From positions 43,526-107,525 of the forward strand of contig PWEL01000013.1 in the NCBI GenBank assembly GCA_003553945.1: a stretch of DNA of 64,000 nt, read 5' to 3'. Both the position numbers and the translations under genes were made by a program. Below, in pieces: positions 1 through 64,000 of the stretch; positions within the stretch are counted from its first letter, which is position 1, and each line of letters opens with the position of its first letter. A model generated the notes under the pieces. The model was not told the DNA's origin, did no database searches, and saw only the letters and a program-made list of their open reading frames with translations. Source of the DNA: Mollicutes bacterium (GTDB taxonomy: Bacteria > Bacillota_I > Bacilli_A > Izemoplasmatales > Izemoplasmataceae).

Positions 1-91
1 GCTCTCTGTGACACGTCAATCCACGTACTCGACTTCTTCATCGATTTAATCGTATACTACACGATTTATGCCGGATATGCAAGGAATTCCC

Positions 92-670
92 TCATGAGCC
101 GGCGTCGGTGCCGGAATCCTCCGGCGTGAAAAAGCGCATGCCGATCCCATAGTCCTCGACGAGCGTGCTTTTCGGCATGCGCATGAGCTTGTAGGTGACA
201 TAGAAATCCCCGGCGCACCCGGATATATGCAGCGCAAAAAGACAGTAGAACAGGACGAAGACGCCACCGCTCGTAAGCGGAAGGATGAGGGCGAAGACCG
301 CGGTGAGCACGAAGAACGGCGCAAGGCCGACGATCAGGAAATGCGGCTTCGTGAGATACGCATCAGGCGCGGCCGCGCTTGCCGCGAACCCGTGGAACTG
401 ATAGCGGACCTTGAGGTTTCTGTCCAGACGGAAGAAGATCCCGTGGATGATCTCATGCGCGACGATATAGAGCACGATGCCTACGAACAGAAAAAATATC
501 CCCGGCAGTGTCACACTGATGTCTATGCCGATTACGGGCAGGAATGCAAATACCCCCAGAAACAGCGCGATAGTCATGACATTCAGCCATATCGCCCGCT
601 TCTTGTCCTTCTCCAGGTCGATATGCTCGTGCAGGGTGTATCCTTCCGGCAATTCCCTATATGCTTTCAT
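92..670 (-). CDS. DUF3267-type putative zincin membrane protein
   Basis: This 192-residue membrane protein looks like the DUF3267 family of predicted membrane-embedded metallopeptidases. An HEIIH motif (HExxH zinc-site type, about residues 72-76) follows two hydrophobic segments, and two more hydrophobic stretches come after it. The ORF track starts upstream, but the start at MKAYREL is preferred because GGAGGGACGTC precedes it at good spacing. The next gene upstream on the same strand ends 10 bases away, so the two are probably co-transcribed. Substrate and role are unknown. The family call rests on the motif and topology. Confidence 0.7.
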   Translation of the reverse strand: MKAYRELPEGYTLHEHIDLEKDKKRAIWLNVMTIALFLGVFAFLPVIGIDISVTLPGIFFLFVGIVLYIVAHEIIHGIFFRLDRNLKVRYQFHGFAASAAAPDAYLTKPHFLIVGLAPFFVLTAVFALILPLTSGGVFVLFYCLFALHISGCAGDFYVTYKLMRMPKSTLVEDYGIGMRFFTPEDSGTDAGS

Positions 671-680
671 GACGTCCCTC

Positions 681-1451
681 CTAGGTGTTTTTCCCGAGAA
701 AGTCCAGTATCGCCTCGTTGACCGCCTTCGGCGCATCCTGGTTCGGCAGGTGCGCGGCGTTGACAACTGTCAGCCTCCTGGCCTCTGGTGCATTTTTGTC
801 AGTGGCTTCGATGAGCATCTTCCGCTCCCGTTCACCGTGAATCATGAACCAGGGAACATCGATCGAGCGCTCGATAGGTTTCGGGAGTTCTCTGAAGATC
901 TCTTTGCTGGTTTCAATGAAGCGCTGCTTGCCCGACTTGAAGGCCTGTTTATAGAGATATTCCCTCACGGGCGCCTTGACGCTGTTCTTCTTCGCGAACA
1001 TTTTGGCCATGCGCTTGTTCGTCAGAACCTTGATGAAATGCATGAAGAAGGACCCCATCTTCGCCTTGAAGGGGGACATGCTTCCGTAAAGCGGCATGGA
1101 CCCGATATCGATGAGGCCATGAATCCGCCCCGGGCGATGCATGGCGATGTATTGTCCGACGAAGCCGCCGAGGGACACGCCGACATGGAAGACGCCATCG
1201 AGGGCCAGTTCATCGAGCATCGCTTCAAAGGCGTCCGCCGCCTTCTTAAAAGTGAAAGGGCCGGTCTCTTTCGATAGCCCGTGCCCCGGAAGGTCCCATA
1301 CAACCACCCGGTAACTTGGTTTCAGACGCTTCACTTGAGCGTCGAACGAACGGTGATTGAGGCCCATGCCATGGGTGAACACCACCGGAACCCCGTTCTT
1401 CGGTCCATGCACAGCACAGTAGATTTCGCCGTGAGACGTTTCTATTTTCAT
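681..1451 (-). CDS. alpha/beta hydrolase
   Basis: This 256-residue protein has a classical alpha/beta-hydrolase fold. It shows an HGMG oxyanion-type loop near residue 28, the nucleophile elbow GVSLGG with Ser at about 93, and a late AAHLPNQD segment carrying the likely catalytic His. It has no signal peptide, so it is probably cytoplasmic. The start at MKIETSHG is chosen because GGGGGAGGATTGC lies just upstream; the longer ORF start has no such site. It is tandem with the DUF3267 gene. The specific ester or lactone substrate cannot be told from sequence. Confidence 0.8.
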   Translation of the reverse strand: MKIETSHGEIYCAVHGPKNGVPVVFTHGMGLNHRSFDAQVKRLKPSYRVVVWDLPGHGLSKETGPFTFKKAADAFEAMLDELALDGVFHVGVSLGGFVGQYIAMHRPGRIHGLIDIGSMPLYGSMSPFKAKMGSFFMHFIKVLTNKRMAKMFAKKNSVKAPVREYLYKQAFKSGKQRFIETSKEIFRELPKPIERSIDVPWFMIHGERERKMLIEATDKNAPEARRLTVVNAAHLPNQDAPKAVNEAILDFLGKNT

Positions 1452-1564
1452 GCAATCCTCCCCCGGAACCAGTCTTCGAGACAAGTGTATTATAGCATCC
1501 GCGCATCCACTTTAAAAGCACAAACGGTAAAATGGGACGACGCGACATTTACAAAGAATATCGC

Positions 1565-1593
1565 TTGCAGGAGAGGGGGAAACTCTATAGAAT
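1565..1593 (+). promoter_or_regulatory. sigma-A type promoter for the osmolyte transporter operon
   Basis: TTGCAG and TAGAAT are separated by 17 bases, about 40 bases before the permease start. CTATAG occurs twice, 9 bases apart, over and just after the -10 box and could be an operator. The call rests on consensus match only. Confidence 0.45.
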
Positions 1594-1629
1594 AAGCCTA
1601 TAGAAGTAAAGACAAAAGGAGTCGAGGCC

Positions 1630-2289
1630 ATGAGGTTCATTTTTAATGTGATTGAATTATATCGCGAACGGACGGCGTTCTTCCTCGATCTACTTTTAGA
1701 GCATATCTACCTCACAGGCGTCGCCATTCTCTTCATCACAATCATCGGAGTGAGCCTCGGGGTGCTCATGACCTATCATAAAGGGGTTGCGAACACCGTC
1801 CTCTCCCTCACCAACTTCTTCTACACCATCCCCTCGATCGCCATGTTCGGCTTCTTGGTCACATTCACAGGCATCGGCAACACCCCCGCCATCATCGCAT
1901 TGACCATCTACGGCGTACTGCCCGTCATCCGCAACACCTACGTCGGCATCAGCGAAGTCGACGACACCATCATCGAAGCGGCTACGGGCATGGGCGTCAC
2001 CGTGCGACAGCTTCTCTTTAAGATCCAGCTTCCGCTCGCACTCCCCGTAATCATCGCCGGGTTCCGCACCATGGTCATCATGACCATCGCCCTCGGCGGC
2101 ATCGCCTCGTTCATCGGTGCCGGAGGCCTCGGCATCGCCATCTGGCGGGGAATCTCCAACAACCACAATGAACTCATCGCCGCGGGCAGTCTGCTCGTCG
2201 CCCTGCTCGCAGTCATCACAGACCTCGTCCTGAATTTCATCGAGAGAGGCATTCGCATCAAAATCTATGGAACCGCAAAGGAGCGTTGA
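1630..2289 (+). CDS. glycine betaine/carnitine/choline-type ABC transporter permease (OpuCB-like)
   Basis: This 219-residue inner-membrane permease belongs to the ProW/OpuCB family. It has about five to six hydrophobic segments and the EAA loop 'EAATGMGVTVRQLLFKIQLP'-like signature that contacts the ATPase. AAAAGGAGTCGAGG precedes the ATG. It is the first gene of a three-gene operon with a substrate-binding lipoprotein and an ATPase, all nearly abutting. OpuC systems usually have two permease genes (B and D). Only one is present here, so the transporter may be a homodimer. The exact substrate (betaine, choline, carnitine or proline betaine) is inferred from family only. Confidence 0.85.
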   Translation: MRFIFNVIELYRERTAFFLDLLLEHIYLTGVAILFITIIGVSLGVLMTYHKGVANTVLSLTNFFYTIPSIAMFGFLVTFTGIGNTPAIIALTIYGVLPVIRNTYVGISEVDDTIIEAATGMGVTVRQLLFKIQLPLALPVIIAGFRTMVIMTIALGGIASFIGAGGLGIAIWRGISNNHNELIAAGSLLVALLAVITDLVLNFIERGIRIKIYGTAKER

Positions 2290-2293
2290 TACC

Positions 2294-3178
2294 ATGAAGA
2301 AAATCCTCACAGTCCTCACCATCATAGCGGGCGTCTTCGCCTTCACTGCGTGTGAAGAGCGGGACGAGGTCACGCTCGCAAGCAAACCAATGCCCGAGCA
2401 ATACGTCCTCGCCCAGATCATGATAGAACTGATCGAAAGCGAGACCGACATCTCCGTCGACTACAGGTCCGGCATCGGCGGCGGTACGAACAACATCCAC
2501 CCCGGCATGGTCGAAGGCCAGTTCGACATCTACCCCGAATACACCGGCACCGGATGGATGGAAGTCCTCCGGGAGGACTTGATCCGGGACCCCGATGCAC
2601 TAACGGAAGCCGTCAGGGAGGCCTACAGGGAGGAATTCGACATCGAATGGCTCGAACTCTACGGCTTCAACAACACCTACGGGCTCGCCATGAAGGAGGA
2701 CAAGGCTGACGAAATGGGCATCGAGACCTACAGCGACCTCGCCGAGAAGGCGGATGACCTCCATTTCGCGGCCGAATATGATTTCTTCGAGCGCGAGGAT
2801 GGCATGATCGGCCTTGAAGCGGCCTACGGCCTCGAGTTCGGTGAGAACAGCGAACTCGAAACCGGTCTGAAATACACTGCCATAGGAGACGACGAGGTCG
2901 ATGTCATCAACGTCTGGTCCACGGACGGAAGGCTTAAGGAATACGACCTGCGCCTTCTTGAAGACGATGAGGATTTCTTTCCCTCCTATTACGCCGCGAC
3001 ATTGATCCGTCAGGAGACCCTTGAAGAATACCCTGAACTCGAGGATGTCCTCAACATTCTCGGCGGAAGGATAGACAACGAGACCATCACTGCCATCAAC
3101 TACCGCGTAGAGGTCGACAACGACGACCCCTACCAAGTCGCCATGGACTTCATCGAGTCGGAAGGACTGCTTGATTGA
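2294..3178 (+). CDS. osmoprotectant-binding lipoprotein (OpuCC-like)
   Basis: This 294-residue extracellular substrate-binding protein carries a lipoprotein signal (hydrophobic stretch ending FTAC, Cys20 as acyl site). Its segments 'SGIGGGTNNIHPGM' and 'DIYPEYTGTGW' are typical of the OpuAC/OpuCC choline/betaine-binding fold. The ATG at MKKILTV is chosen over the upstream ORF start because it begins the signal peptide and has GGAG upstream. The gene overlaps the permease frame closely and its stop shares bases with the ATPase start, so translation is probably coupled. The mature protein is acidic, like other exported proteins of this window. Confidence 0.85.
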   Translation: MKKILTVLTIIAGVFAFTACEERDEVTLASKPMPEQYVLAQIMIELIESETDISVDYRSGIGGGTNNIHPGMVEGQFDIYPEYTGTGWMEVLREDLIRDPDALTEAVREAYREEFDIEWLELYGFNNTYGLAMKEDKADEMGIETYSDLAEKADDLHFAAEYDFFEREDGMIGLEAAYGLEFGENSELETGLKYTAIGDDEVDVINVWSTDGRLKEYDLRLLEDDEDFFPSYYAATLIRQETLEEYPELEDVLNILGGRIDNETITAINYRVEVDNDDPYQVAMDFIESEGLLD

Positions 3179-3999
3179 TGTCGGTCATTTCCTTTCAGAA
3201 TATCCACAAGGCCTACACTGAAGACGCCCCGGTCCTGAAGGGCATCAGCTTCGACGTCGAAGATGGCGAGTTCGTCGTGCTGCTCGGGACATCCGGTTGC
3301 GGCAAGACCACGACGCTCAAGCTCATCAACAAGCTCATCGATTTCGACACGGGCTATATCTTCTTCAAGGGGCATCCGATCAAACAGTGGCCGAAAGTGT
3401 CCCTGCGACGCTCGATCGGCTATGTCATCCAGCAAGTCGGGCTCTTTCCGCACATGGACATCGCCGCGAACATCACTTTCGTGCTCGACCTGCAAAAACA
3501 CGATAAGCACCATGCCCGTGAAAGGGCGAAGACGCTCATCGACCTTGTCGGTCTCGACGAAAGCTACCTCCCGCGCTATCCGAGAGAGCTCTCGGGCGGA
3601 GAGAAACAGCGCGTCGGCGTCGCGCGGGCCCTCGCAGCCGACCCCGAGATCCTCCTCATGGACGAGCCCTTCGGCGCTGTGGACGAGATCACCCGCAGGC
3701 ACCTGCAGAACGAGATGAAAAGCATCTACGCCAAACTGAAAAAGACTGTGCTCTTCGTCACCCACGACATCGAGGAGGCCGTGCGCCTCGCGGACAAGAT
3801 CATCCTCTTCAAGGACGGCCGCATCGAACAAAGCGGCTCTCCGAGGGACCTCGTTTTCACGCCGGCGACCCCCTATGTCAAGGAGTTCTTCGGGCTGAAA
3901 GGGTTCAAGGCCTCCCTCGATGACGCATCCCTGGAAAAAGTCTATCGGCAGATCCTCTCCGGGGAAAAGACGTTCAACGATATCTTCAACACCGTCTGA
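3178..3999 (+). CDS. osmoprotectant ABC transporter ATPase (OpuCA-like, no CBS domains)
   Basis: This 273-residue ABC ATPase contains Walker A GTSGCGKTT, signature LSGGEKQRVG, Walker B ILLMDEPFGAVD and the switch His in VTHD. It matches OpuCA/ProV-type importers but ends about 30 residues after the nucleotide-binding domain core. The tandem CBS domains that sense ionic strength in many OpuCA proteins are therefore missing. The ATG overlaps the preceding TGA (ATGA); a TTG one codon earlier is an alternative. It powers the neighbouring permease and binding protein. Confidence 0.87.
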   Translation: MSVISFQNIHKAYTEDAPVLKGISFDVEDGEFVVLLGTSGCGKTTTLKLINKLIDFDTGYIFFKGHPIKQWPKVSLRRSIGYVIQQVGLFPHMDIAANITFVLDLQKHDKHHARERAKTLIDLVGLDESYLPRYPRELSGGEKQRVGVARALAADPEILLMDEPFGAVDEITRRHLQNEMKSIYAKLKKTVLFVTHDIEEAVRLADKIILFKDGRIEQSGSPRDLVFTPATPYVKEFFGLKGFKASLDDASLEKVYRQILSGEKTFNDIFNTV

Positions 4000-4064
4000 A
4001 GGTTGGCATAGCTCTGTGGATATAGTACAATCACACACGAAAACAAAAGAAAGCGGTGTTCTGC

Positions 4065-5747
4065 ATGGAAAAATGGTGGCAAAGCGCAATCATCTATCAG
4101 GTCTACCTGCGCAGCTTCAAAGATGCGAACAATGACGGCATCGGCGACATCAAAGGCCTGATCGGCAAGATAGACTATCTCGAGGAGATCGGCGTCGACA
4201 CCATCTGGGTCTCTCCGCACTATGATTCGCCCATGGACGATAACGGCTACGACATCCGCGACTTCTACAAGGTCAGCGAGGACTACGGCACTCTCGAAGA
4301 TTTCAAGGAGCTGTTGAAAGAGGCGCATGAAAGGGACATGAAAGTCATCACCGACCTCGTCCTCAACCACACCTCCGATGAACATCCGTGGTTCGAGGCG
4401 GCGAAGGATCCGAATCATCCGGAGCATGAATACTACCACGATTTCTATATCTGGCACGAACCGAAATACGAAGACGGGAAGCGCAAGCGCCCGACCCGCT
4501 GGATCGGCTGGTTCGGCAACCCGGCATGGACCTACAACGAAGCCACGGATGAATACTATCTCCACATATTCAGCCGCAAGATGCCCGACCTCAACTGGCG
4601 CAACCCCGAGATGCGCAAGGCCATGAAAAAAGTCATCCAGTTCTGGATCGACCTCGGCGTGGACGGATTCCGCGTCGACGCCACCAACCATCTGGAGAAG
4701 AACTGGGACTTCCCCGACGGCTATCCGGGATACGAGAACTTCTCCAGCCTCCCCAAACATCATGAATACCTTCAGGAACTGGGCAGGGAGCTCTTCCACC
4801 CCAACGACCTCATGATCATCGGAGAGGCCGGCGGCGCCACACGCGAAGAGGCCCTTCAATACGCCGGATTCGATTCCGAGGAATTCAACATGCTCATCCA
4901 TTTCGAGCACTGCTGGGTCGATACGGATGAGACGAACACGCTCACGCCCGGCAAATGGGCGAAGGGCACTGTCGACATCACCCGGTTGAAAGAGAGCTTC
5001 TACCGCTGGTACAAAGTCTTCAAGGACAAGGGCTGGAACGCCATCTACTGGCACAACCACGACCAGCCGCGCATCGTCAGCCATTATGGCGACGACGAAA
5101 CGCACTGGGAGCGAAGCGCCAAGATGCTGGCATGCGCCCTGTACCTCATCCCCGGCACGCCGATCGTCTATTACGGCGAGGAGATCGGCATGACCAACGT
5201 CGACTACGAAAACCTCGAGGACTTCAGGGATGTCGAGGTCTTCACCGAATACGAGAACTTCCGCCGAAACGGCGCATCCCATGAGACCGCCATGCAGGCG
5301 CTCAGGGACCGCTCCCGCGATTCAGCGCGCTCCCCCATGCAATGGAGCGACGCCCCTTACGCAGGGTTCTCCGAAGTAAAGCCGTGGATACCGATCAACA
5401 GCAACTATGAAACCATCAACGTCGAAAGACAACAGCAATCGAAGTCCTCCATCCTCTCCACCTACAAGACCCTGCTCGCTCTCAGAGCGAAAGAGAATCT
5501 CAATTTCGCCGATCTCACATTCTACGACATCAGCCATCCCCAAAGCTTCAACTATCTGAGCACGGGGGAGCATCACGAATACCTCGTCCTCTGCAATTTC
5601 TCAGAAAAGCCACTCACTATGGAATTCCCACTGGACCTGCAAACGTTCGATGTCTACTACTCCAATGTCGATATCGGGAAGGCTGAAAGGAAGAGCGAAG
5701 AATTCGCACCTTATGAGGCGCGCATATATAAAAGAAAGCGCCAGTGA
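4065..5747 (+). CDS. malL: cytoplasmic alpha-glucosidase / oligo-1,6-glucosidase (GH13)
   Basis: This 560-residue GH13 enzyme resembles the oligo-1,6-glucosidase / sucrase-isomaltase-like subfamily. Visible motifs are region I DLVLNHTSDEH, region II GVDGFRVDATNH with the nucleophile near Asp205, the acid/base in MIIGEAGG, and region IV HNHDQPR. No signal peptide is present, so it acts in the cytoplasm on imported malto- or isomalto-oligosaccharides. ATG at MEKWW is preferred; an in-frame GTG lies three codons earlier and the Shine-Dalgarno is weak (GAAAGCGG). It precedes the maltodextrin transporter but is separated from it by a terminator, so it is a separate transcript. The malL name reflects function; the substrate preference is inferred. 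Confidence 0.85.
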   Translation: MEKWWQSAIIYQVYLRSFKDANNDGIGDIKGLIGKIDYLEEIGVDTIWVSPHYDSPMDDNGYDIRDFYKVSEDYGTLEDFKELLKEAHERDMKVITDLVLNHTSDEHPWFEAAKDPNHPEHEYYHDFYIWHEPKYEDGKRKRPTRWIGWFGNPAWTYNEATDEYYLHIFSRKMPDLNWRNPEMRKAMKKVIQFWIDLGVDGFRVDATNHLEKNWDFPDGYPGYENFSSLPKHHEYLQELGRELFHPNDLMIIGEAGGATREEALQYAGFDSEEFNMLIHFEHCWVDTDETNTLTPGKWAKGTVDITRLKESFYRWYKVFKDKGWNAIYWHNHDQPRIVSHYGDDETHWERSAKMLACALYLIPGTPIVYYGEEIGMTNVDYENLEDFRDVEVFTEYENFRRNGASHETAMQALRDRSRDSARSPMQWSDAPYAGFSEVKPWIPINSNYETINVERQQQSKSSILSTYKTLLALRAKENLNFADLTFYDISHPQSFNYLSTGEHHEYLVLCNFSEKPLTMEFPLDLQTFDVYYSNVDIGKAERKSEEFAPYEARIYKRKRQ

Positions 5748-5825
5748 TGAATGGCATGAAAACCGCTTTCAATTTCACCTCCCCTCCACAACAGCTTTGA
5801 TATGTCTGAACACCTCTGTCAAGGC

Positions 5826-5852
5826 AAAGAGAGCCCTCACGGCTCTCTTTTT
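5826..5852 (+). terminator. intrinsic terminator after the alpha-glucosidase
   Basis: The arms AAAGAGAGCC and GGCTCTCTTT flank the loop CTCAC, and a T run follows. Confidence 0.85.
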
Positions 5853-5897
5853 ACAGAGTATGTGCGAAGAAGGGCCGAAATCGATGTTCAAACAAAT

Positions 5898-5911
5898 GCA
5901 AAGCGCTTTTT
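5898..5911 (+). promoter_or_regulatory. LacI-type operator-like palindrome upstream of malF
   Basis: The palindrome AAAGCGCTTT, with CG at its centre, sits about 75 bases before the malF promoter. Similar AAGCGCTT palindromes occur before msmX and the PTS gene. This suggests a MalR- or CcpA-like repressor site, but no such regulator gene lies in the window. Confidence 0.5.
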
Positions 5912-5963
5912 GAGTATTCAGAAAGGATTTAGCACTTGAGGTTTTTGAGTGATAAACCGTAGC

Positions 5964-6000
5964 CAAAAGCGTTTACAAACAGCCCTCTTTTTGATAGGAT
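5964..6000 (+). promoter_or_regulatory. malF operon promoter with overlapping cre-like operator
   Basis: TTTACA and TAGGAT are 17 bases apart. The 14-mer CAAAAGCGTTTACA overlaps the -35 box. Read on the other strand it matches the CcpA/LacI-family cre consensus at about 12 of 14 positions. Binding there would block RNA polymerase, so the maltodextrin operon is likely repressed. In the 307-base gap after the alpha-glucosidase, this site, the upstream palindrome and the terminator are the only features I can see. Confidence 0.55.
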
Positions 6001-6054
6001 TTAACTGTAAGTGAGACAAAACACTATAGAGCATTACGTGAAGGGATTGGAACA

Positions 6055-7737
6055 ATGGAGTTTTTTGAACGCTTAAAAAAATGGATTGGCAAGCAATCAA
6101 GACGCTTTGTGTTTTTTTTGAGGAATAAAGCGGTCGGTTTCGTCCGCGGCATCTTCCGTTTCTTCCGGGCGATCGTTCTTGGAGTCCGGAATTTCTTCAT
6201 CAGCATCTATAAGGCCGCGAAAGAACATCCGAAGTCTTTCCGCAAGGGCCTCATGAGCTTTTTTCTCATGGGACTCGGCCAGTTCCGCAACAAGCAATGG
6301 TACAAGGGAGGTATCTTTCTAGGCATTTTCCTTGTCTTCCTCATTGTCGAATTCGTCACTTCTGACTATATCTACGCCCCGGCTGAACTCTCGCAGTACC
6401 CTGCCGACGATCAACTGTATTTCTTCAGAGATTACGGAGGGATCATCACACGAGGTATCTGGGGCTTTTTCTCTTTAGGTGCCTTGTCGATGGGCGACGC
6501 CTATCGCGGCATCACTATCGTGGGCGAGGACGCCCGTTACTCGTGGATGCTCGCAGATAACTCGAGGACCCTGATGGGCGAAGGCATCATCATCGCAGTG
6601 CTGATGGTCGTCCTGATCGGTCTCTGGATCGCAAACATCCGCGATGCCTATAAGACAGACCTTAGGATCAGGGCCGGCGAAAAGGTCGAAAGCGCTAAAG
6701 AATGGGTCCGCTCCATCTGGGACCGGAACTTCGCCTATATCATCACCCTCCCCGGCGCGATCCTCGTGCTCTTCTTCATACTGATGCCGTTCCTGTTCTC
6801 CTTCCTCGTCGCCTTTACGAGCTATGACGCGGCGATCACACTGAGGATGGACCTCATCGCCTGGGAGACTGAAACGTTCACCGACGTGCTTTTCGGCGGT
6901 GAACCCGCATGGCGAAGCTTCTTCTTCGATGTACTTAGGTGGACGGTCTTCTACGCTATCCTGAGCAGTGTCACCGTATACATACTCGGCTTCATCCAGG
7001 CACTGATCATCAACAGTAAATACGTGAAGTTCAAAAAAGTCTGGCGACTGATCCTCATCCTGCCCTGGGCCGTTCCCGGCATGGTCAGCCTGCTGGTCTT
7101 CTCCAACATATTCGGAGGCACCCACGGCCTCATGAACAATATTCTCGCAGATTTTGGAATCGTGGATAATGTAAGGGAGTTCCTTCGGACTATCGGACTC
7201 ATCGGTTCACCGCGCGAGGAAGGCAACATCCAATGGTTCACGCATCCCGATAACGCCAACCTCGCCAGGGCGATCGTCCTTACGGTGAACCTGTGGATGG
7301 GCTTCCCCTATTTCATGTTGCTGATCACAGGGGTGCTCGGCACCATACCGCAAGAGCTCTATGAAGCGGCCGATATCGACGGCGGGTCGGCACCGCAGAA
7401 ATTCCGCTTCATCACCTTCCCCTGGGTCCTAAGGGCCACGGCTCCCGTCATCATCACGACCTTCACCTTCAACTTCAACAACTTCGGGGCCATCTACTTC
7501 CTCACCGGAGGTGGTCCTAGATACCACACCGCCGATGTCCCCAATGCCCTGCGGGGCATCGAACCCGGTCAGACGGATATTCTCATCTCCTGGATCTACA
7601 CCATGGCCTTCGAATCCGGGGACCACGATGCCTACAACCTCGCAGCGGTCTACTCCATTCTCGTCTTCATCATGATCGCTGTCGTGTCGCTCTATTATCT
7701 CTCCAAGCTCAAGTCGTTCTGGGAGGAAGATGATTGA
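6055..7737 (+). CDS. malF: maltodextrin ABC transporter permease (MalF-like, N-terminally extended)
   Basis: This 560-residue integral membrane permease pairs with the next gene. The C-terminal part (about 230-555) carries the usual MalF/MdxF transmembrane core with the EAA motif 'ELYEAADIDGGSAPQKF'. The first ~230 residues are unusual: a basic amphipathic start, a 'GLGQFRNKQWYKGG' segment and about three membrane spans. This is similar in spirit to extended MalF proteins but longer than compact Firmicute permeases of about 430 residues. ATG is preceded by GAAGGGATTGG. It leads an operon malF-malG-yvdJ-like-malE. Confidence 0.87.
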   Translation: MEFFERLKKWIGKQSRRFVFFLRNKAVGFVRGIFRFFRAIVLGVRNFFISIYKAAKEHPKSFRKGLMSFFLMGLGQFRNKQWYKGGIFLGIFLVFLIVEFVTSDYIYAPAELSQYPADDQLYFFRDYGGIITRGIWGFFSLGALSMGDAYRGITIVGEDARYSWMLADNSRTLMGEGIIIAVLMVVLIGLWIANIRDAYKTDLRIRAGEKVESAKEWVRSIWDRNFAYIITLPGAILVLFFILMPFLFSFLVAFTSYDAAITLRMDLIAWETETFTDVLFGGEPAWRSFFFDVLRWTVFYAILSSVTVYILGFIQALIINSKYVKFKKVWRLILILPWAVPGMVSLLVFSNIFGGTHGLMNNILADFGIVDNVREFLRTIGLIGSPREEGNIQWFTHPDNANLARAIVLTVNLWMGFPYFMLLITGVLGTIPQELYEAADIDGGSAPQKFRFITFPWVLRATAPVIITTFTFNFNNFGAIYFLTGGGPRYHTADVPNALRGIEPGQTDILISWIYTMAFESGDHDAYNLAAVYSILVFIMIAVVSLYYLSKLKSFWEEDD

Positions 7738-7738
7738 T

Positions 7739-8605
7739 ATGAAAATGCTGAAGTTCAAAAAAGGTCTTGCTGGAACCCTTATACACATATGGCTGATAAT
7801 CTCAGTGATTATCTGTCTGGTCCCCATTCTGTGGATGCTTTCCGCGGCGTTCTCCGATGTGCCGCATATCGGCAGGGTGCCGATCATCCCCAACATCACT
7901 GAACTATCGCTCACCAATTTTGAAGAGATCTTCACGTACCGTTCGAGGTCGGGACAGATGTTCCCCGACTATATAAGGTCGTTCCTGGTCACGCTGGCCG
8001 TTGCGACAATCTCGACGACGCTCGTTGTGATCTTCTCCTCCCTTGTCGGTTTCGCCGTCACGCGTTTCCGCTTCAGAGCGAAAAAACCGGCGCTTCTCTT
8101 GATGATGGGACTCCAGATGTTCCCGGGCTTCATGGGCATGATCGCCCTCTTCATCATCTTCCGCGTATTCGGATGGCTGAACAACCCCTTCTTCCTCGCT
8201 CTGATCTATGTAGCGGGAGCTATCCCCTTCAATACATTCATCGTGCGCGGATTCATGCGCAATGTCCCCAAGTCTCTTGATGAGGCCGCCGCGATCGACG
8301 GCGCCACGAACCTGCAGATACTCGTCAAGATCATCGTCCCCCTGGCAGCGCCCATCATGGGATTCATCGCTGTCAACGCCTTCATGGGACCCTGGATGGA
8401 CTACATCCTACCATCAATCCTCATGCCCAACAATGAAACGGTCGCCATGTGGCTCTTCCGCATGAACGCCCCCGACACACAACCGCATGAACCCATGTGG
8501 TTCATGGCCGGCGCCTTGTTCGTGACGGTTCCGATCATGATCGTGCAGATCTACATGCAGAAATACGTCACGTACGGACTGACAGCCGGTGCTGAAAAAG
8601 GCTGA
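7739..8605 (+). CDS. malG: maltodextrin ABC transporter permease (MalG-like)
   Basis: This 288-residue permease has about six membrane spans and the MalG EAA loop 'SLDEAAAIDGATNLQILVKI'. It would form the transmembrane pore with MalF. Several in-frame ATGs cluster at the start. The second one is chosen because GGGAGGAAGA lies about 10 bases upstream, while the first almost touches the Shine-Dalgarno. It begins one base after the malF stop, consistent with coupled translation. No ATPase gene is in this operon; the distant msmX-type gene probably serves it. Confidence 0.88.
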   Translation: MKMLKFKKGLAGTLIHIWLIISVIICLVPILWMLSAAFSDVPHIGRVPIIPNITELSLTNFEEIFTYRSRSGQMFPDYIRSFLVTLAVATISTTLVVIFSSLVGFAVTRFRFRAKKPALLLMMGLQMFPGFMGMIALFIIFRVFGWLNNPFFLALIYVAGAIPFNTFIVRGFMRNVPKSLDEAAAIDGATNLQILVKIIVPLAAPIMGFIAVNAFMGPWMDYILPSILMPNNETVAMWLFRMNAPDTQPHEPMWFMAGALFVTVPIMIVQIYMQKYVTYGLTAGAEKG

Positions 8606-8630
8606 TGAAGACACAGAAATGGTGTGAACT

Positions 8631-9494
8631 ATGAAACAGAAATGGCTTACGTTCTTCAAGATGCTCTATAATCATAATCTAGTACTCAGAGCCTACAAAG
8701 CGCCTTTTATCATCGTCATCATCCTTTTCCTCGTCAACATTGCCATGATTGCGGCTCCGGGCATCTTCGCCCACTTGCAGAACACCCACATGCCTGATTC
8801 TCTGGATGATGTGGATACTGCTTTCGTCGAACTCTATAAAGATGAAATCGACTGCCGCATCGAGGACAACCGGCTTGATTGCGATGCCTCCTACGACACC
8901 TATTACGGCGATTACCGCTTCTATACGACGGAGGGCCTCCCGAATGTCGAGGACATCGATGAATCGGCGATCATCCTTGGAGAGAGCCAGGCCGCCGCTG
9001 TGTTCATCGAGAACCGTGGCGAAGAGGACGAAATCTTCCGCGCCGTAGGTGGCGATTATCGTCTTCTGGATGAGTTTGATTTCTCGGATATCCGTGAACG
9101 GGCGGAAGCGTCTGAAGACAAGGACGCCTACTACGAAGAGACGACGAATATGTTCCTGATGAACCTCATGTACGCAGACATCGGACAGAACATGCTCATG
9201 AACTATATGCTGCAGGGTGCGCAGATGCTTCTCTATATCGTGTTCATCTCCGCCCTCTATCTGCTCACTAATTTCCGCGCGAGGATCAAGAAGGTCAACT
9301 ACACCTCCGCCTTTAAAATGGCGGTATTCGCCATGACAGGGCCGGCGCTCGTCACAGCCGTCTTCTCGTTGATCACCTTCCTCGCCGACTCAGCCCTTAC
9401 GACCTGGGCCACATTGTTCTTCACCATGCTATACCTCATCAGAGTCATTCTTGTCTACAATAGGATCAACGAGAGTGAAAAACCGCTCTATTGA
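8631..9494 (+). CDS. YvdJ-like DUF1189 membrane protein of the maltodextrin operon
   Basis: This 287-residue protein has an N-terminal membrane span (about 25-47), a long acidic extracytoplasmic region (about 48-195) and three or four C-terminal spans. Its place between malG and malE, and its topology, match the DUF1189 protein YvdJ found in Bacillus maltodextrin operons, whose function is not settled. The soluble loop has 'DCRIEDNRLDCDAS', with two cysteines that could form a disulfide. It may assist assembly or regulation of the transporter. The family assignment is from recall of context and layout, not from a search. Confidence 0.6.
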   Translation: MKQKWLTFFKMLYNHNLVLRAYKAPFIIVIILFLVNIAMIAAPGIFAHLQNTHMPDSLDDVDTAFVELYKDEIDCRIEDNRLDCDASYDTYYGDYRFYTTEGLPNVEDIDESAIILGESQAAAVFIENRGEEDEIFRAVGGDYRLLDEFDFSDIRERAEASEDKDAYYEETTNMFLMNLMYADIGQNMLMNYMLQGAQMLLYIVFISALYLLTNFRARIKKVNYTSAFKMAVFAMTGPALVTAVFSLITFLADSALTTWATLFFTMLYLIRVILVYNRINESEKPLY

Positions 9495-9626
9495 CGCCGA
9501 TGAATTTTCAGGAGCTGATGCTATCGAAGCATAAGAAAGTGTATTGAAGCGTATCGAGGAGTTCTTAAAAGGACAGTCAGTAATATAACAAAAAATTAGT
9601 ATCCAAATTTAGGAGGGTTTAGAATC

Positions 9627-11015
9627 ATGAAAAAATTCCTGGTCATGTTTGTTGCAGCCTTGATGGTCTTCACTGTTGCAGCATGTGAACGTGAGGAAGA
9701 GGAACCGAGCGTCGTATTCGATGAAGACGCCGGCCGGTTCGAAATTGAAGAAGACGCCGATGAAATCGTCGTCGGCGTGGACAGCGACCCCATGCGTGAA
9801 GCGCTCGAAGCGCAATGGGCGGAGGACTATCCTGAATACGAGGACCTTCTCGTCGTTGAGGACTATGAATCAGTCAACTCAGAGGACAGCGGCATGGAAG
9901 GGCTTGAACTCATGGAGGACGAAGCCCCTGACGTAGCGCTTGTCATTGACAACGAAGTAATCGGCCGCGAACCCGCGGTCCGCAGATTGCATGAGTATCA
10001 CGAGCAGGTAGGCGAAGAACAGACACACAGCATCTATCATGACATCAGCGATCACGGCAACTTCTTCCTGCCGATCTTCATCGACGGCATGGTGTTCTCC
10101 TGGAATAAGACCATGCTCGACGAGATGGGCGTCGATGTAGACGACAGGACAGAAGACAATCTCCCGAGCGAACTGGCATCGTGGAAGGATATCTTCGAAT
10201 TCGCAGATGAATTCGGCGAAGACCCTGACGACCGTCCTGAGTTCGAAGACCGTGAAATCCTCGAATTCTTCCCGCTCAGCGTTGCGGAGGTATGGTCCGG
10301 GTATATGCAGCTCTCTTCCGGTGGCTGGCAGATCTATGAAGACGAGGTCTACAATGAGCCCGGCTTTGACGATCCCGCTTTCCTCGAAGGTCTTGAATTC
10401 CTCGATGAATTCTCCAACACCAACATGAGCGTTGATGAGACCGGATCCATCCGCGGCGGCGACGCTATGGACTGGCGCTGGGAGAACTACCTTGACGGTG
10501 ACTATCCCTTCGGCCTCGTCGGAACCTGGATGGACGTCGAGGAAGCCATGGTGGATTATGGCTACGAATTCCAATTCAGCCGCGTGCCCACCTGGGAAGG
10601 TGAGCATCCTTCAACGCTATACAAGACCAAGGGCTTCGTCATCAACAGCGCCACTGAATATCCTTCTGCAGCCAACGAAGTTCTGAGATGGCTCTATGAA
10701 CAATCCACCATTGAAACGATGATCGACAACTCGACCTATATCCCTGCGCTGCAGGAAGACGCTGACATCTACCCCGACATGGCGGATGACTACAAGGACG
10801 ACATGACTGAAGCCATGATGGCGGACGGATGGCTCGAATCAGCCGAGACACTTCCGAACAATCCTTCAAGACGTGCGATGAGTGTCCTTTATGACATCGG
10901 CGTGGAAGACTACATGGTTGAAGTCTGGGATGGTTATTTGACTCCTGAAGAAGCGCAGGACGCCATCGTCGACGCTGCTGATCACTGGATTGAAGAGAAC
11001 GATACGCTCGACTAA
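9627..11015 (+). CDS. malE: maltodextrin-binding lipoprotein (MalE-like)
   Basis: This 462-residue type 1 extracellular solute-binding protein has a lipoprotein signal ending VAAC (Cys20). The mature sequence is strongly acidic. Sugar-binding-protein features include 'SSGGWQIYED', 'YPFGLVGTWMD' and 'YKTKGFVINS', which resemble the MalE fold regions that line the ligand cleft. AGGAGGGTTTAGAATC precedes the ATG. It follows malF, malG and the YvdJ-like gene and should deliver maltodextrins to them. A terminator hairpin separates it from the downstream amylase. Ligand specificity is inferred from the neighbouring GH13 enzymes. Confidence 0.85.
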   Translation: MKKFLVMFVAALMVFTVAACEREEEEPSVVFDEDAGRFEIEEDADEIVVGVDSDPMREALEAQWAEDYPEYEDLLVVEDYESVNSEDSGMEGLELMEDEAPDVALVIDNEVIGREPAVRRLHEYHEQVGEEQTHSIYHDISDHGNFFLPIFIDGMVFSWNKTMLDEMGVDVDDRTEDNLPSELASWKDIFEFADEFGEDPDDRPEFEDREILEFFPLSVAEVWSGYMQLSSGGWQIYEDEVYNEPGFDDPAFLEGLEFLDEFSNTNMSVDETGSIRGGDAMDWRWENYLDGDYPFGLVGTWMDVEEAMVDYGYEFQFSRVPTWEGEHPSTLYKTKGFVINSATEYPSAANEVLRWLYEQSTIETMIDNSTYIPALQEDADIYPDMADDYKDDMTEAMMADGWLESAETLPNNPSRRAMSVLYDIGVEDYMVEVWDGYLTPEEAQDAIVDAADHWIEENDTLD

Positions 11016-11025
11016 ACCACACAAA

Positions 11026-11049
11026 GGGCTCCGCTCTGGAGCCCTTTTT
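11026..11049 (+). terminator. terminator/attenuator between malE and the amylase gene
   Basis: The stem GGGCTCC / GGAGCCC has loop GCTCT and is followed by TTTTT. The amylase Shine-Dalgarno starts immediately after the T run, so partial read-through could set a lower level of amylase than of MalE. Confidence 0.8.
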
Positions 11050-11065
11050 AAAAAGGATGATTTAC

Positions 11066-12649
11066 ATGAAAAGTCTTATTGCCGCAACTTTGTTTCTAGT
11101 CATATTCACACTCGCAGCCTGTGATCCGGAAACGCCGGACGATGAGTTCACAGCGGATGATATCGCCCCCGCCTCGACGGCATTCCAAGAAGATGTCGAT
11201 GTCTGTTATCAGATCTTCCCCATCTCCTATGCTGACAGCACCTCCGACGGCGACGGCGACCTGATGGGCATCGTGGAGAACGTGGAATACCTGAGCGAGG
11301 ACCTCGGCGTGGACTGCGTATGGCTCAACCCCATCAACCCCTCCCCGAGCTATCATAAGTACAACGTCAGGGATTATTACGACATCGATGAGACGTTCGG
11401 CGACATGGATGATTTCGAGACCTTCGCCGAAACCATGGAAGAACACGACATAAAGATCGTCAAGGACCTTGTCATCAACCACACCGATTTCGGTCATATC
11501 TGGTTCCGTCGCTCCCGAGAGGATGAAGGGGACATGCGCGATTGGTACAGCTGGCGTGACGAACCGGGGCATAACTGGCATGAGTACAACGGCGAATATT
11601 ACTACGGCTCCTTCTGGGACCAGATGCCCGAACTCAATTTCGACAACCCCGATGTCAGGGAGAGAGTCTATCATATCGCTGAATACTGGCTCGAGAGAGG
11701 CGTGGATGGATTCAGGATCGATGCCGCACGGCATATCTACGATGACCATCAATATCCTGATGACGTCGATACCACGCAGGAGAACGTGGACTTCTTCCGC
11801 GAATTCAACGCAGAGATCAAAAACATCGATGAAGATGCCTTCATCGTCGGAGAGATCTGGAGTGAAAGCGAGCGTTACGTCAGTCAGTATTACGAAGGTA
11901 TGGATTCGGCGTTCAACTTCAAATTCGCCGACGAGATTGTCGGCGCTATCTCCAACGACCGCGACAACGGTGCGATCGAAGGCCTTATCGACAGCCGGAA
12001 TGCCTATGAGGAAGTGCGGGAGGACTACATCGATTCCGTATTCCTCTCCAACCACGACCAAAGACGCATCATGAACGCCTTCCAATACAACGAGGACCGG
12101 GCGAAACTCGCAGCGCACGTGCTCATGACAATGCCCGGCATCTCCTGGATCTATTACGGCGAGGAGATCGGCATGTCCGGCTCGGGCAGCGACCCGGAAA
12201 AAAGGCAGCCGTTCGTCTGGGAGACGGACAGTCCGTACCATGCCGAAGGCGTGATGGATGGCCACCACGATTCCATCGCCGGCTGGGATGATCACAACCA
12301 GGACCTCCCAGGTGCCTACGAACAGCTCGAGGATGAAGATTCACTGCTCAACACCTACATCGAACTCATCGAACTAAAGCAGACGCGTGATGTGCTCGGC
12401 AACACTTCATCGATCAGCGCTCTTGAAACCGACAGCAACGCGTTCATGGCCTATGAACGTGGCGGGGGCGATGACAGATATCTCGTTGTGCACAACCTCA
12501 ATGCGCAGGAGAGAACTACACCCTTCCAGGCTGATAGCTACGATATTGTCTATACCTCACATGATGCAGAAATCGAGGAAGACATTACCATGCAGGGTCG
12601 CTCAACAGTCATTCTGGATGTTGAAGGCGACGCATCGTTGATTGAATAA
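11066..12649 (+). CDS. extracellular alpha-amylase-family lipoprotein (GH13)
   Basis: This 527-residue GH13 enzyme is exported as a lipoprotein (signal ending LAAC, Cys19). Region I DLVINHTDFGH, region II GVDGFRIDAARH (nucleophile about Asp219), the acid/base in FIVGEIWSE and region IV LSNHDQRR are all present, so it should be active. The C-terminal ~90 residues form the usual beta-sandwich domain C. ATG at MKSLIAA begins the signal peptide; an upstream in-frame ATG overlaps the Shine-Dalgarno. Being anchored outside the membrane, it would cut starch or long dextrins to pieces that MalE can bind. Alpha-amylase or maltogenic specificity is not decidable by eye. Confidence 0.85.
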   Translation: MKSLIAATLFLVIFTLAACDPETPDDEFTADDIAPASTAFQEDVDVCYQIFPISYADSTSDGDGDLMGIVENVEYLSEDLGVDCVWLNPINPSPSYHKYNVRDYYDIDETFGDMDDFETFAETMEEHDIKIVKDLVINHTDFGHIWFRRSREDEGDMRDWYSWRDEPGHNWHEYNGEYYYGSFWDQMPELNFDNPDVRERVYHIAEYWLERGVDGFRIDAARHIYDDHQYPDDVDTTQENVDFFREFNAEIKNIDEDAFIVGEIWSESERYVSQYYEGMDSAFNFKFADEIVGAISNDRDNGAIEGLIDSRNAYEEVREDYIDSVFLSNHDQRRIMNAFQYNEDRAKLAAHVLMTMPGISWIYYGEEIGMSGSGSDPEKRQPFVWETDSPYHAEGVMDGHHDSIAGWDDHNQDLPGAYEQLEDEDSLLNTYIELIELKQTRDVLGNTSSISALETDSNAFMAYERGGGDDRYLVVHNLNAQERTTPFQADSYDIVYTSHDAEIEEDITMQGRSTVILDVEGDASLIE

Positions 12650-12752
12650 GCACCATCCAACCTTCCGATATCAGACAAAAAAGGACCAGGCTTTTTGAAC
12701 TGCACCCCGAAACTTGGACACTAACAATCCAAGAAAGGGGTGCAGTTTTTCT

Positions 12753-13223
12753 ATGAAAAACTATACAGCGACATTCAAGAAGAAAGGGGTAGAGAATTAC
12801 TTCCGAAACGGCCTATCCCATACGAAAAGCGTGTATAATGTGGATGACAGCAGCATCTACAAATGGGTCAGGCGGCTGAAAGGAGGAAAAGGGCTTATGC
12901 GGAAGAAGAGTGAATCCTACAGCTTGGAGAAGAAACTGGAGATTCTCTCCTACTACAGGAAGCGTGGCAAAGCGGCCACGAAAGAAAGATATGACATCGA
13001 AGCCAGCGTCTTTTACAAGTGGGAACGCATCCTGCATGAGAAAGGGGAGGCAGCATTGGCGGAGGAGCGCCGTGGTCGTCCCAAAAAGAAAGTGAAGAAA
13101 GATGTGAACCAAGACAAAGACCTTCTCGAAGAGAACCGTCGGTTGCGATTGGAGGTGGAGTATCTAAAAAAGCTCGACGCCTTGATTCGCGAACGGGAAG
13201 AGCGCGAAAAGAAGAAAAAGTGA
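12753..13223 (+). CDS. IS3-family transposase OrfA
   Basis: This 156-residue protein has two helix-turn-helix-like segments (about 10-40 and 55-95) and a C-terminal leucine-zipper-like coiled coil 'EENRRLRLEVEYLKK'. This is the standard OrfA layout for end recognition and multimerisation. ATG at MKNYTATF follows AAGAAAGGGG. The gene ends in AAGAAAAAGTGA, an A-rich region suited to -1 frameshifting into orfB, which begins at an overlapping GTG. Confidence 0.85.
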   Translation: MKNYTATFKKKGVENYFRNGLSHTKSVYNVDDSSIYKWVRRLKGGKGLMRKKSESYSLEKKLEILSYYRKRGKAATKERYDIEASVFYKWERILHEKGEAALAEERRGRPKKKVKKDVNQDKDLLEENRRLRLEVEYLKKLDALIREREEREKKKK

Positions 13224-14079
13224 GAATCATCGAGGAACTGAGGCGAAAGTACCGCTGTGCGCTCCGGATACTACTCATCATATCCGAGATGCGGCGTTCG
13301 ACCTTCTATGAGGTCAAAAGCCGCCTCGGGAGAGAAGACAAGGACAAAGCGTTGCGAGAGCTGATCGGGGAAATCTATCACCACCATCACGGTCGTTATG
13401 GCTATCGACGAATCACGCTGACATTACGCAAGCGCCACCAGCTCGCTGTCAACCACAAGAAAGTCTATAGAATCATGAAGGAAGAGGGCTTGGCAGCACG
13501 GATTCGCCGCAAGAAGTAGCGTTCCTACAAAGGCGAAGTCGGCCGGGGGCACCCAATCTTCTGAATCGCGATTTCGACACCCTGCATACCGATGAGAAAT
13601 GGGTGATGGACGTCACTGAGTTCCATCTCTTGGGACGACGTATCTATCTATCTTCCATCCTCGATCTTCACAGTCGGGAGGTTGTCGGCCACGCCACAAG
13701 CTTCACTCCGAGTGTCCCTTTCGTGATGCAGTCTCTCGAAAAGGCCCTGCAAAAGCGGAAGACCCGCCCCCATATCCTTCATTCCGATCAAGGTTTCCAA
13801 TACCAGAATCGCAGATTCATCACCAAGCTCCGGGAAAGCGGTATCGATCAGAGCATGTCGAGAAAGGGGAATTGTCTCGACAATGCCGTCATCGAGAACT
13901 TCTTCAGCATTCTCAAGACAGAATTCTATCATGGCGAAAGATTCACCTCTATCAATCAGTTCCTCAGGTCTCTTCATGCCTATATCGACTACTATAACAA
14001 CGAGCGCATCTCACTCAAACTGAAAGGACTGACTCCTGCGGAAGTCCGGAATCAGTCCTCTCAAGTACAGCTCTATTAG
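13220..14079 (+). pseudogene. IS3-family transposase OrfB (DDE), broken
   Basis: This would be an about 286-residue DDE integrase-type transposase. The first 99 codons (HTH_21-like 'HHHHGRYGYRRITLTL') end at a TAG where the frame continues RSYKGEVG. A 1-base shift at the G run near 13545-13549 then moves the frame to APNLLNRDFDTLHTDEKW. The catalytic domain after that is complete: Asp in VMDVTEF, Asp in HSDQGFQY, Glu in VIENFFSILK. With one nonsense codon and one indel, the protein cannot be made in one piece. The intact triad suggests recent damage. Confidence 0.85.
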
Positions 14080-14160
14080 ACTATCGTTTTTCTGTCCAAC
14101 TTTTGGGGGTCAGTGCATTCGCGCCTGGTTCTTATTTTTATGAATCCGCTCGTTCCCTTG

Positions 14161-17052
14161 TTATGAAGGACGTGTGACCTTGTAGATGACACCTGCGGCG
14201 ACAGCGATGACTACGACGCCGCCGGCGACAGAAATAATGATGCCCCAAGGTGTCTCATCCTCAACCGGATCCGGTTCATAATCGTCCGGATCGGCGAAGA
14301 CGTTGATATCCTCTTCGGTGTACATGATGCGTGATTCGTTAGCCGCAAGCTCGATGGTCTCGCCGCCGTCTTGTTCGAAGAGCGTCGTAAGGGTCGTCTC
14401 GTCATCCAAGTCGCCGATCTCATCGGTCGTGGCCACCACATTCCATGTGCCGCCAGGCATGTCGAAGTCCCGCGCCTCTGTGCCGTTATTATGCACGACA
14501 AGCGTCGTGGTCCAGAGGTCGTCGTCGGCTTCGAAGGCATAGGCGACCATGCCGTCTTCCTGCGACATAAGACGCAGGGTGCCCTGGACATCCTCCTGCG
14601 AGGGCAGCGTGAGGAAGTCCTTCTCCTTGCGGAGCTCGATCAGGTTTCTATAGTATTCGAACGTGTCGTGATACTCGACCTTCCTGTCCCAATCGAGCTG
14701 GTTGGTCTCGTCGGGGGAGCGATACGAGTTGGGGTCGAACGGCATGTCCTCATCCTCAAAGTAATCCGACTGCATCTCCGGGTCGAGCAGCGGCTTCGTC
14801 CGGAGGAAGTCGGCACCGGCATGCAGGAACGAGATTCCCTGCGAGGTCAGGACGATATTGTTGGCCTGGCGCTGCATGCGCACGATGCCCGCCATGTCGT
14901 CGGGGTCGTCCATGTCGGCGCCGGTGCTGTAGACGAGCTTGTCATGCAGGGTCATATCGTCATGCACGGAGACATAGTTGACGGTCTGCGTCGGCTCCAC
15001 GGCCCAGGGGTTCTGGTAGCCGAGGCCGGGGATGTCGACCGCGCCTGTGACGCCGAGCAACACATCATCATCGGCGTTATCGTCGCCCTGGACGAAGCCA
15101 ATTTCCATGTGGTCCGCCCAGTGTCCCTGCGCGATACCGTCGCGAGAATCGTCATTGAACACGGCGATATCGGGCATCTCGTCGAGGTTACCCTTGTTCG
15201 CTGCATCCTCATCGGGAAGCTCTGAAGCGCCGCCCGTCCAGGGTTCGCCGTAGAGGACGATGTCCTCATCAATCTCCTGTAGCTCTTCCGCCACGGTGTT
15301 CATGGTCTCGACATCATGCAGGGCCATTAGGTCGAAGCGGAAGCCGTCGACATTGTATTCCTCGACGAAGAATGTCATGGAGTCGACCATGAACTTCCTG
15401 AACATCTCCCTATCAGACGCTGTCTCGTTGCCTGTACCGCTGCCGTCGGAGAAATTGCCCTGGTCATCGAAGCGGTGATAATAGCCAGGGACGATCTGAT
15501 GGAAGTTCGATTCGGCGGATTGTCCCGTATGGTTGTAGACGACGTCCATGATTACGCCGATATCGTTCTCGTGGAATTCCTGCACCATCTTTTTGAACTC
15601 ATTGACGACGACCTCGCCGTTATAGGGGTCCGTGCTGTAGCTGCCCTCGAGCGAGTTGAAGTGCCTGGGCATGTAGCCCCAGTTGAAGATGCCGTTATAG
15701 ACACCGTGGATCTCTTCGTCGTCGAGACGGGATTCATCGACCATGCCGAAGTCCATCACCGGAAGCAGATGGACGTGCGTCACGCCGAGTTCCTTGATGT
15801 GGTCGAAGCCGGTGGTGACGCCTTCATGGCTTGTGCCCTCCTCGACAAGGCCGAGGAACTTGCCACGGTAGTCCTCCGTGCCGTCCCACGCCTCGTGCGA
15901 GGTCAAGTCGCGTGTATGCAGTTCGTAGATGATGGCGTCGGCCGGGGAATCCATATCATGCGGTGAACGTCCGTACTCCCAGCCGTCCGGGTTCTGGCGC
16001 TCGAAATCGACGACCATCGAGCGCTGACCGTTCAGACCGGTGGCGTAGGAATAGGGGTCGGTAACCTCGTGCGGGCCGCCGCGGTCACCGTTGTCCACGG
16101 TGTAGGTGAAATACGTACCGTGCAGGTCGCCCTCGACAGTCGTCGACCACACGCCCTGTTCACCTTCGCTCATCTCGATGGTCTCATACGGATCATCGAC
16201 ACCATCGTTGCCGTCATAGTCCTCATAGCTCGATGTATGGCCCTTCTCATAGAGATTGAGCTCGACGGATTCGCTCAAGGGCGCCCAGAGCTTGAACTCC
16301 GTCTCGTCCTCGCTGTATATGGGGCCGAGCTCGCCGTCATAGCCGTATTCCTCGTGGAATTCGTCGCTGTCGAACACACCGTGCAGGTCAATCACGCGCT
16401 CCGCGGGTTCTTCTTCGCCAAGGTCGGCGCTGAGGGTGTATTCATACTCGAGGTCGACCTCCTCCTCGAGCGTGATGGTGCCGGTGTCGTTGTCGGAGGA
16501 GAATTCATCGATAGCGACGGAAGTGCCGTTCGCAAGCACCTCCACGTCCTCCTCACCCACTGGAAGCGTGGTCCGATAGCTGATGGTCGAGGTGTCATCG
16601 AACATTGCGGACAGTATCCTGTGCGAGGTGTCGACCTCGTCCTCATCATAATAGATGGTCGGGTCGCCCTGCACCATGAAGACTTCGACGACACCGTCTT
16701 CATCGGGGTCGGTCATGTCGATATGAAGGTCCTGAGGGACATCGCGGTTGTCCCAGTCATCCCCGCGGACGATGACGCCGATCTCGGTTGAATCCTCAAG
16801 GTTCGTCCCCTCAAGGTCGAGTTCAAGCTGCCTGCCGAAATCCGTCTCGTCCGTCCAGTGATAACGTTCGCCTTCCCCCGATTCCGGTTCATGCGGCCAG
16901 AGCCACACGGAATCGAAGAAGGAGAAATCATCGTCGAAACGGAAATAATTGATGACGAGTGTGTCAGTATCGGTCGCGGAGACTGTCATGCTTGCAAGCA
17001 TAAGGGCGATGACAAAAACCCCTGCGGTCAGGAACCGCTTGATTAAATACAT
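14161..17052 (-). CDS. pulA: membrane-anchored type I pullulanase (GH13) with N-terminal CBM41-like domain
   Basis: This 963-residue exported debranching enzyme starts with a signal peptide (about 1-27). A pullulanase-associated CBM41-like domain follows ('LVINYFRFDDDF...VWLW'), then a CBM48-like region with 'SEDETEFKLWAPLSESVEL'. The GH13 catalytic domain has the pullulanase motif YNWGYMP, nucleophile in GFRFDLMALHD and acid/base in LYGEPWTGG. The C-terminus is a single hydrophobic helix ending in KVTRPS, so it is tethered by a membrane anchor and no LPXTG motif is present. It should cut alpha-1,6 links of pullulan, starch or glycogen at the surface. It lies downstream of the starch-binding lipoprotein gene, past a terminator. 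Confidence 0.9.
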   Translation of the reverse strand: MYLIKRFLTAGVFVIALMLASMTVSATDTDTLVINYFRFDDDFSFFDSVWLWPHEPESGEGERYHWTDETDFGRQLELDLEGTNLEDSTEIGVIVRGDDWDNRDVPQDLHIDMTDPDEDGVVEVFMVQGDPTIYYDEDEVDTSHRILSAMFDDTSTISYRTTLPVGEEDVEVLANGTSVAIDEFSSDNDTGTITLEEEVDLEYEYTLSADLGEEEPAERVIDLHGVFDSDEFHEEYGYDGELGPIYSEDETEFKLWAPLSESVELNLYEKGHTSSYEDYDGNDGVDDPYETIEMSEGEQGVWSTTVEGDLHGTYFTYTVDNGDRGGPHEVTDPYSYATGLNGQRSMVVDFERQNPDGWEYGRSPHDMDSPADAIIYELHTRDLTSHEAWDGTEDYRGKFLGLVEEGTSHEGVTTGFDHIKELGVTHVHLLPVMDFGMVDESRLDDEEIHGVYNGIFNWGYMPRHFNSLEGSYSTDPYNGEVVVNEFKKMVQEFHENDIGVIMDVVYNHTGQSAESNFHQIVPGYYHRFDDQGNFSDGSGTGNETASDREMFRKFMVDSMTFFVEEYNVDGFRFDLMALHDVETMNTVAEELQEIDEDIVLYGEPWTGGASELPDEDAANKGNLDEMPDIAVFNDDSRDGIAQGHWADHMEIGFVQGDDNADDDVLLGVTGAVDIPGLGYQNPWAVEPTQTVNYVSVHDDMTLHDKLVYSTGADMDDPDDMAGIVRMQRQANNIVLTSQGISFLHAGADFLRTKPLLDPEMQSDYFEDEDMPFDPNSYRSPDETNQLDWDRKVEYHDTFEYYRNLIELRKEKDFLTLPSQEDVQGTLRLMSQEDGMVAYAFEADDDLWTTTLVVHNNGTEARDFDMPGGTWNVVATTDEIGDLDDETTLTTLFEQDGGETIELAANESRIMYTEEDINVFADPDDYEPDPVEDETPWGIIISVAGGVVVIAVAAGVIYKVTRPS

Positions 17053-17094
17053 GTATAAACCTCCAAGTTAGTTTTGTTGGATACAATTAGAGAA

Positions 17095-17130
17095 AAAGGC
17101 AAATCCGCCCAGGCGAATTTGCCTTTTAAA
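17095..17130 (-). terminator. terminator between starch-binding lipoprotein and pullulanase genes
   Basis: On the minus strand, AAAAGGCAAATTCGCC pairs with GGCGGATTTGCCTTTTT and ends in a T run. Pullulanase then needs read-through or its own promoter in the roughly 45 bases before its ATG. Confidence 0.8.
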
Positions 17131-17149
17131 CATTTCCTAGGTAGGCCGA

Positions 17150-19615
17150 TCAGTCAGCAATATGATTCTCTGCGTCATCCATGCTTTCGAAGATTTCACC
17201 GTCGACAGTGACGTAGGCATGATCGGAATCGATCAATTCTACTTCGCCGGTGCCGACTTCATCATCTTCAGCATTGATGAAATCCACAAAGGGGACCTGT
17301 TCTGAGTCAGGATCGACCGGCAGTTCTACGTAGTACCAGCCGTCTTCTTCGGCTTCGTCAATCTCAGGGCCGGGCCATTCAAGGTCGGCTTCAGGATAGC
17401 CATCGAACGGGTCAGTCCAGACTTCTTCGTCGCCGAAATGCATCCATGACCATACTTGGACTGCGTCCCAGTCGTCACTGTTATAGAAGTAGACGGTGAA
17501 GAGATCCTCGTCATAGTCGGTCCAGATCGTCGCTTGTTCGAGTGTGGGGAAGCGATCGACCAATGACATGTAGAGATCCGTCTCTTCATAGGCGACAGTG
17601 TAAGGGTCGCTTTCAGCATCGTCGCCGTCATGGAACGTTATATCAAATGATTCGTTCTCTTCAAGCGCCCAAGGGACTGAGATGAGATACCAATCTTCGA
17701 ACGGTGCGTCCTCGTTGACAACACCCTCAATTTCATGTACCTCTTCGCCATCGTCGACTGTTGCATGGACTGCGTCCCAGCCTTCACTGTTGTAGAAGTG
17801 GACCTGGGTCTCGGCGAGATAGTCCTCGGTCGCCTCTTCAGCGTCTTCCTTGCTGGTATAAGCTACATTGTCGATAGCTATATAGACATGGTCGCTATCA
17901 GGAATCTCGACATCGTCGGTCTGAACCTCTTGCTCATCCTCATCTTCAATTTCAGGATCGATGCCATTGAAGATGAAATCTGTTCCTTGGGCTTCAAGGT
18001 CGAGGCCGGGCACATCTATATAGTACCAATTGCCTTCATCATGTTCTGCTTCACCGCCGGGCCATCCGCCTAGCAATTCAGCGGGGTCCCAAAGGTAGCC
18101 GCCTAGTTCATCCCATTCATGCACATTGTAGAAATAGATTGTCTCATAGACGTCGTTGACTTCTTTCTCTGCCAGTGCAGTCGCTTCAACCATGTCGTTA
18201 TAGAGGTCTATTTCGGTGAGATAGATATATTCTTCATCGTCGATGGTTGCGTCGACACTGTTGTCGTTGCCGTCATCGACAGTGATGTCGAATGATTCAT
18301 CCTCTTCAAGGACTGTGGGAACGATGATCTCATACCATTCGTTTTGGGACCAGTCGAATTCTCCTGCATCGTCATAGGGGTCTATGGTGGTTTCTTCATC
18401 GAGCGCTTCATCGTCTGTGATTTCGACATAGACATTGTCCCAGCCAGCTGCGTCATAGAAGTAGACAACTGTTACGCCGGCTGCGGTAAGTTCTGCATCT
18501 TCTCTGGAAGCGAAGAGCTCATTGTAGATGACATAGTTGTCAGTTTCCTCGGTGATGGTCTGGGTCTCAGCTTCTTCGCCGTTGCCATCATGGAATGTGA
18601 CTTCGAAATAGGCATCGTTGTTCTCTTCTTCGTCGTTTTCTTCGTCATTTTCTTCCTCGTCATTGAAAACAAAGGGGATGTAGGCTGGATGCCAGTTGCC
18701 GAAGTGTTCTTCGACTTCTTCGTCTTCGACAAGGACTTCGCCTTCATGATCGACAGCATCCACATAGACTTCGTCCCAGCCTTCAAAATCCGTGCCTTCT
18801 ACCGCGTAATTGTAGAAGTTGACTGTAGTGGTTTCGTCCATGACATCGAATACATGCTCGGCCGTCTCATAAGACCTGTAGGCATAGGATTCATCAGGGA
18901 TATCGGGATGTGTGTAGACGAGTTCGGAATCGTTGATCAGAATATCTTCGGTCTGTACATCTTCGCCTTCTTCGTCTTCACCATTGATGATAAAGCCGAT
19001 CTCGACTTCATCCACTTCTTCGGGAACCTCGACATAATACCAATCTTCCCTGTCGTCCTCCTGGACGGCGTCGGAAGAGCCCGGCCAATCACCGAAATAT
19101 TGATCGCCGGCGTCATTCCAGGCATACGCGCCGAGATTCTCCCATCCGTACGCGTTGTAGAAATAGACCGTGGTTTCTTCAACTTCTCTCATGGCGAAAG
19201 CCGCATCAGCTCTTGAGCCATAGGGGCCTTCCCCATCGTAAGTCACAAAGTAATGGTCGGGGTGGTTAACTGTCACTGGCTCGCTTTCTTCTTCGTCACC
19301 GTCATTGAAAGAGATGGTGACAGGATTGTCGAAAAGGTCCTCAACAGGGACATCGATAGCGTAGAAATCTTCATCCGCATCTTCAACATCGACATCCTCC
19401 AACAATGTTGCCTCTTCCCCAGGGAATTCGCCTAGGAGTTCCTCTCCATCAGCGTCCTGAGCAGTGGCATAAACCTCGTCCCAGCCTTCGCTGTTATAGA
19501 ATTGAATCTCGGTAGGGTCGATGTCCGGTTCAGGTTCTTCTTCTTCGAACAGACCACATGCCGCAAACAGTCCTAATGATAGAACTAATACTAGTGCTAG
19601 TAAACCTTTCTTCAT
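17150..19615 (-). CDS. surface lipoprotein of seven tandem CBM26/25-like starch-binding modules
   Basis: This 821-residue lipoprotein (signal ending FAAC, Cys20) has no enzyme domain. After the lipid anchor and a short acidic linker, a module of about 104-118 residues recurs seven times. Each begins with a strand of the type TVYFYNxxGWD (about residues 39, 150, 265, 383, 492, 604, 708). Several modules then carry the YFGDWPGS / LGGWPGGE loop and WYYIDVP strand typical of CBM25/CBM26 starch-binding domains. The aromatic residues in FYN..GW and WPG are the expected alpha-glucan contacts. AAGGAGAGG precedes the ATG. It lies directly upstream of pullulanase, so it probably holds starch at the cell surface. 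Binding is inferred, and some modules lack the WPG loop. Confidence 0.8.
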   Translation of the reverse strand: MKKGLLALVLVLSLGLFAACGLFEEEEPEPDIDPTEIQFYNSEGWDEVYATAQDADGEELLGEFPGEEATLLEDVDVEDADEDFYAIDVPVEDLFDNPVTISFNDGDEEESEPVTVNHPDHYFVTYDGEGPYGSRADAAFAMREVEETTVYFYNAYGWENLGAYAWNDAGDQYFGDWPGSSDAVQEDDREDWYYVEVPEEVDEVEIGFIINGEDEEGEDVQTEDILINDSELVYTHPDIPDESYAYRSYETAEHVFDVMDETTTVNFYNYAVEGTDFEGWDEVYVDAVDHEGEVLVEDEEVEEHFGNWHPAYIPFVFNDEEENDEENDEEENNDAYFEVTFHDGNGEEAETQTITEETDNYVIYNELFASREDAELTAAGVTVVYFYDAAGWDNVYVEITDDEALDEETTIDPYDDAGEFDWSQNEWYEIIVPTVLEEDESFDITVDDGNDNSVDATIDDEEYIYLTEIDLYNDMVEATALAEKEVNDVYETIYFYNVHEWDELGGYLWDPAELLGGWPGGEAEHDEGNWYYIDVPGLDLEAQGTDFIFNGIDPEIEDEDEQEVQTDDVEIPDSDHVYIAIDNVAYTSKEDAEEATEDYLAETQVHFYNSEGWDAVHATVDDGEEVHEIEGVVNEDAPFEDWYLISVPWALEENESFDITFHDGDDAESDPYTVAYEETDLYMSLVDRFPTLEQATIWTDYDEDLFTVYFYNSDDWDAVQVWSWMHFGDEEVWTDPFDGYPEADLEWPGPEIDEAEEDGWYYVELPVDPDSEQVPFVDFINAEDDEVGTGEVELIDSDHAYVTVDGEIFESMDDAENHIAD

Positions 19616-19770
19616 CGTGCATACCTCTCCTTTCATATTTTGTTTCCATTGATTCCATTGTTTCCTTGTTTCTTACATATCCCGTCCATCGAAATGGACG
19701 GACTGGCGGATGAACGCTTCATCCTCAGGTTGTTTCCATGGACAACTTAATAACTCTGCCTCTTGTTTTT
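19616..19770 (-). promoter_or_regulatory. structured 5' leader of the starch-binding lipoprotein gene
   Basis: Two consecutive hairpins lie about 65-115 bases before the ATG. One is GGATGAA/TTCATCC. The other is CCGTCCAT/ATGGACGG closed by a TTCG tetraloop. Nearer the gene GGAAACAA-type sequence is repeated (AAGGAAACAATGG, ATGGAAACAAAA). No T run follows the hairpins, so they are not ordinary terminators. They could stabilise the mRNA or act in regulation. Confidence 0.4.
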
Positions 19771-19806
19771 ACCCCCCCTTGAACAGAATGTATATCCCTT
19801 TCGCAT

Positions 19807-20094
19807 CTACTGTGAGAATGCGAACATTGCCACAAAAGCAAGTCCCAGGACAATAGCGATGAATGTACTGATGATGACGCCGATCAAGATGAATCTCGCA
19901 CCCTCGGGATGTCTTTGTCTGAACGCGATATAGATCAAGAACCCTACGAACGGAAACAAAAATCCCAGAAAGGCAAAGCCGACGTGCCCCTTGCCGTATA
20001 GCTGATAGGACTTGACAGCGTCGGCGAGGGTGTCGCAATAGATGCATCTTTGTCCATCGAGCTCTCTACCGCAGTTAGAACAGCGTTCTGCCAT
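19807..20094 (-). CDS. small zinc-ribbon membrane protein
   Basis: This 95-residue protein has an N-terminal zinc ribbon CSNCG...CIYC (four cysteines) and two membrane spans with a 'GFAFLGFLFPFVGFLIYIAF' block. GGAGGGG precedes the ATG. It follows the msmX-type gene by only 20 bases and is probably in its operon. The hydrophobic part resembles the 86-residue protein at 22043, which lacks the zinc ribbon. Function is unknown. Confidence 0.7.
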   Translation of the reverse strand: MAERCSNCGRELDGQRCIYCDTLADAVKSYQLYGKGHVGFAFLGFLFPFVGFLIYIAFRQRHPEGARFILIGVIISTFIAIVLGLAFVAMFAFSQ

Positions 20095-20114
20095 AGAACC
20101 CCTCCTACGGAGGC

Positions 20115-21221
20115 TTAATTGATGCGTTGTTCATCCTCCGAGTCGAAGAAATGGGCGCGTTCCATATCAAAGATGAAGTTCACTGTGTCGCCGATAGCGA
20201 CATCCGTACGGGCATCGACGCGGGCGATGAGCTCCTCATCCCCTTTTGAAGCGGTGATGTTGGTCTCCGAGCCCATGAGCTCGGCGATGGAGACCTCCGC
20301 CTCGAAAAAATCGTCGGGGTTCGCTTCAATCAGATCGTCCGCGCGTTCGTCATGAATATCCTGGGGACGTATGCCGAGTGTTACTTTCTTGCCGACATAG
20401 CCCTTATCTTTCATGAGAGTGAAGTGCTCATCAGAGACATGGACTTCGAAGTCCCTGGACTTGAAAGTCTGATTGTCGGTGAGCTCGCCCTCGACGAAGT
20501 TCATGGACGGGGTGCCGATGAATCCGGCGACGAACAGATTGGCCGGCGTGTTATATACTTCAGAAGGCGCTCCGACCTGCTGGATGAAGCCATCGTTCAT
20601 GACCACGATACGGTCGGCCATGGTCATCGCCTCGACCTGGTCGTGGGTGACATAGATTGTCGTCGTCTCAACTTTGGCGTGGAGCTTGATGATCTCACCG
20701 CGCATCTTGACACGGAGCTTTGCGTCAAGGTTCGAAAGCGGCTCATCCATCAAGAACACTTTCGCATTCCTGACAATCGCCCTGCCTAAGGCGACACGCT
20801 GGCGCTGCCCGCCGGAAAGCGCCTTGGGCTTTCTATCGAGAAGGTTTTCAAGGCCGAGAATTTCAGCAGCCTCCTGCACACGTTCACGGATCTCCTGCTT
20901 GGGAAACTTTCTCAGCCTGAGTCCGAAAGACATATTATCGTAGACGTTCATATGGGGATAGAGGGCATAGTTCTGAAACACCATAGCGATGTCCCTGTCC
21001 TTGGGAGGAAGCGGGTTGGCGAAACGTTCTCCGATATAGAGTTCGCCGCGGGTGATGTCTTCAAGGCCGGCTATCATTCTGAGGGTGGTCGATTTGCCAC
21101 AGCCGGAAGGCCCGACAATGACAATGAACTCCTTGTTCTTGACCTTGAGATTGAAATCGTTGACCGCTTCTACGGAATTTTCAAAGACCTTCTTTACATT
21201 ATTCAGTGTCACTTCAGCCAA
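20115..21221 (-). CDS. msmX: multi-sugar ABC transporter ATPase (MsmX/UgpC type)
   Basis: This 368-residue ABC ATPase shows Walker [10 protein letters not shown], signature [14 protein letters not shown], Walker [17 protein letters not shown] and the C-terminal OB-like regulatory domain (about 240-368). Length and layout match MsmX/MalK, which energise several sugar permeases. The ORF track start lacks a ribosome site. A TTG at '[13 protein letters not shown]' is preceded by AAAGGAGTGACGATACA and is taken as the start. Since the malF-malG operon has no ATPase, this one most likely serves it. The promoter region carries an AAGCGCTT operator-like palindrome. Confidence 0.9.
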
Positions 21222-21258
21222 TGTATCGTCACTCCTTTGATTGTCTTGCAGATAAGAC

Positions 21259-21273
21259 TTACAAGCGCTTACC
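21259..21273 (-). promoter_or_regulatory. LacI-type operator-like palindrome before msmX
   Basis: GGTAAGCGCTTGTAAG on the coding strand contains the palindrome AAGCGCTT, about 40-50 bases before the TTG start. It shares the core of the sites before malF and the PTS gene. Confidence 0.45.
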
Positions 21274-21327
21274 ATCCTTTATTGTAAATTATCAAGAGTT
21301 GAAAGACTATATGCAATCTGCACAAAA

Positions 21328-21879
21328 TCAGAGCGTATAGAGTAGATGAAAGATCGAGGCGCCGAGAAACGTCTGCGGGTCGATACCGGTGCGGTCCTTG
21401 ACACGCTCCAGCCTATAGAGCATGGTGTTCCTATGGATAAACAGCTTCTCGGCCGCTTCGCTCACGTTCAGATTCGATCTTGCAAGTGCGAGCACAGTCT
21501 CGACGAGATGCCTCCTTAGCACATCATCACATCTTTCGCGCATCATCTGCCGTATATCCGGATAGTGCTTGAGCAGATAATAGTAAATCCTCTCCGGAGT
21601 ATAATGATCATAGGGAAGATGCTTCAATGCCGTTGCAATCCAGGCTTCAGGCACAAGACTCTGTGTACGTCTCGCGAACAAGGTGATGGAGAGGTTCACT
21701 TCCACATCGCTCATGATCAATTCACGCATCGCCTCCATCGGTTCTTCCGGCGGGGTCTCGAAGCACACACGAAAGACACCTTCGCCAAGAGGCGTCGCTT
21801 GATCAGCATTCCACATTTCACTCATGATGCTGGATATGAGATTGGATTGTCTCGAGGCATAGACATACAGAGAATACAT
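21328..21879 (-). CDS. PucR-type helix-turn-helix regulator
   Basis: This 183-residue protein ends in the PucR/CdaR helix-turn-helix, seen as 'NLNVSEAAEKLFIHRNTMLYRLERV'. The N-terminal ~110 residues are a short sensor region I do not recognise; CdaR proteins are usually about twice as long. The start at MYSLYVY is chosen for AAAGGTGACCTT upstream; the longer ORF has no ribosome site. It lies next to the msmX-type gene and could regulate sugar use, but the sequence does not show its targets. Confidence 0.75.
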   Translation of the reverse strand: MYSLYVYASRQSNLISSIMSEMWNADQATPLGEGVFRVCFETPPEEPMEAMRELIMSDVEVNLSITLFARRTQSLVPEAWIATALKHLPYDHYTPERIYYYLLKHYPDIRQMMRERCDDVLRRHLVETVLALARSNLNVSEAAEKLFIHRNTMLYRLERVKDRTGIDPQTFLGASIFHLLYTL

Positions 21880-22042
21880 AAGGTCACCTTTTACAAGGTC
21901 ATACGGGCTTTGTTCAGATTCTATTATAACATCTATATGACGCTTTTGGAAATTGCAGGCTTTACGATGCGATTGAATCGATGCATGCATCCTTGGGGCA
22001 ATCATGATATAATACGATTAAAAAAGGGATAGGAGGTTATGC

Positions 22043-22303
22043 ATGTCACAGACAGAGAACACTCCGGAAAAAGGCAACATCTGTTTTGGTTTCTTAGGGT
22101 TCTGCATCCCGATCATTGGTCTCATTTTGTTCCTCGTATGGAACAAGGACAGACCAAAGGATGCGAAATACGCCGGCATCGGCGCATTGATCGGCGTGAT
22201 TGTCATGGCCATCTTCTTCATTGTATGGATTGTATTGATCGTATTTTTTGGAGACCCTGTCAACGGAGGCTTCGAATGGCAGCAGGAATGGACATATCCT
22301 TAA
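22043..22303 (+). CDS. small two-span membrane protein
   Basis: This 86-residue protein has a short polar start and two membrane helices separated by a basic loop 'WNKDRPKDAKYAG'. GGGATAGGAGG precedes the ATG and an intrinsic terminator follows, so it is a stand-alone gene. Its 'CFGFLGFCIPIIGLILFLVW' block resembles the membrane part of the zinc-ribbon protein at 19807. Function is unknown. Confidence 0.7.
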   Translation: MSQTENTPEKGNICFGFLGFCIPIIGLILFLVWNKDRPKDAKYAGIGALIGVIVMAIFFIVWIVLIVFFGDPVNGGFEWQQEWTYP

Positions 22304-22305
22304 AA

Positions 22306-22329
22306 AAGGCGCTTTTTGCGCCTTGTTTT
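22306..22329 (+). terminator. intrinsic terminator
   Basis: AAGGCGC / GCGCCTT flank TTTTT and are followed by GTTTT. The aminotransferase gene ends just beyond on the other strand, so the stem may serve both. Confidence 0.8.
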
Positions 22330-22333
22330 AAAA

Positions 22334-23563
22334 CTACATGGATTGAGCTATGGCATCTATAAGCGGTCTTATATCAGTAGCGGACACCGCACTCAGGGAT
22401 ATACGGATCAGACCGGGCATCGCGACAAGGAAGATGCCCTTTTCTTTTAACTTCTCGCTGATCGCCTGCGGATTCTCGATCGGGATGGTGACGAAGAACC
22501 CACCGACATATGGATGCATGGGCAGCCCTCTTTCTTCCGCATAGCGCATGAACGCCTCGCCGCGTGATTGTAAAAGCGCGGAAGCCCGTGACAGTTCTTC
22601 CTTGAATTCTTCTGTACCGCCTTCATCGGCGAGCAGACGCTTTACAAGCGAGATACCCAGGCGTGGCGGGTTGGACCATTTGGCGCGGGATGTCACCTGA
22701 TTGGCCTCGCTGAAGGCACGTACAGCCTCCTTGCTTTTCGCAATTCCAATCTGCCCGCCGGTACGTATGCCGTAAAGCGAGAATGTCTTCGAGGCACTGA
22801 AGGAGATGATGGCCATCGCATTCTCGTGAAGGTCCTTGTAACGCGCAAAGCCGCGTCGGGCCGCCTCGTGGCCTCTTATGTCATAATCCAGATACGCGAT
22901 ATCATGAAGCAGCGTCACCGGGACGTGCTCGGCCAAATTGTTAATCGTCTCCATGATATGATGCCATTCCTCATCGCTCAATGTGTAGCCGGTGGGGTTG
23001 TGGCATGGGTCGTTCACAACGACGAGGAGACGGTTCTGCTTGTGTGCGAGCGCATCGGCTTTTTCCTTGAAATCATCGATGTTGAACCGAGCGCTCTCAT
23101 CGAAGAGTTCATAGGTCTCGGACGCGAGCCCGAATTCCTTGCCGATGTTCCTATACACCCAGGCGATATCGGGAATCAGGACGGCTTCCCCGGCGTCCAG
23201 AAAATTGGAGAAGGTGTTGGATATAGCACCAGTGCCACCCGCAGAGGCGACAACCTCGACATAGGCATACGATTCAAGCACTTCCCTCTGCGCGCCGAGC
23301 ACCCAGTTTTTGACAGTTTCATGATAGTCCTGTCCGCCGTCAGTCGGCGCATAGGGGTATTTCTCCATGGGAGAGAGCGATGCAAGTGTCTTCTCTACGG
23401 AAGGAAAAGCGAGGAACGCTCCCTCGTCATCAAAGAACATGCCCTTTGTGGCATTGATCTTCAGTTTTCCTTCCTCCCGCGCCTGTGCGAGTTCCTTCGA
23501 CAGACCGACGATGGGGTCCTTCATTTCCTTGTCCTTTGCGCGATCAGCCAGTATCCTGTGCAT
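22334..23563 (-). CDS. PLP-dependent class I/II aminotransferase
   Basis: This 409-residue fold-type I aminotransferase resembles aromatic/aspartate aminotransferases. Key segments are 'ASAGGTGAISNTF' (cofactor phosphate region), NDPCHNPTGYTLS, and the Schiff-base lysine in SFSASKTFSLYG. A conserved Arg near the C-terminus (GLIRISLSA) should bind the substrate carboxylate. ATG is preceded by AGAGGAG; a TTG lies one codon earlier. It is monocistronic. Amino-acid specificity cannot be assigned. Confidence 0.85.
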   Translation of the reverse strand: MHRILADRAKDKEMKDPIVGLSKELAQAREEGKLKINATKGMFFDDEGAFLAFPSVEKTLASLSPMEKYPYAPTDGGQDYHETVKNWVLGAQREVLESYAYVEVVASAGGTGAISNTFSNFLDAGEAVLIPDIAWVYRNIGKEFGLASETYELFDESARFNIDDFKEKADALAHKQNRLLVVVNDPCHNPTGYTLSDEEWHHIMETINNLAEHVPVTLLHDIAYLDYDIRGHEAARRGFARYKDLHENAMAIISFSASKTFSLYGIRTGGQIGIAKSKEAVRAFSEANQVTSRAKWSNPPRLGISLVKRLLADEGGTEEFKEELSRASALLQSRGEAFMRYAEERGLPMHPYVGGFFVTIPIENPQAISEKLKEKGIFLVAMPGLIRISLSAVSATDIRPLIDAIAQSM

Positions 23564-23651
23564 CAAAACAACTCCTCTTTGTAAGGGATTTCACTTTTAT
23601 CATAAGGCCTAGCGCGAGTTTCGTCAATGTCTTATGGAAATAAGGGGCTTA

Positions 23652-23680
23652 AACAAAAGCGCCCGCAAAGGGGCGCCCTG
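23652..23680 (-). other. hairpin in the gap between aminotransferase and propeller lipoprotein genes
   Basis: GCGCCC / GGGCGC pair, followed on the minus strand by TTTTGTTT. It could be a back-up terminator behind the stronger one at 23765. I see no gene in this 255-base gap. Confidence 0.4.
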
Positions 23681-23764
23681 TATAAGATGAATATGAAAAG
23701 AGAGGGTGGACTAATTGAAACCTTGAGCAATAATCATGAGTTTTTCAGCAGAGAAAATGGGTTC

Positions 23765-23800
23765 AAAAAACCCTCTCTCCGCCCGCGGGCGGAGAGAGGG
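23765..23800 (-). terminator. strong terminator of the mannosidase/propeller operon
   Basis: The perfect 30-base palindrome begins CCCTCTCTCCGCCCG and is followed on the minus strand by TTTTTTG. Confidence 0.88.
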
Positions 23801-23818
23801 AACAGGAGGAGAATCGGT

Positions 23819-25954
23819 TTATTCTATATGGCGTAGCTGGATGAAGCGGGGATAATAGACACGCGCGTTCTGAAGCGCTGATGTCTGTGTGCCGTTCACA
23901 TTATAGGAGATCACCAGCTCGTCCTCATCGCAGAGCAGAGGATGCATTTTAGCATTATAGGCATAGACGTGGTCGAGCTCATAAGGTTCCGAGGCTTCAT
24001 AGATGATCGTCGGGTCCTCGAAAGGGCCATAGGGCGTGTCTGATACAGCATAGGCGACTCGGCCGGAGATCGTATTCTCCATGAACGTCGCCATGTACTG
24101 CCCTTCATACTTCCCTGAAGGCATGTAGGTGACACTCATTTCCGCGGACACATCGAACAGTCCCTTTTCAGACGCCGTGATGTCGTCTTGGAAGGTCTCA
24201 CCATCATAGAACTCGTAAGCATTGAAATTCTCCATGTCTTCCGGTTTGACCCGTGCGACGGTCAAGTGTCTTCCATTCAAATCCTTATAACCATAAATAT
24301 AGACATAAGGATTGTCGATATCAGGGTGATTCGACAGATTCATGACCGCTGCGCCATAGAATATTTCCCCACCGTCCTCAGTGCGCGCCTGCAAAGGACT
24401 GTCCATGAATGATGCGTTCTCGTAATCGAGTGCACCATCGACTATAGGGGTTTTGCTCATGCCGACCCGGTAGACTTTGAATTCAGTTTCGGGGTCATCC
24501 TTGACCAGGATGGGGAAATTATAGAAATCATCCCCGACGACGACACCGTCCTGGAGCCAAAGGCGTGGGTCCCCTTCGTCAGCGCGCTCATCGAGAACAT
24601 AATCTTCAGCCGATGCTTCTCCGTGGAGATAGGCCCCTTCAACGTCAAAGGCCATGAGCTTTCCGAGCCCGTAAGCGCTGAAGGACGCTTCATGATTGTC
24701 GAGTATCTCAATCTTCAGATAGCGGGCCTGCAGGCCGTTCAGATCAACATAGGGATCATCATCGATCAATTGCGGCCCAGTCGTCTCCCCGGGAGCCTCT
24801 TCTAACGTGAATTCATCATAGAACGACATGGCATCAGGCGAGTCTCCGTAATAAAGTGCAAAATCGCTCACCCCGATCTCGGTGCGGTCGGTCTCATTAT
24901 AATTCCAAAGATGGAGTGCGCCGAAGGACTGCGTATCCTTGAAGTCAAGCATGAGTGTATCCGCCGTTTCCGATTCCGTCTTCCACATGTGACCGAGCGA
25001 TTCATCCAAAAGCCGTCCATCGGCCACATTGGTATAGTCCAGCCCGTCGCCGCTATATAGGTTGGAAGGGTGATATCCAATATAGTGATCGGGATCATAG
25101 ATATTCTCCGGAGCGTCGAAGGTCCCGGCATATTCGAATTCCAGACCTTCCTCAAAAGAATATTCAGGATCATAATAGGCAAGCGTATTATTCACAAGCG
25201 TGTCATTATACCGGAGTTTGTTGTTCTCATAGACATCTCCGATGTAGGTGTCACTGAAGATGAACATCAGTCTTTCAAAATCAGCGCCGATATGGTTCAC
25301 ACCATGTGTCGCATTATAGGAGAAGATACCATCGGCACCGGTCCATCCCGATGTCCTGAAGAAGGGGTCCGTATATTCGGGGAGCGGTTCGGCTATATGT
25401 CCCTCATCGAGCATGAAGCGCACATCGTTGAAACCGAAATAGGAACCACCCTTATTTCCCTCTCCCGCTTCCGCGCTGAAGACAAAGCGGACATAGTGTG
25501 CGTTCTCATCGATATCTATGGACGTTTCTCTCTCAAGGTCGACATTCTCTTCAATGCGTTCATAATGACTGTCGACCAGGGAGACTTCCACATGCATCGA
25601 CGTCACCTGGAAACGCTCGTCATCAAGATAGTTCGTCACTTCGACCTCTTCAAGCGGATAGTTCCCTGGCAGTTCAAAGGTCAGGCGATAGGTGTTCCTG
25701 TCTGTGTCACTGAGAAGGATTGGTGCCTGCTCAGGGGTTTTGCACATGTCAATGAAGGCATCCTTATCGCCAATGATTTCTGCATCTTCGACATCCAAGG
25801 CCTCGATCGGGATGATATCGCCCCTCGAGTCGGTTTCAAGCGTGCATGGATCAATATCCGCGGTCTCTATCGTCGGGGCGCTTTCATCATCACATGCAAA
25901 AAGAACGAAAATACCTACGAATACCATCAGCACAGTCAATCTAAGTTTTTTCAT
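23819..25954 (-). CDS. propeller-type lipoprotein with discoidin-like region (DUF5005/DUF4185-like)
   Basis: This 711-residue lipoprotein (signal ending LFAC, Cys21) has an N-terminal beta-sandwich-like region (about 60-180, 'NAHYVRFVFSAEAG') resembling discoidin/CBM32 domains. A propeller-like part beginning 'FFRTSGWTGADGIFSYN...FSDTYIGDV' resembles DUF5005/DUF4185 proteins, which are related to five-bladed glycosidase propellers. A second discoidin-like insert sits near 300-420 ('ARYLKIEILDNHEASFSAYGLG'). GGTGGGG precedes the ATG, which overlaps the end of the mannosidase gene by 14 bases. It probably binds or cleaves an extracellular glycan. No catalytic residues can be named. Confidence 0.55.
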   Translation of the reverse strand: MKKLRLTVLMVFVGIFVLFACDDESAPTIETADIDPCTLETDSRGDIIPIEALDVEDAEIIGDKDAFIDMCKTPEQAPILLSDTDRNTYRLTFELPGNYPLEEVEVTNYLDDERFQVTSMHVEVSLVDSHYERIEENVDLERETSIDIDENAHYVRFVFSAEAGEGNKGGSYFGFNDVRFMLDEGHIAEPLPEYTDPFFRTSGWTGADGIFSYNATHGVNHIGADFERLMFIFSDTYIGDVYENNKLRYNDTLVNNTLAYYDPEYSFEEGLEFEYAGTFDAPENIYDPDHYIGYHPSNLYSGDGLDYTNVADGRLLDESLGHMWKTESETADTLMLDFKDTQSFGALHLWNYNETDRTEIGVSDFALYYGDSPDAMSFYDEFTLEEAPGETTGPQLIDDDPYVDLNGLQARYLKIEILDNHEASFSAYGLGKLMAFDVEGAYLHGEASAEDYVLDERADEGDPRLWLQDGVVVGDDFYNFPILVKDDPETEFKVYRVGMSKTPIVDGALDYENASFMDSPLQARTEDGGEIFYGAAVMNLSNHPDIDNPYVYIYGYKDLNGRHLTVARVKPEDMENFNAYEFYDGETFQDDITASEKGLFDVSAEMSVTYMPSGKYEGQYMATFMENTISGRVAYAVSDTPYGPFEDPTIIYEASEPYELDHVYAYNAKMHPLLCDEDELVISYNVNGTQTSALQNARVYYPRFIQLRHIE

Positions 25955-28378
25955 GATACCCCACCTGATATACCAATGGCGTTTTCTCGAGTGCAGCGGT
26001 TCTTTCCATCAGTGTCCGGCCATCTTCATTCTCATGGGAAAGGCCGATGCTATAGTCGAAGCGATAGAACCCTCCGAGCGATGTGGCGAAATTGGTCTCC
26101 CAGTAATTGTTCATCGCCCATACATATTGACTGTCCACATTGGGCAGGGAACCGTCGTGTATTTTGGCAAGCCCCGGTTCCAACGTTCCCAGATGCAGAA
26201 GCGGGGTGTCTTTGAGGTTCACATGGATGTTCAAAGCCTCCCCTTTGAGCGTATAGCCGCTTTGCGTGGTGTAGAAAAGGCTCTGTGTGCCTGGAAGCTG
26301 GTCTATCCTCGGACGGATGACGGCACCGGCCTTGTCGATGAACAATGTCTCATCCCCTCCGGCTGTCAAAGGCATCGCCAGATACAGGCTTTCAGGCTCC
26401 CAGACAGTCTCCTTCTGGAGTATGAGCGCCACATCGATGCGCGGAGCATCACGAGAGGTCTTCAGTTCAACAACACAGTACCGCGTGCCTTCAAGTCTGT
26501 ACTTGAACTGTACACGCGCTATGTTGGGGCCGTTGTTCATGACGCGCACATTGATCAGCTCACCCCTGTCCCGTACGGTGGAGATGAGTTTCCGGTTGCG
26601 GCCGAACTCCTTGCGGACAGCCTGCATCTTTTCGACATTGAACTGATAAGTGTATTCAATCGGCGTGCGCTCGTAGATGGGAAGGAAAAGCCCCTCTTCA
26701 TGTGTCGATTTTAGATTCTTGCCGCTCTCCTTATCCTGGACGGTGTGGATACCGGTGTGACTCCAGGCGATGTGAAAGAACGGGGTGTCGATATGATACT
26801 GCGTCGCATAGACCGTGGTGTCAAGGTGTATGGGCGTGTAATCATACACACCACCGCGTGTATGCAAGGGGCCGAGCGGCACTTCTCTCTTGCGACGTCT
26901 GGTCGGCACGATATCCAATGTCCGCGTCTCGAAAGGGGAGAGCTGAAGATAGGTGTTCACTTCCCGGCGTTTCTTTTCATCGACGAGGAGCTCCTGGAAG
27001 TCCAGGGATTGCCCTGACGCCTGATCGACGAGGTCATAGCCGTCCTCGATCAGAAATTCCTCCCACCAGTTGATATAAAGCAGGACCGGTGTGGACAAGG
27101 CATGCGGATAGGGATTCTGCACTTTATACCGCATGGGGCGTCCCGCCGCTTTGGCCAGTTCTCCTTCGGAGAATGTGATATCGTCAATGAGCGTATCCGC
27201 AATCTCACTAGCTTTAGAGGCGAACAGGCGGTTTCTGTCCTCCAGTTTCTGTGTCATTTTGTTCCAGGGTTCGCTGACGCTGGTGAAATAGCCCCAGGTA
27301 TGTTCGCTGAACATCATGAGGTTGTATTCGAGACTGTTCAATGCCTGTTCATCCATTTGATAGCCGGAACGCTTCAGTTCGAGAAGCTGATGATACCTGC
27401 GGCGTGTCTCTTTGTATGTGGCGACACTCGCCGGGGTTGAAGCGAATCCGTCGCTTCACCAGTCATTCCAGTCGCCTTTATAGGTTTCCAGGGGGAGTTC
27501 CTTGGCTTCTAAGATGTCGAAGAAGTCATTGATACCCACCAGTTCGATCTCCATATCTGTAAACCGTTCGTTGAAAGCCTTTATGCTCTCCATTATATGG
27601 GCGTTGGGAGGTGCATTATCGACGAGCAGGCCCTTCGTCATAAGCGGGAGAAAATCATAGCTGTACCCCTGCTGTCGCAAAGACTCGAGGTAGTCATCCA
27701 ACCAGTCTTTGGCCTTATCGAGCTGCTGTTCATTAATCACGGCCTTGGTGGTCGGATTGTTATTTTCATCAAAGTCGGCATATACATCAGGCATCAATCC
27801 GGAGACATTCCCCTGATTGTAAACATCCCCGTGCCAGACGAGAATGCGTTTGCCAGACGGGCTCTCCCAGTAGAACGGGAAGTGTTTCTTCTGGAACGGC
27901 ACAAAACCATGATGGTTATGGATGCAGGTGTAGAAACGATGAATGCCGGCATCAGACATTGCATCGACATATCCCTGAGACCAGCCATTGATATCCATCG
28001 ACAGAGCGCTGTCCAGGCGTATACCGTTTTCATCCGCGAATGTCCTCGCCCGCTTCAGATACTTCGCAAGGATGTTATAATCGACGAGGTCTGTCAGATT
28101 CAGATAGTTGCCGGCCAGCTGGATATGCCTCGATGAATCGCTTTTAACAGACGCTCTTTCCAGGACTTGTCTGTATGTTCCAGAAACCGTTCCAGAATCC
28201 AGAATGTCTCATTATTCCAGACAAAGCCCTCCCATTCTTTTCTACCTTGCGCGATCGCTTCACTGATCTTGACCGCCTGTTTCAAATAATCCACATGATA
28301 CTTGATCAGTTTCTCTTGCCTATCGGTATAACCGATGTCCGTGTGGGTCTGATGCATCAGATAAATCTTCAAGAACAA
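25941..28378 (-). pseudogene. GH38-like alpha-mannosidase (DUF5054-type), interrupted
   Basis: Three ORF pieces read as one protein of about 810 residues. The N-terminus has 'HQTHTDIGYTDRQ', the zinc-site segment of GH38-type enzymes. Near 28125 a 1-base shift breaks RG|HIQLAGNYLNLTDLVDYN. At 27456-27458 a TGA replaces the second Trp of the 'GDWNDWWSDGFAS' type motif. Downstream the frame is open through SEHTWGYF and the beta-sandwich C-terminal half. The start is a TTG next to the AraC stop (28378, or a second TTG at 28372 with better spacing to GAGGA). It has no signal peptide, so it would be cytoplasmic, acting on imported mannosides. It could be a true pseudogene or carry sequence errors. 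Confidence 0.75.
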
Positions 28379-29227
28379 TCAATCCTCACTCTTTGCATTC
28401 TTTTCCCGAAACTCTTTCGGGCTCATGTTCTCATATTTCTTGAACAGTGAATAAAAGTTGATTTCATTGTTATAGCCGCACTCCAGGGCAATATCCTTGA
28501 TAGGCTTGCGTGTCGTGATGAGAAAATGCTTGCCGAGTCCGAGACGGAACTGGGTGATATATTCGTAAGGCGGCATGCCGACTTCCTTTTTGAAAAGCCG
28601 GGAGAAATGATAGACGCTATAGCCGACAAATTCACTTAAGTCTTCCAGGGTGATTTTTCCGCTGACATTCTGTTCAATATAGAAAAGCGCCTGGATGATC
28701 GCATAGCTCTGCGGTATATCGACCTCGTTGCCGTAATAGCGTCTGGAATACATCTCGACCAGAATGGCCTCTAGGTTCAAAGACACATACGCATCGTTCT
28801 GGATATCATAACTCGATAATTCCTTGAGACGTACAAAAAACATCACAATGTTGGAAAAATCGAAGATAGATCTTCCGTAGTCCTGCTCATCAATCAACAC
28901 ATCTATATAGTCAGGCGCCAGCTTCCCATCGAAAGAAACAGTGTAGAGTTCACAATCGGAAGAGGACATTTTCATGGGTGTCTGCTTCTTGACAAGCAGC
29001 AAGTCATTCTTGGAGAGCGTGAAGACCCCCCTGTTCAAGGTGACAAAAAGTGACCCCTTGGTCACATAGAACAGATAAAAGTTGTCGCCAGTATGATGTT
29101 CCAGAGAATATTCCTTATTGATTCTGGTTTGATAAAAGGAGGTATAGTAAAAAAGACTCTTGCGGGCGAACTCTTCAGGTTCATTGATACGCTTCAATAA
29201 AACATCTACAGAACTGTTCTCGTACAT
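28379..29227 (-). CDS. AraC-family transcriptional regulator
   Basis: This 282-residue regulator has an N-terminal cupin-like sensor (about 20-110, 'HHTGDNFYLFYVTKGSLFVT'). The C-terminus carries two helix-turn-helix motifs, 'TLEDLSEFVGYSVYHFSRLFKKE' and 'IKDIALECGYNNEINFYSLFKK'. AGGAGGTGCGTG precedes the ATG. Its TGA abuts the TTG start of the mannosidase gene, so it is the first gene of that operon. It is divergent from the sugar-kinase gene. It probably responds to a glycan-derived sugar and activates one or both transcripts. Confidence 0.88.
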   Translation of the reverse strand: MYENSSVDVLLKRINEPEEFARKSLFYYTSFYQTRINKEYSLEHHTGDNFYLFYVTKGSLFVTLNRGVFTLSKNDLLLVKKQTPMKMSSSDCELYTVSFDGKLAPDYIDVLIDEQDYGRSIFDFSNIVMFFVRLKELSSYDIQNDAYVSLNLEAILVEMYSRRYYGNEVDIPQSYAIIQALFYIEQNVSGKITLEDLSEFVGYSVYHFSRLFKKEVGMPPYEYITQFRLGLGKHFLITTRKPIKDIALECGYNNEINFYSLFKKYENMSPKEFREKNAKSED

Positions 29228-29332
29228 CACGCACCTCCTGACCCCATCTTCCATTATAATTCCCCTTATGAATATTTACAATATAACACGACATTCAGGC
29301 AAGAATAGTTAATTTTTCGCAATTATATACAG

Positions 29333-29361
29333 TTTCATTTCCCCAACGACTCGGATATAAT
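29333..29361 (+). promoter_or_regulatory. possible promoter of the sugar kinase gene
   Basis: TTTCAT and TATAAT are 17 bases apart, followed by the small inverted repeat TAGGAT-gtgaa-ATCCTA at the expected transcription start. The -35 box is weak, which would suit AraC activation. Confidence 0.4.
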
Positions 29362-29394
29362 AGGATGTGAAATCCTACGAAAGGGGCGCTTGAT

Positions 29395-30299
29395 ATGTAC
29401 ATCGGCATCGATGGTGGCGGAACAAAGACCAAGGCCATGCTTCTGGATGAGCATCTGAATCTCATCCACACTGAGGAGGCAGGACCATCGTCTATTCGGA
29501 CTGTGTCCATCGAAGAGAGCCTGAAAAATATCCACACTTGTATAGACCGGTGTGCGGAGAAGGCGAAAAAAGCATAGAAAGCGTCTTCGCCGGTCTAGGT
29601 GATGTTGCAGGCAAGGACGATGAAACCTACATGGTTGAATGCTTGAAAGAGAATAAACATCTAAGCAATGCGATGGTCAAAGTCAAAAATGATGTCTATA
29701 ATGCTCATAACGGAGCGCTTGAAGGAGAACCCGGGATTGCTTTGATCATCGGCACCGGCAGTGTGGCATTCGGCGTCGATGAAGCGGGGAATGCACATCG
29801 CGCAGGTGGATATTCCTATAAAGAGGGAGACCTCGGCAGTGCCTATGGACTCGGTTCCCTGGCCATGGCTTATATGGGTAAGGCCTATGATGGCCGCGTA
29901 GAGGGCAGTGCTCTTACAGAAAGGCTGCTCGAATACTTTTCGATCAACAGCTTCTTCGATATGGTGCTCATGTATGAAGAATACTATACAAGACGTACAT
30001 CCGTCGCCAGCCTGGGTAAGATTGTCACGTCCTATGCGGAGCATGCCGACCCTGTCGCTCTGGACATCATTGAAACTTCTACTGATGAGATGATGCTCAT
30101 GATCAAGGGTATTGACAAAAAACTCGACCTTAAAAACAAAGCTATAGCCATCAGTGGATCGCTGGGACAATCCCAGGGCATATACCGCAAGCGACTGTTG
30201 GAAAAGATCGAGGATTATGATGATGCTTATGCTATGTTCAACGCAAAAAAAGACCCCGCTTTCGGCGCTGCGCTACTGGCAAGGGACTTGGCAGGATGA
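29395..30299 (+). pseudogene. BadF/BadG-type sugar (N-acetylglucosamine) kinase with a frameshift
   Basis: The first 60 codons carry the ATPase phosphate-1 loop 'YIGIDGGGTKTKAMLLDE' and end at a TAG. In the -1 frame the protein continues SIESVFAGLGDVAG, 'LIIGTGSVAFGVDE' (phosphate-2/adenosine region) and 'GGYSYKEGDLGSAYGLG'. Together they would be about 300 residues, the usual length for BadF-type N-acetylglucosamine/glucosamine kinases. The shift falls at GCGAAAAAAGC. One more A, or a -1 slip on the A6 run, restores the full protein. It could be a pseudogene, a sequencing indel or recoding. It is adjacent to AraC and the mannosidase, so it would phosphorylate amino sugars released from glycans. 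Confidence 0.75.
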
Positions 30300-30336
30300 C
30301 TCAGTAAGAAAGCATCCCGGAACATCCTCTTTAAAA

Positions 30337-30361
30337 AAAGCATTCTAGGAATGCTTTTTTT
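30337..30361 (+). terminator. intrinsic terminator after the sugar kinase
   Basis: AAAGCATTC / GAATGCTTT flank TAG, with a T run after. The converging cutC gene ends about 40 bases beyond. Confidence 0.85.
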
Positions 30362-30398
30362 ATCTTTATGACTGCTGAGTGATGAACGGAATGCGAGC

Positions 30399-31064
30399 CT
30401 ATTTCAAGCGTTTTATGAATTTTACCGTCTCCGGGTCGACGACACCGTCCTTTTTCGCGCCCGAACCTACATGTACATGAGTGATACCGGTCTTTTCGCA
30501 GAATTGCTCGATATTCTCGGGTTTAAGGCCGGCGCCTGCAAGACATTCAATACCCGCGGATTCCACAACTCCTCGGACATCACGTATAGCATCCATTCCG
30601 GCGATGGCATCGTCCGCTCCGCCGGAAGTGAGCAGTGTATCGATGTCATAATCGAGCAGGGTCCTGACAGCTTTTTCATAATTTTTAGCGCTGTCTAAAG
30701 CTCTGTGGAAGGTAAGTTTGAGCCCGCCTTTCCTGTCGATGATTTTTTGCAGGGTTTCTTCATCAATACCACCGTCTTCATTGAGACCGCCAAACACAAT
30801 GCCGGCTGCACTAGTGGCTTTGATTGTCCCCAGATCCCTCAACATGACAGTGATATCATCCTCGTCATACACAAATGATTCAGCGTGTGTCCTGAGCATG
30901 ACCTGTACAGGGATGTCGACCGCTTTGGTCACTTGATCGATCAGCCCGAGCGAAGGCGTCATACCGCCTTCTTTACGTCCGCTGAGAAGCTCGAGGCGGT
31001 CAGCTCCCCCTTGTGCTGCGGCCTTAGCTTCACTGACACTCGTCACTACTATTTCTACAAACAT
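30399..31064 (-). CDS. cutC: CutC-family protein
   Basis: This 221-residue TIM-barrel protein has the CutC signature start 'EIVVTSVSEAKAAAQGGADRLELLS', 'MLRTHAESFVYDEDD' and 'LTFHRALD'. CutC was first described as a copper-homeostasis protein, but its molecular role is disputed. Here it sits between a sugar kinase and a PTS gene and not with metal genes, so a role in sugar metabolism is at least as likely. The length is slightly shorter than the usual 240-250 residues. It is monocistronic and divergent from the PTS gene. Confidence 0.88.
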   Translation of the reverse strand: MFVEIVVTSVSEAKAAAQGGADRLELLSGRKEGGMTPSLGLIDQVTKAVDIPVQVMLRTHAESFVYDEDDITVMLRDLGTIKATSAAGIVFGGLNEDGGIDEETLQKIIDRKGGLKLTFHRALDSAKNYEKAVRTLLDYDIDTLLTSGGADDAIAGMDAIRDVRGVVESAGIECLAGAGLKPENIEQFCEKTGITHVHVGSGAKKDGVVDPETVKFIKRLK

Positions 31065-31150
31065 ATCCTCACCTCAGTTCAAGAATATCAGAACACTTCC
31101 ATTTTCACAATTATTCCAAGTCAAAAATAAATCTTTGAAGCTCAAGGCAA

Positions 31151-31179
31151 TTGACATTCAATGCAAGCGCTTGTACAAT
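31151..31179 (+). promoter_or_regulatory. strong promoter of the PTS gene with embedded operator
   Basis: TTGACA and TACAAT are exactly 17 bases apart, about 57 bases before the ATG. Most of the spacer is TGCAAGCGCTTGTA, a LacI/CcpA-type palindrome. A repressor bound there would sit between -35 and -10. Confidence 0.75.
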
Positions 31180-31235
31180 AATGAGTGAACAAACTGATTT
31201 TTCAGTCAGTTAAAAATTTTAAGGAGGTCTGTTTC

Positions 31236-32702
31236 ATGGAAGGTGTCAAAAACGTCTTGTCGTACGTCCTAGGGTACTTGCAGAAGATCGGTAAGTCCCT
31301 GATGCTCCCTGTTGCGGTATTGCCCGCCGCCGCTATCTTGCTCGGTGTCGGTTACTGGATCTCCGAGGTAGTGGCTCCGGACAACATCGCAGCGGTATTC
31401 CTGCAAAGCGCAGGTAACGCCATCATCGGCTACATCCCGATCCTGTTCGCTGTCGGTGTCGCTTACGGTCTTTCCAAGAAGAAGGACGGCGCGGCCGCTC
31501 TTGCAGGACTGGTTGCGTACCTCGTCTTCATCACCATGCTTTCGCCAGGCACAGTCGACGGGCTTTTCGCAGCGGATTTCGGAGATCTCGAAGATGGTGT
31601 GCAGCTCGCATTTGAAAACCGTGAGAACGCATTCCTAGGTATCCTTTCCGGTATCATCGGCGGTCATACGTTCAACCGTTTCCGCGATGTCGAACTGCCC
31701 AAAGCGCTCGGCTTCTTCAGCGGAAAACGCGCTGTCGCCATCATGACCGCAGGCATCACCCTTGTCATTTCCATTCCGTTCTTCTGGATCTGGCCGGGTA
31801 TCTTCAACGCGCTCACCAGCTTCGGCGTCACAATGGGTGACCTCGGACACTTCGGCGCCGGCGTCTACGGTTTCTTCAACCGTCTGCTGATTCCGCTCGG
31901 ACTGCATCACGCACTCAATGCGGTGTTCTGGTTCGAAGGTTTCGGCATCGCCGACCTGGAGCTCTTCCTCGCACAAGCTGAAGAAGCAATCCCCGGCGAA
32001 ACCGGACGCTACATGGCGGGTTACTTCCCCATCTTCATGTTCGGTCTCCCCGGTGCGGCGCTTGCCATGGTTCATACGGCCAAGCCTGAGAACAGAACCA
32101 GAGTCGCATCCATCATGTTCTCTGCCGCATTCGCATCCTTCTTCACCGGCATCACAGAACCCATCGAATTCTCCTTCCTCTTCGTCGCACCGCTTCTCTT
32201 CCTCGTACACGCAGTCTTCACCGGTATCTCCATGATCATCGCCTCAGCCATCCCAGCGATCTCCGGGTTCGGCTTCAGTGCAGGTGTCATCGACATGGGC
32301 CTTCAAGCCGCTAACCCGCTTGCCGAGAACTGGTGGGCACTTCTTATCATGGGTGCGATTTTCTTCCCCATCTACTACTTCTCATTCCGCTTCCTCATCG
32401 TCAAATTCGACATCCCCACACCGGGACGTCGTCAAAAGATGGGCGGCGCTGCAGAAGATATGAGCAATGAAGAGATCGCAGCCGAGATGCTCAAAGCCCT
32501 GGGCGGCAAAGCCAACATCACAGACTTCGACTACTGCGTGACACGCCTCCGCCTCAAGCTCGAGGATCCTGAGAAAGTCGACCGCGAAGCACTCAAGGAA
32601 TACGGCGCTACCGATGTCATGGTCTCCGGCAAGAACGTACAGGTCATTGTCGGAACCGGCGCGCAATTCATCGCCGAAAAGATGGAAGCGCACGTCGAAT
32701 AA
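31236..32702 (+). CDS. nagE: PTS EIICB, N-acetylglucosamine/glucose type
   Basis: This 488-residue PTS permease has an EIIC domain (about 1-390) with ten or so membrane spans and the hallmark 'LIPLGLHHALNAVFWFE' and 'GITEPIEFSFLF'. A C-terminal EIIB domain (about 410-488) carries the phosphorylated cysteine in DYCVTRLRL (about Cys434). The EIIC motifs fit the NagE/PtsG branch; GlcNAc is favoured by the neighbouring GlcNAc-kinase-like gene, but glucose is possible. AAGGAGGT precedes the ATG. EIIA is a separate gene about 120 bases downstream, past a terminator. Confidence 0.85.
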   Translation: MEGVKNVLSYVLGYLQKIGKSLMLPVAVLPAAAILLGVGYWISEVVAPDNIAAVFLQSAGNAIIGYIPILFAVGVAYGLSKKKDGAAALAGLVAYLVFITMLSPGTVDGLFAADFGDLEDGVQLAFENRENAFLGILSGIIGGHTFNRFRDVELPKALGFFSGKRAVAIMTAGITLVISIPFFWIWPGIFNALTSFGVTMGDLGHFGAGVYGFFNRLLIPLGLHHALNAVFWFEGFGIADLELFLAQAEEAIPGETGRYMAGYFPIFMFGLPGAALAMVHTAKPENRTRVASIMFSAAFASFFTGITEPIEFSFLFVAPLLFLVHAVFTGISMIIASAIPAISGFGFSAGVIDMGLQAANPLAENWWALLIMGAIFFPIYYFSFRFLIVKFDIPTPGRRQKMGGAAEDMSNEEIAAEMLKALGGKANITDFDYCVTRLRLKLEDPEKVDREALKEYGATDVMVSGKNVQVIVGTGAQFIAEKMEAHVE

Positions 32703-32720
32703 CACATGCGTTCCAAAGAA

Positions 32721-32754
32721 AATGAATGGGGGGAAGCCCTCCATTCATTTTTCT
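32721..32754 (+). terminator. terminator between EIICB and EIIA genes
   Basis: AATGAATGG / CCATTCATT flank a 10-base loop, with TTTC after. It should give EIICB and EIIA separate levels. Confidence 0.8.
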
Positions 32755-32819
32755 TTACGAACCGCCCTTTGTTCGATACTATATAGATAACGACCTGATA
32801 AATGAAAGGGTGACACTGC

Positions 32820-33263
32820 ATGAAAACCAAAATCACCATGCCGATCAAAGGAGATTATACCGGCATTGACAAAACGCCGGACGATGCCTTCGCCAATAAA
32901 GGCATGGGCGATGGTTTCCTGATCACACCGGAAGAAGGAAAAGCCTACGCGCCCTTCTCGGGTAAGGTCAGCGTCATGTTCCCCACGGGGCACGCCGTTG
33001 GGTTGAAAAACGCAAGCGGTGTGGAGGTGCTGATTCACGTCGGCATCGACACGGTGAAACTGAAAGGTGAAGGTTTCACACAACACGTCAAACAAGGTGA
33101 CCGAGTGAAAAAGGGCGACGTGCTTCTCGAGTTCGACATTGACTATATCAAGGAACAAGGCTACGACCCGGCGACCCCGCTTGTCTTCGTTGAAAAAGAG
33201 AAAGTGGAAATCCTCAAGAAAGAGACCGATACACGCGATACACTGAAACTATCCTTGAAGTGA
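32820..33263 (+). CDS. PTS glucose-type EIIA
   Basis: This 147-residue EIIA-Glc domain protein carries His58 (FPTGHAVGL) and the phospho-acceptor His73 (LIHVGIDTV). It would pass phosphate from HPr to the EIIB domain of the upstream permease and possibly other PTS permeases. AAAGGGTGACACTGC precedes the ATG. It is followed after only 9 bases by the TIM-barrel-like gene, so these two form an operon. Confidence 0.9.
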   Translation: MKTKITMPIKGDYTGIDKTPDDAFANKGMGDGFLITPEEGKAYAPFSGKVSVMFPTGHAVGLKNASGVEVLIHVGIDTVKLKGEGFTQHVKQGDRVKKGDVLLEFDIDYIKEQGYDPATPLVFVEKEKVEILKKETDTRDTLKLSLK

Positions 33264-33272
33264 GGTGATACC

Positions 33273-34178
33273 ATGAACAAACGCATGCTGGACATCCGTC
33301 CAAGTGAAGCGGCGAAACTCTCCGGAAAGGATCTCATCGAGAGCATCAGGGCGGCTGAAGGGCGCAGCCTAGTCACTGAGGTCATCGCCCCGGCCCCGGC
33401 GCTCTTCCATGACGTGTCGAATGCGGAGCTCGCAACGAGCATGGGCGCGGACGTCCTCCTGTTGAACATGTACGATGTCGACAACCCGACACTGGCTGGT
33501 TTCGATACGGAGGATGCCATCCCAAAGACACTGGAGGCACGCACAGGACGCATCATCGGTATCAATCTGGAGCCTGTCTCGAGTGATGCGATGATGGAGG
33601 AGAAACGGGACGTCCCCAAGGGACAGCGCGCTACGGTCGAAAATGCCAGAAAGGCTTTCAGCCAGGGCGTCAAGCTGATCCTGCTAACAGGGAACCCCAA
33701 GACCGGCGTGACAAACCAAAGAATCAAGGAATCACTCAAGGCCATCAAGGAGGCGCTGGGCGACGACATTGTCCTTGCCGCGGGAAAAATGCACAGTTCC
33801 GGCATCGGTGGCGAGACCGCATCGACCATTGTCACTGAAGACGATGTCGATGACTTCCTGAAGACCGGCGCCGACATAATTCTCTTCCCGGCTCCGGGCA
33901 CTGTGCCGGGCATTCATGAATCGTTATTATACCCTCTGGTGGAACGCGTACACAAAAAGGGCGCGCTCGCCATGAGCGCCATCGGCACGTCACAGGAGGG
34001 CGCGGATTCTGAGACCATCAAGACAATCGCCCTCGCCAGCAAACGCCTCGGCGTCGACTTGCATCATATCGGGGATGCCGGCTATTTCGGCATCGCTGTC
34101 CCGGAGAACATCACCACCTATTCCATAGTCATCCGCGGTGTCCGGCACACTTACCGGCGCATGGCCATGCGCGGATGA
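33273..34178 (+). CDS. uncharacterised TIM-barrel-like protein co-transcribed with EIIA
   Basis: This 301-residue soluble protein shows a repeating beta-alpha pattern typical of a TIM barrel: 'LVTEVIAPAPALFHDVSN', 'GADVLLLNMYDV', 'GVKLILLTGNPKTGVTN', 'DIVLAAGKMHSSG', 'GADIILFPAPGTVPG', 'DLHHIGDAGYFGIA'. The 'FPAPGTVPGIH' and 'GNPKTGV' loops look like phosphate or anion sites. I do not recognise a characterised enzyme; databases may list it as a DUF. AAGTGAGGTG lies before the ATG. Its operon with EIIA suggests action on a sugar phosphate made by this PTS. Confidence 0.55.
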   Translation: MNKRMLDIRPSEAAKLSGKDLIESIRAAEGRSLVTEVIAPAPALFHDVSNAELATSMGADVLLLNMYDVDNPTLAGFDTEDAIPKTLEARTGRIIGINLEPVSSDAMMEEKRDVPKGQRATVENARKAFSQGVKLILLTGNPKTGVTNQRIKESLKAIKEALGDDIVLAAGKMHSSGIGGETASTIVTEDDVDDFLKTGADIILFPAPGTVPGIHESLLYPLVERVHKKGALAMSAIGTSQEGADSETIKTIALASKRLGVDLHHIGDAGYFGIAVPENITTYSIVIRGVRHTYRRMAMRG

Positions 34179-34179
34179 G

Positions 34180-34206
34180 AAGCTCCCATGCAGGGAGCTT
34201 TTTTAC
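34180..34206 (+). terminator. intrinsic terminator after the EIIA operon
   Basis: AAGCTCCC / GGGAGCTT flank ATGCA, with a T run after. Confidence 0.85.
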
Positions 34207-34272
34207 TTGCGTTTCGGGACATTTTTATTTATCCTGAATACCGCAGACATCTCACATGAAAGGGAAATTCTC

Positions 34273-36033
34273 ATGCAAAGAAGCGACGTGTTCCACATCC
34301 CGAAATCACATATGGCCTACGCCGTCTCCACAACCACAATGGAGATACGCCTTAGAACCCGTAGACAATTCACATCCATCGAGCTGATCTTCGGCGACCC
34401 CTTCGCCAGGACAAAGGATGAGAAAGGCAACGTGATGTGGGAGGGCGCTCACCAAACGCACCCCATGAAAAAAGAAGCCGAGACCGACGGTGAAACGCAC
34501 TACTTCATCCGTATCGACGTTCCTACCAAACGTGTGAAATACGGTTTCCTGATCGACGGACGCTATCTCTACGGACCAAGAAAGACAGTGGATGTAAGAA
34601 AGCATCCGGAAGAACGCTCGAACCGCGACAATCTCTTCGCGTTCCCCTACCTTTTAGAAGCGGACATATATCAAGCACCGGATTGGGTAAGGGATACAAT
34701 CTGGTACTCGATCTTCCCCGACCGTTTCCGAAGGGAGGATGAACGCCTGAAATCCGAAGAAGGGAAGGCCTACGAGAACCGGGAGTTCTTCGGCGGCACC
34801 TTGAAGGGCATCACGGAGAAACTCGATTATATTCAGGACATCGGCGCGAACGCCATCTATCTGAACCCCGTCTTCCCCTCCTCGACAGCGCATCGATACG
34901 ACATCACGGATTACTTCGGCATCGATGAGAGACTCGGCAGCGAGGAGGATTTCAGAGCGCTCGTCGAAACGGCGCATGAGAAGGGGATGCGCGTGATGCT
35001 CGATGCCGTGTTCAACCATGTATCCTACAAGCATCCGTTCTTTCAGGATGTTCTCAGCCGCGGCAAAGAGAGCCCTTATTACGATTGTTTCTATTTCAAG
35101 GAAGGGTTCGACCCCGGAAAGACACAGCGCGACCTTGAAAATAGGAAACGCTTCAAACCGCCTTATGAGAGTTTCGCCTTCTCCCCCTACATGCCCAAGG
35201 TCAACACGGATCACCCCATCATGCGCGAGCACTTTCTGAAAGTCGCCCGTTACTGGATCGAACACTATGATATCGATGGCTGGCGCCTTGATGTGGCCAA
35301 TGAAGTATCACATGACTTCTGGCGGGCCTTCCGCAATACAGTGAAGGGAGCGAAGCCTGAGTGCTTCATCGTCGGCGAGACCTGGGATAACGCCTACCCG
35401 TGGCTCACGGGCGACCAGCACGACAGCGCGATGGCCTACGACTACATGTTTCCGCTGCACGACTATTTCAAAAGCCAAGCATCAGGGCGAGGGGAAACGT
35501 TAAAAAACGCCATCAACGAAGTGCTTATCAACTATCCGAGGCACGTGATCGTCAATCTCTACACATTTCTGGACAATCACGACACGCCACGTATCCGACA
35601 CATCATTCCTGGCATCGAACGCTTGAAACTCGCATATGTCTTGCTCTTCGCGCTTCCGGGAACCCCTTCAATCTATTATGGAGGGGAAATAGGCATGGAA
35701 GGAGGCAGGGACCCCGACAACCGCAGGGTCATGATGTGGAAGGAAGACAACCAGAACCGATCCCTGAAAGCCTTCTTTAAAACCTTCTCGACCCTGTACA
35801 GACAGGAGGCTGGTTTCAAAAGTCCTGATTTCAAGTGGGTCAGGGCGGAAGACGACATATTGGTATTCAAAAAGGAGGACCTTCTCTTCTTCATGAATAC
35901 CGCCGAACATTCTATCGATTGTCCAACCGATGAAAGAGGCGAATTCTATGACCTCGAGCAGGGAACTGAAATACGCCTTGATGATGCCTTGACCCTACCC
36001 GGTACCTCCTACCGGATTCTAAAAGCCCTGTAG
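34273..36033 (+). CDS. neopullulanase / cyclomaltodextrinase (GH13_20-like)
   Basis: This 586-residue cytoplasmic GH13 enzyme has an N-terminal CBM34-like domain (about 1-125). The catalytic domain carries 'LNPVFPSSTAHRYD', region I DAVFNHVSY, region V MPKVN (typical of the neopullulanase subfamily), nucleophile in GWRLDVANE, acid/base in IVGETWDN and region IV LDNHDTPR. No signal peptide is present. ATG at MQRSDVFH follows GAAAGGGAAATTCTC; the ORF-track start runs into the preceding gene and has no ribosome site. It would open cyclodextrins and trim dextrins imported by MalEFG-MsmX, although it lies about 13 kb from that locus. Confidence 0.88.
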   Translation: MQRSDVFHIPKSHMAYAVSTTTMEIRLRTRRQFTSIELIFGDPFARTKDEKGNVMWEGAHQTHPMKKEAETDGETHYFIRIDVPTKRVKYGFLIDGRYLYGPRKTVDVRKHPEERSNRDNLFAFPYLLEADIYQAPDWVRDTIWYSIFPDRFRREDERLKSEEGKAYENREFFGGTLKGITEKLDYIQDIGANAIYLNPVFPSSTAHRYDITDYFGIDERLGSEEDFRALVETAHEKGMRVMLDAVFNHVSYKHPFFQDVLSRGKESPYYDCFYFKEGFDPGKTQRDLENRKRFKPPYESFAFSPYMPKVNTDHPIMREHFLKVARYWIEHYDIDGWRLDVANEVSHDFWRAFRNTVKGAKPECFIVGETWDNAYPWLTGDQHDSAMAYDYMFPLHDYFKSQASGRGETLKNAINEVLINYPRHVIVNLYTFLDNHDTPRIRHIIPGIERLKLAYVLLFALPGTPSIYYGGEIGMEGGRDPDNRRVMMWKEDNQNRSLKAFFKTFSTLYRQEAGFKSPDFKWVRAEDDILVFKKEDLLFFMNTAEHSIDCPTDERGEFYDLEQGTEIRLDDALTLPGTSYRILKAL

Positions 36034-36057
36034 CACGACGTTTTTTCAATACATACT

Positions 36058-36106
36058 AAAATGCAATCAACACTTGGAAGCTCCAAGTCGTTGATTGCAT
36101 TTTTTA
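36058..36106. terminator. bidirectional terminator
   Basis: AAAATGCAATCAAC / GTTGATTGCATTTTTT pair, with an inner TTGGA/TCCAA stem. T runs lie on both strands. It ends the neopullulanase gene and possibly the opposing opp-cysteine operon, whose last gene stops at 36243. The remaining bases to 36242 show nothing clear. Confidence 0.85.
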
Positions 36107-36242
36107 TTCTGCACGGACACAGAGACGCTCGTGATAGTAAAAACCATTCTGGAATGCATTCATTGAGAATTTAGAATGCATCATAGACGGTTTCAGATCA
36201 GTGTGTCCATTGTCCGTAATATATTCCCGGAAAAGCGAAAAA

Positions 36243-37316
36243 TCACTCCGCTTCGCATATCAGGGGGATGCGATTGCGTGTTTTCAAGTTCCGGACACTG
36301 ACACAGTTCTCAAGATGCAGCTCAGTGATATCCGGTGTCAGATAACCGTCTTTACATGGCTCCTCCTCCATGAGGTCCGTACTGAGGTATTTCTTGTTGT
36401 CATCCGGGAACAAAGAAACGACAACAGCGTCATTCCCCAAGCTCTCCTGAACCTTAAGAGCGCCGATGAAATTCGCCCCCGATGAAATACCGACACCCTG
36501 ACCGAGCACCGAAGCGATTTTCTGCGCCATGAGGATGGCATCGCCATCATGCACATGCACAACATCATCAAGAGAGTCCAGATCCACTATATCAGGTATG
36601 AATTCATCGGAAATCCCCTGTATTCGGTGACTTCCTACTTTATAGCCTGTTGAAAGGGTCGGGGAACTCGCCGGTTCCAAGGGATGCACTCTGATACCGG
36701 GATGACGTTCCTTCAAGTACTGCCCCACTCCCATCACTGTGCCGCCAGTGCCGACGCCGGCGATGAAGGCGTCCGGAGCCACATCCAACGCTTCAAGTTG
36801 ATAATGAATCTCAGGCCCCGTTGTCAGATAGTGTGCCCGACAGTTCGCATGATTGGAGAACTGACTGGGGAGAAAGCCTTTCGTCGCTTCAGCCTGGGCT
36901 TTTGATTTTTCAATACTTCCTTGGAAACCGCCCTCTTCACGGCTGACAAGCTCGACCTCGGCGCCGTAACTCTCAATCAACCGACGTCGTTCAGCGCTCA
37001 TCCAATCCGGCATGAAAATCTTCACAGGATGGCCGAGGAAACGACCGACCGCCGCAAAGGAGATGCCGGCATTCCCGCTTGAGGCTTCATAGATGCCATC
37101 ACCTGGTGACAACACTTCTTCCTGCATTGCCTTGTAAAGAATGAAGAGCGCCATTCGGTCCTTAACACTACCTGTCAGATTGTAGGATTCATGCTTGATG
37201 TAGACCGAACGCGGATTCCCCTTGTATTTGAATGAAATCTTGCTGAGGGGAGTCGCGCCGATAAGTTCGCAGACATGCTTGAGAGTCTGATACCTTGTTG
37301 CTTCGTGATCTGGCAT
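36243..37316 (-). CDS. cysteine synthase / cystathionine beta-synthase-like PLP enzyme
   Basis: This 357-residue fold-type II PLP enzyme has the lysine in '[11 protein letters not shown]', the substrate loop SSGNAGISF and the phosphate-binding [10 protein letters not shown]. The core matches CysK/CBS; the extra C-terminal ~45 residues ('[20 protein letters not shown]') are unlike standard CysK and carry one cysteine. AAAAAGGAGAATATGGCG precedes the chosen ATG. It is the last gene of the opp operon, so it may use or make a sulfur amino acid linked to the transported peptide. Alternatives are O-phosphoserine or diaminobutyrate-type PLP lyases. Confidence 0.75.
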
Positions 37317-37359
37317 CGCCATATTCTCCTTTTTAAAAGGATTATGCATCATGACAAAT

Positions 37360-37752
37360 TCATGCAAGTTTTCGCGTCAGTGCGGCAATGTTCAAAACGC
37401 TGACAATAGTGATAAAAAGCGTCAACACCGCTGTGGTAATGGCTAGATATGTCGGTTGGACATCATAAGGGAAAATGGCACTCATCAAACGGTAAAGAAG
37501 TAAGGGCAGATACAGGGCCAGGAGGATATAGACGGTTTTCAGATGCAGTCTGATGTCGATTTCACTGGCCTCGAAATTGCGCTTGCTTAGCAGAAACAAC
37601 GCAATCCCGATATGCATCGCCACAAGACAAGGAATGAACAACCAAGCTGGCACGATTTTTAAAAGCGCGATAAAAGGGAACGAGAGGATGTGCGCCAGAA
37701 TGAAAAGACCGATGTCCTTATGGCTTCCCCGCTTAAACGTTTGCTTCTTCAT
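37360..37752 (-). CDS. four-span membrane protein in the opp operon
   Basis: This 130-residue protein has about four membrane helices and a basic N-terminus (MKKQTFKRG). It overlaps the end of the downstream-type ATPase gene by 20 bases and precedes the cysteine-synthase-like gene by about 40 bases. Its ribosome site is weak, so translation is probably coupled. I do not recognise the family. Confidence 0.65.
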
Positions 37753-38776
37753 GAGCTTGCTCTATTCTTTTATCGTAGTCTTCAGGCTTGTCCCCTTCGG
37801 GAAAGCCATTGACATAATGACAGGCTACGTGATGTCCTGAATCAATCTCGACCTGCGGCACCGGAATTGTTCTACACCCTTGCATAGCATATGGACAACG
37901 CTGGTAGAACCTACAGCCCTTGGGAGGGTCGATGGGGCTGGGGATATCCCCTTTCAATACTACCAGTTCCCTCTCTTCTTCCACGTTCGTATCCAGGACC
38001 GCACTCAACAGCGCATGTGTATACGGATGTTTCGCATGATCGAAGATATGCTCACTGCGACCTGATTCCATCACCTTCCCCAGATACATGACCACGATGC
38101 GGTCGCAGATGTTCTTCACCATGGCGAGATTGTGGGATATCAAGACATAGGTTATATCCATGCGTTCCTGGATATCCTGTAAAAGATTCAGAATTTGTGC
38201 GTGCACGGATACGTCGAGCGCAGCGACAGGCTCATCACATACCAGAAAATCCGGATTGAGGATGATCGAGCGCGCAATCGCTATGCGCTGCTGCTGCCCG
38301 CCGGAAAAGTCAGAAGGGTGACGATGCATGTCATCCTTGGAGAGTCCAACCAGTTCCAATAGTTCTCCGACGCGCTCGACCATCTCCTCTTCTGTTGCGG
38401 ATTTGCTGATGATCATTGGTTCGGCGATGACCTGGAACACTGTGAAACGAGGATTCAAGGAGGAATACGGGTCTTGAAAGATCATCTGCATATCCCGTCT
38501 TATACTCTTGAATTCTTTGCGGGAAAGGTCAAAAAGCTTTTTTCCTTTAAAAGTCACCTCGCCGACGGATGGCTTTACGATGCCGAGCATTGTATTGGCA
38601 AGAGTTGATTTTCCACATCCCGATTCACCGACGATGCCAAAGGTTTCACCGGGAAAGACTGAAAAGGAGACATCGCTCACCGCCTGCAGACGCTTTTTCG
38701 GAAGAAACGGAATACCGCCTTTCACAGGGAAATCGACAGTGATATTCTCTAATGTGATTATAGGGTCTTTATTCAT
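37733..38776 (-). CDS. oppF: oligopeptide ABC transporter ATPase OppF/DppF
   Basis: This 347-residue ABC ATPase has Walker A GESGCGKST, signature FSGGQQQRIAIARS and Walker B FLVCDEPVAALD. The C-terminal oligopeptide-transporter extension contains cysteines ('CRFYQRCPYAMQGC'), as in OppF proteins that bind an iron-sulfur cluster. AGAGGAGGCAATGAC precedes ATG, which overlaps the oppD stop (ATGA). Confidence 0.9.
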   Translation of the reverse strand: MNKDPIITLENITVDFPVKGGIPFLPKKRLQAVSDVSFSVFPGETFGIVGESGCGKSTLANTMLGIVKPSVGEVTFKGKKLFDLSRKEFKSIRRDMQMIFQDPYSSLNPRFTVFQVIAEPMIISKSATEEEMVERVGELLELVGLSKDDMHRHPSDFSGGQQQRIAIARSIILNPDFLVCDEPVAALDVSVHAQILNLLQDIQERMDITYVLISHNLAMVKNICDRIVVMYLGKVMESGRSEHIFDHAKHPYTHALLSAVLDTNVEEERELVVLKGDIPSPIDPPKGCRFYQRCPYAMQGCRTIPVPQVEIDSGHHVACHYVNGFPEGDKPEDYDKRIEQAHEEANV

Positions 38777-39768
38777 GTCATTGCCTCCTCTCTTTCCATA
38801 TTCCGCGGATGCCAGCAGCGCACTTCGCTTTCATCATTGATTGCTGAGAGCGGTGGCATTTCCTTTTTGCATTTTTCGGTTGCGTGATTGCATCGTGGAT
38901 GGAAATAGCATCCTTCCGGTTTGCGCATGGGATGTGGAACAGTACCGGGTATTTGTTCAAAACCGCTCTCTTCATCGGATAATTTGGGAACTGAATTAAG
39001 CAGGCCTATACTATAGGGATGATGAGGTTTTTCAAACAATTGCCTGAGGCTTGCTTTCTCCACAATCTTGCCGGAATACATGACATATACTTTATCTGCA
39101 AGGTTGGACACCACGCTCAAGTCGTGAGTTACAAGCAGCAAGGAAACGTCATGACTCTTCTGCAGGTTTCTTAGCTCGTTCAACACCTGGGCCTGAATGG
39201 TCACATCTAAAGATGTGGTCGGTTCATCGGCGAGAATGAGTTTAGGCATGCAGGCGAAGGCCATGGCAAGCAAAACGCGCTGACGCATGCCGCCCGATAA
39301 TTCATGCGGATAATTCTTCGCCCGGGAGGCCGGTTCCGGAACCCCCACCAATTCCAACGCTTTCACTGTCTCCCTGCGCGCTTCTTTTTTGTCCATGTCA
39401 TGATGTCTCAGAAATATCTCAGCTATCTGCTTCCCGCATGTGATAACGGGATTCAAGGCCTCCATAGCATCCTGGAAGATCATAGCCATCTCCTTGCCGC
39501 GGACCTTGCGCATCTCTGATTCCGAAAAATCCTTGATATCCTTTCCACCAAAATACAATTCATCCACGCGCGTCAATGCCGGCGGAGAGTCGATGAGCTT
39601 CATGATCGATCGCGATGTAACACTCTTACCACAGCCCGACTCACCGACGAGCGCGACGCATTCCCCTTTCTCAATGTCGATGTCGACGCCTTCCACAGCC
39701 CGGATGATGCCTCGACCGCTTGGAAAGATGACTTTGAGCTTGCGCATTCTAAGTGTCGGTTCTTCCAT
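38773..39768 (-). CDS. oppD: oligopeptide ABC transporter ATPase OppD/DppD
   Basis: This 331-residue ABC ATPase has GESGCGKSV, LSGGMRQRVLLAMA and LILADEPTTSLD. The C-terminal 'GCYFHPRCNHATEKC' cysteine set is typical of OppD. GGGAGGATGTTTAAT precedes the chosen ATG; a start three codons earlier touches the ribosome site. It pairs with OppF as a heterodimer energising OppBC. Confidence 0.9.
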   Translation of the reverse strand: MEEPTLRMRKLKVIFPSGRGIIRAVEGVDIDIEKGECVALVGESGCGKSVTSRSIMKLIDSPPALTRVDELYFGGKDIKDFSESEMRKVRGKEMAMIFQDAMEALNPVITCGKQIAEIFLRHHDMDKKEARRETVKALELVGVPEPASRAKNYPHELSGGMRQRVLLAMAFACMPKLILADEPTTSLDVTIQAQVLNELRNLQKSHDVSLLLVTHDLSVVSNLADKVYVMYSGKIVEKASLRQLFEKPHHPYSIGLLNSVPKLSDEESGFEQIPGTVPHPMRKPEGCYFHPRCNHATEKCKKEMPPLSAINDESEVRCWHPRNMEREEAMT

Positions 39769-39769
39769 A

Positions 39770-40816
39770 TTAAACATCCTCCCAGGAGTGCGCCGAAGGC
39801 TGCGGCGCTACGGCGCCGGTCTTTTGTCTGTCCTCTTCATCCATTGAATCGAACACTTTCTCAACATAACTGCTATCCAGACTCTTGAAAATCTTGAAAA
39901 TTCCGGCTGACGCCTGCATTTTGGGATTCAGAATTTCTTCAAGCACGATGCCGATGCGCATGAAAGAAAATACTGCGAGGAATATGCCGATACCCGGTGC
40001 AATGATCCACCACCATGCGCCGAAGAGCAATGCGCCTCCTTCTTGGGCTTGAGCCAGCATACGCCCCCAGCTGATAGCGGTCGGGTCGCCGAGGCCAAGA
40101 AAGCTCAGCCCTGCCTCAGCCACCATGATACCGGCTGTGGATAATGCCGTGCTCATGATGAGAAGATGAGAAGTGCCGGGGAGAATATGCTTGATCATTA
40201 TACGCCAGCGGCTTGCTCCGGCTAGTTCAGCGGCACGCACATAGTTGCTGTTCTTGATTACAAGAACGAGGGACCGTATCGTACGTGCAAGACCGCCCCA
40301 GCCCAAAAAGACGAAAATCAGAATGATAATCCAATAATCCCTTCCTAATACATTGGTAAGCACAATGACCAACGGTAGTGAAGGAATCACTAGCAATACA
40401 TCGACGGCACGCATGATGAGGTTGTCGACAAAACCACCTATATACCCCGAAGTAACGCCAAGTATCGCTCCGACCATCGCAATAGAAAGGCCTGAAGTGA
40501 TGCCGACAACCAAGGACACACGGGTTCCATATACCAACATGCTGAATATGTCCTGACCTGTGTTGATAGTTGTCCCGAGCGGATGCTGGAGGCGGGGAGA
40601 CAATCCCTTCTCCGCCCTCTCGGTAATATCATATGGATCGAACGGAGCAATAATGGGGGCGAACAAGGCGACAAGTACCAGGAAGGTGACGACGCTCAAG
40701 CCTATTTTTCCTTTCGGATGCGCCCACAGCCTCTTGATGAAATAAACAAGGCCTTGAATTCGCCGTTTCATTTGTCTTTTGATCCGGATGTGCAATGCAT
40801 CCTGTCTTTTCTTCAT
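39770..40816 (-). CDS. oppC: oligopeptide ABC transporter permease OppC/DppC
   Basis: This 348-residue permease has an N-terminal span, a periplasmic-type domain with 'HPLGTTINTGQDIFSMLVYGTR' and the EAA loop 'RAAELAGASRWRIMIKHILP'. The C-terminus carries an extra soluble tail of about 55 residues (after LEEILNPKM) ending in HSWEDV, longer than in most OppC proteins. GGGTGAGAAGCG precedes ATG. Its start overlaps the oppB stop. Confidence 0.9.
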   Translation of the reverse strand: MKKRQDALHIRIKRQMKRRIQGLVYFIKRLWAHPKGKIGLSVVTFLVLVALFAPIIAPFDPYDITERAEKGLSPRLQHPLGTTINTGQDIFSMLVYGTRVSLVVGITSGLSIAMVGAILGVTSGYIGGFVDNLIMRAVDVLLVIPSLPLVIVLTNVLGRDYWIIILIFVFLGWGGLARTIRSLVLVIKNSNYVRAAELAGASRWRIMIKHILPGTSHLLIMSTALSTAGIMVAEAGLSFLGLGDPTAISWGRMLAQAQEGGALLFGAWWWIIAPGIGIFLAVFSFMRIGIVLEEILNPKMQASAGIFKIFKSLDSSYVEKVFDSMDEEDRQKTGAVAPQPSAHSWEDV

Positions 40817-41811
40817 CGCTTCTCACCCACCGTCACGCGAGGATCGAGCAGGACATAGACGAGGTCCGTGACAAGAATCGCTAGAATCGTGAAAGCGGAT
40901 AACAGCAACATGATTGCCATCATAAGGGGGTAGTCATTCATCTCGTTCGCCTCAAGGAACAATGTCCCCATGCCATGCCAGTTAAAAATCTGTTCAATGA
41001 CAACCTGACCTCCCAGCAAGCCACCGATACTGAAACCGAGGCTTGTTACGATAGGCAGGAGTGAATTCCTCAAGGTGTGTTTATAACGAATGGAACGCTG
41101 TGGAAGTCCTTTGGCCCTCGCGGTAACAATATAGTCCTCATTGGTGACCGCTATCACGGCGTTCCTGGTGGTCTGTGCATAGCCGATGATACTACCGAAG
41201 GACATGCTTATAATCGGCAGCGCCGCATTGCGGGCAAGCATCTGAAGCCCGTCCAGACTGAAGCTGAAATCACCGACAAGGTTAGGATTCGTATACGCGG
41301 GGAATATTTCAAATTCAAAACCCAGATAGAATGACAGAATCAAGGCAATGAAAAAGGCGGGCAATGCCGTCATGATCGTCGACATGTTGAGCAGGGTGGT
41401 ATCCTGCCACCTGCCTCGTTTTGTTGCTGCGAACACCCCGAACAATATGCCACCTATCAGCCCCAGTACCAGTGTGGTCGCTGACAATGTGAGTGTCCAC
41501 GGGAGTCTGTCGGCAATCAGACCTGTCACAGCTGGATTGCCGCTTCTAAAGGACGTGCCGAAATCCCCCTGGGCGACGTCACCTAGATAATTGAGATATT
41601 GTTCCGGGGTGGAGACGTCGAACCCATACTCTTCACGAGTGAGTTGCTTTATGACTTCATACTCGGCATCGCTCATATTCCCCTGCGGAGGATAATATCG
41701 TTCAGCCGGATCGTCCACGCCAATACGCGGAATGAAGAAATTAAGCGTGGTTACGACGAACAATATGAAAACGGAATACAGGATTCTTTTTATGACATAA
41801 CCTTTTTTCAT
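40813..41811 (-). CDS. oppB: oligopeptide ABC transporter permease OppB/DppB
   Basis: This 332-residue permease has a first span at about 8-28 and a 'QGDFGTSFRSGNPAV' extracytoplasmic segment typical of OppB. Later spans surround the EAA loop 'VTARAKGLPQRSIRYKHTLRNSLLP'. AGGTGAATGC precedes the ATG at MKKGYVIK. It follows oppA with 8 bases between. Confidence 0.9.
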   Translation of the reverse strand: MKKGYVIKRILYSVFILFVVTTLNFFIPRIGVDDPAERYYPPQGNMSDAEYEVIKQLTREEYGFDVSTPEQYLNYLGDVAQGDFGTSFRSGNPAVTGLIADRLPWTLTLSATTLVLGLIGGILFGVFAATKRGRWQDTTLLNMSTIMTALPAFFIALILSFYLGFEFEIFPAYTNPNLVGDFSFSLDGLQMLARNAALPIISMSFGSIIGYAQTTRNAVIAVTNEDYIVTARAKGLPQRSIRYKHTLRNSLLPIVTSLGFSIGGLLGGQVVIEQIFNWHGMGTLFLEANEMNDYPLMMAIMLLLSAFTILAILVTDLVYVLLDPRVTVGEKR

Positions 41812-41819
41812 GCATTCAC

Positions 41820-43679
41820 CTACTCTTCCAACCATTCAAGGTTTTCAAGCGTATCGGTGTTCATCAAGTTCGCGCCAATGACCTCTTGATAGCCGATATA
41901 TCGATCGTCACGCGCAACTGAAAGAATACCCCGTCTATAAACAGGAATCTTGTAGTACTGTTCAGCGATGAGAGGCTGAATCTCCTCTATCAATTCATAT
42001 TTCTCGAAAAGATTCAAGGTGCCTCTCATCTCCCGGATGATGGATGTAAGTTCTTCATTCTGTAGCCGTCCGTAGTTAGATGTAGCTCCCAGATTCACAA
42101 AATGCGATTCATACATGATATCGATGTTCTCCAGAGAAAAGATGCATCCCTGCAAAGTCATATCAAAACGGCTGTGATAGAGAAATGTCCGCTCGGGCCT
42201 GGCGCCCTGCATTTCGAAACGGACATCAATGCCTATGTCGGCAAAGAGAACTTGCAGATAGGAGACGGTGTCCTGCTGCCCTGGATGGCCGAGAATTTCA
42301 TACGTTATGCGGTCGCCATCAAGCAAACGATAGCCGCTGTCGTCCTTCTCCGGAACAATGTCGTCCAATATATCGTTCGCCTTCTCTATGCGCTCTTCCC
42401 TGTCCTCAGGGAGTTTCGAAGCGTCGGGATTATAAAAATCCTCCATGTGCTCGTGCATGAGGCCTGGACTCACTGCACCACCGGCCCCCTCTAAAACATT
42501 GTCTATGAGATACTCCTGGTCTATGGCCAGCGCTATCGCCTTGCGGAAATCCCTGTCAGTCAAAAGCTTCCGTTCGGGGGTGAGCTCTGAATCAACGGGA
42601 TTCACATTCAACACCAGTGTTTCAATGGCACTGCTCGGTGACTGGCCGAGAACAATGTTCTCTTCATCTTCAAAGAGCCTTCTGTATTCCGGTGGTACTG
42701 ATTCATCGAGAATGTCAATATGACCTTTCAGGAGTGAATATATACCAACGTTCACCTCCTGATAAAGAATGTAGCGGATTGTCTCGGGCGTATAGAGCGG
42801 TCCGCCATCATCTCCTCTGAGATGGTACTCATCCCTTCTGTCGAGGACAATCTGTTGAGAGCCGCTCTCTTCAGCATCCAGTTCCCAGGGGCCGCTCCCT
42901 ACAGGATTCTTGTACTGTTCCAGCAATTCACCATCAGGGTTGGAGTGATTCAGTGGATTATCCTCACATATGATGGGCTCCCAGATGTGCTCCGGCAAAA
43001 TAAGCATCGATGTGAACAAGCTGGTCACGGCACCAAGTATCTTGTCGACATGCAGATACATCACCGTATCCTTGTCCTCTTCGGGAATATCATAGCCGGC
43101 ATCTTCCGCTCCGCGCTCATAAGTGAATATCCCCTGATTGATCAGCTCTCCCTCATCATACTCATGTTGAAGGTCGGCGGTCCAGGCCAACGCTCCTGCG
43201 TGATTGGAAACCGCATGGTTCGAACCCACATCGAGGGAGAAATAGATATCCTCCACCGTCAACGGCTCACCATCGCTCCAGGTCACATCATCATGCAGTG
43301 TGATTTTAACCGGAATATAATCTTTCTCCGGCGTATCATATATTTCGGCGAGTTGCTCGTAATCATGCTCACCATCCTCTGTAAGCAGAGGGTCGTTATT
43401 GTCATCGACGTAATACCATTCCTTGCCTATAAGCGGGTCGAATTCACCCGTCTCGGTATCATAGCTGAAAAGCGTGTTGTAGATCATGCTGGAAACAGTC
43501 GGCGCCAACCCTTCCCTTGAGAGCCAAGGCATGAAAGAATCGGGAAAGGAGTCTTCACGCCGCCCCACATATAGTGTATTGGTATCATCCGTGCGACGAG
43601 GGTAGTCGCCGCCACCACAGGCGACGAGTGCAAGCGTCAAAAAGGTGAGTACGCACAGAATCATCAGTTTCTTAAACAT
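41820..43679 (-). CDS. oppA: oligopeptide-binding lipoprotein OppA/DppA
   Basis: This 619-residue family-5 solute-binding lipoprotein has a signal ending LVAC (Cys21). Segments such as 'VTWSDGEPLTVEDIYFSLD', 'RDFRKAIALAIDQEYLID' and 'PVGSGPWELD' are the standard OppA/DppA/NikA signatures. AGAGGTGATCAACA precedes ATG. It heads an operon oppA-oppB-oppC-oppD-oppF-membrane protein-CysK-like. The ligand is probably a peptide, but family 5 also binds nickel chelates and sugars. A long hairpin lies in the leader just upstream. Confidence 0.88.
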   Translation of the reverse strand: MFKKLMILCVLTFLTLALVACGGGDYPRRTDDTNTLYVGRREDSFPDSFMPWLSREGLAPTVSSMIYNTLFSYDTETGEFDPLIGKEWYYVDDNNDPLLTEDGEHDYEQLAEIYDTPEKDYIPVKITLHDDVTWSDGEPLTVEDIYFSLDVGSNHAVSNHAGALAWTADLQHEYDEGELINQGIFTYERGAEDAGYDIPEEDKDTVMYLHVDKILGAVTSLFTSMLILPEHIWEPIICEDNPLNHSNPDGELLEQYKNPVGSGPWELDAEESGSQQIVLDRRDEYHLRGDDGGPLYTPETIRYILYQEVNVGIYSLLKGHIDILDESVPPEYRRLFEDEENIVLGQSPSSAIETLVLNVNPVDSELTPERKLLTDRDFRKAIALAIDQEYLIDNVLEGAGGAVSPGLMHEHMEDFYNPDASKLPEDREERIEKANDILDDIVPEKDDSGYRLLDGDRITYEILGHPGQQDTVSYLQVLFADIGIDVRFEMQGARPERTFLYHSRFDMTLQGCIFSLENIDIMYESHFVNLGATSNYGRLQNEELTSIIREMRGTLNLFEKYELIEEIQPLIAEQYYKIPVYRRGILSVARDDRYIGYQEVIGANLMNTDTLENLEWLEE

Positions 43680-43703
43680 TGTTGATCACCTCTGAATGAG
43701 TAA

Positions 43704-43758
43704 CCCCTTGTTCAGAGGATAGGAGTGAAGGCGTTCGCACATCCTCTAGAACAAGGGG
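43704..43758 (-). repeat. long inverted repeat upstream of oppA
   Basis: CCCCTTGTTC(T)AGAGGAT is repeated in inverse orientation around a 20-base loop. It forms an about 17-bp stem with one bulged base. On the minus strand no T run follows, so it is not a standard terminator. It lies between the stop of the lipoprotein at 43772 and the oppA ribosome site. Confidence 0.75.
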
Positions 43759-43771
43759 ATAGAACCTCACA

Positions 43772-45100
43772 TCATTTTGTAAGTCCGAAACCGTATTCTT
43801 CATCATCGATGTTGAATGTCATGTTGAGGCCAGTTTCACTGATCATACCAGTGTGAATATCGTTAAGCACCAGTTCATTCCCGTCAATCTCGAAATCGCC
43901 GTCTTCTTCATGGAACACCTCGTCAGCTTCATCAATGATGGCAAGAGCGAAGGTCCCGTCACCTTCAAGTTCAAGTGTCACATGGTGCTCTACATCATCC
44001 AATTCACCTGATGCTTTAAATTCACCTTGTACATGCTCGGAATAGAATGTCTCCTCGCTGCGCATATCGACCTGACTGGAAAGAAGAAACTCACCGCTCA
44101 CTGCGTACTGTGTATAATCGCCACTGAATTCAAGCTCGTCTTCATCTGTCTCATAGGAAATTTCTCCATCTTCGACAGAATAGGTACCCTCTTCATGAAT
44201 TATGTCTTCCTCATCCTCCGCTACATTTTCAGCTACATAGATGTAATCATTGAAATGCCCCATGATGAGCGTTGCAGTAGTATCATACATCACAGTGCCT
44301 TCCATCTCACGATAGGCAGCGGCGTGATATACACCGGCATACTCAGAGGATGTGGTCGTCTCGAGTGTCTGGGTCTCTCTTGAGGCCATGTCCGAAGCTT
44401 GTATGGGAACCTCTATTTCATCCTCTTCGATACTGCCTTCTACAGGATCCTCATCCTCAGGGTCCAGTTCAATGGTTCCGGCGTCCTCATCGATGGTATA
44501 ATCGCCGACCTCTTCATAAGAGTGCGCCGCGCCACCCATGACGAAGAGGCTCCTGAATGAATAGACACCGCCTGTCATAAGTTCAATCGCATAGTGATAC
44601 TCAATCTCGCCACCCATCGCTTCGACGGTGTGGGAACCGCCGTAATGTCCGAGGTACTCTTCATAACGAATCATAATCGCCATCAGGTGATGGGTTACAT
44701 CGGGGTCGATATCACATTCATGTTCATACATGATGTTCGCCTCTCCATAAGGCATGGTGCTGGTAAAACGCAGATTCCCGTCCTCTACAACAAATGTGGA
44801 AGTCACCGGATCCTCATGCGTCCCTTCGTCATAAACCATCATGTACTCTTCATCGTCCGTCTCACGGACTTCTCCGGTATTGCGTGTGTCCTCGAACTCA
44901 CTGTCAGACGCAAAAGTGAATGTGCCGTCTTCCTCAATACGAAGATAGACAATCAAGGGCATGCCCAAATCCTCGATATCGATTTCGTACTCACCGGCAT
45001 GCTCAAAGGGCTCCTCTTCCGGATCTTCACCATTGCAGGCTACAATGCCGAATGACAGGAAGGCCAAGAGCATCAGCACTCCAAAACATTTGAAATTCAT
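43772..45100 (-). CDS. acidic lipoprotein with a domain shared with the gene at 48320
   Basis: This 442-residue lipoprotein (signal ending IVAC, Cys22) is very acidic and appears all-beta. Residues about 35-130 ('GEYEIDIEDLGMPLIVYLRIEEDG'-like start, later NTGEV...YMMVYDE and LRFTSTM) match the C-terminal domain of the lipoprotein at 48320. The rest looks like two or three lipocalin- or META-like beta units ('EGTYSVEDGEISYETDED', 'GDFEIDGNELVLND'). AGAGGAGATTTTG precedes the ATG at MNFKCFG. It has its own promoter with a TGTGTCA repeat. Function is unknown; secretion and repeats suggest ligand binding. Confidence 0.7.
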   Translation of the reverse strand: MNFKCFGVLMLLAFLSFGIVACNGEDPEEEPFEHAGEYEIDIEDLGMPLIVYLRIEEDGTFTFASDSEFEDTRNTGEVRETDDEEYMMVYDEGTHEDPVTSTFVVEDGNLRFTSTMPYGEANIMYEHECDIDPDVTHHLMAIMIRYEEYLGHYGGSHTVEAMGGEIEYHYAIELMTGGVYSFRSLFVMGGAAHSYEEVGDYTIDEDAGTIELDPEDEDPVEGSIEEDEIEVPIQASDMASRETQTLETTTSSEYAGVYHAAAYREMEGTVMYDTTATLIMGHFNDYIYVAENVAEDEEDIIHEEGTYSVEDGEISYETDEDELEFSGDYTQYAVSGEFLLSSQVDMRSEETFYSEHVQGEFKASGELDDVEHHVTLELEGDGTFALAIIDEADEVFHEEDGDFEIDGNELVLNDIHTGMISETGLNMTFNIDDEEYGFGLTK

Positions 45101-45258
45101 CAAAATCTCCTCTTCTCCTATTTTTTTATATACAATGTGATAACACATCGAAGTACAGAAAAATCGACTTTTGGGGTCAATCCACTCTCAAACTGAAGGG
45201 TGATTTTTTGAAAAGCCACAATAGGAGATTTAAGGATGAGAGATAGTTGTATACTCAA

Positions 45259-45287
45259 ATTGTATCGTTGTATGCTCAATGTGTCAA
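45259..45287 (-). promoter_or_regulatory. sigma-A promoter of the 43772 lipoprotein gene
   Basis: On the minus strand TTGACA and TACAAT are exactly 17 bases apart, giving a leader of about 150 bases. The TGTGTCA repeat overlaps the -35 box. In the 360-base gap up to 45460 the only other clear elements are the divergent promoter and its motif. Confidence 0.7.
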
Positions 45288-45296
45288 TGTGTCATA
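45280..45296 (-). repeat. TGTGTCA tandem operator-like motif (site a)
   Basis: TGTGTCAATGTGTCATA on the plus strand consists of two TGTGTCA units 8 bases apart, overlapping the -35 box of the 43772 gene. Related sites lie at 45419, 49663 and 49786. Confidence 0.6.
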
Positions 45297-45390
45297 TACA
45301 CGCTTTTTTGTTTTCCCTCCGAACAGCATAGTTTTTTAAGTGAAATTCATGTTTAAAAGCTACCTAATGACTACAACTGCGGGATTTCAT

Positions 45391-45419
45391 TTGACCCTGG
45401 CATAATGATGTGATAAAAT
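45391..45419 (+). promoter_or_regulatory. sigma-A promoter of the 45461 gene
   Basis: TTGACC and TAAAAT are 17 bases apart, about 42 bases before the ATG. Confidence 0.65.
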
Positions 45420-45433
45420 GACAGTGTGTCATA
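45419..45433 (+). repeat. TGACA-N3-TGTCA operator-like motif (site b)
   Basis: TGACAGTGTGTCATA sits just after the -10 box, over the expected transcription start of the 45461 gene. That position fits repression. Confidence 0.6.
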
Positions 45434-45460
45434 AAAAGAGAACCCTGGGAGGATGAAATC

Positions 45461-46114
45461 ATGAGAACCGCTGAAGCTTTTTTTAATTGGGCATTCAAGA
45501 CTCGAGCGAACACAGTCATGAAACTTCGCGAAGGCGAAGATATGACAAAAGAGAAAATTTTCCTGAGTTTCTGTTCACACACTCCGGCATTTGTGTCACA
45601 TGGTCCCGAGGGGCTCAACGCTTCAGTCAAGGGTGTCGGATTTTTACCCAAGGATGAATATCTTGAAGAGACACTAGAGGCCTATCTTGAGCATATCGAT
45701 AGCTATGACGGCGATGATAAGGCCTACAGCAAGCGTGGCCTTGAAATCCTAACCAAGTACATGTACGACCCCGATGTACGCCATCGTATTGATTTCACCA
45801 AGATGGGGAGCCTTGAAATGGCCAAGAAGCACAGCTGGGCCAACTACAAGGAAAACCGGGAAGCCACGTTAATCTTCTATCAACCACCGATGGTCTCCTA
45901 CGAGGTTCGCGGTAAAATCGAGATCTACGACGAAAAAGAATCAAAAAAGCAGGAACTCTACCAGCAATTCATCAATGCGCAGCACGATGTCTATCATCGC
46001 CCGAACAAAGCACGCTGGAAGGAAAACCCCGCCTATATATTCCGGATCGAGGAAATATACGATAACTCCGCCTCTAAAGACGGATTCGGCACAAAACTCG
46101 AGTTCCCCTACTGA
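45461..46114 (+). CDS. uncharacterised protein, possibly FMN-binding split barrel
   Basis: This 217-residue soluble protein has a central part 'REATLIFYQPPMVSYEVRGKIEIYD' followed by 'AQHDVYHRPNKARWKENPAYIFRIEEIYDNS'. This resembles pyridoxamine-5'-phosphate-oxidase-like split-barrel flavoproteins, a weak visual match only. The N-terminus is helical and has two cysteines apart from each other's usual metal spacing. GGGAGGATGAAATC precedes the ATG. It is divergent from the 43772 lipoprotein gene, and both promoters carry TGTCA-type motifs, so they may be co-regulated. Confidence 0.5.
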   Translation: MRTAEAFFNWAFKTRANTVMKLREGEDMTKEKIFLSFCSHTPAFVSHGPEGLNASVKGVGFLPKDEYLEETLEAYLEHIDSYDGDDKAYSKRGLEILTKYMYDPDVRHRIDFTKMGSLEMAKKHSWANYKENREATLIFYQPPMVSYEVRGKIEIYDEKESKKQELYQQFINAQHDVYHRPNKARWKENPAYIFRIEEIYDNSASKDGFGTKLEFPY

Positions 46115-46155
46115 TTGATACCAACCGGTCGGTTGTCCTTGCCCCCCTTCCCCTT

Positions 46156-46180
46156 GCCCGCATGCATGCGGGCTTTTTTT
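46156..46180 (+). terminator. intrinsic terminator after the 45461 gene
   Basis: The stem GCCCGCATG / CATGCGGGC is followed by TTTTTTT. Confidence 0.88.
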
Positions 46181-46195
46181 CATGCGGACACCATA

Positions 46196-46229
46196 ACAAA
46201 AGATCTCCCGCGCAGCTGCGCGGGAGATC
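46196..46229 (-). terminator. terminator of the collagen-like lipoprotein gene
   Basis: The perfect 28-base palindrome GATCTCCCGCGCAG / CTGCGCGGGAGATC is followed on the minus strand by TTTTGTTA. Confidence 0.8.
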
Positions 46230-46260
46230 AGGGCCTTTCACAAACTATAATGCTTGTTGA

Positions 46261-48249
46261 TCAAGGCATGAACGCCACGTCGATCTCCTCAGGGGATGTG
46301 TAGACAAGCTGAGGACCGTCGTGCCAGCCGAGAATCATACCGTTGACCATCACATTCTGTCCTTCCTCGAAGGAAAGCAGATGATCTTTCGCCCCTTCGT
46401 CGTCAAGGCTGGCATCATAACGCACTTCGACGAGTTCATCGATATATGCCATGCCTTCTAGCCATTGAAGTGTCAGAATCACATTGCCCTCATCATCCTC
46501 TTCAACACTGTCGACGCTCGGCATGAACATATCGACTCGATGTCCCTGGAAGGCGATCATTTCGTCTTCATCGGTAATATCGGCCTCCTGGATGCTCTTG
46601 ACTGGAGGAAGATCAAAGTTTGATTCAATGACTGAGATATCATCGAGGGAATCGACTTGACGGAGACCTTCATATTCCGCTCTCTGTCCTTCGACGACAA
46701 TGAAATCACCGACATTCAGATCATTGAAATAATCCTCGTCATCATCAACAACATTAATAGCGCCGGTCGCGTCCTCGATATAAAAGGTGCGGTCGTCAAC
46801 AATCGCTGTGACTATACCGTTGACTTCAACTGCTTCCTCATCGTCTGCGGCGATCGCCTCCGCGATAGTCATATCGGCTTCCCCGACAGCAATCGATGCA
46901 GTATGGACCGTGTCATCGATGACTTCTTCAGTTTCTGCGTCGATGAGTTTCATCTCAATCTCATAGGCCCCCATGGCACTGAAGTTCACTGTCCATTCGG
47001 TCATCTCTGAATAGTCGGTGTCAAGGTCAAAACCATCGGAAGGACCCCAGTAGCCTTCATCCGTGAACGAGTATGTCTCACCTTCACTATCCTCGGCGGT
47101 GAAAGTGACCTCTCCGCCCTCGGGCGCACTGGATTCAAATCTGAACCTGACATTCTCGCGGCCCTTGTAGCCTTCCTCATCCGTAACCAAGGCCACATCG
47201 ACCGCAGTGTCCTCGTCGACATTGATAGTCACAGGGATTTCTGCATCGAACCCATAGACTGAATAATACGGAATGACATCGACTGTAACGGTCTCTTCGA
47301 TTCCGGCGATCACTTCTTCGGTATCCGCATCTATCAGCGACATGGTGATATCGAATTCACCGGCTCCGGAGAACTCAAGGGTCCACTCGGTCGTCTCATC
47401 ATAATCGGCAGGTAGTTCAAAGCCTTCCGAGGGCCCCCAGTACCCATCATTCGTGAAAGTATGCGTTTCTCCCTCGCTGTCGGTCGCGGAGTAATCGACC
47501 TCGAGACCTGACATCATCGGCACTGACGTCTCGATTCTGAACCGCACATCATCATAGCCTTCCGGGCCTTCAAGATCAGTAGCGAACGTCACATCGAAAT
47601 CAATCGCTTCGCCAGCCACCACAGGATCCTCCATGTCCACATCGAACGTATAGGTCGAATGGTTCACGACATCCTCGACATAGAGCGTGGTGTCCTCCAT
47701 GACCACCTCTTCATCCGCAGGCTCTTCGTACGCTTCATCAAGATACCAGTCCTCTTCATAAGGAGACTCCCCGAGTGTTTCACCCTTCATGAAGGTGTTT
47801 GGTTTCTCGGTAAGATCCGCAAAGACGACGGTCACTTCCACTGAGAGGGTCCCCTGGGCCACTTCCTTGATCCAGGTCGCTTCATCCTCATCGTATCCGG
47901 GATAGTGTTCAAGATAGGTTTCGAACGCACTCAATCCGTCTTCGCCATCTTCACCGTCCGCTCCATCTTCGCCATCTTCGCCGGCTGGGCCTTGCGGACC
48001 TTCTTCACCATCTTCACCGTCCGCTCCGTCTTCGCCATCTTCGCCGTCTTCACCGTCTTCACCAGCAGGGCCTTCGAGTTCTTCGAGCGCGATGAGCTGT
48101 GTCCATTCATCCTCGCCCTCATAACGCCATTCGATGTGCTCATCCGTTGTCTGGAATTCGATCTCGCGCTCTTCAGGCTCACATCCCGCCATCAGGACGA
48201 ACATGAAGACAAACGTCGCGACAATCACTGTTCTTTTAACCATAGCCAT
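46261..48249 (-). CDS. lipoprotein with collagen-like segment, duplicated beta domains and OB-like domain
   Basis: This 662-residue lipoprotein has a signal ending MAGC (Cys23). A collagen-like run of 14 Gly-X-Y triplets, rich in GED and GAD (about 60-105), follows. Next comes a region starting 'LSVEVTVVFADLTEKPNTF' (InlB-repeat-like), then two homologous domains of about 120 residues that share 'FTNDGYWGPSEGFELPADY' / 'FTDEGYWGPSDGFDLDTDY'. The last ~190 residues look like an OB-fold of the YhcR/DUF5689 type ('VEVNGIVTAIVDDRTFYIEDATGAI'). It follows the 48320 gene closely and is probably co-transcribed. A small hairpin separates ribosome site and ATG. It may be an adhesin or surface-glycan binder; function unknown. 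Confidence 0.7.
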   Translation of the reverse strand: MAMVKRTVIVATFVFMFVLMAGCEPEEREIEFQTTDEHIEWRYEGEDEWTQLIALEELEGPAGEDGEDGEDGEDGADGEDGEEGPQGPAGEDGEDGADGEDGEDGLSAFETYLEHYPGYDEDEATWIKEVAQGTLSVEVTVVFADLTEKPNTFMKGETLGESPYEEDWYLDEAYEEPADEEVVMEDTTLYVEDVVNHSTYTFDVDMEDPVVAGEAIDFDVTFATDLEGPEGYDDVRFRIETSVPMMSGLEVDYSATDSEGETHTFTNDGYWGPSEGFELPADYDETTEWTLEFSGAGEFDITMSLIDADTEEVIAGIEETVTVDVIPYYSVYGFDAEIPVTINVDEDTAVDVALVTDEEGYKGRENVRFRFESSAPEGGEVTFTAEDSEGETYSFTDEGYWGPSDGFDLDTDYSEMTEWTVNFSAMGAYEIEMKLIDAETEEVIDDTVHTASIAVGEADMTIAEAIAADDEEAVEVNGIVTAIVDDRTFYIEDATGAINVVDDDEDYFNDLNVGDFIVVEGQRAEYEGLRQVDSLDDISVIESNFDLPPVKSIQEADITDEDEMIAFQGHRVDMFMPSVDSVEEDDEGNVILTLQWLEGMAYIDELVEVRYDASLDDEGAKDHLLSFEEGQNVMVNGMILGWHDGPQLVYTSPEEIDVAFMP

Positions 48250-48282
48250 AATGTTCGGTGCCTAAGCACCTCGATCCTCCTT
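48249..48282 (-). promoter_or_regulatory. ribosome site separated from ATG by a hairpin
   Basis: AAGGAGGA lies 25 bases before the first ATG, too far for normal initiation. The spacer holds GGTGC-TTAG-GCACC. If that 14-base hairpin forms, the effective spacing drops to about 11 bases. Confidence 0.5.
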
Positions 48283-48319
48283 TTTTATTTTTTCCTATCC
48301 GTCGGATAGGTGGATAACG

Positions 48320-49543
48320 CTACGAATCTTCAACAGGGACCGCCTTGAGATATCCCTCTTCATGTTCATAAGGAAGATCAAAAGTTTCCAGATATCTCAA
48401 ATCGGAAGTGAATACCAGTGTCCCTTCAGACAGTACAAAAGTCGTGTCCTTGTCACGCTCATCATAAACCATCCTGTACGCTTCGTCGCCATCCTCGATG
48501 ACTTCTCCGGTGTTGACCACATCGCTGCACGCTTCATCCCTTGCGAGCGTGAACTGAGAGTTCGAATCGATATTCAGATATATCACTATTGCCATGCCTG
48601 CATCCTCCAGATCTATCGCAAACGCCCCTTCATAGGGAAGCACTTCCTCCCATCTTGCATGCAGGGTGATATCTTCAGCCGGCATCGTGTCATAATCGAA
48701 GGGGGTTTCATACGCCGCGTCCATATACCATCCAGCGAATTCGTGGCATTCCTTTTCAGGCGCTTCGGGAAGAGTGATGGATGCTTCAAAGTCAACCTCG
48801 AGCGCATCTATCCTTGTCCCGCCGTGGGTATTGAAATCTATTGAATAGGACTCGAGCGCCCATTTCGCGTAAAGCGTGACATCCTCATCCGGCATGACAT
48901 CGAAAGTGAAAGGCTCCTCAAAGGTCTCGTCAGTGTACCATCCCTCGAAGGAATGCCCTTCCTTGCTCGGGGCTTCAGGCGGTTCCAGTTCCTCTCCGTA
49001 ATCAGCGACAACGTCCTCGACCTCGCTCCCGCCATAGGTTTCAAAATGAAGGACATACCCTATGGCCTCCCATCTTGCATGCAGGGTTATGTCTTCGCCG
49101 GGCATCGTCGAGAAAACGAAAGGCGTCTCATAGGATTCGTCCTCGTACCATCCTTCGAACTGATAGCCTTCACGCGTAGGTTCACCGGGCGGGTCGATCT
49201 CCGATTCATAATGCGTTTCGATGGTCTCTACTTCGCTGCCGCTGTGGGTCTTGAAAACAATACAATATGTCACAGGCTCGAAGCCTGCATGAACTTCCAC
49301 ATCCTCTGTAACGGCTTCGTTGAAATCGAAGGTCTCTATGGCATCGGGGCAGGTGAACCATCCCGTGAAGTCATGATGGTCCCGTTCAGGACCGGATATG
49401 GCCTCGACATACTCCCCGTCACCGACCTCGATCGTTTCAAGAACTTCATCGCCATCATAGAACGTCACCTCGTAGGTCGTCTCTTCACATGCTGAAAGCA
49501 GCGCTGAACTTACAACCACAACAATAATCGCTAACCACTTCAT
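48320..49543 (-). CDS. InlB-repeat lipoprotein with the shared C-terminal domain
   Basis: This 407-residue lipoprotein has a signal ending LSAC (Cys19). Four InlB B-type (Flg_new/Listeria-Bacteroides) repeats follow, each with an FxGWY core: HDFTGWFT, YQFEGWYED, HSFEGWYTD, HEFAGWYMD; three then close with 'ITLHARW'-like strands. The C-terminal ~95 residues ('GAFAIDLEDAGMAIVIYLNI', NTGEV, YRMVYDE, LVFTSDL) match the N-terminal domain of the 43772 lipoprotein. CTGAGGAGTGAGGAT precedes the ATG at MKWLAII; the longer ORF start is not used. A terminator-like hairpin lies in the leader. It is a likely surface adhesin or binding protein. Confidence 0.75.
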   Translation of the reverse strand: MKWLAIIVVVVSSALLSACEETTYEVTFYDGDEVLETIEVGDGEYVEAISGPERDHHDFTGWFTCPDAIETFDFNEAVTEDVEVHAGFEPVTYCIVFKTHSGSEVETIETHYESEIDPPGEPTREGYQFEGWYEDESYETPFVFSTMPGEDITLHARWEAIGYVLHFETYGGSEVEDVVADYGEELEPPEAPSKEGHSFEGWYTDETFEEPFTFDVMPDEDVTLYAKWALESYSIDFNTHGGTRIDALEVDFEASITLPEAPEKECHEFAGWYMDAAYETPFDYDTMPAEDITLHARWEEVLPYEGAFAIDLEDAGMAIVIYLNIDSNSQFTLARDEACSDVVNTGEVIEDGDEAYRMVYDERDKDTTFVLSEGTLVFTSDLRYLETFDLPYEHEEGYLKAVPVEDS

Positions 49544-49565
49544 ATCCTCACTCCTCAGGACAAAT

Positions 49566-49595
49566 GAAAAAAAGCATGCTAAAGACTGCATGCTT
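49566..49595 (-). terminator. leader terminator (possible attenuator) before the 48320 gene
   Basis: On the minus strand AAGCATGC-AGTCTTTA-GCATGCTT is followed by seven Ts, ending only about 25 bases before the ATG and roughly 85-115 bases after the promoter. It must be read through for the lipoprotein genes to be expressed. Confidence 0.75.
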
Positions 49596-49662
49596 GACTG
49601 AATGGTGTCATCAAAAGACTCAGGCGGGAAATGTAATGATACATACCAACACCCCCGTTTTG

Positions 49663-49679
49663 TATGACACAATGACACA
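49663..49679 (-). repeat. TGTGTCA tandem operator-like motif (site c)
   Basis: On the minus strand TGTGTCATTGTGTCATA has two TGTGTCA units 8 bases apart, nearly identical to site a. It lies just downstream of the -10 box of the 48320 gene. Confidence 0.6.
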
Positions 49680-49689
49680 TCGTAATTAT

Positions 49690-49717
49690 ATTATAAACAA
49701 TCAACGGAAAAAATCAA
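49690..49717 (-). promoter_or_regulatory. promoter of the 48320-46261 lipoprotein operon
   Basis: TTGATT and TATAAT are 16 bases apart on the minus strand, with a second TATAAT 5 bases further on. Within the 331-base gap 49544-49874 the features seen are this promoter, sites c and d, the leader terminator and the recD2 terminator. Confidence 0.5.
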
Positions 49718-49785
49718 ACATTTAAATGAATAAATGACGGGAAAATTAATGGCAGGCACAAAAAAAGGCGAAAGTAAAAGAGATA

Positions 49786-49798
49786 TGACATTTTGTCA
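49786..49798. repeat. TGACA-N3-TGTCA motif (site d)
   Basis: TGACATTTTGTCA is a perfect palindrome of the same form as site b. On the minus strand it contains TTGACA with TACTTT 17 bases further, a possible second, weaker promoter toward the 48320 gene. Confidence 0.4.
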
Positions 49799-49835
49799 AA
49801 AAAATGTTTTATAATTGCAAAGCATTGTTAGTCTT

Positions 49836-49870
49836 TTTTTAAAAAAATACGCCTGGCAGTGAGGCGTATT
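49836..49870 (-). terminator. terminator of recD2
   Basis: AATACGCCT / AGGCGTATT flank CACTGCC, followed by a T run. The stem begins 4 bases after the recD2 stop. Confidence 0.88.
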
Positions 49871-49874
49871 CTTT

Positions 49875-52238
49875 CTAGTCGTCACCATTCTTCTCGAATA
49901 TGTAAGGGGTGACATCCGGCGTCATATCCTGCGGCGGGGGCCTACCCTCCATGAAGTCATAAGGGGTCGGCGCCTCTTGTTCTTCTTTTTCTAACCGTTC
50001 GAGGGCGTCATCGATGGATGTTTTTCTGCCTTCTCTTTGCAGGGTGTCTTCAAGCTTCTGTCTCAGTTTCGTGGCTCGGCGCTCTTCAAGATATCTGATC
50101 GCATTGGAGAGGACTTCAATCTCCCCGAGCATCACGAGCGTCTTTTCCGTGCGGGTGATTCCGGTGTAGATGAGCTTGCGCTTCAAGAGGATGCTGTGGC
50201 GCTTGAAGAGAGGGAACACCACGACACTGTACTCGCTCCCCTGGGATTTATGGACACTCATCGCGTAGGCATGCGTGAGATTCTTGAGATCGGCGTATCT
50301 ATAGGTGACCTCGTTGCCCATGAAGGAGACGATCACCTCGCTGCTTGTATCGTCGATGCCGACGATGACACCCTGGTCCCCGTTCATCACGTTATCCTCC
50401 GGCTGGTTGATGAGTTGAAGGACCTTGTCACCGATCCTGAATGTCCTTTCGCCATGGTCTATCGCTTTCTCCGTGTTCGGGTTGTACTTGCTCTGCAGGA
50501 AGCGGTTGGTCTCATGGATGCCGACAGGCCCCTTGTACATGGGGATGAGAACCTGTATGTCCTCATGAAGGTCGTAACCCTTGTCCAAAAAGTAGTCGAT
50601 GATGCCTCCAAGACGTTCGTGAAAACGTTCCGGACGTTCCTTGAAGATATAGCGGTCGGGAAAAGTCTTCAACAGATCATCCGGAAGGCCTCCATCCCTT
50701 ACATGCCTCGCAAGATCGACGACCTTCGACTCTCGCGCCTGGCGATGGATATCATGGAGCGTGATGGTCGCCAGCAGGCCGCTGTCGATGATATCCTTGA
50801 GCACCTGCCCCGGTCCGACGGAGGGAAGCTGGGCCTCATCCCCGACAATCACAAGCCGCGCCTCGTCGGGAAGGCTTCTGAAAAGATGCGCCGCTAGGGA
50901 GATGTCGATCATGGAGGCTTCATCGATGATGAACAGACTGCCGGGCTTCGGCGCTGTCTCATCATGCGCGAAGCTGCCGTCGTAACCATAACCCAAAAAG
51001 CGATGTATGGTGCATGCGTAGGCGCCGGTGGTTTCATTCATACGCTTCGCCGCGCGCCCCGTCGGAGCGATCAGGTGGATGTCGCTCTCTTCATCGTAGC
51101 GAGGCCCTTCATAATCGAAATATCGCCGCGCGACCTCAACGATGCCTTCGATCACCGTCGTCTTCCCTGTACCCGGACCCCCGGTGAGCACGATGGCCTG
51201 ATGAGAAAGCGCGGCCTCGATCGCACGGCGCTGTTCGTCAGTGTAGGTGATGCCTTTTTCATCCTCGAACGACTTTATGAGACGCGATACTTTCTGCTTG
51301 GCCGCTTCATTGTATCCCTGACTGAAAGCGAAGAGCCGCTTTGCAATCGACTCTTCACTCTCCTTGAAGTGCTTGAGTGTCAGCGCTTCCCCGTCAAAGA
51401 TGAAACGCCCTTCTTCGATCAGCGATTCGAGTGATGAAGCGACAACGGTCTCAGGGATGTCCACATGTTTTGAAAGCTGATGGTGCGCTTCTTCTAAGAA
51501 GGCGCTTTTTTCTATATGGGTATGGCCCCGGCTCGCGGCGATCTCCTGGAAATGGGTGATGAGGAACGCGCGGATGCGACGTGGATCATCATCGGGGATA
51601 TCCAGTTTCTTAGCGATCAGGTCCGCGCGCTCGAACCCTATCCCCTCGACAGTCTCAATGAGCTGGTAGGGATTGTCTTCGATCACTTCCGCGGTACGCG
51701 CTTCATACACTTTGAGGATGCGGTCGATAAGACGATGCGAGATGCCGTAGCCGAGGAGCTTGATACGTGTGTTCTCCGTGGCCTTGTTGGCGTGAAGGTG
51801 TTGTTTCAGGGTGGTCCTGGCTTTTTTGCTTAGAGAGGGGACCTCCTCCAGAGCGCTGTCGTCATCTGAGATTTTCTGCAGGGCGTCCGTCCCGAGTGTC
51901 TTCACGATACGTTCGGCGGACTTCTTTCCGACGCCGGGGAAAAGGTCGCTCGAAAGGTATTCAACAAGCCCTTCCTCGCTCGCCTCCTCCAAACGCTCAT
52001 AACGTTGGAACTTGAACTGCGTGCCGTATTTCGGATGCGTTTCAAACTCGCCGAAGAACCTGTAGACCTCCCCCTTTTTCGGATGGGGGAGATGCCCCTT
52101 GACGGTTTTCACTTCATCAGGAAAATCGAGCAGGGAATCAGACGCGCTCTTTCTGCGCGCTTCGATCTTGGCGATAGCGAAATGGTTCTCTTCTTTATAA
52201 AAGAGAATCGAACGGATGGGGCCTTCTAGATATTGCAC
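49875..52238 (-). CDS. recD2: RecD2-type ATP-dependent DNA helicase
   Basis: This 787-residue SF1B helicase has an N-terminal OB-like region, helix-hairpin-helix elements ('LFPGVGKKSAERIVKTLG') and Walker A 'GGPGTGKTTVIEG'. It also has Walker B LFIIDEASMID, 'GDEAQLPSVGPGQVL' and the C-terminal UvrD-like motif 'AYAMSVHKSQGSEYSVV'. This is the RecD2/RecD-TraA family of 5'-3' helicases found in bacteria without RecBCD, acting in DNA repair. The start is taken at the GTG of MQYLEGPIRS with GAGGTG upstream; a GTG three codons earlier is possible. It is monocistronic. Confidence 0.92.
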   Translation of the reverse strand: MQYLEGPIRSILFYKEENHFAIAKIEARRKSASDSLLDFPDEVKTVKGHLPHPKKGEVYRFFGEFETHPKYGTQFKFQRYERLEEASEEGLVEYLSSDLFPGVGKKSAERIVKTLGTDALQKISDDDSALEEVPSLSKKARTTLKQHLHANKATENTRIKLLGYGISHRLIDRILKVYEARTAEVIEDNPYQLIETVEGIGFERADLIAKKLDIPDDDPRRIRAFLITHFQEIAASRGHTHIEKSAFLEEAHHQLSKHVDIPETVVASSLESLIEEGRFIFDGEALTLKHFKESEESIAKRLFAFSQGYNEAAKQKVSRLIKSFEDEKGITYTDEQRRAIEAALSHQAIVLTGGPGTGKTTVIEGIVEVARRYFDYEGPRYDEESDIHLIAPTGRAAKRMNETTGAYACTIHRFLGYGYDGSFAHDETAPKPGSLFIIDEASMIDISLAAHLFRSLPDEARLVIVGDEAQLPSVGPGQVLKDIIDSGLLATITLHDIHRQARESKVVDLARHVRDGGLPDDLLKTFPDRYIFKERPERFHERLGGIIDYFLDKGYDLHEDIQVLIPMYKGPVGIHETNRFLQSKYNPNTEKAIDHGERTFRIGDKVLQLINQPEDNVMNGDQGVIVGIDDTSSEVIVSFMGNEVTYRYADLKNLTHAYAMSVHKSQGSEYSVVVFPLFKRHSILLKRKLIYTGITRTEKTLVMLGEIEVLSNAIRYLEERRATKLRQKLEDTLQREGRKTSIDDALERLEKEEQEAPTPYDFMEGRPPPQDMTPDVTPYIFEKNGDD

Positions 52239-52290
52239 GCGCGTCACCTCGTTTTCTTGTCATTGCACCACGTTTCAACCGTCAAAGGAC

Positions 52291-52314
52291 AAGAGCCTTC
52301 CCAGGAAGGCTCTT
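52291..52314 (-). terminator. terminator of the M24 peptidase gene
   Basis: AAGAGCCTTCC / GGAAGGCTCTT form a perfect 11-bp stem. The T tract after it on the minus strand is poor (TGTCCTTT). Confidence 0.7.
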
Positions 52315-52316
52315 CA

Positions 52317-53579
52317 TCAACGGGACCTTATCATGCTTTCCAGGGCGTCCGGGTCTTTCTCGATGTCCGTGCTCAGATTTTCGCAGCCGTTGTCTGTCAC
52401 TAGGATGTCATCCTCGATGCGGACACCGATCCCTTCTTCCTTGATATAGAGGCCGGGTTCGATCGTAAGCACCATGCCGGCCTTGAACGGTTCACTGTAA
52501 TGACCGACATCATGTACATCGAGACCGAGAAAATGACCGATGCCATGGTAATAGTATTCACTGAGCTCCTCGGTCTCCTCGATCAGCCCGATACGTTTGG
52601 CATGCTCTGCAAGGCGTTCCCTCGCGAAGGTGTTGAGTTCCTTCCATGTCACGCCGGGACGCACTTGCTCGATTGTGGCCATGTTGACATCGAGGACGAT
52701 CTCGTAGATCTCCCTCTGGCGTCTGCTGTAGATTCCTGATACGGGATAAGTGCGCGAGATATCGGCGGCGTAGTTGTTATTGAGGGCACCGAGGTCGAAG
52801 AGAATCATGTTGTCTTTCCCAAGTCTGGCGGTGTTGTCCGTATAATGCAGGATGGCGGCGTTCTCACCGTTGGCGGCGATGGTGTCGAAGGCGGTTCCTT
52901 CGCTGCCCTCGAGTGTGATTCTATGGAGGAAATCCGCTTCAAGCTGGTACTCATGCGTGCGCGTACCGAGGTTTTCCATAATTGTGTCGAGACCTTTTTG
53001 TGTATGGTTTATGGCCTCTCTGATCGCCTGGATCTCCTCGTCGCTTTTAAACATGCGCAGATAGGAAAGGTGTTCATTGACATTCCTGATTTCAAGTTCC
53101 GGATAATTTTTGATGATGGTCGATGCCTGCTTGATAGCCTCGGGTCTCTCTTCAAAGCTAGGGTGATATAGGTCGAGGTAGAGCGCCTTCGGTGTCACAC
53201 CCATGGGGGAGCGGGCGTAGTTCATCAACTGGTTGAATACAGCATTGAAACGATTGAGCGTATATATATTCGATTCCGGAATACCGGAGCGTTCGCTGGC
53301 TTCCTGTTTCGACATGGTGGCGCCTTCCCACTGGATTTTCTTCTTGGTGTTCTCTTCAATGAAGAGGAGTGTCTTCTCATTGGAACCGCCCTTCATAAGA
53401 AGAAGGATCATGTTGGGTTCGCTGATATTGCTCACGTAGAAAAAATTCCGCTGGGGCGTATAATCATAATATTGATCGAGGGTCTTGTGCGGCGGCGTCC
53501 CGGAGAAAAGCAACGCGGCTGAATCCTCTTCCATTCTTTCATAAAGCGCTTCTCTTGCTTTTTGTGCATGTGCTTTCAT
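52317..53579 (-). CDS. Xaa-Pro aminopeptidase (M24B)
   Basis: This 420-residue enzyme has an N-terminal AMP_N-type domain (about 1-140) and a pita-bread peptidase domain. Metal ligands appear in 'MILFDLGALNNNYAADISRTYP' (two Asp), GIGHFLGLDVHD (His), IEPGLYI (Glu) and GVRIEDD (Glu). It should remove N-terminal residues preceding proline in the cytoplasm, with two Mn or Co ions. GAGGTGAATAATA precedes ATG. It is monocistronic and divergent from the phosphate cotransporter gene. Distinguishing PepP from PepQ needs assays, though the AMP_N domain favours PepP. Confidence 0.9.
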   Translation of the reverse strand: MKAHAQKAREALYERMEEDSAALLFSGTPPHKTLDQYYDYTPQRNFFYVSNISEPNMILLLMKGGSNEKTLLFIEENTKKKIQWEGATMSKQEASERSGIPESNIYTLNRFNAVFNQLMNYARSPMGVTPKALYLDLYHPSFEERPEAIKQASTIIKNYPELEIRNVNEHLSYLRMFKSDEEIQAIREAINHTQKGLDTIMENLGTRTHEYQLEADFLHRITLEGSEGTAFDTIAANGENAAILHYTDNTARLGKDNMILFDLGALNNNYAADISRTYPVSGIYSRRQREIYEIVLDVNMATIEQVRPGVTWKELNTFARERLAEHAKRIGLIEETEELSEYYYHGIGHFLGLDVHDVGHYSEPFKAGMVLTIEPGLYIKEEGIGVRIEDDILVTDNGCENLSTDIEKDPDALESMIRSR

Positions 53580-53665
53580 TATTATTCACCTCAAATTGAT
53601 TATAACAAACTCGATGGAAAAAAGAAATGCCCTCATATAGCGTCGCACGCGTGAAGTCCCGGGGT

Positions 53666-53721
53666 TGAAAACGTTTTTGGCCGATAAGCCTGTACGAACA
53701 ATTGAAAAAATATGCTATGAT
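53666..53721 (+). promoter_or_regulatory. cre-like site and extended -10 promoter before the Na/Pi cotransporter
   Basis: TGAAAACGTTTTTG (53666-53679) matches the CcpA cre consensus at about 12 of 14 positions. TGCTATGAT (53713-53721) is an extended -10 box. No good -35 is visible. Confidence 0.45.
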
Positions 53722-53746
53722 ACAGTTGGTGTTCAGGATGGGAGTG

Positions 53747-55405
53747 ATGCACGTGGCGCTTTCAAACGGGCTTGATGTCCTTGAACTAGTCTTCTACGTC
53801 GTCGGAGGCCTGGGACTTTTCCTCTACGGCATCCGCAAGATGGGCGACTCACTCAAACTCCTCGCAGGACGGAAACTGAAAATACTCATCGAACGTTCGA
53901 CCAACACGCCGCTCAAAGGCATCTTCATCGGAGTATTCGTCACCGTCCTTTTGCAGACGAGCACCGGCACCACAGCACTGACCGTCAGCCTGGTCAGGGC
54001 AGGCCTCATGACCTTCCCTCAAGCTCTGGGCGTCATTCTCGGAGCCAACCTGGGCACCACCGCCACCAGTTTCCTCATCGGGCTTGAAATATATGATTAC
54101 GCACTGCCGATGATCGCTCTCGGCAGCGTGCTTGCACTATTCTCACCTTCGTTGCGGCCTCAGCGCTTCGGGGGTGTTTTGTTTGGCTTCGGACTCATCT
54201 TCTTCGGCCTGGATCTGATGAGCAACGCGCTCGCAGTGTTCACTGAATTCGAAGGGTTCCGGGCGGCGCTGCTCGCGGTCAGCGACATCCCGATCCTCGG
54301 CGTGCTTGTCGGAGCCGTCTCCACTGTCGTCGTTCAATCGAGCACAGCCGTCATCGGAATCCTGCAGCAGCTTTACAGGACAGGCGCGATGCCTTTGATC
54401 GGCGCCGTCGCCATCGTCTTCGGCAGCAACATCGGCACCACCGTGACCGCCATTCTCTCTGCGCTCGGCGGCTCGACCGCCGCAAAACAGACCGCCGCCG
54501 CCCATGTCATCTTCAACGTCGGCGGAAGCATCATCTTCCTGATTCTCATCGTCCCCTACACAGCCTTCATCGCCACCCTCGAAACACATATCCTCGGCGG
54601 CGAGCAGACCGCGATGACAGTGAGCTTCGCACACATCTTTTTCAATCTGTTCAACACCGTCATCATGTACTTTCTCATCACACAGCTCGACAAACTCTCA
54701 AGACGCATCATCAAAGGAAAGACCGATGCGCTCCCCAACGTCGAGACCCTCCAGCCCTCCCTCATTAAAAGCGCTCCGGGACTCGCCCTTGAAAATGTCA
54801 AGCGCGTCATCGCTTCAATGGGGGAGATCACCGAAGACATGTACCGTGCAAGCGTCCGCTATTCATTCGAAAACGACAAAAAATCCCTTGAGCGCGGAAG
54901 AGCGCTCGAAGAGATCATAGACACCATCGATTCCAAGACCCATGACTACCTTATCAAAATCGCCCACGCAATCAGCGACGATGCCCTCGCGAATGAACAG
55001 GCGTTCTATGTCGATACCATCCGGGATTTCGAGCGGATCTGCGACCATTGCCAGAATCTCTTTGACTTCTTCGAGTACCGACACAGCGAGAAACTCCATC
55101 TCACGGAGGACGCGGAAAGGAATCTCAAACATCTTTACTCTCTCGCCGAACACATCCTCAACAAGACCCTCGAAGCCTTCAAGGAGAAGGATGAAGCGAA
55201 GGCCCGCCTCATCTCCGATGAAGAGGAGGGCATCGATAACGCGGTGCGCCGGTGTCGAAGGGAGCACGTGCTGAGAAGTTCGAAAGACCAGAATGGCGCT
55301 GATGATGTCCTCTTCGTCGATATCCTCTCAAACATAGAACGAATCGGCGACCACTGCGAGAACATCGCGAGGAACCTTCTCGACAGACGCTACTATTTCC
55401 GGTGA
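53747..55405 (+). CDS. Na/Pi cotransporter family protein with PhoU-like domain
   Basis: This 552-residue protein has a membrane part (about 1-310) with the two inverted Na_Pi_cotrans repeats marked by LLQTSTGTTALTVSLV and VVQSSTAVIGILQQLY, plus the QSST-type motif residues that bind Na and phosphate. The C-terminal ~200 residues are helical and PhoU-like. It should import phosphate with sodium. ATG at MHVALSNG is chosen (AGGATGGGAG upstream); GTG two codons later is also possible. The ORF-track start at a TTG runs through the -10 box and is rejected. Confidence 0.85.
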   Translation: MHVALSNGLDVLELVFYVVGGLGLFLYGIRKMGDSLKLLAGRKLKILIERSTNTPLKGIFIGVFVTVLLQTSTGTTALTVSLVRAGLMTFPQALGVILGANLGTTATSFLIGLEIYDYALPMIALGSVLALFSPSLRPQRFGGVLFGFGLIFFGLDLMSNALAVFTEFEGFRAALLAVSDIPILGVLVGAVSTVVVQSSTAVIGILQQLYRTGAMPLIGAVAIVFGSNIGTTVTAILSALGGSTAAKQTAAAHVIFNVGGSIIFLILIVPYTAFIATLETHILGGEQTAMTVSFAHIFFNLFNTVIMYFLITQLDKLSRRIIKGKTDALPNVETLQPSLIKSAPGLALENVKRVIASMGEITEDMYRASVRYSFENDKKSLERGRALEEIIDTIDSKTHDYLIKIAHAISDDALANEQAFYVDTIRDFERICDHCQNLFDFFEYRHSEKLHLTEDAERNLKHLYSLAEHILNKTLEAFKEKDEAKARLISDEEEGIDNAVRRCRREHVLRSSKDQNGADDVLFVDILSNIERIGDHCENIARNLLDRRYYFR

Positions 55406-55447
55406 TAAAAAAACACCGCAGCGCTTAAGAAAAGCTGCGGTGTTTTT
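55406..55447. terminator. bidirectional terminator between Na/Pi and gap genes
   Basis: AAACACCGCAGC / GCTGCGGTGTTT form a 12-bp stem with T runs on both sides. Confidence 0.88.
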
Positions 55448-55458
55448 ATAGCCAATGA

Positions 55459-56472
55459 TCAGACTTGTTCGGCGAGGAGTTTCATCGTGCGGACCATCTG
55501 CGCTACATAGCCCATTTCATTATCATACCAGGCGAGAACCTTGACCATCTGCTTGCCGTCGACGTCGAGCACTCTTGTCATCTGTGCATCGAACAGTGAG
55601 CCATATGTGGTTCCGATGACATCGCTCGAGACGATGGGGTCTTCCGTATAGACGAGCGTCTCGCCGTCCGCTGCATCCTTGACAGCTTTCTTGATGTCTT
55701 CTTCGCTGACGTTCTCTTTGAGTTCAGCGACGAAATCAACGACTGACCCCGTAATTGTGGGGACGCGCAAGGCGATGCCGTCAAGCTTGCCGTTGAGATG
55801 CGGAAGCACCTTCCCTACAGCTTTCGCCGCACCAGTCGTCGTCGGCGAGATATTCGAGGCGGCTGCGCGGCCTCGACGGGCCTTGATACCTTTCGCATGC
55901 GGTGAATCAAGCGTGTTCTGGTCGTTGGTATAGGCATGGGCGGTCGTCATGTAGCCCTTTTCAACGCCGAATGCGTCATCGAGCGCCTTGACTACGGGAG
56001 CTAGGCAGTTCGTGGTGCAGGAGGCGCCGCTGATGACTTGTTCGCTACCGTCGAGGTCTTCATCGTTGACATTGTAGACGATAGTCTTGACATCGCCTTT
56101 GGCCGGCGCGCTGATCATGACTTTCTTCGCGCCTGCCTTGACATGTTTCATCGCGCCGTCCTTCTTGGTGAAGATGCCGGTGCACTCAAGCACTACATCG
56201 ACATCGAGGTCTCCCCAGGGAAGGCTCTCAGGGTCTTTCTCCGCGTACACCTTGACCTCGTCGCCGTCGACAACGATGGCGTCCTCTTTCGCCTCGACGC
56301 TGTCCACCTTGTATGATCCGTGAGCCGTGTCGTATTTGAGCAGATATGCGAGCGTCTCCGCATCCGTCAAATCGTTGATCGCGACGATCTCATAATCGGG
56401 ATTGTCCTTCATGTAGCGATAAGCGAGCTTTCCGATACGACCGAAGCCGTTGATTGCAATACGTACTGACAT
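55459..56472 (-). CDS. gapA: glyceraldehyde-3-phosphate dehydrogenase
   Basis: This 337-residue type I GAPDH has the NAD-binding GFGRIGK at the N-terminus, the catalytic cysteine in [12 protein letters not shown] (about residue 152), and the partner His in the '[16 protein letters not shown]' region or shortly after. The C-terminal 'WYDNEMGY' is conserved. AAAGGAGGAATTCC precedes ATG. No cggR, pgk or tpi genes adjoin it, so it is transcribed alone. A cre-like operator lies upstream of the promoter. It converts glyceraldehyde-3-phosphate to 1,3-bisphosphoglycerate in glycolysis. Confidence 0.97.
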
Positions 56473-56505
56473 GGAATTCCTCCTTTGTTTTTTATCACAC
56501 TTCCA

Positions 56506-56534
56506 ATTATAGTGAATACGCGTTCAAAACACAA
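56506..56534 (-). promoter_or_regulatory. gapA promoter
   Basis: TTGTGT and TATAAT are 17 bases apart on the minus strand, about 34 bases before the ATG. Confidence 0.65.
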
Positions 56535-56547
56535 CCTGTCATACAAA

Positions 56548-56561
56548 TTAAAACGTTTTCA
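56548..56561 (-). promoter_or_regulatory. cre-like operator upstream of the gapA promoter
   Basis: On the minus strand TGAAAACGTTTTAA matches the cre consensus TGWAANCGNTNWCA at 13 of 14 positions. It lies upstream of the -35 box, a position that often goes with activation by CcpA. Confidence 0.55.
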
Positions 56562-57203
56562 ACGCTTTGTTTCACAACTACAAGCGTCGATGGCTTCGAA
56601 AAAGTCGCTGACCGGTGTCTTTGGAATCTCGAGTGGACGCCGGTCGTAAAGGTACCGCACATCATGAAGCCAGTCGATGGTCGCTTCCACAAGGGAATCG
56701 AGCGTCTCTCTCTCAAAGGGGACCTGAGATCTGGAGGCGGTAAGATGCGCGATGGTCTTGTCCCGTTCGGCCATGATGGCGCGGATCACGTCGCTATATT
56801 GTTCGAGCACCCGCTTCAAGGAATCGATCAGGGCATCCGTATCCGGCGCGACGGGGGTCGACCCCTCATCGCCGATGAAAGCCCGGTAGAACACATCGGC
56901 CCGTTGACGACTCAGGAAGCGGATGAAATTCTGTAAATTCTTGAGATCCTTGTTCTTGCGGCGGATCTCATAGATTCTGGCCATAGTCAGGACCACCTCG
57001 CGCCACTGAGCCTCGAACAGCCACGCTGTAAATCGCGGCGCCTCGGATAGAAAGGGGTGCTGTTCTGAATCCAGACGCTCAAGCTGCGAGAGAAAAGCGA
57101 GGCCGCCGCGTGCGGAAGCGAGTTCTTCAGAAAGAATCCTCAGGCGCTTTTCAAAAGCGGCGGTGACCCGTGGGTCCTTCTTTTTCAATGTAATAGACCG
57201 CAT
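56559..57203 (-). CDS. HEPN/AbiU2-like protein
   Basis: This 214-residue, mostly helical protein has features of the HEPN AbiU2 family. These are a 'WREVVLTMARIYE' helix, 'NLQNFIRFLSRQR', and late in the chain RDKTIAH, an R-x5-H motif (about Arg147-His153) of the kind that forms HEPN RNase active sites. AAGGGGGGATGCC precedes ATG. AbiU2 relatives have been linked to phage abortive infection, but many HEPN proteins are uncharacterised. No antitoxin gene adjoins; it sits between spx-like and gapA genes, all on one strand. The family call is by visual match only. Confidence 0.55.
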   Translation of the reverse strand: MRSITLKKKDPRVTAAFEKRLRILSEELASARGGLAFLSQLERLDSEQHPFLSEAPRFTAWLFEAQWREVVLTMARIYEIRRKNKDLKNLQNFIRFLSRQRADVFYRAFIGDEGSTPVAPDTDALIDSLKRVLEQYSDVIRAIMAERDKTIAHLTASRSQVPFERETLDSLVEATIDWLHDVRYLYDRRPLEIPKTPVSDFFEAIDACSCETKR

Positions 57204-57239
57204 GGCATCCCCCCTTCGCTTTCATTTTATCATATCCAT

Positions 57240-57265
57240 GAAAAAACCGGTGCAAAAGCACCGGT
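57240..57265 (-). terminator. terminator of the Spx-like gene
   Basis: ACCGGTGC-TTTT-GCACCGGT on the minus strand is followed by TTTTTT. Confidence 0.85.
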
Positions 57266-57270
57266 CCGTT

Positions 57271-57744
57271 TCAGGCTTGTGTCGACTCCTCTTGTTCCTT
57301 CTCTCTGAGTTCTGCGAAATACTTTTCAAGTGCATGCCGATAATCGCAGTCCTCCCCTTTGTCACAGGTCGTGCACATGATGATCTCCCGCAGACGCTTG
57401 GGAATGAACGCCCTGATCTCATCATCATTGTAGCCGACCTGCATCTTGTTGTTTTCGATAATGATGGGGCGGCGAAGGACGCTCGGGTTTTCAATGATGA
57501 AATCCGTCAGTTCGCTCAAAGACATCTCCTCGAGATTCAGATCATTCTCCTGGAACACTTTCGACCGCTTGGAGATGATATCCTCGAAGCCTCCCTCGGA
57601 GTTCTTGAGCATGGCATGAATGTCTTCCCTGGTCAATTTGACATTGAAAATGTTCTTCTCCTTGTAGGGGATGCGATGTTCTTCAAACCATTTCTTGGCT
57701 TTCCTGCACGATGAGCAGCTGGGTGTGGTATACATTTGTATCAT
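57271..57744 (-). CDS. Spx/ArsC-family protein with cysteine-rich C-terminal extension
   Basis: This 157-residue thioredoxin-like protein begins 'MIQMYTTPSCSSCRKAKKWFE', with a CxxC redox pair (Cys10, Cys13) as in Spx. The core follows the Spx/ArsC pattern through 'LRRPIIIENNKMQVGYNDDEIRAFIPKR'. About 40 further residues contain CTTC...EDC (three cysteines in ten residues), not usual in Bacillus Spx (131 residues). AAGGAGGCG precedes the ATG at MIQMYT. Spx binds the RNA polymerase alpha C-terminal domain under disulfide stress; that role is inferred. Confidence 0.8.
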   Translation of the reverse strand: MIQMYTTPSCSSCRKAKKWFEEHRIPYKEKNIFNVKLTREDIHAMLKNSEGGFEDIISKRSKVFQENDLNLEEMSLSELTDFIIENPSVLRRPIIIENNKMQVGYNDDEIRAFIPKRLREIIMCTTCDKGEDCDYRHALEKYFAELREKEQEESTQA

Positions 57745-57901
57745 GGGCGTAACGCCTCCTTCTCGATGATGGTCTGTCGTGACGTTGTAGTTAAATAATA
57801 ACACAAATTATAAAAAATCTAAACAATTTTTTAATGTAAATGCTTGACAATCAGTATGCTATAATAAATGCGCATGTATTATAGCAGATGGAGGTAGATT
57901 T

Positions 57902-59662
57902 ATGAAGTGGAAACTGGAAAATCTCTATGAAAGCGTCCCTGCCTGGGAAGAGGATTTCAAGAAGACTGAAAAGGGCATCGAGGAAATCCGCACCTTCGAG
58001 GGGACGCTGCATGAGTTCGAATCATTCAAGGCCTATTACATCCTTCAGAAGGAACTCTCTAAAAAGCTGAACAAGCTATACCAGTACGCCTCCTTAAAGA
58101 GCGACCTGGATAAAAAGAATGTCAAGAATGCCGCCAAGCTACAGCGTGTAGGCAATCTCGTCGATTCCTACAAGAAGGCCACCGCCTTTGAAGCGCCGGA
58201 GCTGATCGAGCTCGGCAGGGACACAGTCTTTTCATATATTGAAAAGGATGAGGCTTTGAAGGCGTTTCGCTTCCCTATGGAGAAGCTCTTCCATCAAAGC
58301 GACTATATCCTTGATGAGAAGAGCGAGAAGCTCCTCTCGCATTACAACCGCCTCAGCAAACAGGGAAGCAACCTTCACGGCGCCCTTTCCATCGCGGACA
58401 ACGCTTCCAGGGAAGTGACCCTCAAAAACGGCGAGAGAATCACAGTGACCAGCGGCAACTTCCGCAGTCATCTCGCGGATTTGCAGGACGCCGGAGACCG
58501 ACAGAAAGTGTTCGAAGCCATCTTCTCCCATTACGACCGTCATCGTTATACATTCGCCCAGATCTATGACACGGTCCTTCAGTCGGATATCGCCAAAAAA
58601 GAAGCCAGGGGCTACCCGAGCACGCTCGAAGCCTACCTGCACGGAAACCGGATCGATCCGAAAGTCTATCACAATCTGCTCGAGACCGCAGAAGCCAACA
58701 CGCATCTCATCAAGCGCTATTATGCGCTGAGGAAGAAGGTTCTGAACCTGAAAGAACACCGGACATTCGACCGTTTCCTGCCGCTCGCGGAAGGGACGAG
58801 CACCTTCTCCTATGAAGGGGCGAAATCGCTCTTCTTCGACGCCGCCAAAGAACTCGGGGATGACTTCCATGAAAAGGCGCGGGATGCACTGAAGGACGGC
58901 TACGTCGACGTCTACGAACAAGACGGGAAACAGGACGGCGCTTACTCATCCTCCGCCCTCGATGAACACCCCTTCATCCTGCTCAATTATGACGGCACTC
59001 TGAGCGATGTCTTCACCGTCGCGCATGAAGCCGGGCATTCAATGCACTCGCTCTACGCCATGGAGAACCAGCCCATCCCCACGCAGAACTATCCCATATT
59101 CGTCGCCGAAGTGGCCTCGACCTTCAACGAACACCTGCTTCTCGATGCCTTCATCGAGGAGAACAAGGGAACACGGGAGGACCGCATCCAGCTCCTCCAG
59201 CAATCCATCGACGACATCATCGCCACCTTCTTCCGCCAGACCCTCTTCGCCGCTTATGAACTAAAAGCGCACGAGAAGGCGGAAGCTAATGAGCCGATCA
59301 CTCACGAGACCCTCTCGGGCATCATGCAGGACCTCTACAAGTCCTTCTACGACATCGACATCGACGAAGAACCTGGTAAGAGCGCCGTGTGGGCCTTCGT
59401 CCCCCACATGTTCTTCGCGCCATACTATGTCTATCAATACGCCACTTCCTTCGCGGCGAGCCTTGCTCTCTACAAGGAAGTGAAGAAAGACCCCGCGAAC
59501 ATCAAGCGCCACATCGACCTGTTGAAAAGCGGCGGCAGCGACTTCCCCTTGGACCAGCTTGCAGACGCCGGCGTCGATTTGAAGGACAAGAAGGCCTTCA
59601 ATGGTGTCATAGAAAGGTTCGAGGCACTGCTCGACGAATTGGAGGTTGCCTTGAACGCATAA
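57902..59662 (+). CDS. pepF: oligoendopeptidase F (M3 family)
   Basis: This 586-residue zinc endopeptidase has an N-terminal oligopeptidase-F domain and the catalytic 'VAHEAGHSMHS' motif (HExxH at about 375-379), with the third ligand Glu expected in 'VAEVASTFNEHLL'. It would cut short peptides in the cytoplasm, which suits an organism with an Opp importer nearby. GATGGAGGTAGATTT precedes ATG. It is monocistronic and followed by the T-box leader. Confidence 0.93.
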   Translation: MKWKLENLYESVPAWEEDFKKTEKGIEEIRTFEGTLHEFESFKAYYILQKELSKKLNKLYQYASLKSDLDKKNVKNAAKLQRVGNLVDSYKKATAFEAPELIELGRDTVFSYIEKDEALKAFRFPMEKLFHQSDYILDEKSEKLLSHYNRLSKQGSNLHGALSIADNASREVTLKNGERITVTSGNFRSHLADLQDAGDRQKVFEAIFSHYDRHRYTFAQIYDTVLQSDIAKKEARGYPSTLEAYLHGNRIDPKVYHNLLETAEANTHLIKRYYALRKKVLNLKEHRTFDRFLPLAEGTSTFSYEGAKSLFFDAAKELGDDFHEKARDALKDGYVDVYEQDGKQDGAYSSSALDEHPFILLNYDGTLSDVFTVAHEAGHSMHSLYAMENQPIPTQNYPIFVAEVASTFNEHLLLDAFIEENKGTREDRIQLLQQSIDDIIATFFRQTLFAAYELKAHEKAEANEPITHETLSGIMQDLYKSFYDIDIDEEPGKSAVWAFVPHMFFAPYYVYQYATSFAASLALYKEVKKDPANIKRHIDLLKSGGSDFPLDQLADAGVDLKDKKAFNGVIERFEALLDELEVALNA

Positions 59663-59679
59663 GTGGGTTACAATATTAT

Positions 59680-59868
59680 ATAACGTGTTGAAGGGCATCG
59701 GAAGGCACCCTTCAGCGAGTCCGGGATGGTGTGAGCCGGACAGAAGCCTGACCGTGGAGCCCGGAGCGGGACTAAAGACCCCCGTACGCTTGCGTTAAAA
59801 GCCAGAGTAAAAAAACAAGGTGGTACCGCGGACTCTCCGCCCTTGCCGGTGCGCAAGGGCTTTTTTTA
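59680..59868 (+). ncRNA. T-box riboswitch upstream of trpS
   Basis: The conserved antiterminator T-box AAGGTGGTACCGCG (59817-59830) is present. Stem I contains the GATGGTGTGAGCC-type distal loop and a candidate specifier TGG followed by A (59755-59757), which fits tRNA-Trp. The terminator GCCCTTGC / GCGCAAGGGC plus T7 (59839-59867) precedes trpS. Uncharged tRNA-Trp would stabilise the antiterminator and switch the synthetase gene on. Confidence 0.93.
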
Positions 59869-59891
59869 TACGAAAGAAAGGATGTGAGACC

Positions 59892-60893
59892 ATGAAGCAT
59901 ATCGTCAGCGGCATCAAACCCACAGGCAGTCTGAACCTCGGGACCTACCTCGGAAGCATCAAGAATTTCGTCGAACTGCAAAACTCCTACAGCTACCATC
60001 ACTTCTTCCTCTTCATCGCGGACCTGCACGCCATCACACTTCCCATCGACCGGCAGTTCCTCAGGAAAAAGATCAAGGAGCTCGCCGCGCTCTACCTCGC
60101 CTGCGGATTGAAACAGGAACGCCTGAGCCTCTTCATCCAATCGGAGGTCCCGGCGCACTCGCACATGGGATACCTCCTGCAATGCTTCACCTACATGGGC
60201 GAACTCGAGCGCATGACGCAATACAAGGAAAAAAAGGAACAGGCCTTTGAAGGCATCCCCTCCAGCCTGTTCACCTATCCCTCCCTGATGGCCGGCGACA
60301 TCCTCCTCTACGACGCTGAATACGTCCCTGTCGGCGAGGACCAGAAACAGCACCTCGAACTCACGAGGGATATCGCCACCCGCATCAACAACCGCTTCGG
60401 AGACTTCTTCACTGTGCCAGAACCCTTGATCCCCAAAGTCGGGGCGCGCATCAAGAGCCTCGCCTACCCGGAGAAGAAAATGAGCAAGTCCGACACGGAC
60501 ACCAAGGGCCACATCGACCTCCTTGATGAGCCGCACATCATCAGAAAACGCATCAGAAGCGCCGTGACCGACAGCGGGGCGGACATCCGTTTCGACCGGG
60601 AGGGAAAACCGGGCATCTCCAACCTGCTCACCATCTACGCCACACTGGAGAACGTCTCCGTTGAAGCTATCGCCGCGCGTTACAGCAATGCCACATACAA
60701 ACAACTGAAGGACGACCTCGCCGAACGCGTCGTCAAGGAGCTCTCCCCCATTCAGGAACGCTACCGGGAGCTCATCAATTCCCGGGAGCTCAACGACATT
60801 CTGGACAAGGGGCGGGATGAAGCCCTAAAGGTAGCCAATAAAAAAGCGGCCAAGCTCAGCCGCAAACTAGGTCTCGGGAGGGGCCGGAGATAA
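59892..60893 (+). CDS. trpS: tryptophanyl-tRNA synthetase
   Basis: This 333-residue class I synthetase has the HIGH-like 'GIKPTGSLNLGTYLGSIKN', the Trp-site segment 'GEDQKQHLELTRDIATRIN' and the KMSKS loop KKMSKSD (about 196-200). GAAAGGATGTGAGACC precedes ATG, and the ORF-track extension reaches back into the T-box and is not coding. It charges tRNA-Trp and is controlled by the upstream T-box. Confidence 0.97.
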   Translation: MKHIVSGIKPTGSLNLGTYLGSIKNFVELQNSYSYHHFFLFIADLHAITLPIDRQFLRKKIKELAALYLACGLKQERLSLFIQSEVPAHSHMGYLLQCFTYMGELERMTQYKEKKEQAFEGIPSSLFTYPSLMAGDILLYDAEYVPVGEDQKQHLELTRDIATRINNRFGDFFTVPEPLIPKVGARIKSLAYPEKKMSKSDTDTKGHIDLLDEPHIIRKRIRSAVTDSGADIRFDREGKPGISNLLTIYATLENVSVEAIAARYSNATYKQLKDDLAERVVKELSPIQERYRELINSRELNDILDKGRDEALKVANKKAAKLSRKLGLGRGRR

Positions 60894-60913
60894 AAAAGAG
60901 CCCGCAGGGCTCT
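60892..60913 (-). terminator. terminator of the ptsH operon
   Basis: AGAGCCC-TGC-GGGCTCT on the minus strand is followed by TTTTTTA. It overlaps the last bases of ptsH and the trpS stop. Confidence 0.85.
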
Positions 60914-61172
60914 AATCGACATTCATTCCCTTGATATGCTCGCTGATCGCCTCCATCGCCTCGATTTCATCTTCGCCCTCGGTCTCGATAACGACGAGCG
61001 ACCCTTTATTGACGCCCAGGGAGAGCACTCCCATGATCGATTTCAAGTCCACGGTCTCATCCTCATGAGTGATGGAAATGTCGCACTGGAACTGATTCGC
61101 CTTCTTGACGAGCAGTGTTGCGGGGCGGGCATGCAGACCCTGTTCATTGGCGATGACGAATTCCTTTCTCAC
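60912..61172 (-). CDS. ptsH: PTS phosphocarrier protein HPr
   Basis: This 86-residue HPr has the EI-phosphorylated His14 in GLHARPAT and the HPr-kinase site Ser45 in DLKSIMGVLSLG. Ser45 implies CcpA-type catabolite control. The ATG overlaps the stop of the EIIB-like gene upstream (ATGA). No ptsI lies next to it, which differs from the common ptsHI arrangement. It would supply phosphate to EIIA at 32820. Confidence 0.95.
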   Translation of the reverse strand: MRKEFVIANEQGLHARPATLLVKKANQFQCDISITHEDETVDLKSIMGVLSLGVNKGSLVVIETEGEDEIEAMEAISEHIKGMNVD

Positions 61173-61516
61173 TCCGCCTCATCCTTTCGTGTCTTCAATC
61201 TCTCATCGAGGGAATCAAACAACGTCTGCGTATCTTCCTTGAAATAGAACTTCACCTTGTTCCCGACAGCGTTCACACCCTCGGCGCCATATGACTTGAT
61301 CGCCTGGAGGTCCACCGAACGCACATCCTGCACATCGACGACTATCTTGCCGCGCTCATAAGCGACAGACATGATGTTGTCCTCGCCGAAGGCATCGATC
61401 AGACCATCCACATCATAGACGCTTTCCACTTCAAATTTCCTGCGCTCGCGCCACCAGAGCACGAGGAGGATGACGAGCACTGCAATCAGCAGAAAAATCA
61501 GCGGTTCATAGGGCAT
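61169..61516 (-). CDS. membrane-anchored EIIB-like protein lacking the active cysteine
   Basis: This 115-residue protein has one N-terminal membrane helix (about 5-23) and a cytoplasmic domain that follows the glucose-type EIIB pattern. 'DGLIDAFGEDNIMSVAYERGKIVVDVQD', 'LQAIKSYGAEGVNAVGNKVKFYFKEDTQTLFDSL' align with the usual GG.NI...C.TRLR...D and LK..GA.GV...G..VQVI. The phosphorylated Cys is replaced (VAYERGKI). GAGGTGAGAAC precedes ATG. It overlaps ptsH, so the two are made together. It may bind HPr or a PTS enzyme without phosphotransfer. Confidence 0.7.
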   Translation of the reverse strand: MPYEPLIFLLIAVLVILLVLWWRERRKFEVESVYDVDGLIDAFGEDNIMSVAYERGKIVVDVQDVRSVDLQAIKSYGAEGVNAVGNKVKFYFKEDTQTLFDSLDERLKTRKDEAE

Positions 61517-61616
61517 GTTCTCACCTCTCTTTACTTATACTACCACACAATATTTATTTTTGAAACGCCTTCATGTATAATATAGCCACAAGAAAGCCTC
61601 TAAAGGAGGGCGCATC

Positions 61617-62027
61617 ATGCATGCGACCATAGCCAACGACCAAAGGACAATGCTGGATCACTACTATGTGAGGGGCACCGTATTCATCGAGGAACAGAAC
61701 ATCCCCTGGCATCTGGAGTTCGATGAGGACGACTACCGGGCGATTCTCTTCAATCTCTACGATGGTGAGCGTCCCATCGCCGCAGCGAGGCTCGTCGACA
61801 ACAAGGTCGGCCGCGTCGCTGTATTGAAGTCACACCGGCGGAGGAAAGCCGGAACATACATCATGGAGGCCCTGGAGACGCATGCCAGAGAAAATGGCAT
61901 GGACACATTGAAACTCGGGGCACAGACCTACATCGTCCCCTTCTACGAAGCGATTGGATACACACCATATGGAGAGGTCTATCTCGACGCCGGCATCGAA
62001 CACCGGATGATGAAGAAAAAACTATGA
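61617..62027 (+). CDS. GNAT-family N-acetyltransferase
   Basis: This 136-residue GNAT protein has the acetyl-CoA loop 'VAVLKSHRRRKAGTYIMEALE' (R-x-x-A-G type) and 'LGAQTYIVPFYEAIGYTPYGE' near the end. TAAAGGAGGGCGCATC precedes ATG. It lies 18 bases before the pyrophosphatase gene, starting a four-gene run. The acceptor substrate is unknown. Confidence 0.88.
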   Translation: MHATIANDQRTMLDHYYVRGTVFIEEQNIPWHLEFDEDDYRAILFNLYDGERPIAAARLVDNKVGRVAVLKSHRRRKAGTYIMEALETHARENGMDTLKLGAQTYIVPFYEAIGYTPYGEVYLDAGIEHRMMKKKL

Positions 62028-62045
62028 AAGAAAGGAGGGGTTTCA

Positions 62046-62549
62046 ATGGCCGACCGTGTCATAGAAGCCATCATAGAAATCCCCATGGGCACCAAGAACA
62101 AATACGAGATCGACAAGGCCAGAGGGCGCATCAAGCTCGACAGGGTCCTCTACTCTCAGATGACCTACCCCGCCGAATACGGCTACATCGAGGACACGCT
62201 CGCCGAAGATGACGATCCGCTGGACATCCTGGTCATGGCAAGCACGAAGACCTTCCCGGGATGCATCGTGGATGCACGCGTCATCGGCGCGCTCGATATG
62301 ATAGACAACGGCGAAAAGGACTACAAGATCATCTCGGTCATGGAGAACGACCCCCGCTTCGAGCACATCCACACTCTCAAGGATATCCAGGAGCACATGC
62401 TCAGGGAGATCAAGCACTTCTTCCGCACCTATAAGGACCTGCAGCAGAACAAGATCGTCGAGGTCGGGGATTTCTACGACAAGGAGTTCGCGGAAACCCT
62501 GATCGAAGACAGCATCAAACGTTACCAACGCTATATCAAGGAGGCATGA
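62046..62549 (+). CDS. ppa: inorganic pyrophosphatase (family I)
   Basis: This 167-residue soluble family I pyrophosphatase shows 'IEIPMGTKNKYEIDK', YPAEYGYIEDTLAEDDDPLDILV with the metal-binding aspartates, and 'KDYKIISVMENDP'. AAAGGAGGGGTTTCA precedes ATG. It hydrolyses pyrophosphate to keep biosynthesis running. It lies between GNAT and OsmC genes in one probable operon. Confidence 0.95.
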   Translation: MADRVIEAIIEIPMGTKNKYEIDKARGRIKLDRVLYSQMTYPAEYGYIEDTLAEDDDPLDILVMASTKTFPGCIVDARVIGALDMIDNGEKDYKIISVMENDPRFEHIHTLKDIQEHMLREIKHFFRTYKDLQQNKIVEVGDFYDKEFAETLIEDSIKRYQRYIKEA

Positions 62550-62550
62550 C

Positions 62551-62949
62551 ATGTCAATCAGAATCTCAGTCGCATTCGACGCGGAAAAACAAGGTATCCT
62601 CACCGGCAGGAAAGGCTCGACCCAGGTCGGAGGCCAGGCAGGCGCACTCGCCCCGTACGATATGATCCTCGGCGGTCTAGGAAGTTGTCTGCACTACACC
62701 TTCCAGACCGTCATCGACAAGAAGCGCATCGCGATTGAAAGCGTCCATTACAGCATTGAAGGAAACAAGCGCGATGAAGTCCCGGCGACATTGAAAGACG
62801 TTTATGTAAAAGCCACGGTCAGTGGCGCGAAGGAAGAGGACAAGCGCAAAATCGAAAAAGCGTTCGACATCGCCACCAGACAATGCAGCGTCTATCAGAC
62901 ACTTGAAAAAGTGGCCGACATGCATCCCGAGCTCGTGTTCAATTCCTAG
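62551..62949 (+). CDS. OsmC/Ohr-family protein
   Basis: This 132-residue OsmC-like protein has two candidate active cysteines, in GGLGSCLHYTF (Cys46) and ATRQCSVYQTLEK (about 111). Such pairs reduce organic hydroperoxides in Ohr and OsmC enzymes. It starts one base after the pyrophosphatase stop, with AAGGAGGCATGAC upstream. The precise subgroup (YhfA-like, OsmC or Ohr) is not certain. Confidence 0.88.
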   Translation: MSIRISVAFDAEKQGILTGRKGSTQVGGQAGALAPYDMILGGLGSCLHYTFQTVIDKKRIAIESVHYSIEGNKRDEVPATLKDVYVKATVSGAKEEDKRKIEKAFDIATRQCSVYQTLEKVADMHPELVFNS

Positions 62950-62967
62950 AAAAGAGAGGATGCTGCC

Positions 62968-63720
62968 ATGCATCTAGATGATTTCGTCTACACCAGCACG
63001 GACTTTGAAGACAAGCGCGTCCTCGACGCAGCCACAGGCGTCGGCGGCGCGACAGTAAGACTCGCGGAGCGCCTCGCCGAAGACGGAGGAAAAGAAATTC
63101 TGAGCGTGGACATCGACCAGGAACAAGACACTGTCGAATCCATCAGGGAGGACCTGGACGAAAAAGCATCCTTCGTCACTTTCATCGAGGATGACATCCA
63201 TTCCTTGAAAAAAGTTGAAAGCAAGAGCATCGACATCGTCCTCTGCGACGACACCATCATCTTTTTGAACCGCCCCCCACTTGCCGTCCTGCGAGCGATC
63301 AAGGCCTTTCATCGCGTGCTAAGGGAAGGCGGGGAGCTCATCATCGTCTCGGAACTTCCTGACACGCCGGATGCCTCTCATACGGGGGAATGGCGGCGAT
63401 GGCACCTAGCGAAGGCCCTTTTCGAACTGCGGGGTGAGACCTTCGCCGAAAGCATTCCGCCTGAAACCTTGAAAGAGGCGTTGTCATGCTCGGGCTTTAT
63501 TGTCAAGGGGGAAGAGACGTCTCCCGGCTGGATGAACACCGATTATGAGCACATCATCGAAGAATGGGAGGCGATCATGCATCATGAGATCACTCTGCTT
63601 CCCTTCGAAGAACTGAAACGCCCCTTCCGAGAAGCGGTGGACCGGGTAAAGATACAAGTCGAGGAGGACGGTTATCTCGATGCCCCAGGCAAATACGCCA
63701 TCAAATGCATAAAACAATAA
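62968..63720 (+). CDS. class I SAM-dependent methyltransferase
   Basis: This 250-residue methyltransferase has the SAM motif VLDAATGVGGATVRLAERL, acidic motif II ILSVDIDQEQ and 'DIVLCDDTIIFLN' with 'VLREGGELIIVSELPD'. AGAGAGGATGCTGCC precedes ATG. The C-terminal ~80 residues are a helical lid I do not recognise. It ends the GNAT-ppa-osmC run and is followed by a terminator. Its substrate is unknown. Confidence 0.85.
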   Translation: MHLDDFVYTSTDFEDKRVLDAATGVGGATVRLAERLAEDGGKEILSVDIDQEQDTVESIREDLDEKASFVTFIEDDIHSLKKVESKSIDIVLCDDTIIFLNRPPLAVLRAIKAFHRVLREGGELIIVSELPDTPDASHTGEWRRWHLAKALFELRGETFAESIPPETLKEALSCSGFIVKGEETSPGWMNTDYEHIIEEWEAIMHHEITLLPFEELKRPFREAVDRVKIQVEEDGYLDAPGKYAIKCIKQ

Positions 63721-63745
63721 AAAAGCCCATCGCAATGGGCTTTTA
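63720..63745 (+). terminator. terminator after the methyltransferase gene
   Basis: AAAAGCCCAT-CGCA-ATGGGCTTTT is followed by ATCTTT. It may also stop the tRNA transcript on the other strand. Confidence 0.85.
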
Positions 63746-63753
63746 TCTTTGAA

Positions 63754-63827
63754 TGGAGCGGGTGAGGGGAGTCGAACCCCCGACTCCACCATGGCAAGGT
63801 GGTATTTTACCACTAAACTACACCCGC
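63754..63827 (-). tRNA. tRNA-Gly (anticodon GCC)
   Basis: The cloverleaf on the minus strand has acceptor GCGGGTG / CACCCGC, anticodon loop CTTGCCA giving GCC, and T-loop GTTCGAC. CCA is encoded. Confidence 0.95.
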
Positions 63828-63849
63828 ATGTATTCATGCATCTCTTCAA

Positions 63850-63923
63850 TGGAGCGGGTGAAGGGAATCGAACCCTCACTATCAGCTTGGAAGGCTGATG
63901 TTCTACCGTTAAACTACACCCGC
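63850..63923 (-). tRNA. tRNA-Gly (anticodon TCC)
   Basis: The cloverleaf on the minus strand has the same acceptor GCGGGTG / CACCCGC, anticodon loop CTTCCAA giving TCC, and T-loop GTTCGAT. CCA is encoded. It lies 22 bases upstream of the other tRNA-Gly, so both probably share one transcript. Confidence 0.95.
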
Positions 63924-64000
63924 ATCAACGGCTCGAAGCAATTCTATCACAGCTCAATAGCGACTGTCAAGCAAAGAAGGGGTTTCTGATGAATTTATTG

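Follow-up and report, generated by a model that had tools for sequence, protein, structure and literature searches.

TGACA-N3-TGTCA sites at lipoprotein and Opp-importer promoters of a Mollicutes bacterium as probable operators of an HrtR-like TetR repressor

The window analysed here, i.e. the whole 64,000-nucleotide stretch of DNA from a Mollicutes bacterium, harbors a lipoprotein-Opp importer cluster, a divergently oriented gene for a split-barrel protein, and a further lipoprotein operon:

36243-37367, minus strand: PALP (cysteine-synthase-like) enzyme, encoded last in the cluster
37733-41835, minus strand: Opp-type importer, two permeases (BPD_transp_1) and two ATPases (ABC_tran + oligo_HPY)
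41820-43679, minus strand: SBP_bac_5 solute-binding lipoprotein of the Opp-type ABC importer
43772-45100, minus strand: acidic lipoprotein (weak NlpE-like match) that leads the lipoprotein-Opp cluster
45461-46114, plus strand: PNPOx-like split-barrel protein of 217 aa, divergent from the lipoprotein-Opp cluster
46261-48249, minus strand: lipoprotein encoded second in the 48320 operon, with a collagen-like stretch
48320-49543, minus strand: lipoprotein with List_Bact repeats, in a lineage-specific operon

The 43772 lipoprotein has a homolog at the same place in three related genomes, two of the same genus (G001 and G002) and one of another genus (G017). The C-terminal domain of the 48320 lipoprotein is 45% identical to the 43772 lipoprotein across 101 residues, and this common domain fits shared control of the two genes without proving it. 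The collagen-like stretch of the 46261 lipoprotein consists of GEDGEDGADGEDG and is accompanied by a weak BOF/OB-fold-like region.

The 217-aa protein is predicted to adopt a PNPOx-like split-barrel fold (pLDDT 88). Among solved structures, the best fold matches were FMN- or F420-binding members, together with the haem-binding HupZ, PaiB, and NohD; the whole-chain TM-scores of these matches were low (~0.4), and therefore only the fold is claimed for this protein. A sequence search of the PDB gave no match for it. Its sequence identity is 61-76% between members from Clostridia, Bipolaricaulota, and the order to which the present genome belongs (loci L156-L190), and in most of the loci read its gene stands beside lipoprotein, SBP_bac_5, and Opp genes. 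A gene of the SDH_alpha type (serine dehydratase or cysteine desulfidase family) adjoins this module at the clostridial locus L169, 2.9-1.5 kb upstream of the split-barrel gene, and in genome G058 (L036, 10945-12210).

Between 45 and 50 kb of the window, the three best promoter-like matches, all of the sigma-70 type, precede the three transcription units, albeit such matches are not in excess there (7, compared with 5.9 in shuffled sequence). Four TGTCA-containing sites accompany these promoters:

45287-45259, minus strand: promoter of the lipoprotein (43772) operon, TTGACA-17-TACAAT, 11/12 consensus matches
45280-45296, plus strand: site A, putative variant operator TGTGTCAATGTGTCATA, TGTCA-ATG-TGTCA
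45391-45419, plus strand: promoter of 45461, TTGACC-17-TAAAAT
45419-45431, plus strand: site C, perfect palindrome TGACAGTGTGTCA, TGACA-GTG-TGTCA
49663-49679, minus strand: site B, putative variant operator TGTGTCATTGTGTCATA, TGTCA-TTG-TGTCA
49717-49690, minus strand: promoter of the 48320 operon, TTGATT-16-TATAAT
49786-49798, plus strand: site D, perfect palindrome TGACATTTTGTCA

The original prediction had described TGTGTCA-N-TGTGTCATA at the -35 of the 43772 gene and past the -10 of the 48320 operon, as well as TGACA-N3-TGTCA at the start point of the 45461 gene and upstream of the 48320 promoter, and had placed all four on promoters. The sites are indeed present at these places, each at a promoter or in intergenic DNA. 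On the minus strand, site A encloses the -35 element TTGACA of the 43772 operon; site B lies directly past the -10 of the 48320 operon promoter. Relative to their genes, A and B are oriented in opposite directions. The first base of site C is the last base of the 45461 -10, which puts this palindrome at the start point, and site D is located ~70 bp upstream of the 48320 promoter. An Rfam scan found no RNA element at the promoters and gave one sub-threshold hit elsewhere. A terminator-like hairpin (AAGCATGC-N8-GCATGCTT, followed by Ts; 49572-49595, minus strand) stands between the promoter of site B and the start codon of 48320 (49543), where it is a possible attenuator.

The same palindrome occurs 30 bp upstream of a regulator gene on another contig (C4) of the genome bin that contains the window (G000; 1.17 Mb, 64% complete):

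C4:62410-63021: TetR1, an HrtR-like TetR protein of 204 aa, encoded before two MsbA-like ABC exporter genes

TetR1 carries a TetR_N domain (PF00440) at its N terminus (E=5.8e-10; 39.2 bits against a cut-off of 24), and its DNA-binding domain matches that of HrtR over residues 1-82 (E=1.8e-22). TGACA-N3-TGTCA, with 0-1 mismatch, was found upstream of the ATG in all 27 located TetR1 orthologs; the nearest copy lies 27-39 bp before the ATG, and several orthologs have a second copy ~26-28 bp further up. Residues R46 and Y50 are invariant in the same 27 proteins. The motif is likely to be the autoregulatory operator of an HrtR-like TetR repressor. N3 sites likewise precede the genes of similar TetR proteins carried by Enterococcus and Weissella plasmids.

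A matrix trained on the TetR1-ortholog promoters of 26 other genomes of the family, none of them G000, was used to scan the 64-kb window. Sites C, D, A, and B took the first four ranks with scores of 21.97, 18.52, 18.15, and 16.45, respectively, followed in fifth rank by a weaker match that overlaps site B (49671-49687; 14.04), while the next unrelated site scored 10.25. The matrix result is an independent prediction of the four sites that had been noted. The sites had been attributed to one undescribed regulator. That they probably serve one regulator is supported, as a matrix built from foreign genomes picks these same four; "undescribed" is not supported, given that the likely operator of an HrtR-like TetR is present in 27/27 orthologs. 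The probable regulator is of a known kind, an HrtR-like TetR, while the particular protein is undescribed. Searches of the literature on TetR operators of the TGACA/TGTCA type gave nothing informative.

The operator of HrtR, ATGACACAGTGTCAT, has the same TGACA-N3-TGTCA form as the putative operator at TetR1, and this likeness is taken as a lead. HrtR of Lactococcus lactis, a haem sensor of the TetR family (PDB 3vok, 3vox, 3vp5), contacts a 15-nt palindrome via R46 and Y50 (PMC12839281), and TetR1 shares with it these two residues, the match of the DNA-binding domain, a short palindromic operator, and a (predicted) autoregulated ABC-exporter operon. In contrast, the haem ligand H72 of HrtR is replaced by glutamate in TetR1 of G000, and residue 72 is E in 21/27 and H in 3/27 orthologs; furthermore, the HrtR exporter is HrtBA, whereas the genes downstream of TetR1 encode a pair of MsbA-like half-transporters. 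Since the haem ligand is absent and the exporter is of another type, TetR1 is not HrtR. As to H149, the other haem ligand of HrtR, a histidine with this number does occur in TetR1 of G000, but it lies outside the profile match (residues 1-82), so that the two positions cannot be equated. The proposed regulon of TetR1 would also differ from that of HrtR by reaching distant operons, including that of an importer. FhtR of Enterococcus faecalis, another TetR haem sensor, represses a haem exporter through two palindromes in one promoter (PMC7858072); its operators, TTATCAATCGATAA and TTATCGATTGATAA, are unrelated to the motif described here, and it was reported to have no significant identity to HrtR.

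Comparison with relatives placed two of the window's sites in a conserved setting. The divergent region between the lipoprotein operon and the split-barrel gene contains two perfect palindromes in G001, G002, and G017, 156 bp apart in all three. One of them overlaps the -35 of the lipoprotein operon (TTGACA-17-TATAAT), and its partner borders on the -10 of the split-barrel gene. In an alignment, site A matches up with TGACAAAGTGTCA, the perfect palindrome of the corresponding promoter in the three genomes, and site C is conserved in register with the -10. A and C are the counterparts of the relatives' two palindromes; at site A, one half has decayed on one side, and a new half-site is located 8 bp away on the other. 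DNA looping between the paired sites was considered and set aside, as the 156-bp spacing of the relatives compares with ~137 and 121 bp in the window, and nothing else spoke in its favour. In five genomes of the genus, the region downstream of recD2 lacks the 48320-46261 operon; because this operon is lineage-specific, conservation offers no support for sites B and D, which are provisionally assigned by their match to the motif.

The motif accompanies further genes in some relatives. In G058, the cluster genes form one operon, and a palindrome lies between this operon and the divergent SDH_alpha gene, while G017 has another SDH_alpha gene with a palindrome. The PALP gene lies within the cluster in G022 as well; in G001 and G002 its orthologs (62% identical) are outside the cluster and have their own palindrome, and no site was found at the detached PALP gene of G058. 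Since the clostridial Opp/split-barrel loci are devoid of the motif, it belongs to this order rather than to the gene module.

Taken as a class, the four sites are very probably operators of an HrtR-like TetR. That the repressor acting on them is TetR1 itself, encoded at C4:62410-63021, is our favored reading, and we hold it with fair though lesser confidence. A different regulator that reads the same half-site seems rather unlikely; candidates would be a MarR-type regulator that controls an exporter operon, or an HrtR-like TetR paralog missing from the bin. At 64% completeness, the bin may lack a further HrtR-like TetR; relatives encode several HrtR-like TetRs with TGACA half-sites, and because this half-site is common to all members of the group, targets of paralogs could overlap. 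The more complete relatives argue against such a paralog, as G017 (90% complete) and G001 (96% complete) retain the Opp sites and yet have N3 sites at TetR1 only; of the TetR_N proteins that G000, G001, G002, and G017 yielded, TetR1 alone is accompanied by N3 sites, and those at the second HrtR-like TetR of G001 are of the N4 type. As for the MarR type, the palindrome is present at some MarR-ABC exporter operons and before MarR-type genes of a few relatives, an arrangement reminiscent of PefR of Streptococcus agalactiae, a MarR-family repressor encoded beside ABC exporter genes. The PefR operator, TAAAATAGTTCTCACGATAACTA (PMC2858704), is unrelated to TGACA-N3-TGTCA. In G000, a search for a MarR gene ahead of the exporter genes at C4:53-55 kb revealed none. 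A search of the relatives for a local regulator adjoining the Opp cluster found none.

At paralogous HrtR-like TetRs located before other ABC exporters, the TGACA half-sites recur 4 bp apart (e.g. TGACACATGTGTCA), as observed at L191, L192, and L197-L200 (G001, G022, G028, G006, G012, and G018) and at L233 on a Cytobacillus plasmid. The TetR1 spacer is 3 bp, and the paralogs may be kept apart by spacer length.

The TetR1 reading assumes that all four sites are read by one protein. Two regulators, one for the palindromes C and D and another for tandem TGTGTCA repeats at A and B, would accommodate the reading of A and B as 8-bp direct repeats found nowhere else in the bin, as well as their opposite orientations relative to their genes. 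A and B are, however, the palindrome with one base of the left half-site changed (TGTCA for TGACA), and being one base away from it they do not constitute a second motif; the four sites are one motif. Two separate motifs were thus dropped, as A and B are ranked third and fourth by the palindrome matrix and A occupies the place of the relatives' perfect palindrome. In addition, arrays of the form TGACA-N3-TGACA-N3-TGTCA precede another HrtR-like TetR gene (L201), so that two regulators appear very unlikely.

Abundance was compared with chance at three scales. In the window, TGACANNNTGTCA was observed twice against 0.10 expected, and the tandem with up to 3 mismatches twice against 0.16 expected, with 0/100 shuffles reaching two in either case. 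The 1.17-Mb bin contains five copies of the palindrome and none of its reversed control, while the tandem is represented by A and B only, plus one match with 3 mismatches. Across 61 genomes of the order, 118 palindromes compare with 39 control matches (p ~1e-10), the control thus reaching a third of the palindrome count. All five palindromes of the bin are intergenic, namely C, D, one in the TetR gene promoter (C4:62380), one in that of a 5'-nucleotidase-like lipoprotein (C12:59988), and one in a gap that separates an XRE gene from the next gene (C35:15644). A lack of enrichment at promoters elsewhere would have spoken against the original prediction, and this result does not refute it. The motif is also found at many other genes, and some of these copies are probably due to chance. 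For the four sites themselves, coincidence is exceedingly improbable: TGACA belongs to the -35 consensus TTGACA and is expected in promoters of AT-rich gaps, and site A does enclose its promoter's -35, but the named promoters do not have their -35 elements at B, C, or D, the double half-site is far commoner than in shuffles and also commoner than the reversed control, and the sites are kept at the same promoters in other genomes.

Two further settings of the palindrome recur across genomes. Within the genus, G000 (L041, 7645-7657) and G004 (L075, 1501-1513) both have it in the gap behind an XRE-type regulator gene, the two regulators being similar, and ahead of a membrane-protein gene. In two genera, TGACA-N3-TGTCA lies immediately upstream of MATE-type efflux genes (L087 in G005 and L115 in G006).

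With TetR1 as the candidate repressor, a simple mechanism can be proposed. Dimeric TetR1 would repress its own operon via TGACAATATGTCA and, by covering the -35 at site A, the lipoprotein-Opp-PALP cluster. Bound at the start point (site C), it would repress the divergent split-barrel gene, and through sites B and D the lineage-specific lipoprotein operon. At each of these promoters the bound dimer would block RNA polymerase, and a ligand would release TetR1 from the DNA. The combination of a predicted split-barrel fold with an HrtR-like repressor invites the hypothesis of a tetrapyrrole ligand, while the PALP and SDH_alpha enzymes also fit amino-acid or sulphur metabolism. A broader scenario, which we regard as distinctly doubtful, would have an HrtR-like repressor turned into a multi-locus regulator that links efflux with uptake in response to a tetrapyrrole or to a sulphur-containing amino acid or peptide. 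The efflux side would comprise its own ABC exporters and, in relatives, MATE pumps; the uptake side would comprise the Opp-type importer, the lipoproteins, and the split-barrel enzyme with the fold of HupZ, PaiB, and NohD, joined by the amino-acid enzymes PALP here and SDH_alpha in relatives.

As judged from these sequence comparisons, a peptide-type uptake system and its accompanying lipoproteins are probably tied to a repressor whose gene lies in another part of the genome. An uncultured lineage thereby gains a named candidate repressor, a searchable operator, and a list of targets that can be tested with one purified protein. The findings further suggest that control of an importer/lipoprotein module is linked, in a conserved manner, to that of a self-regulated exporter operon.
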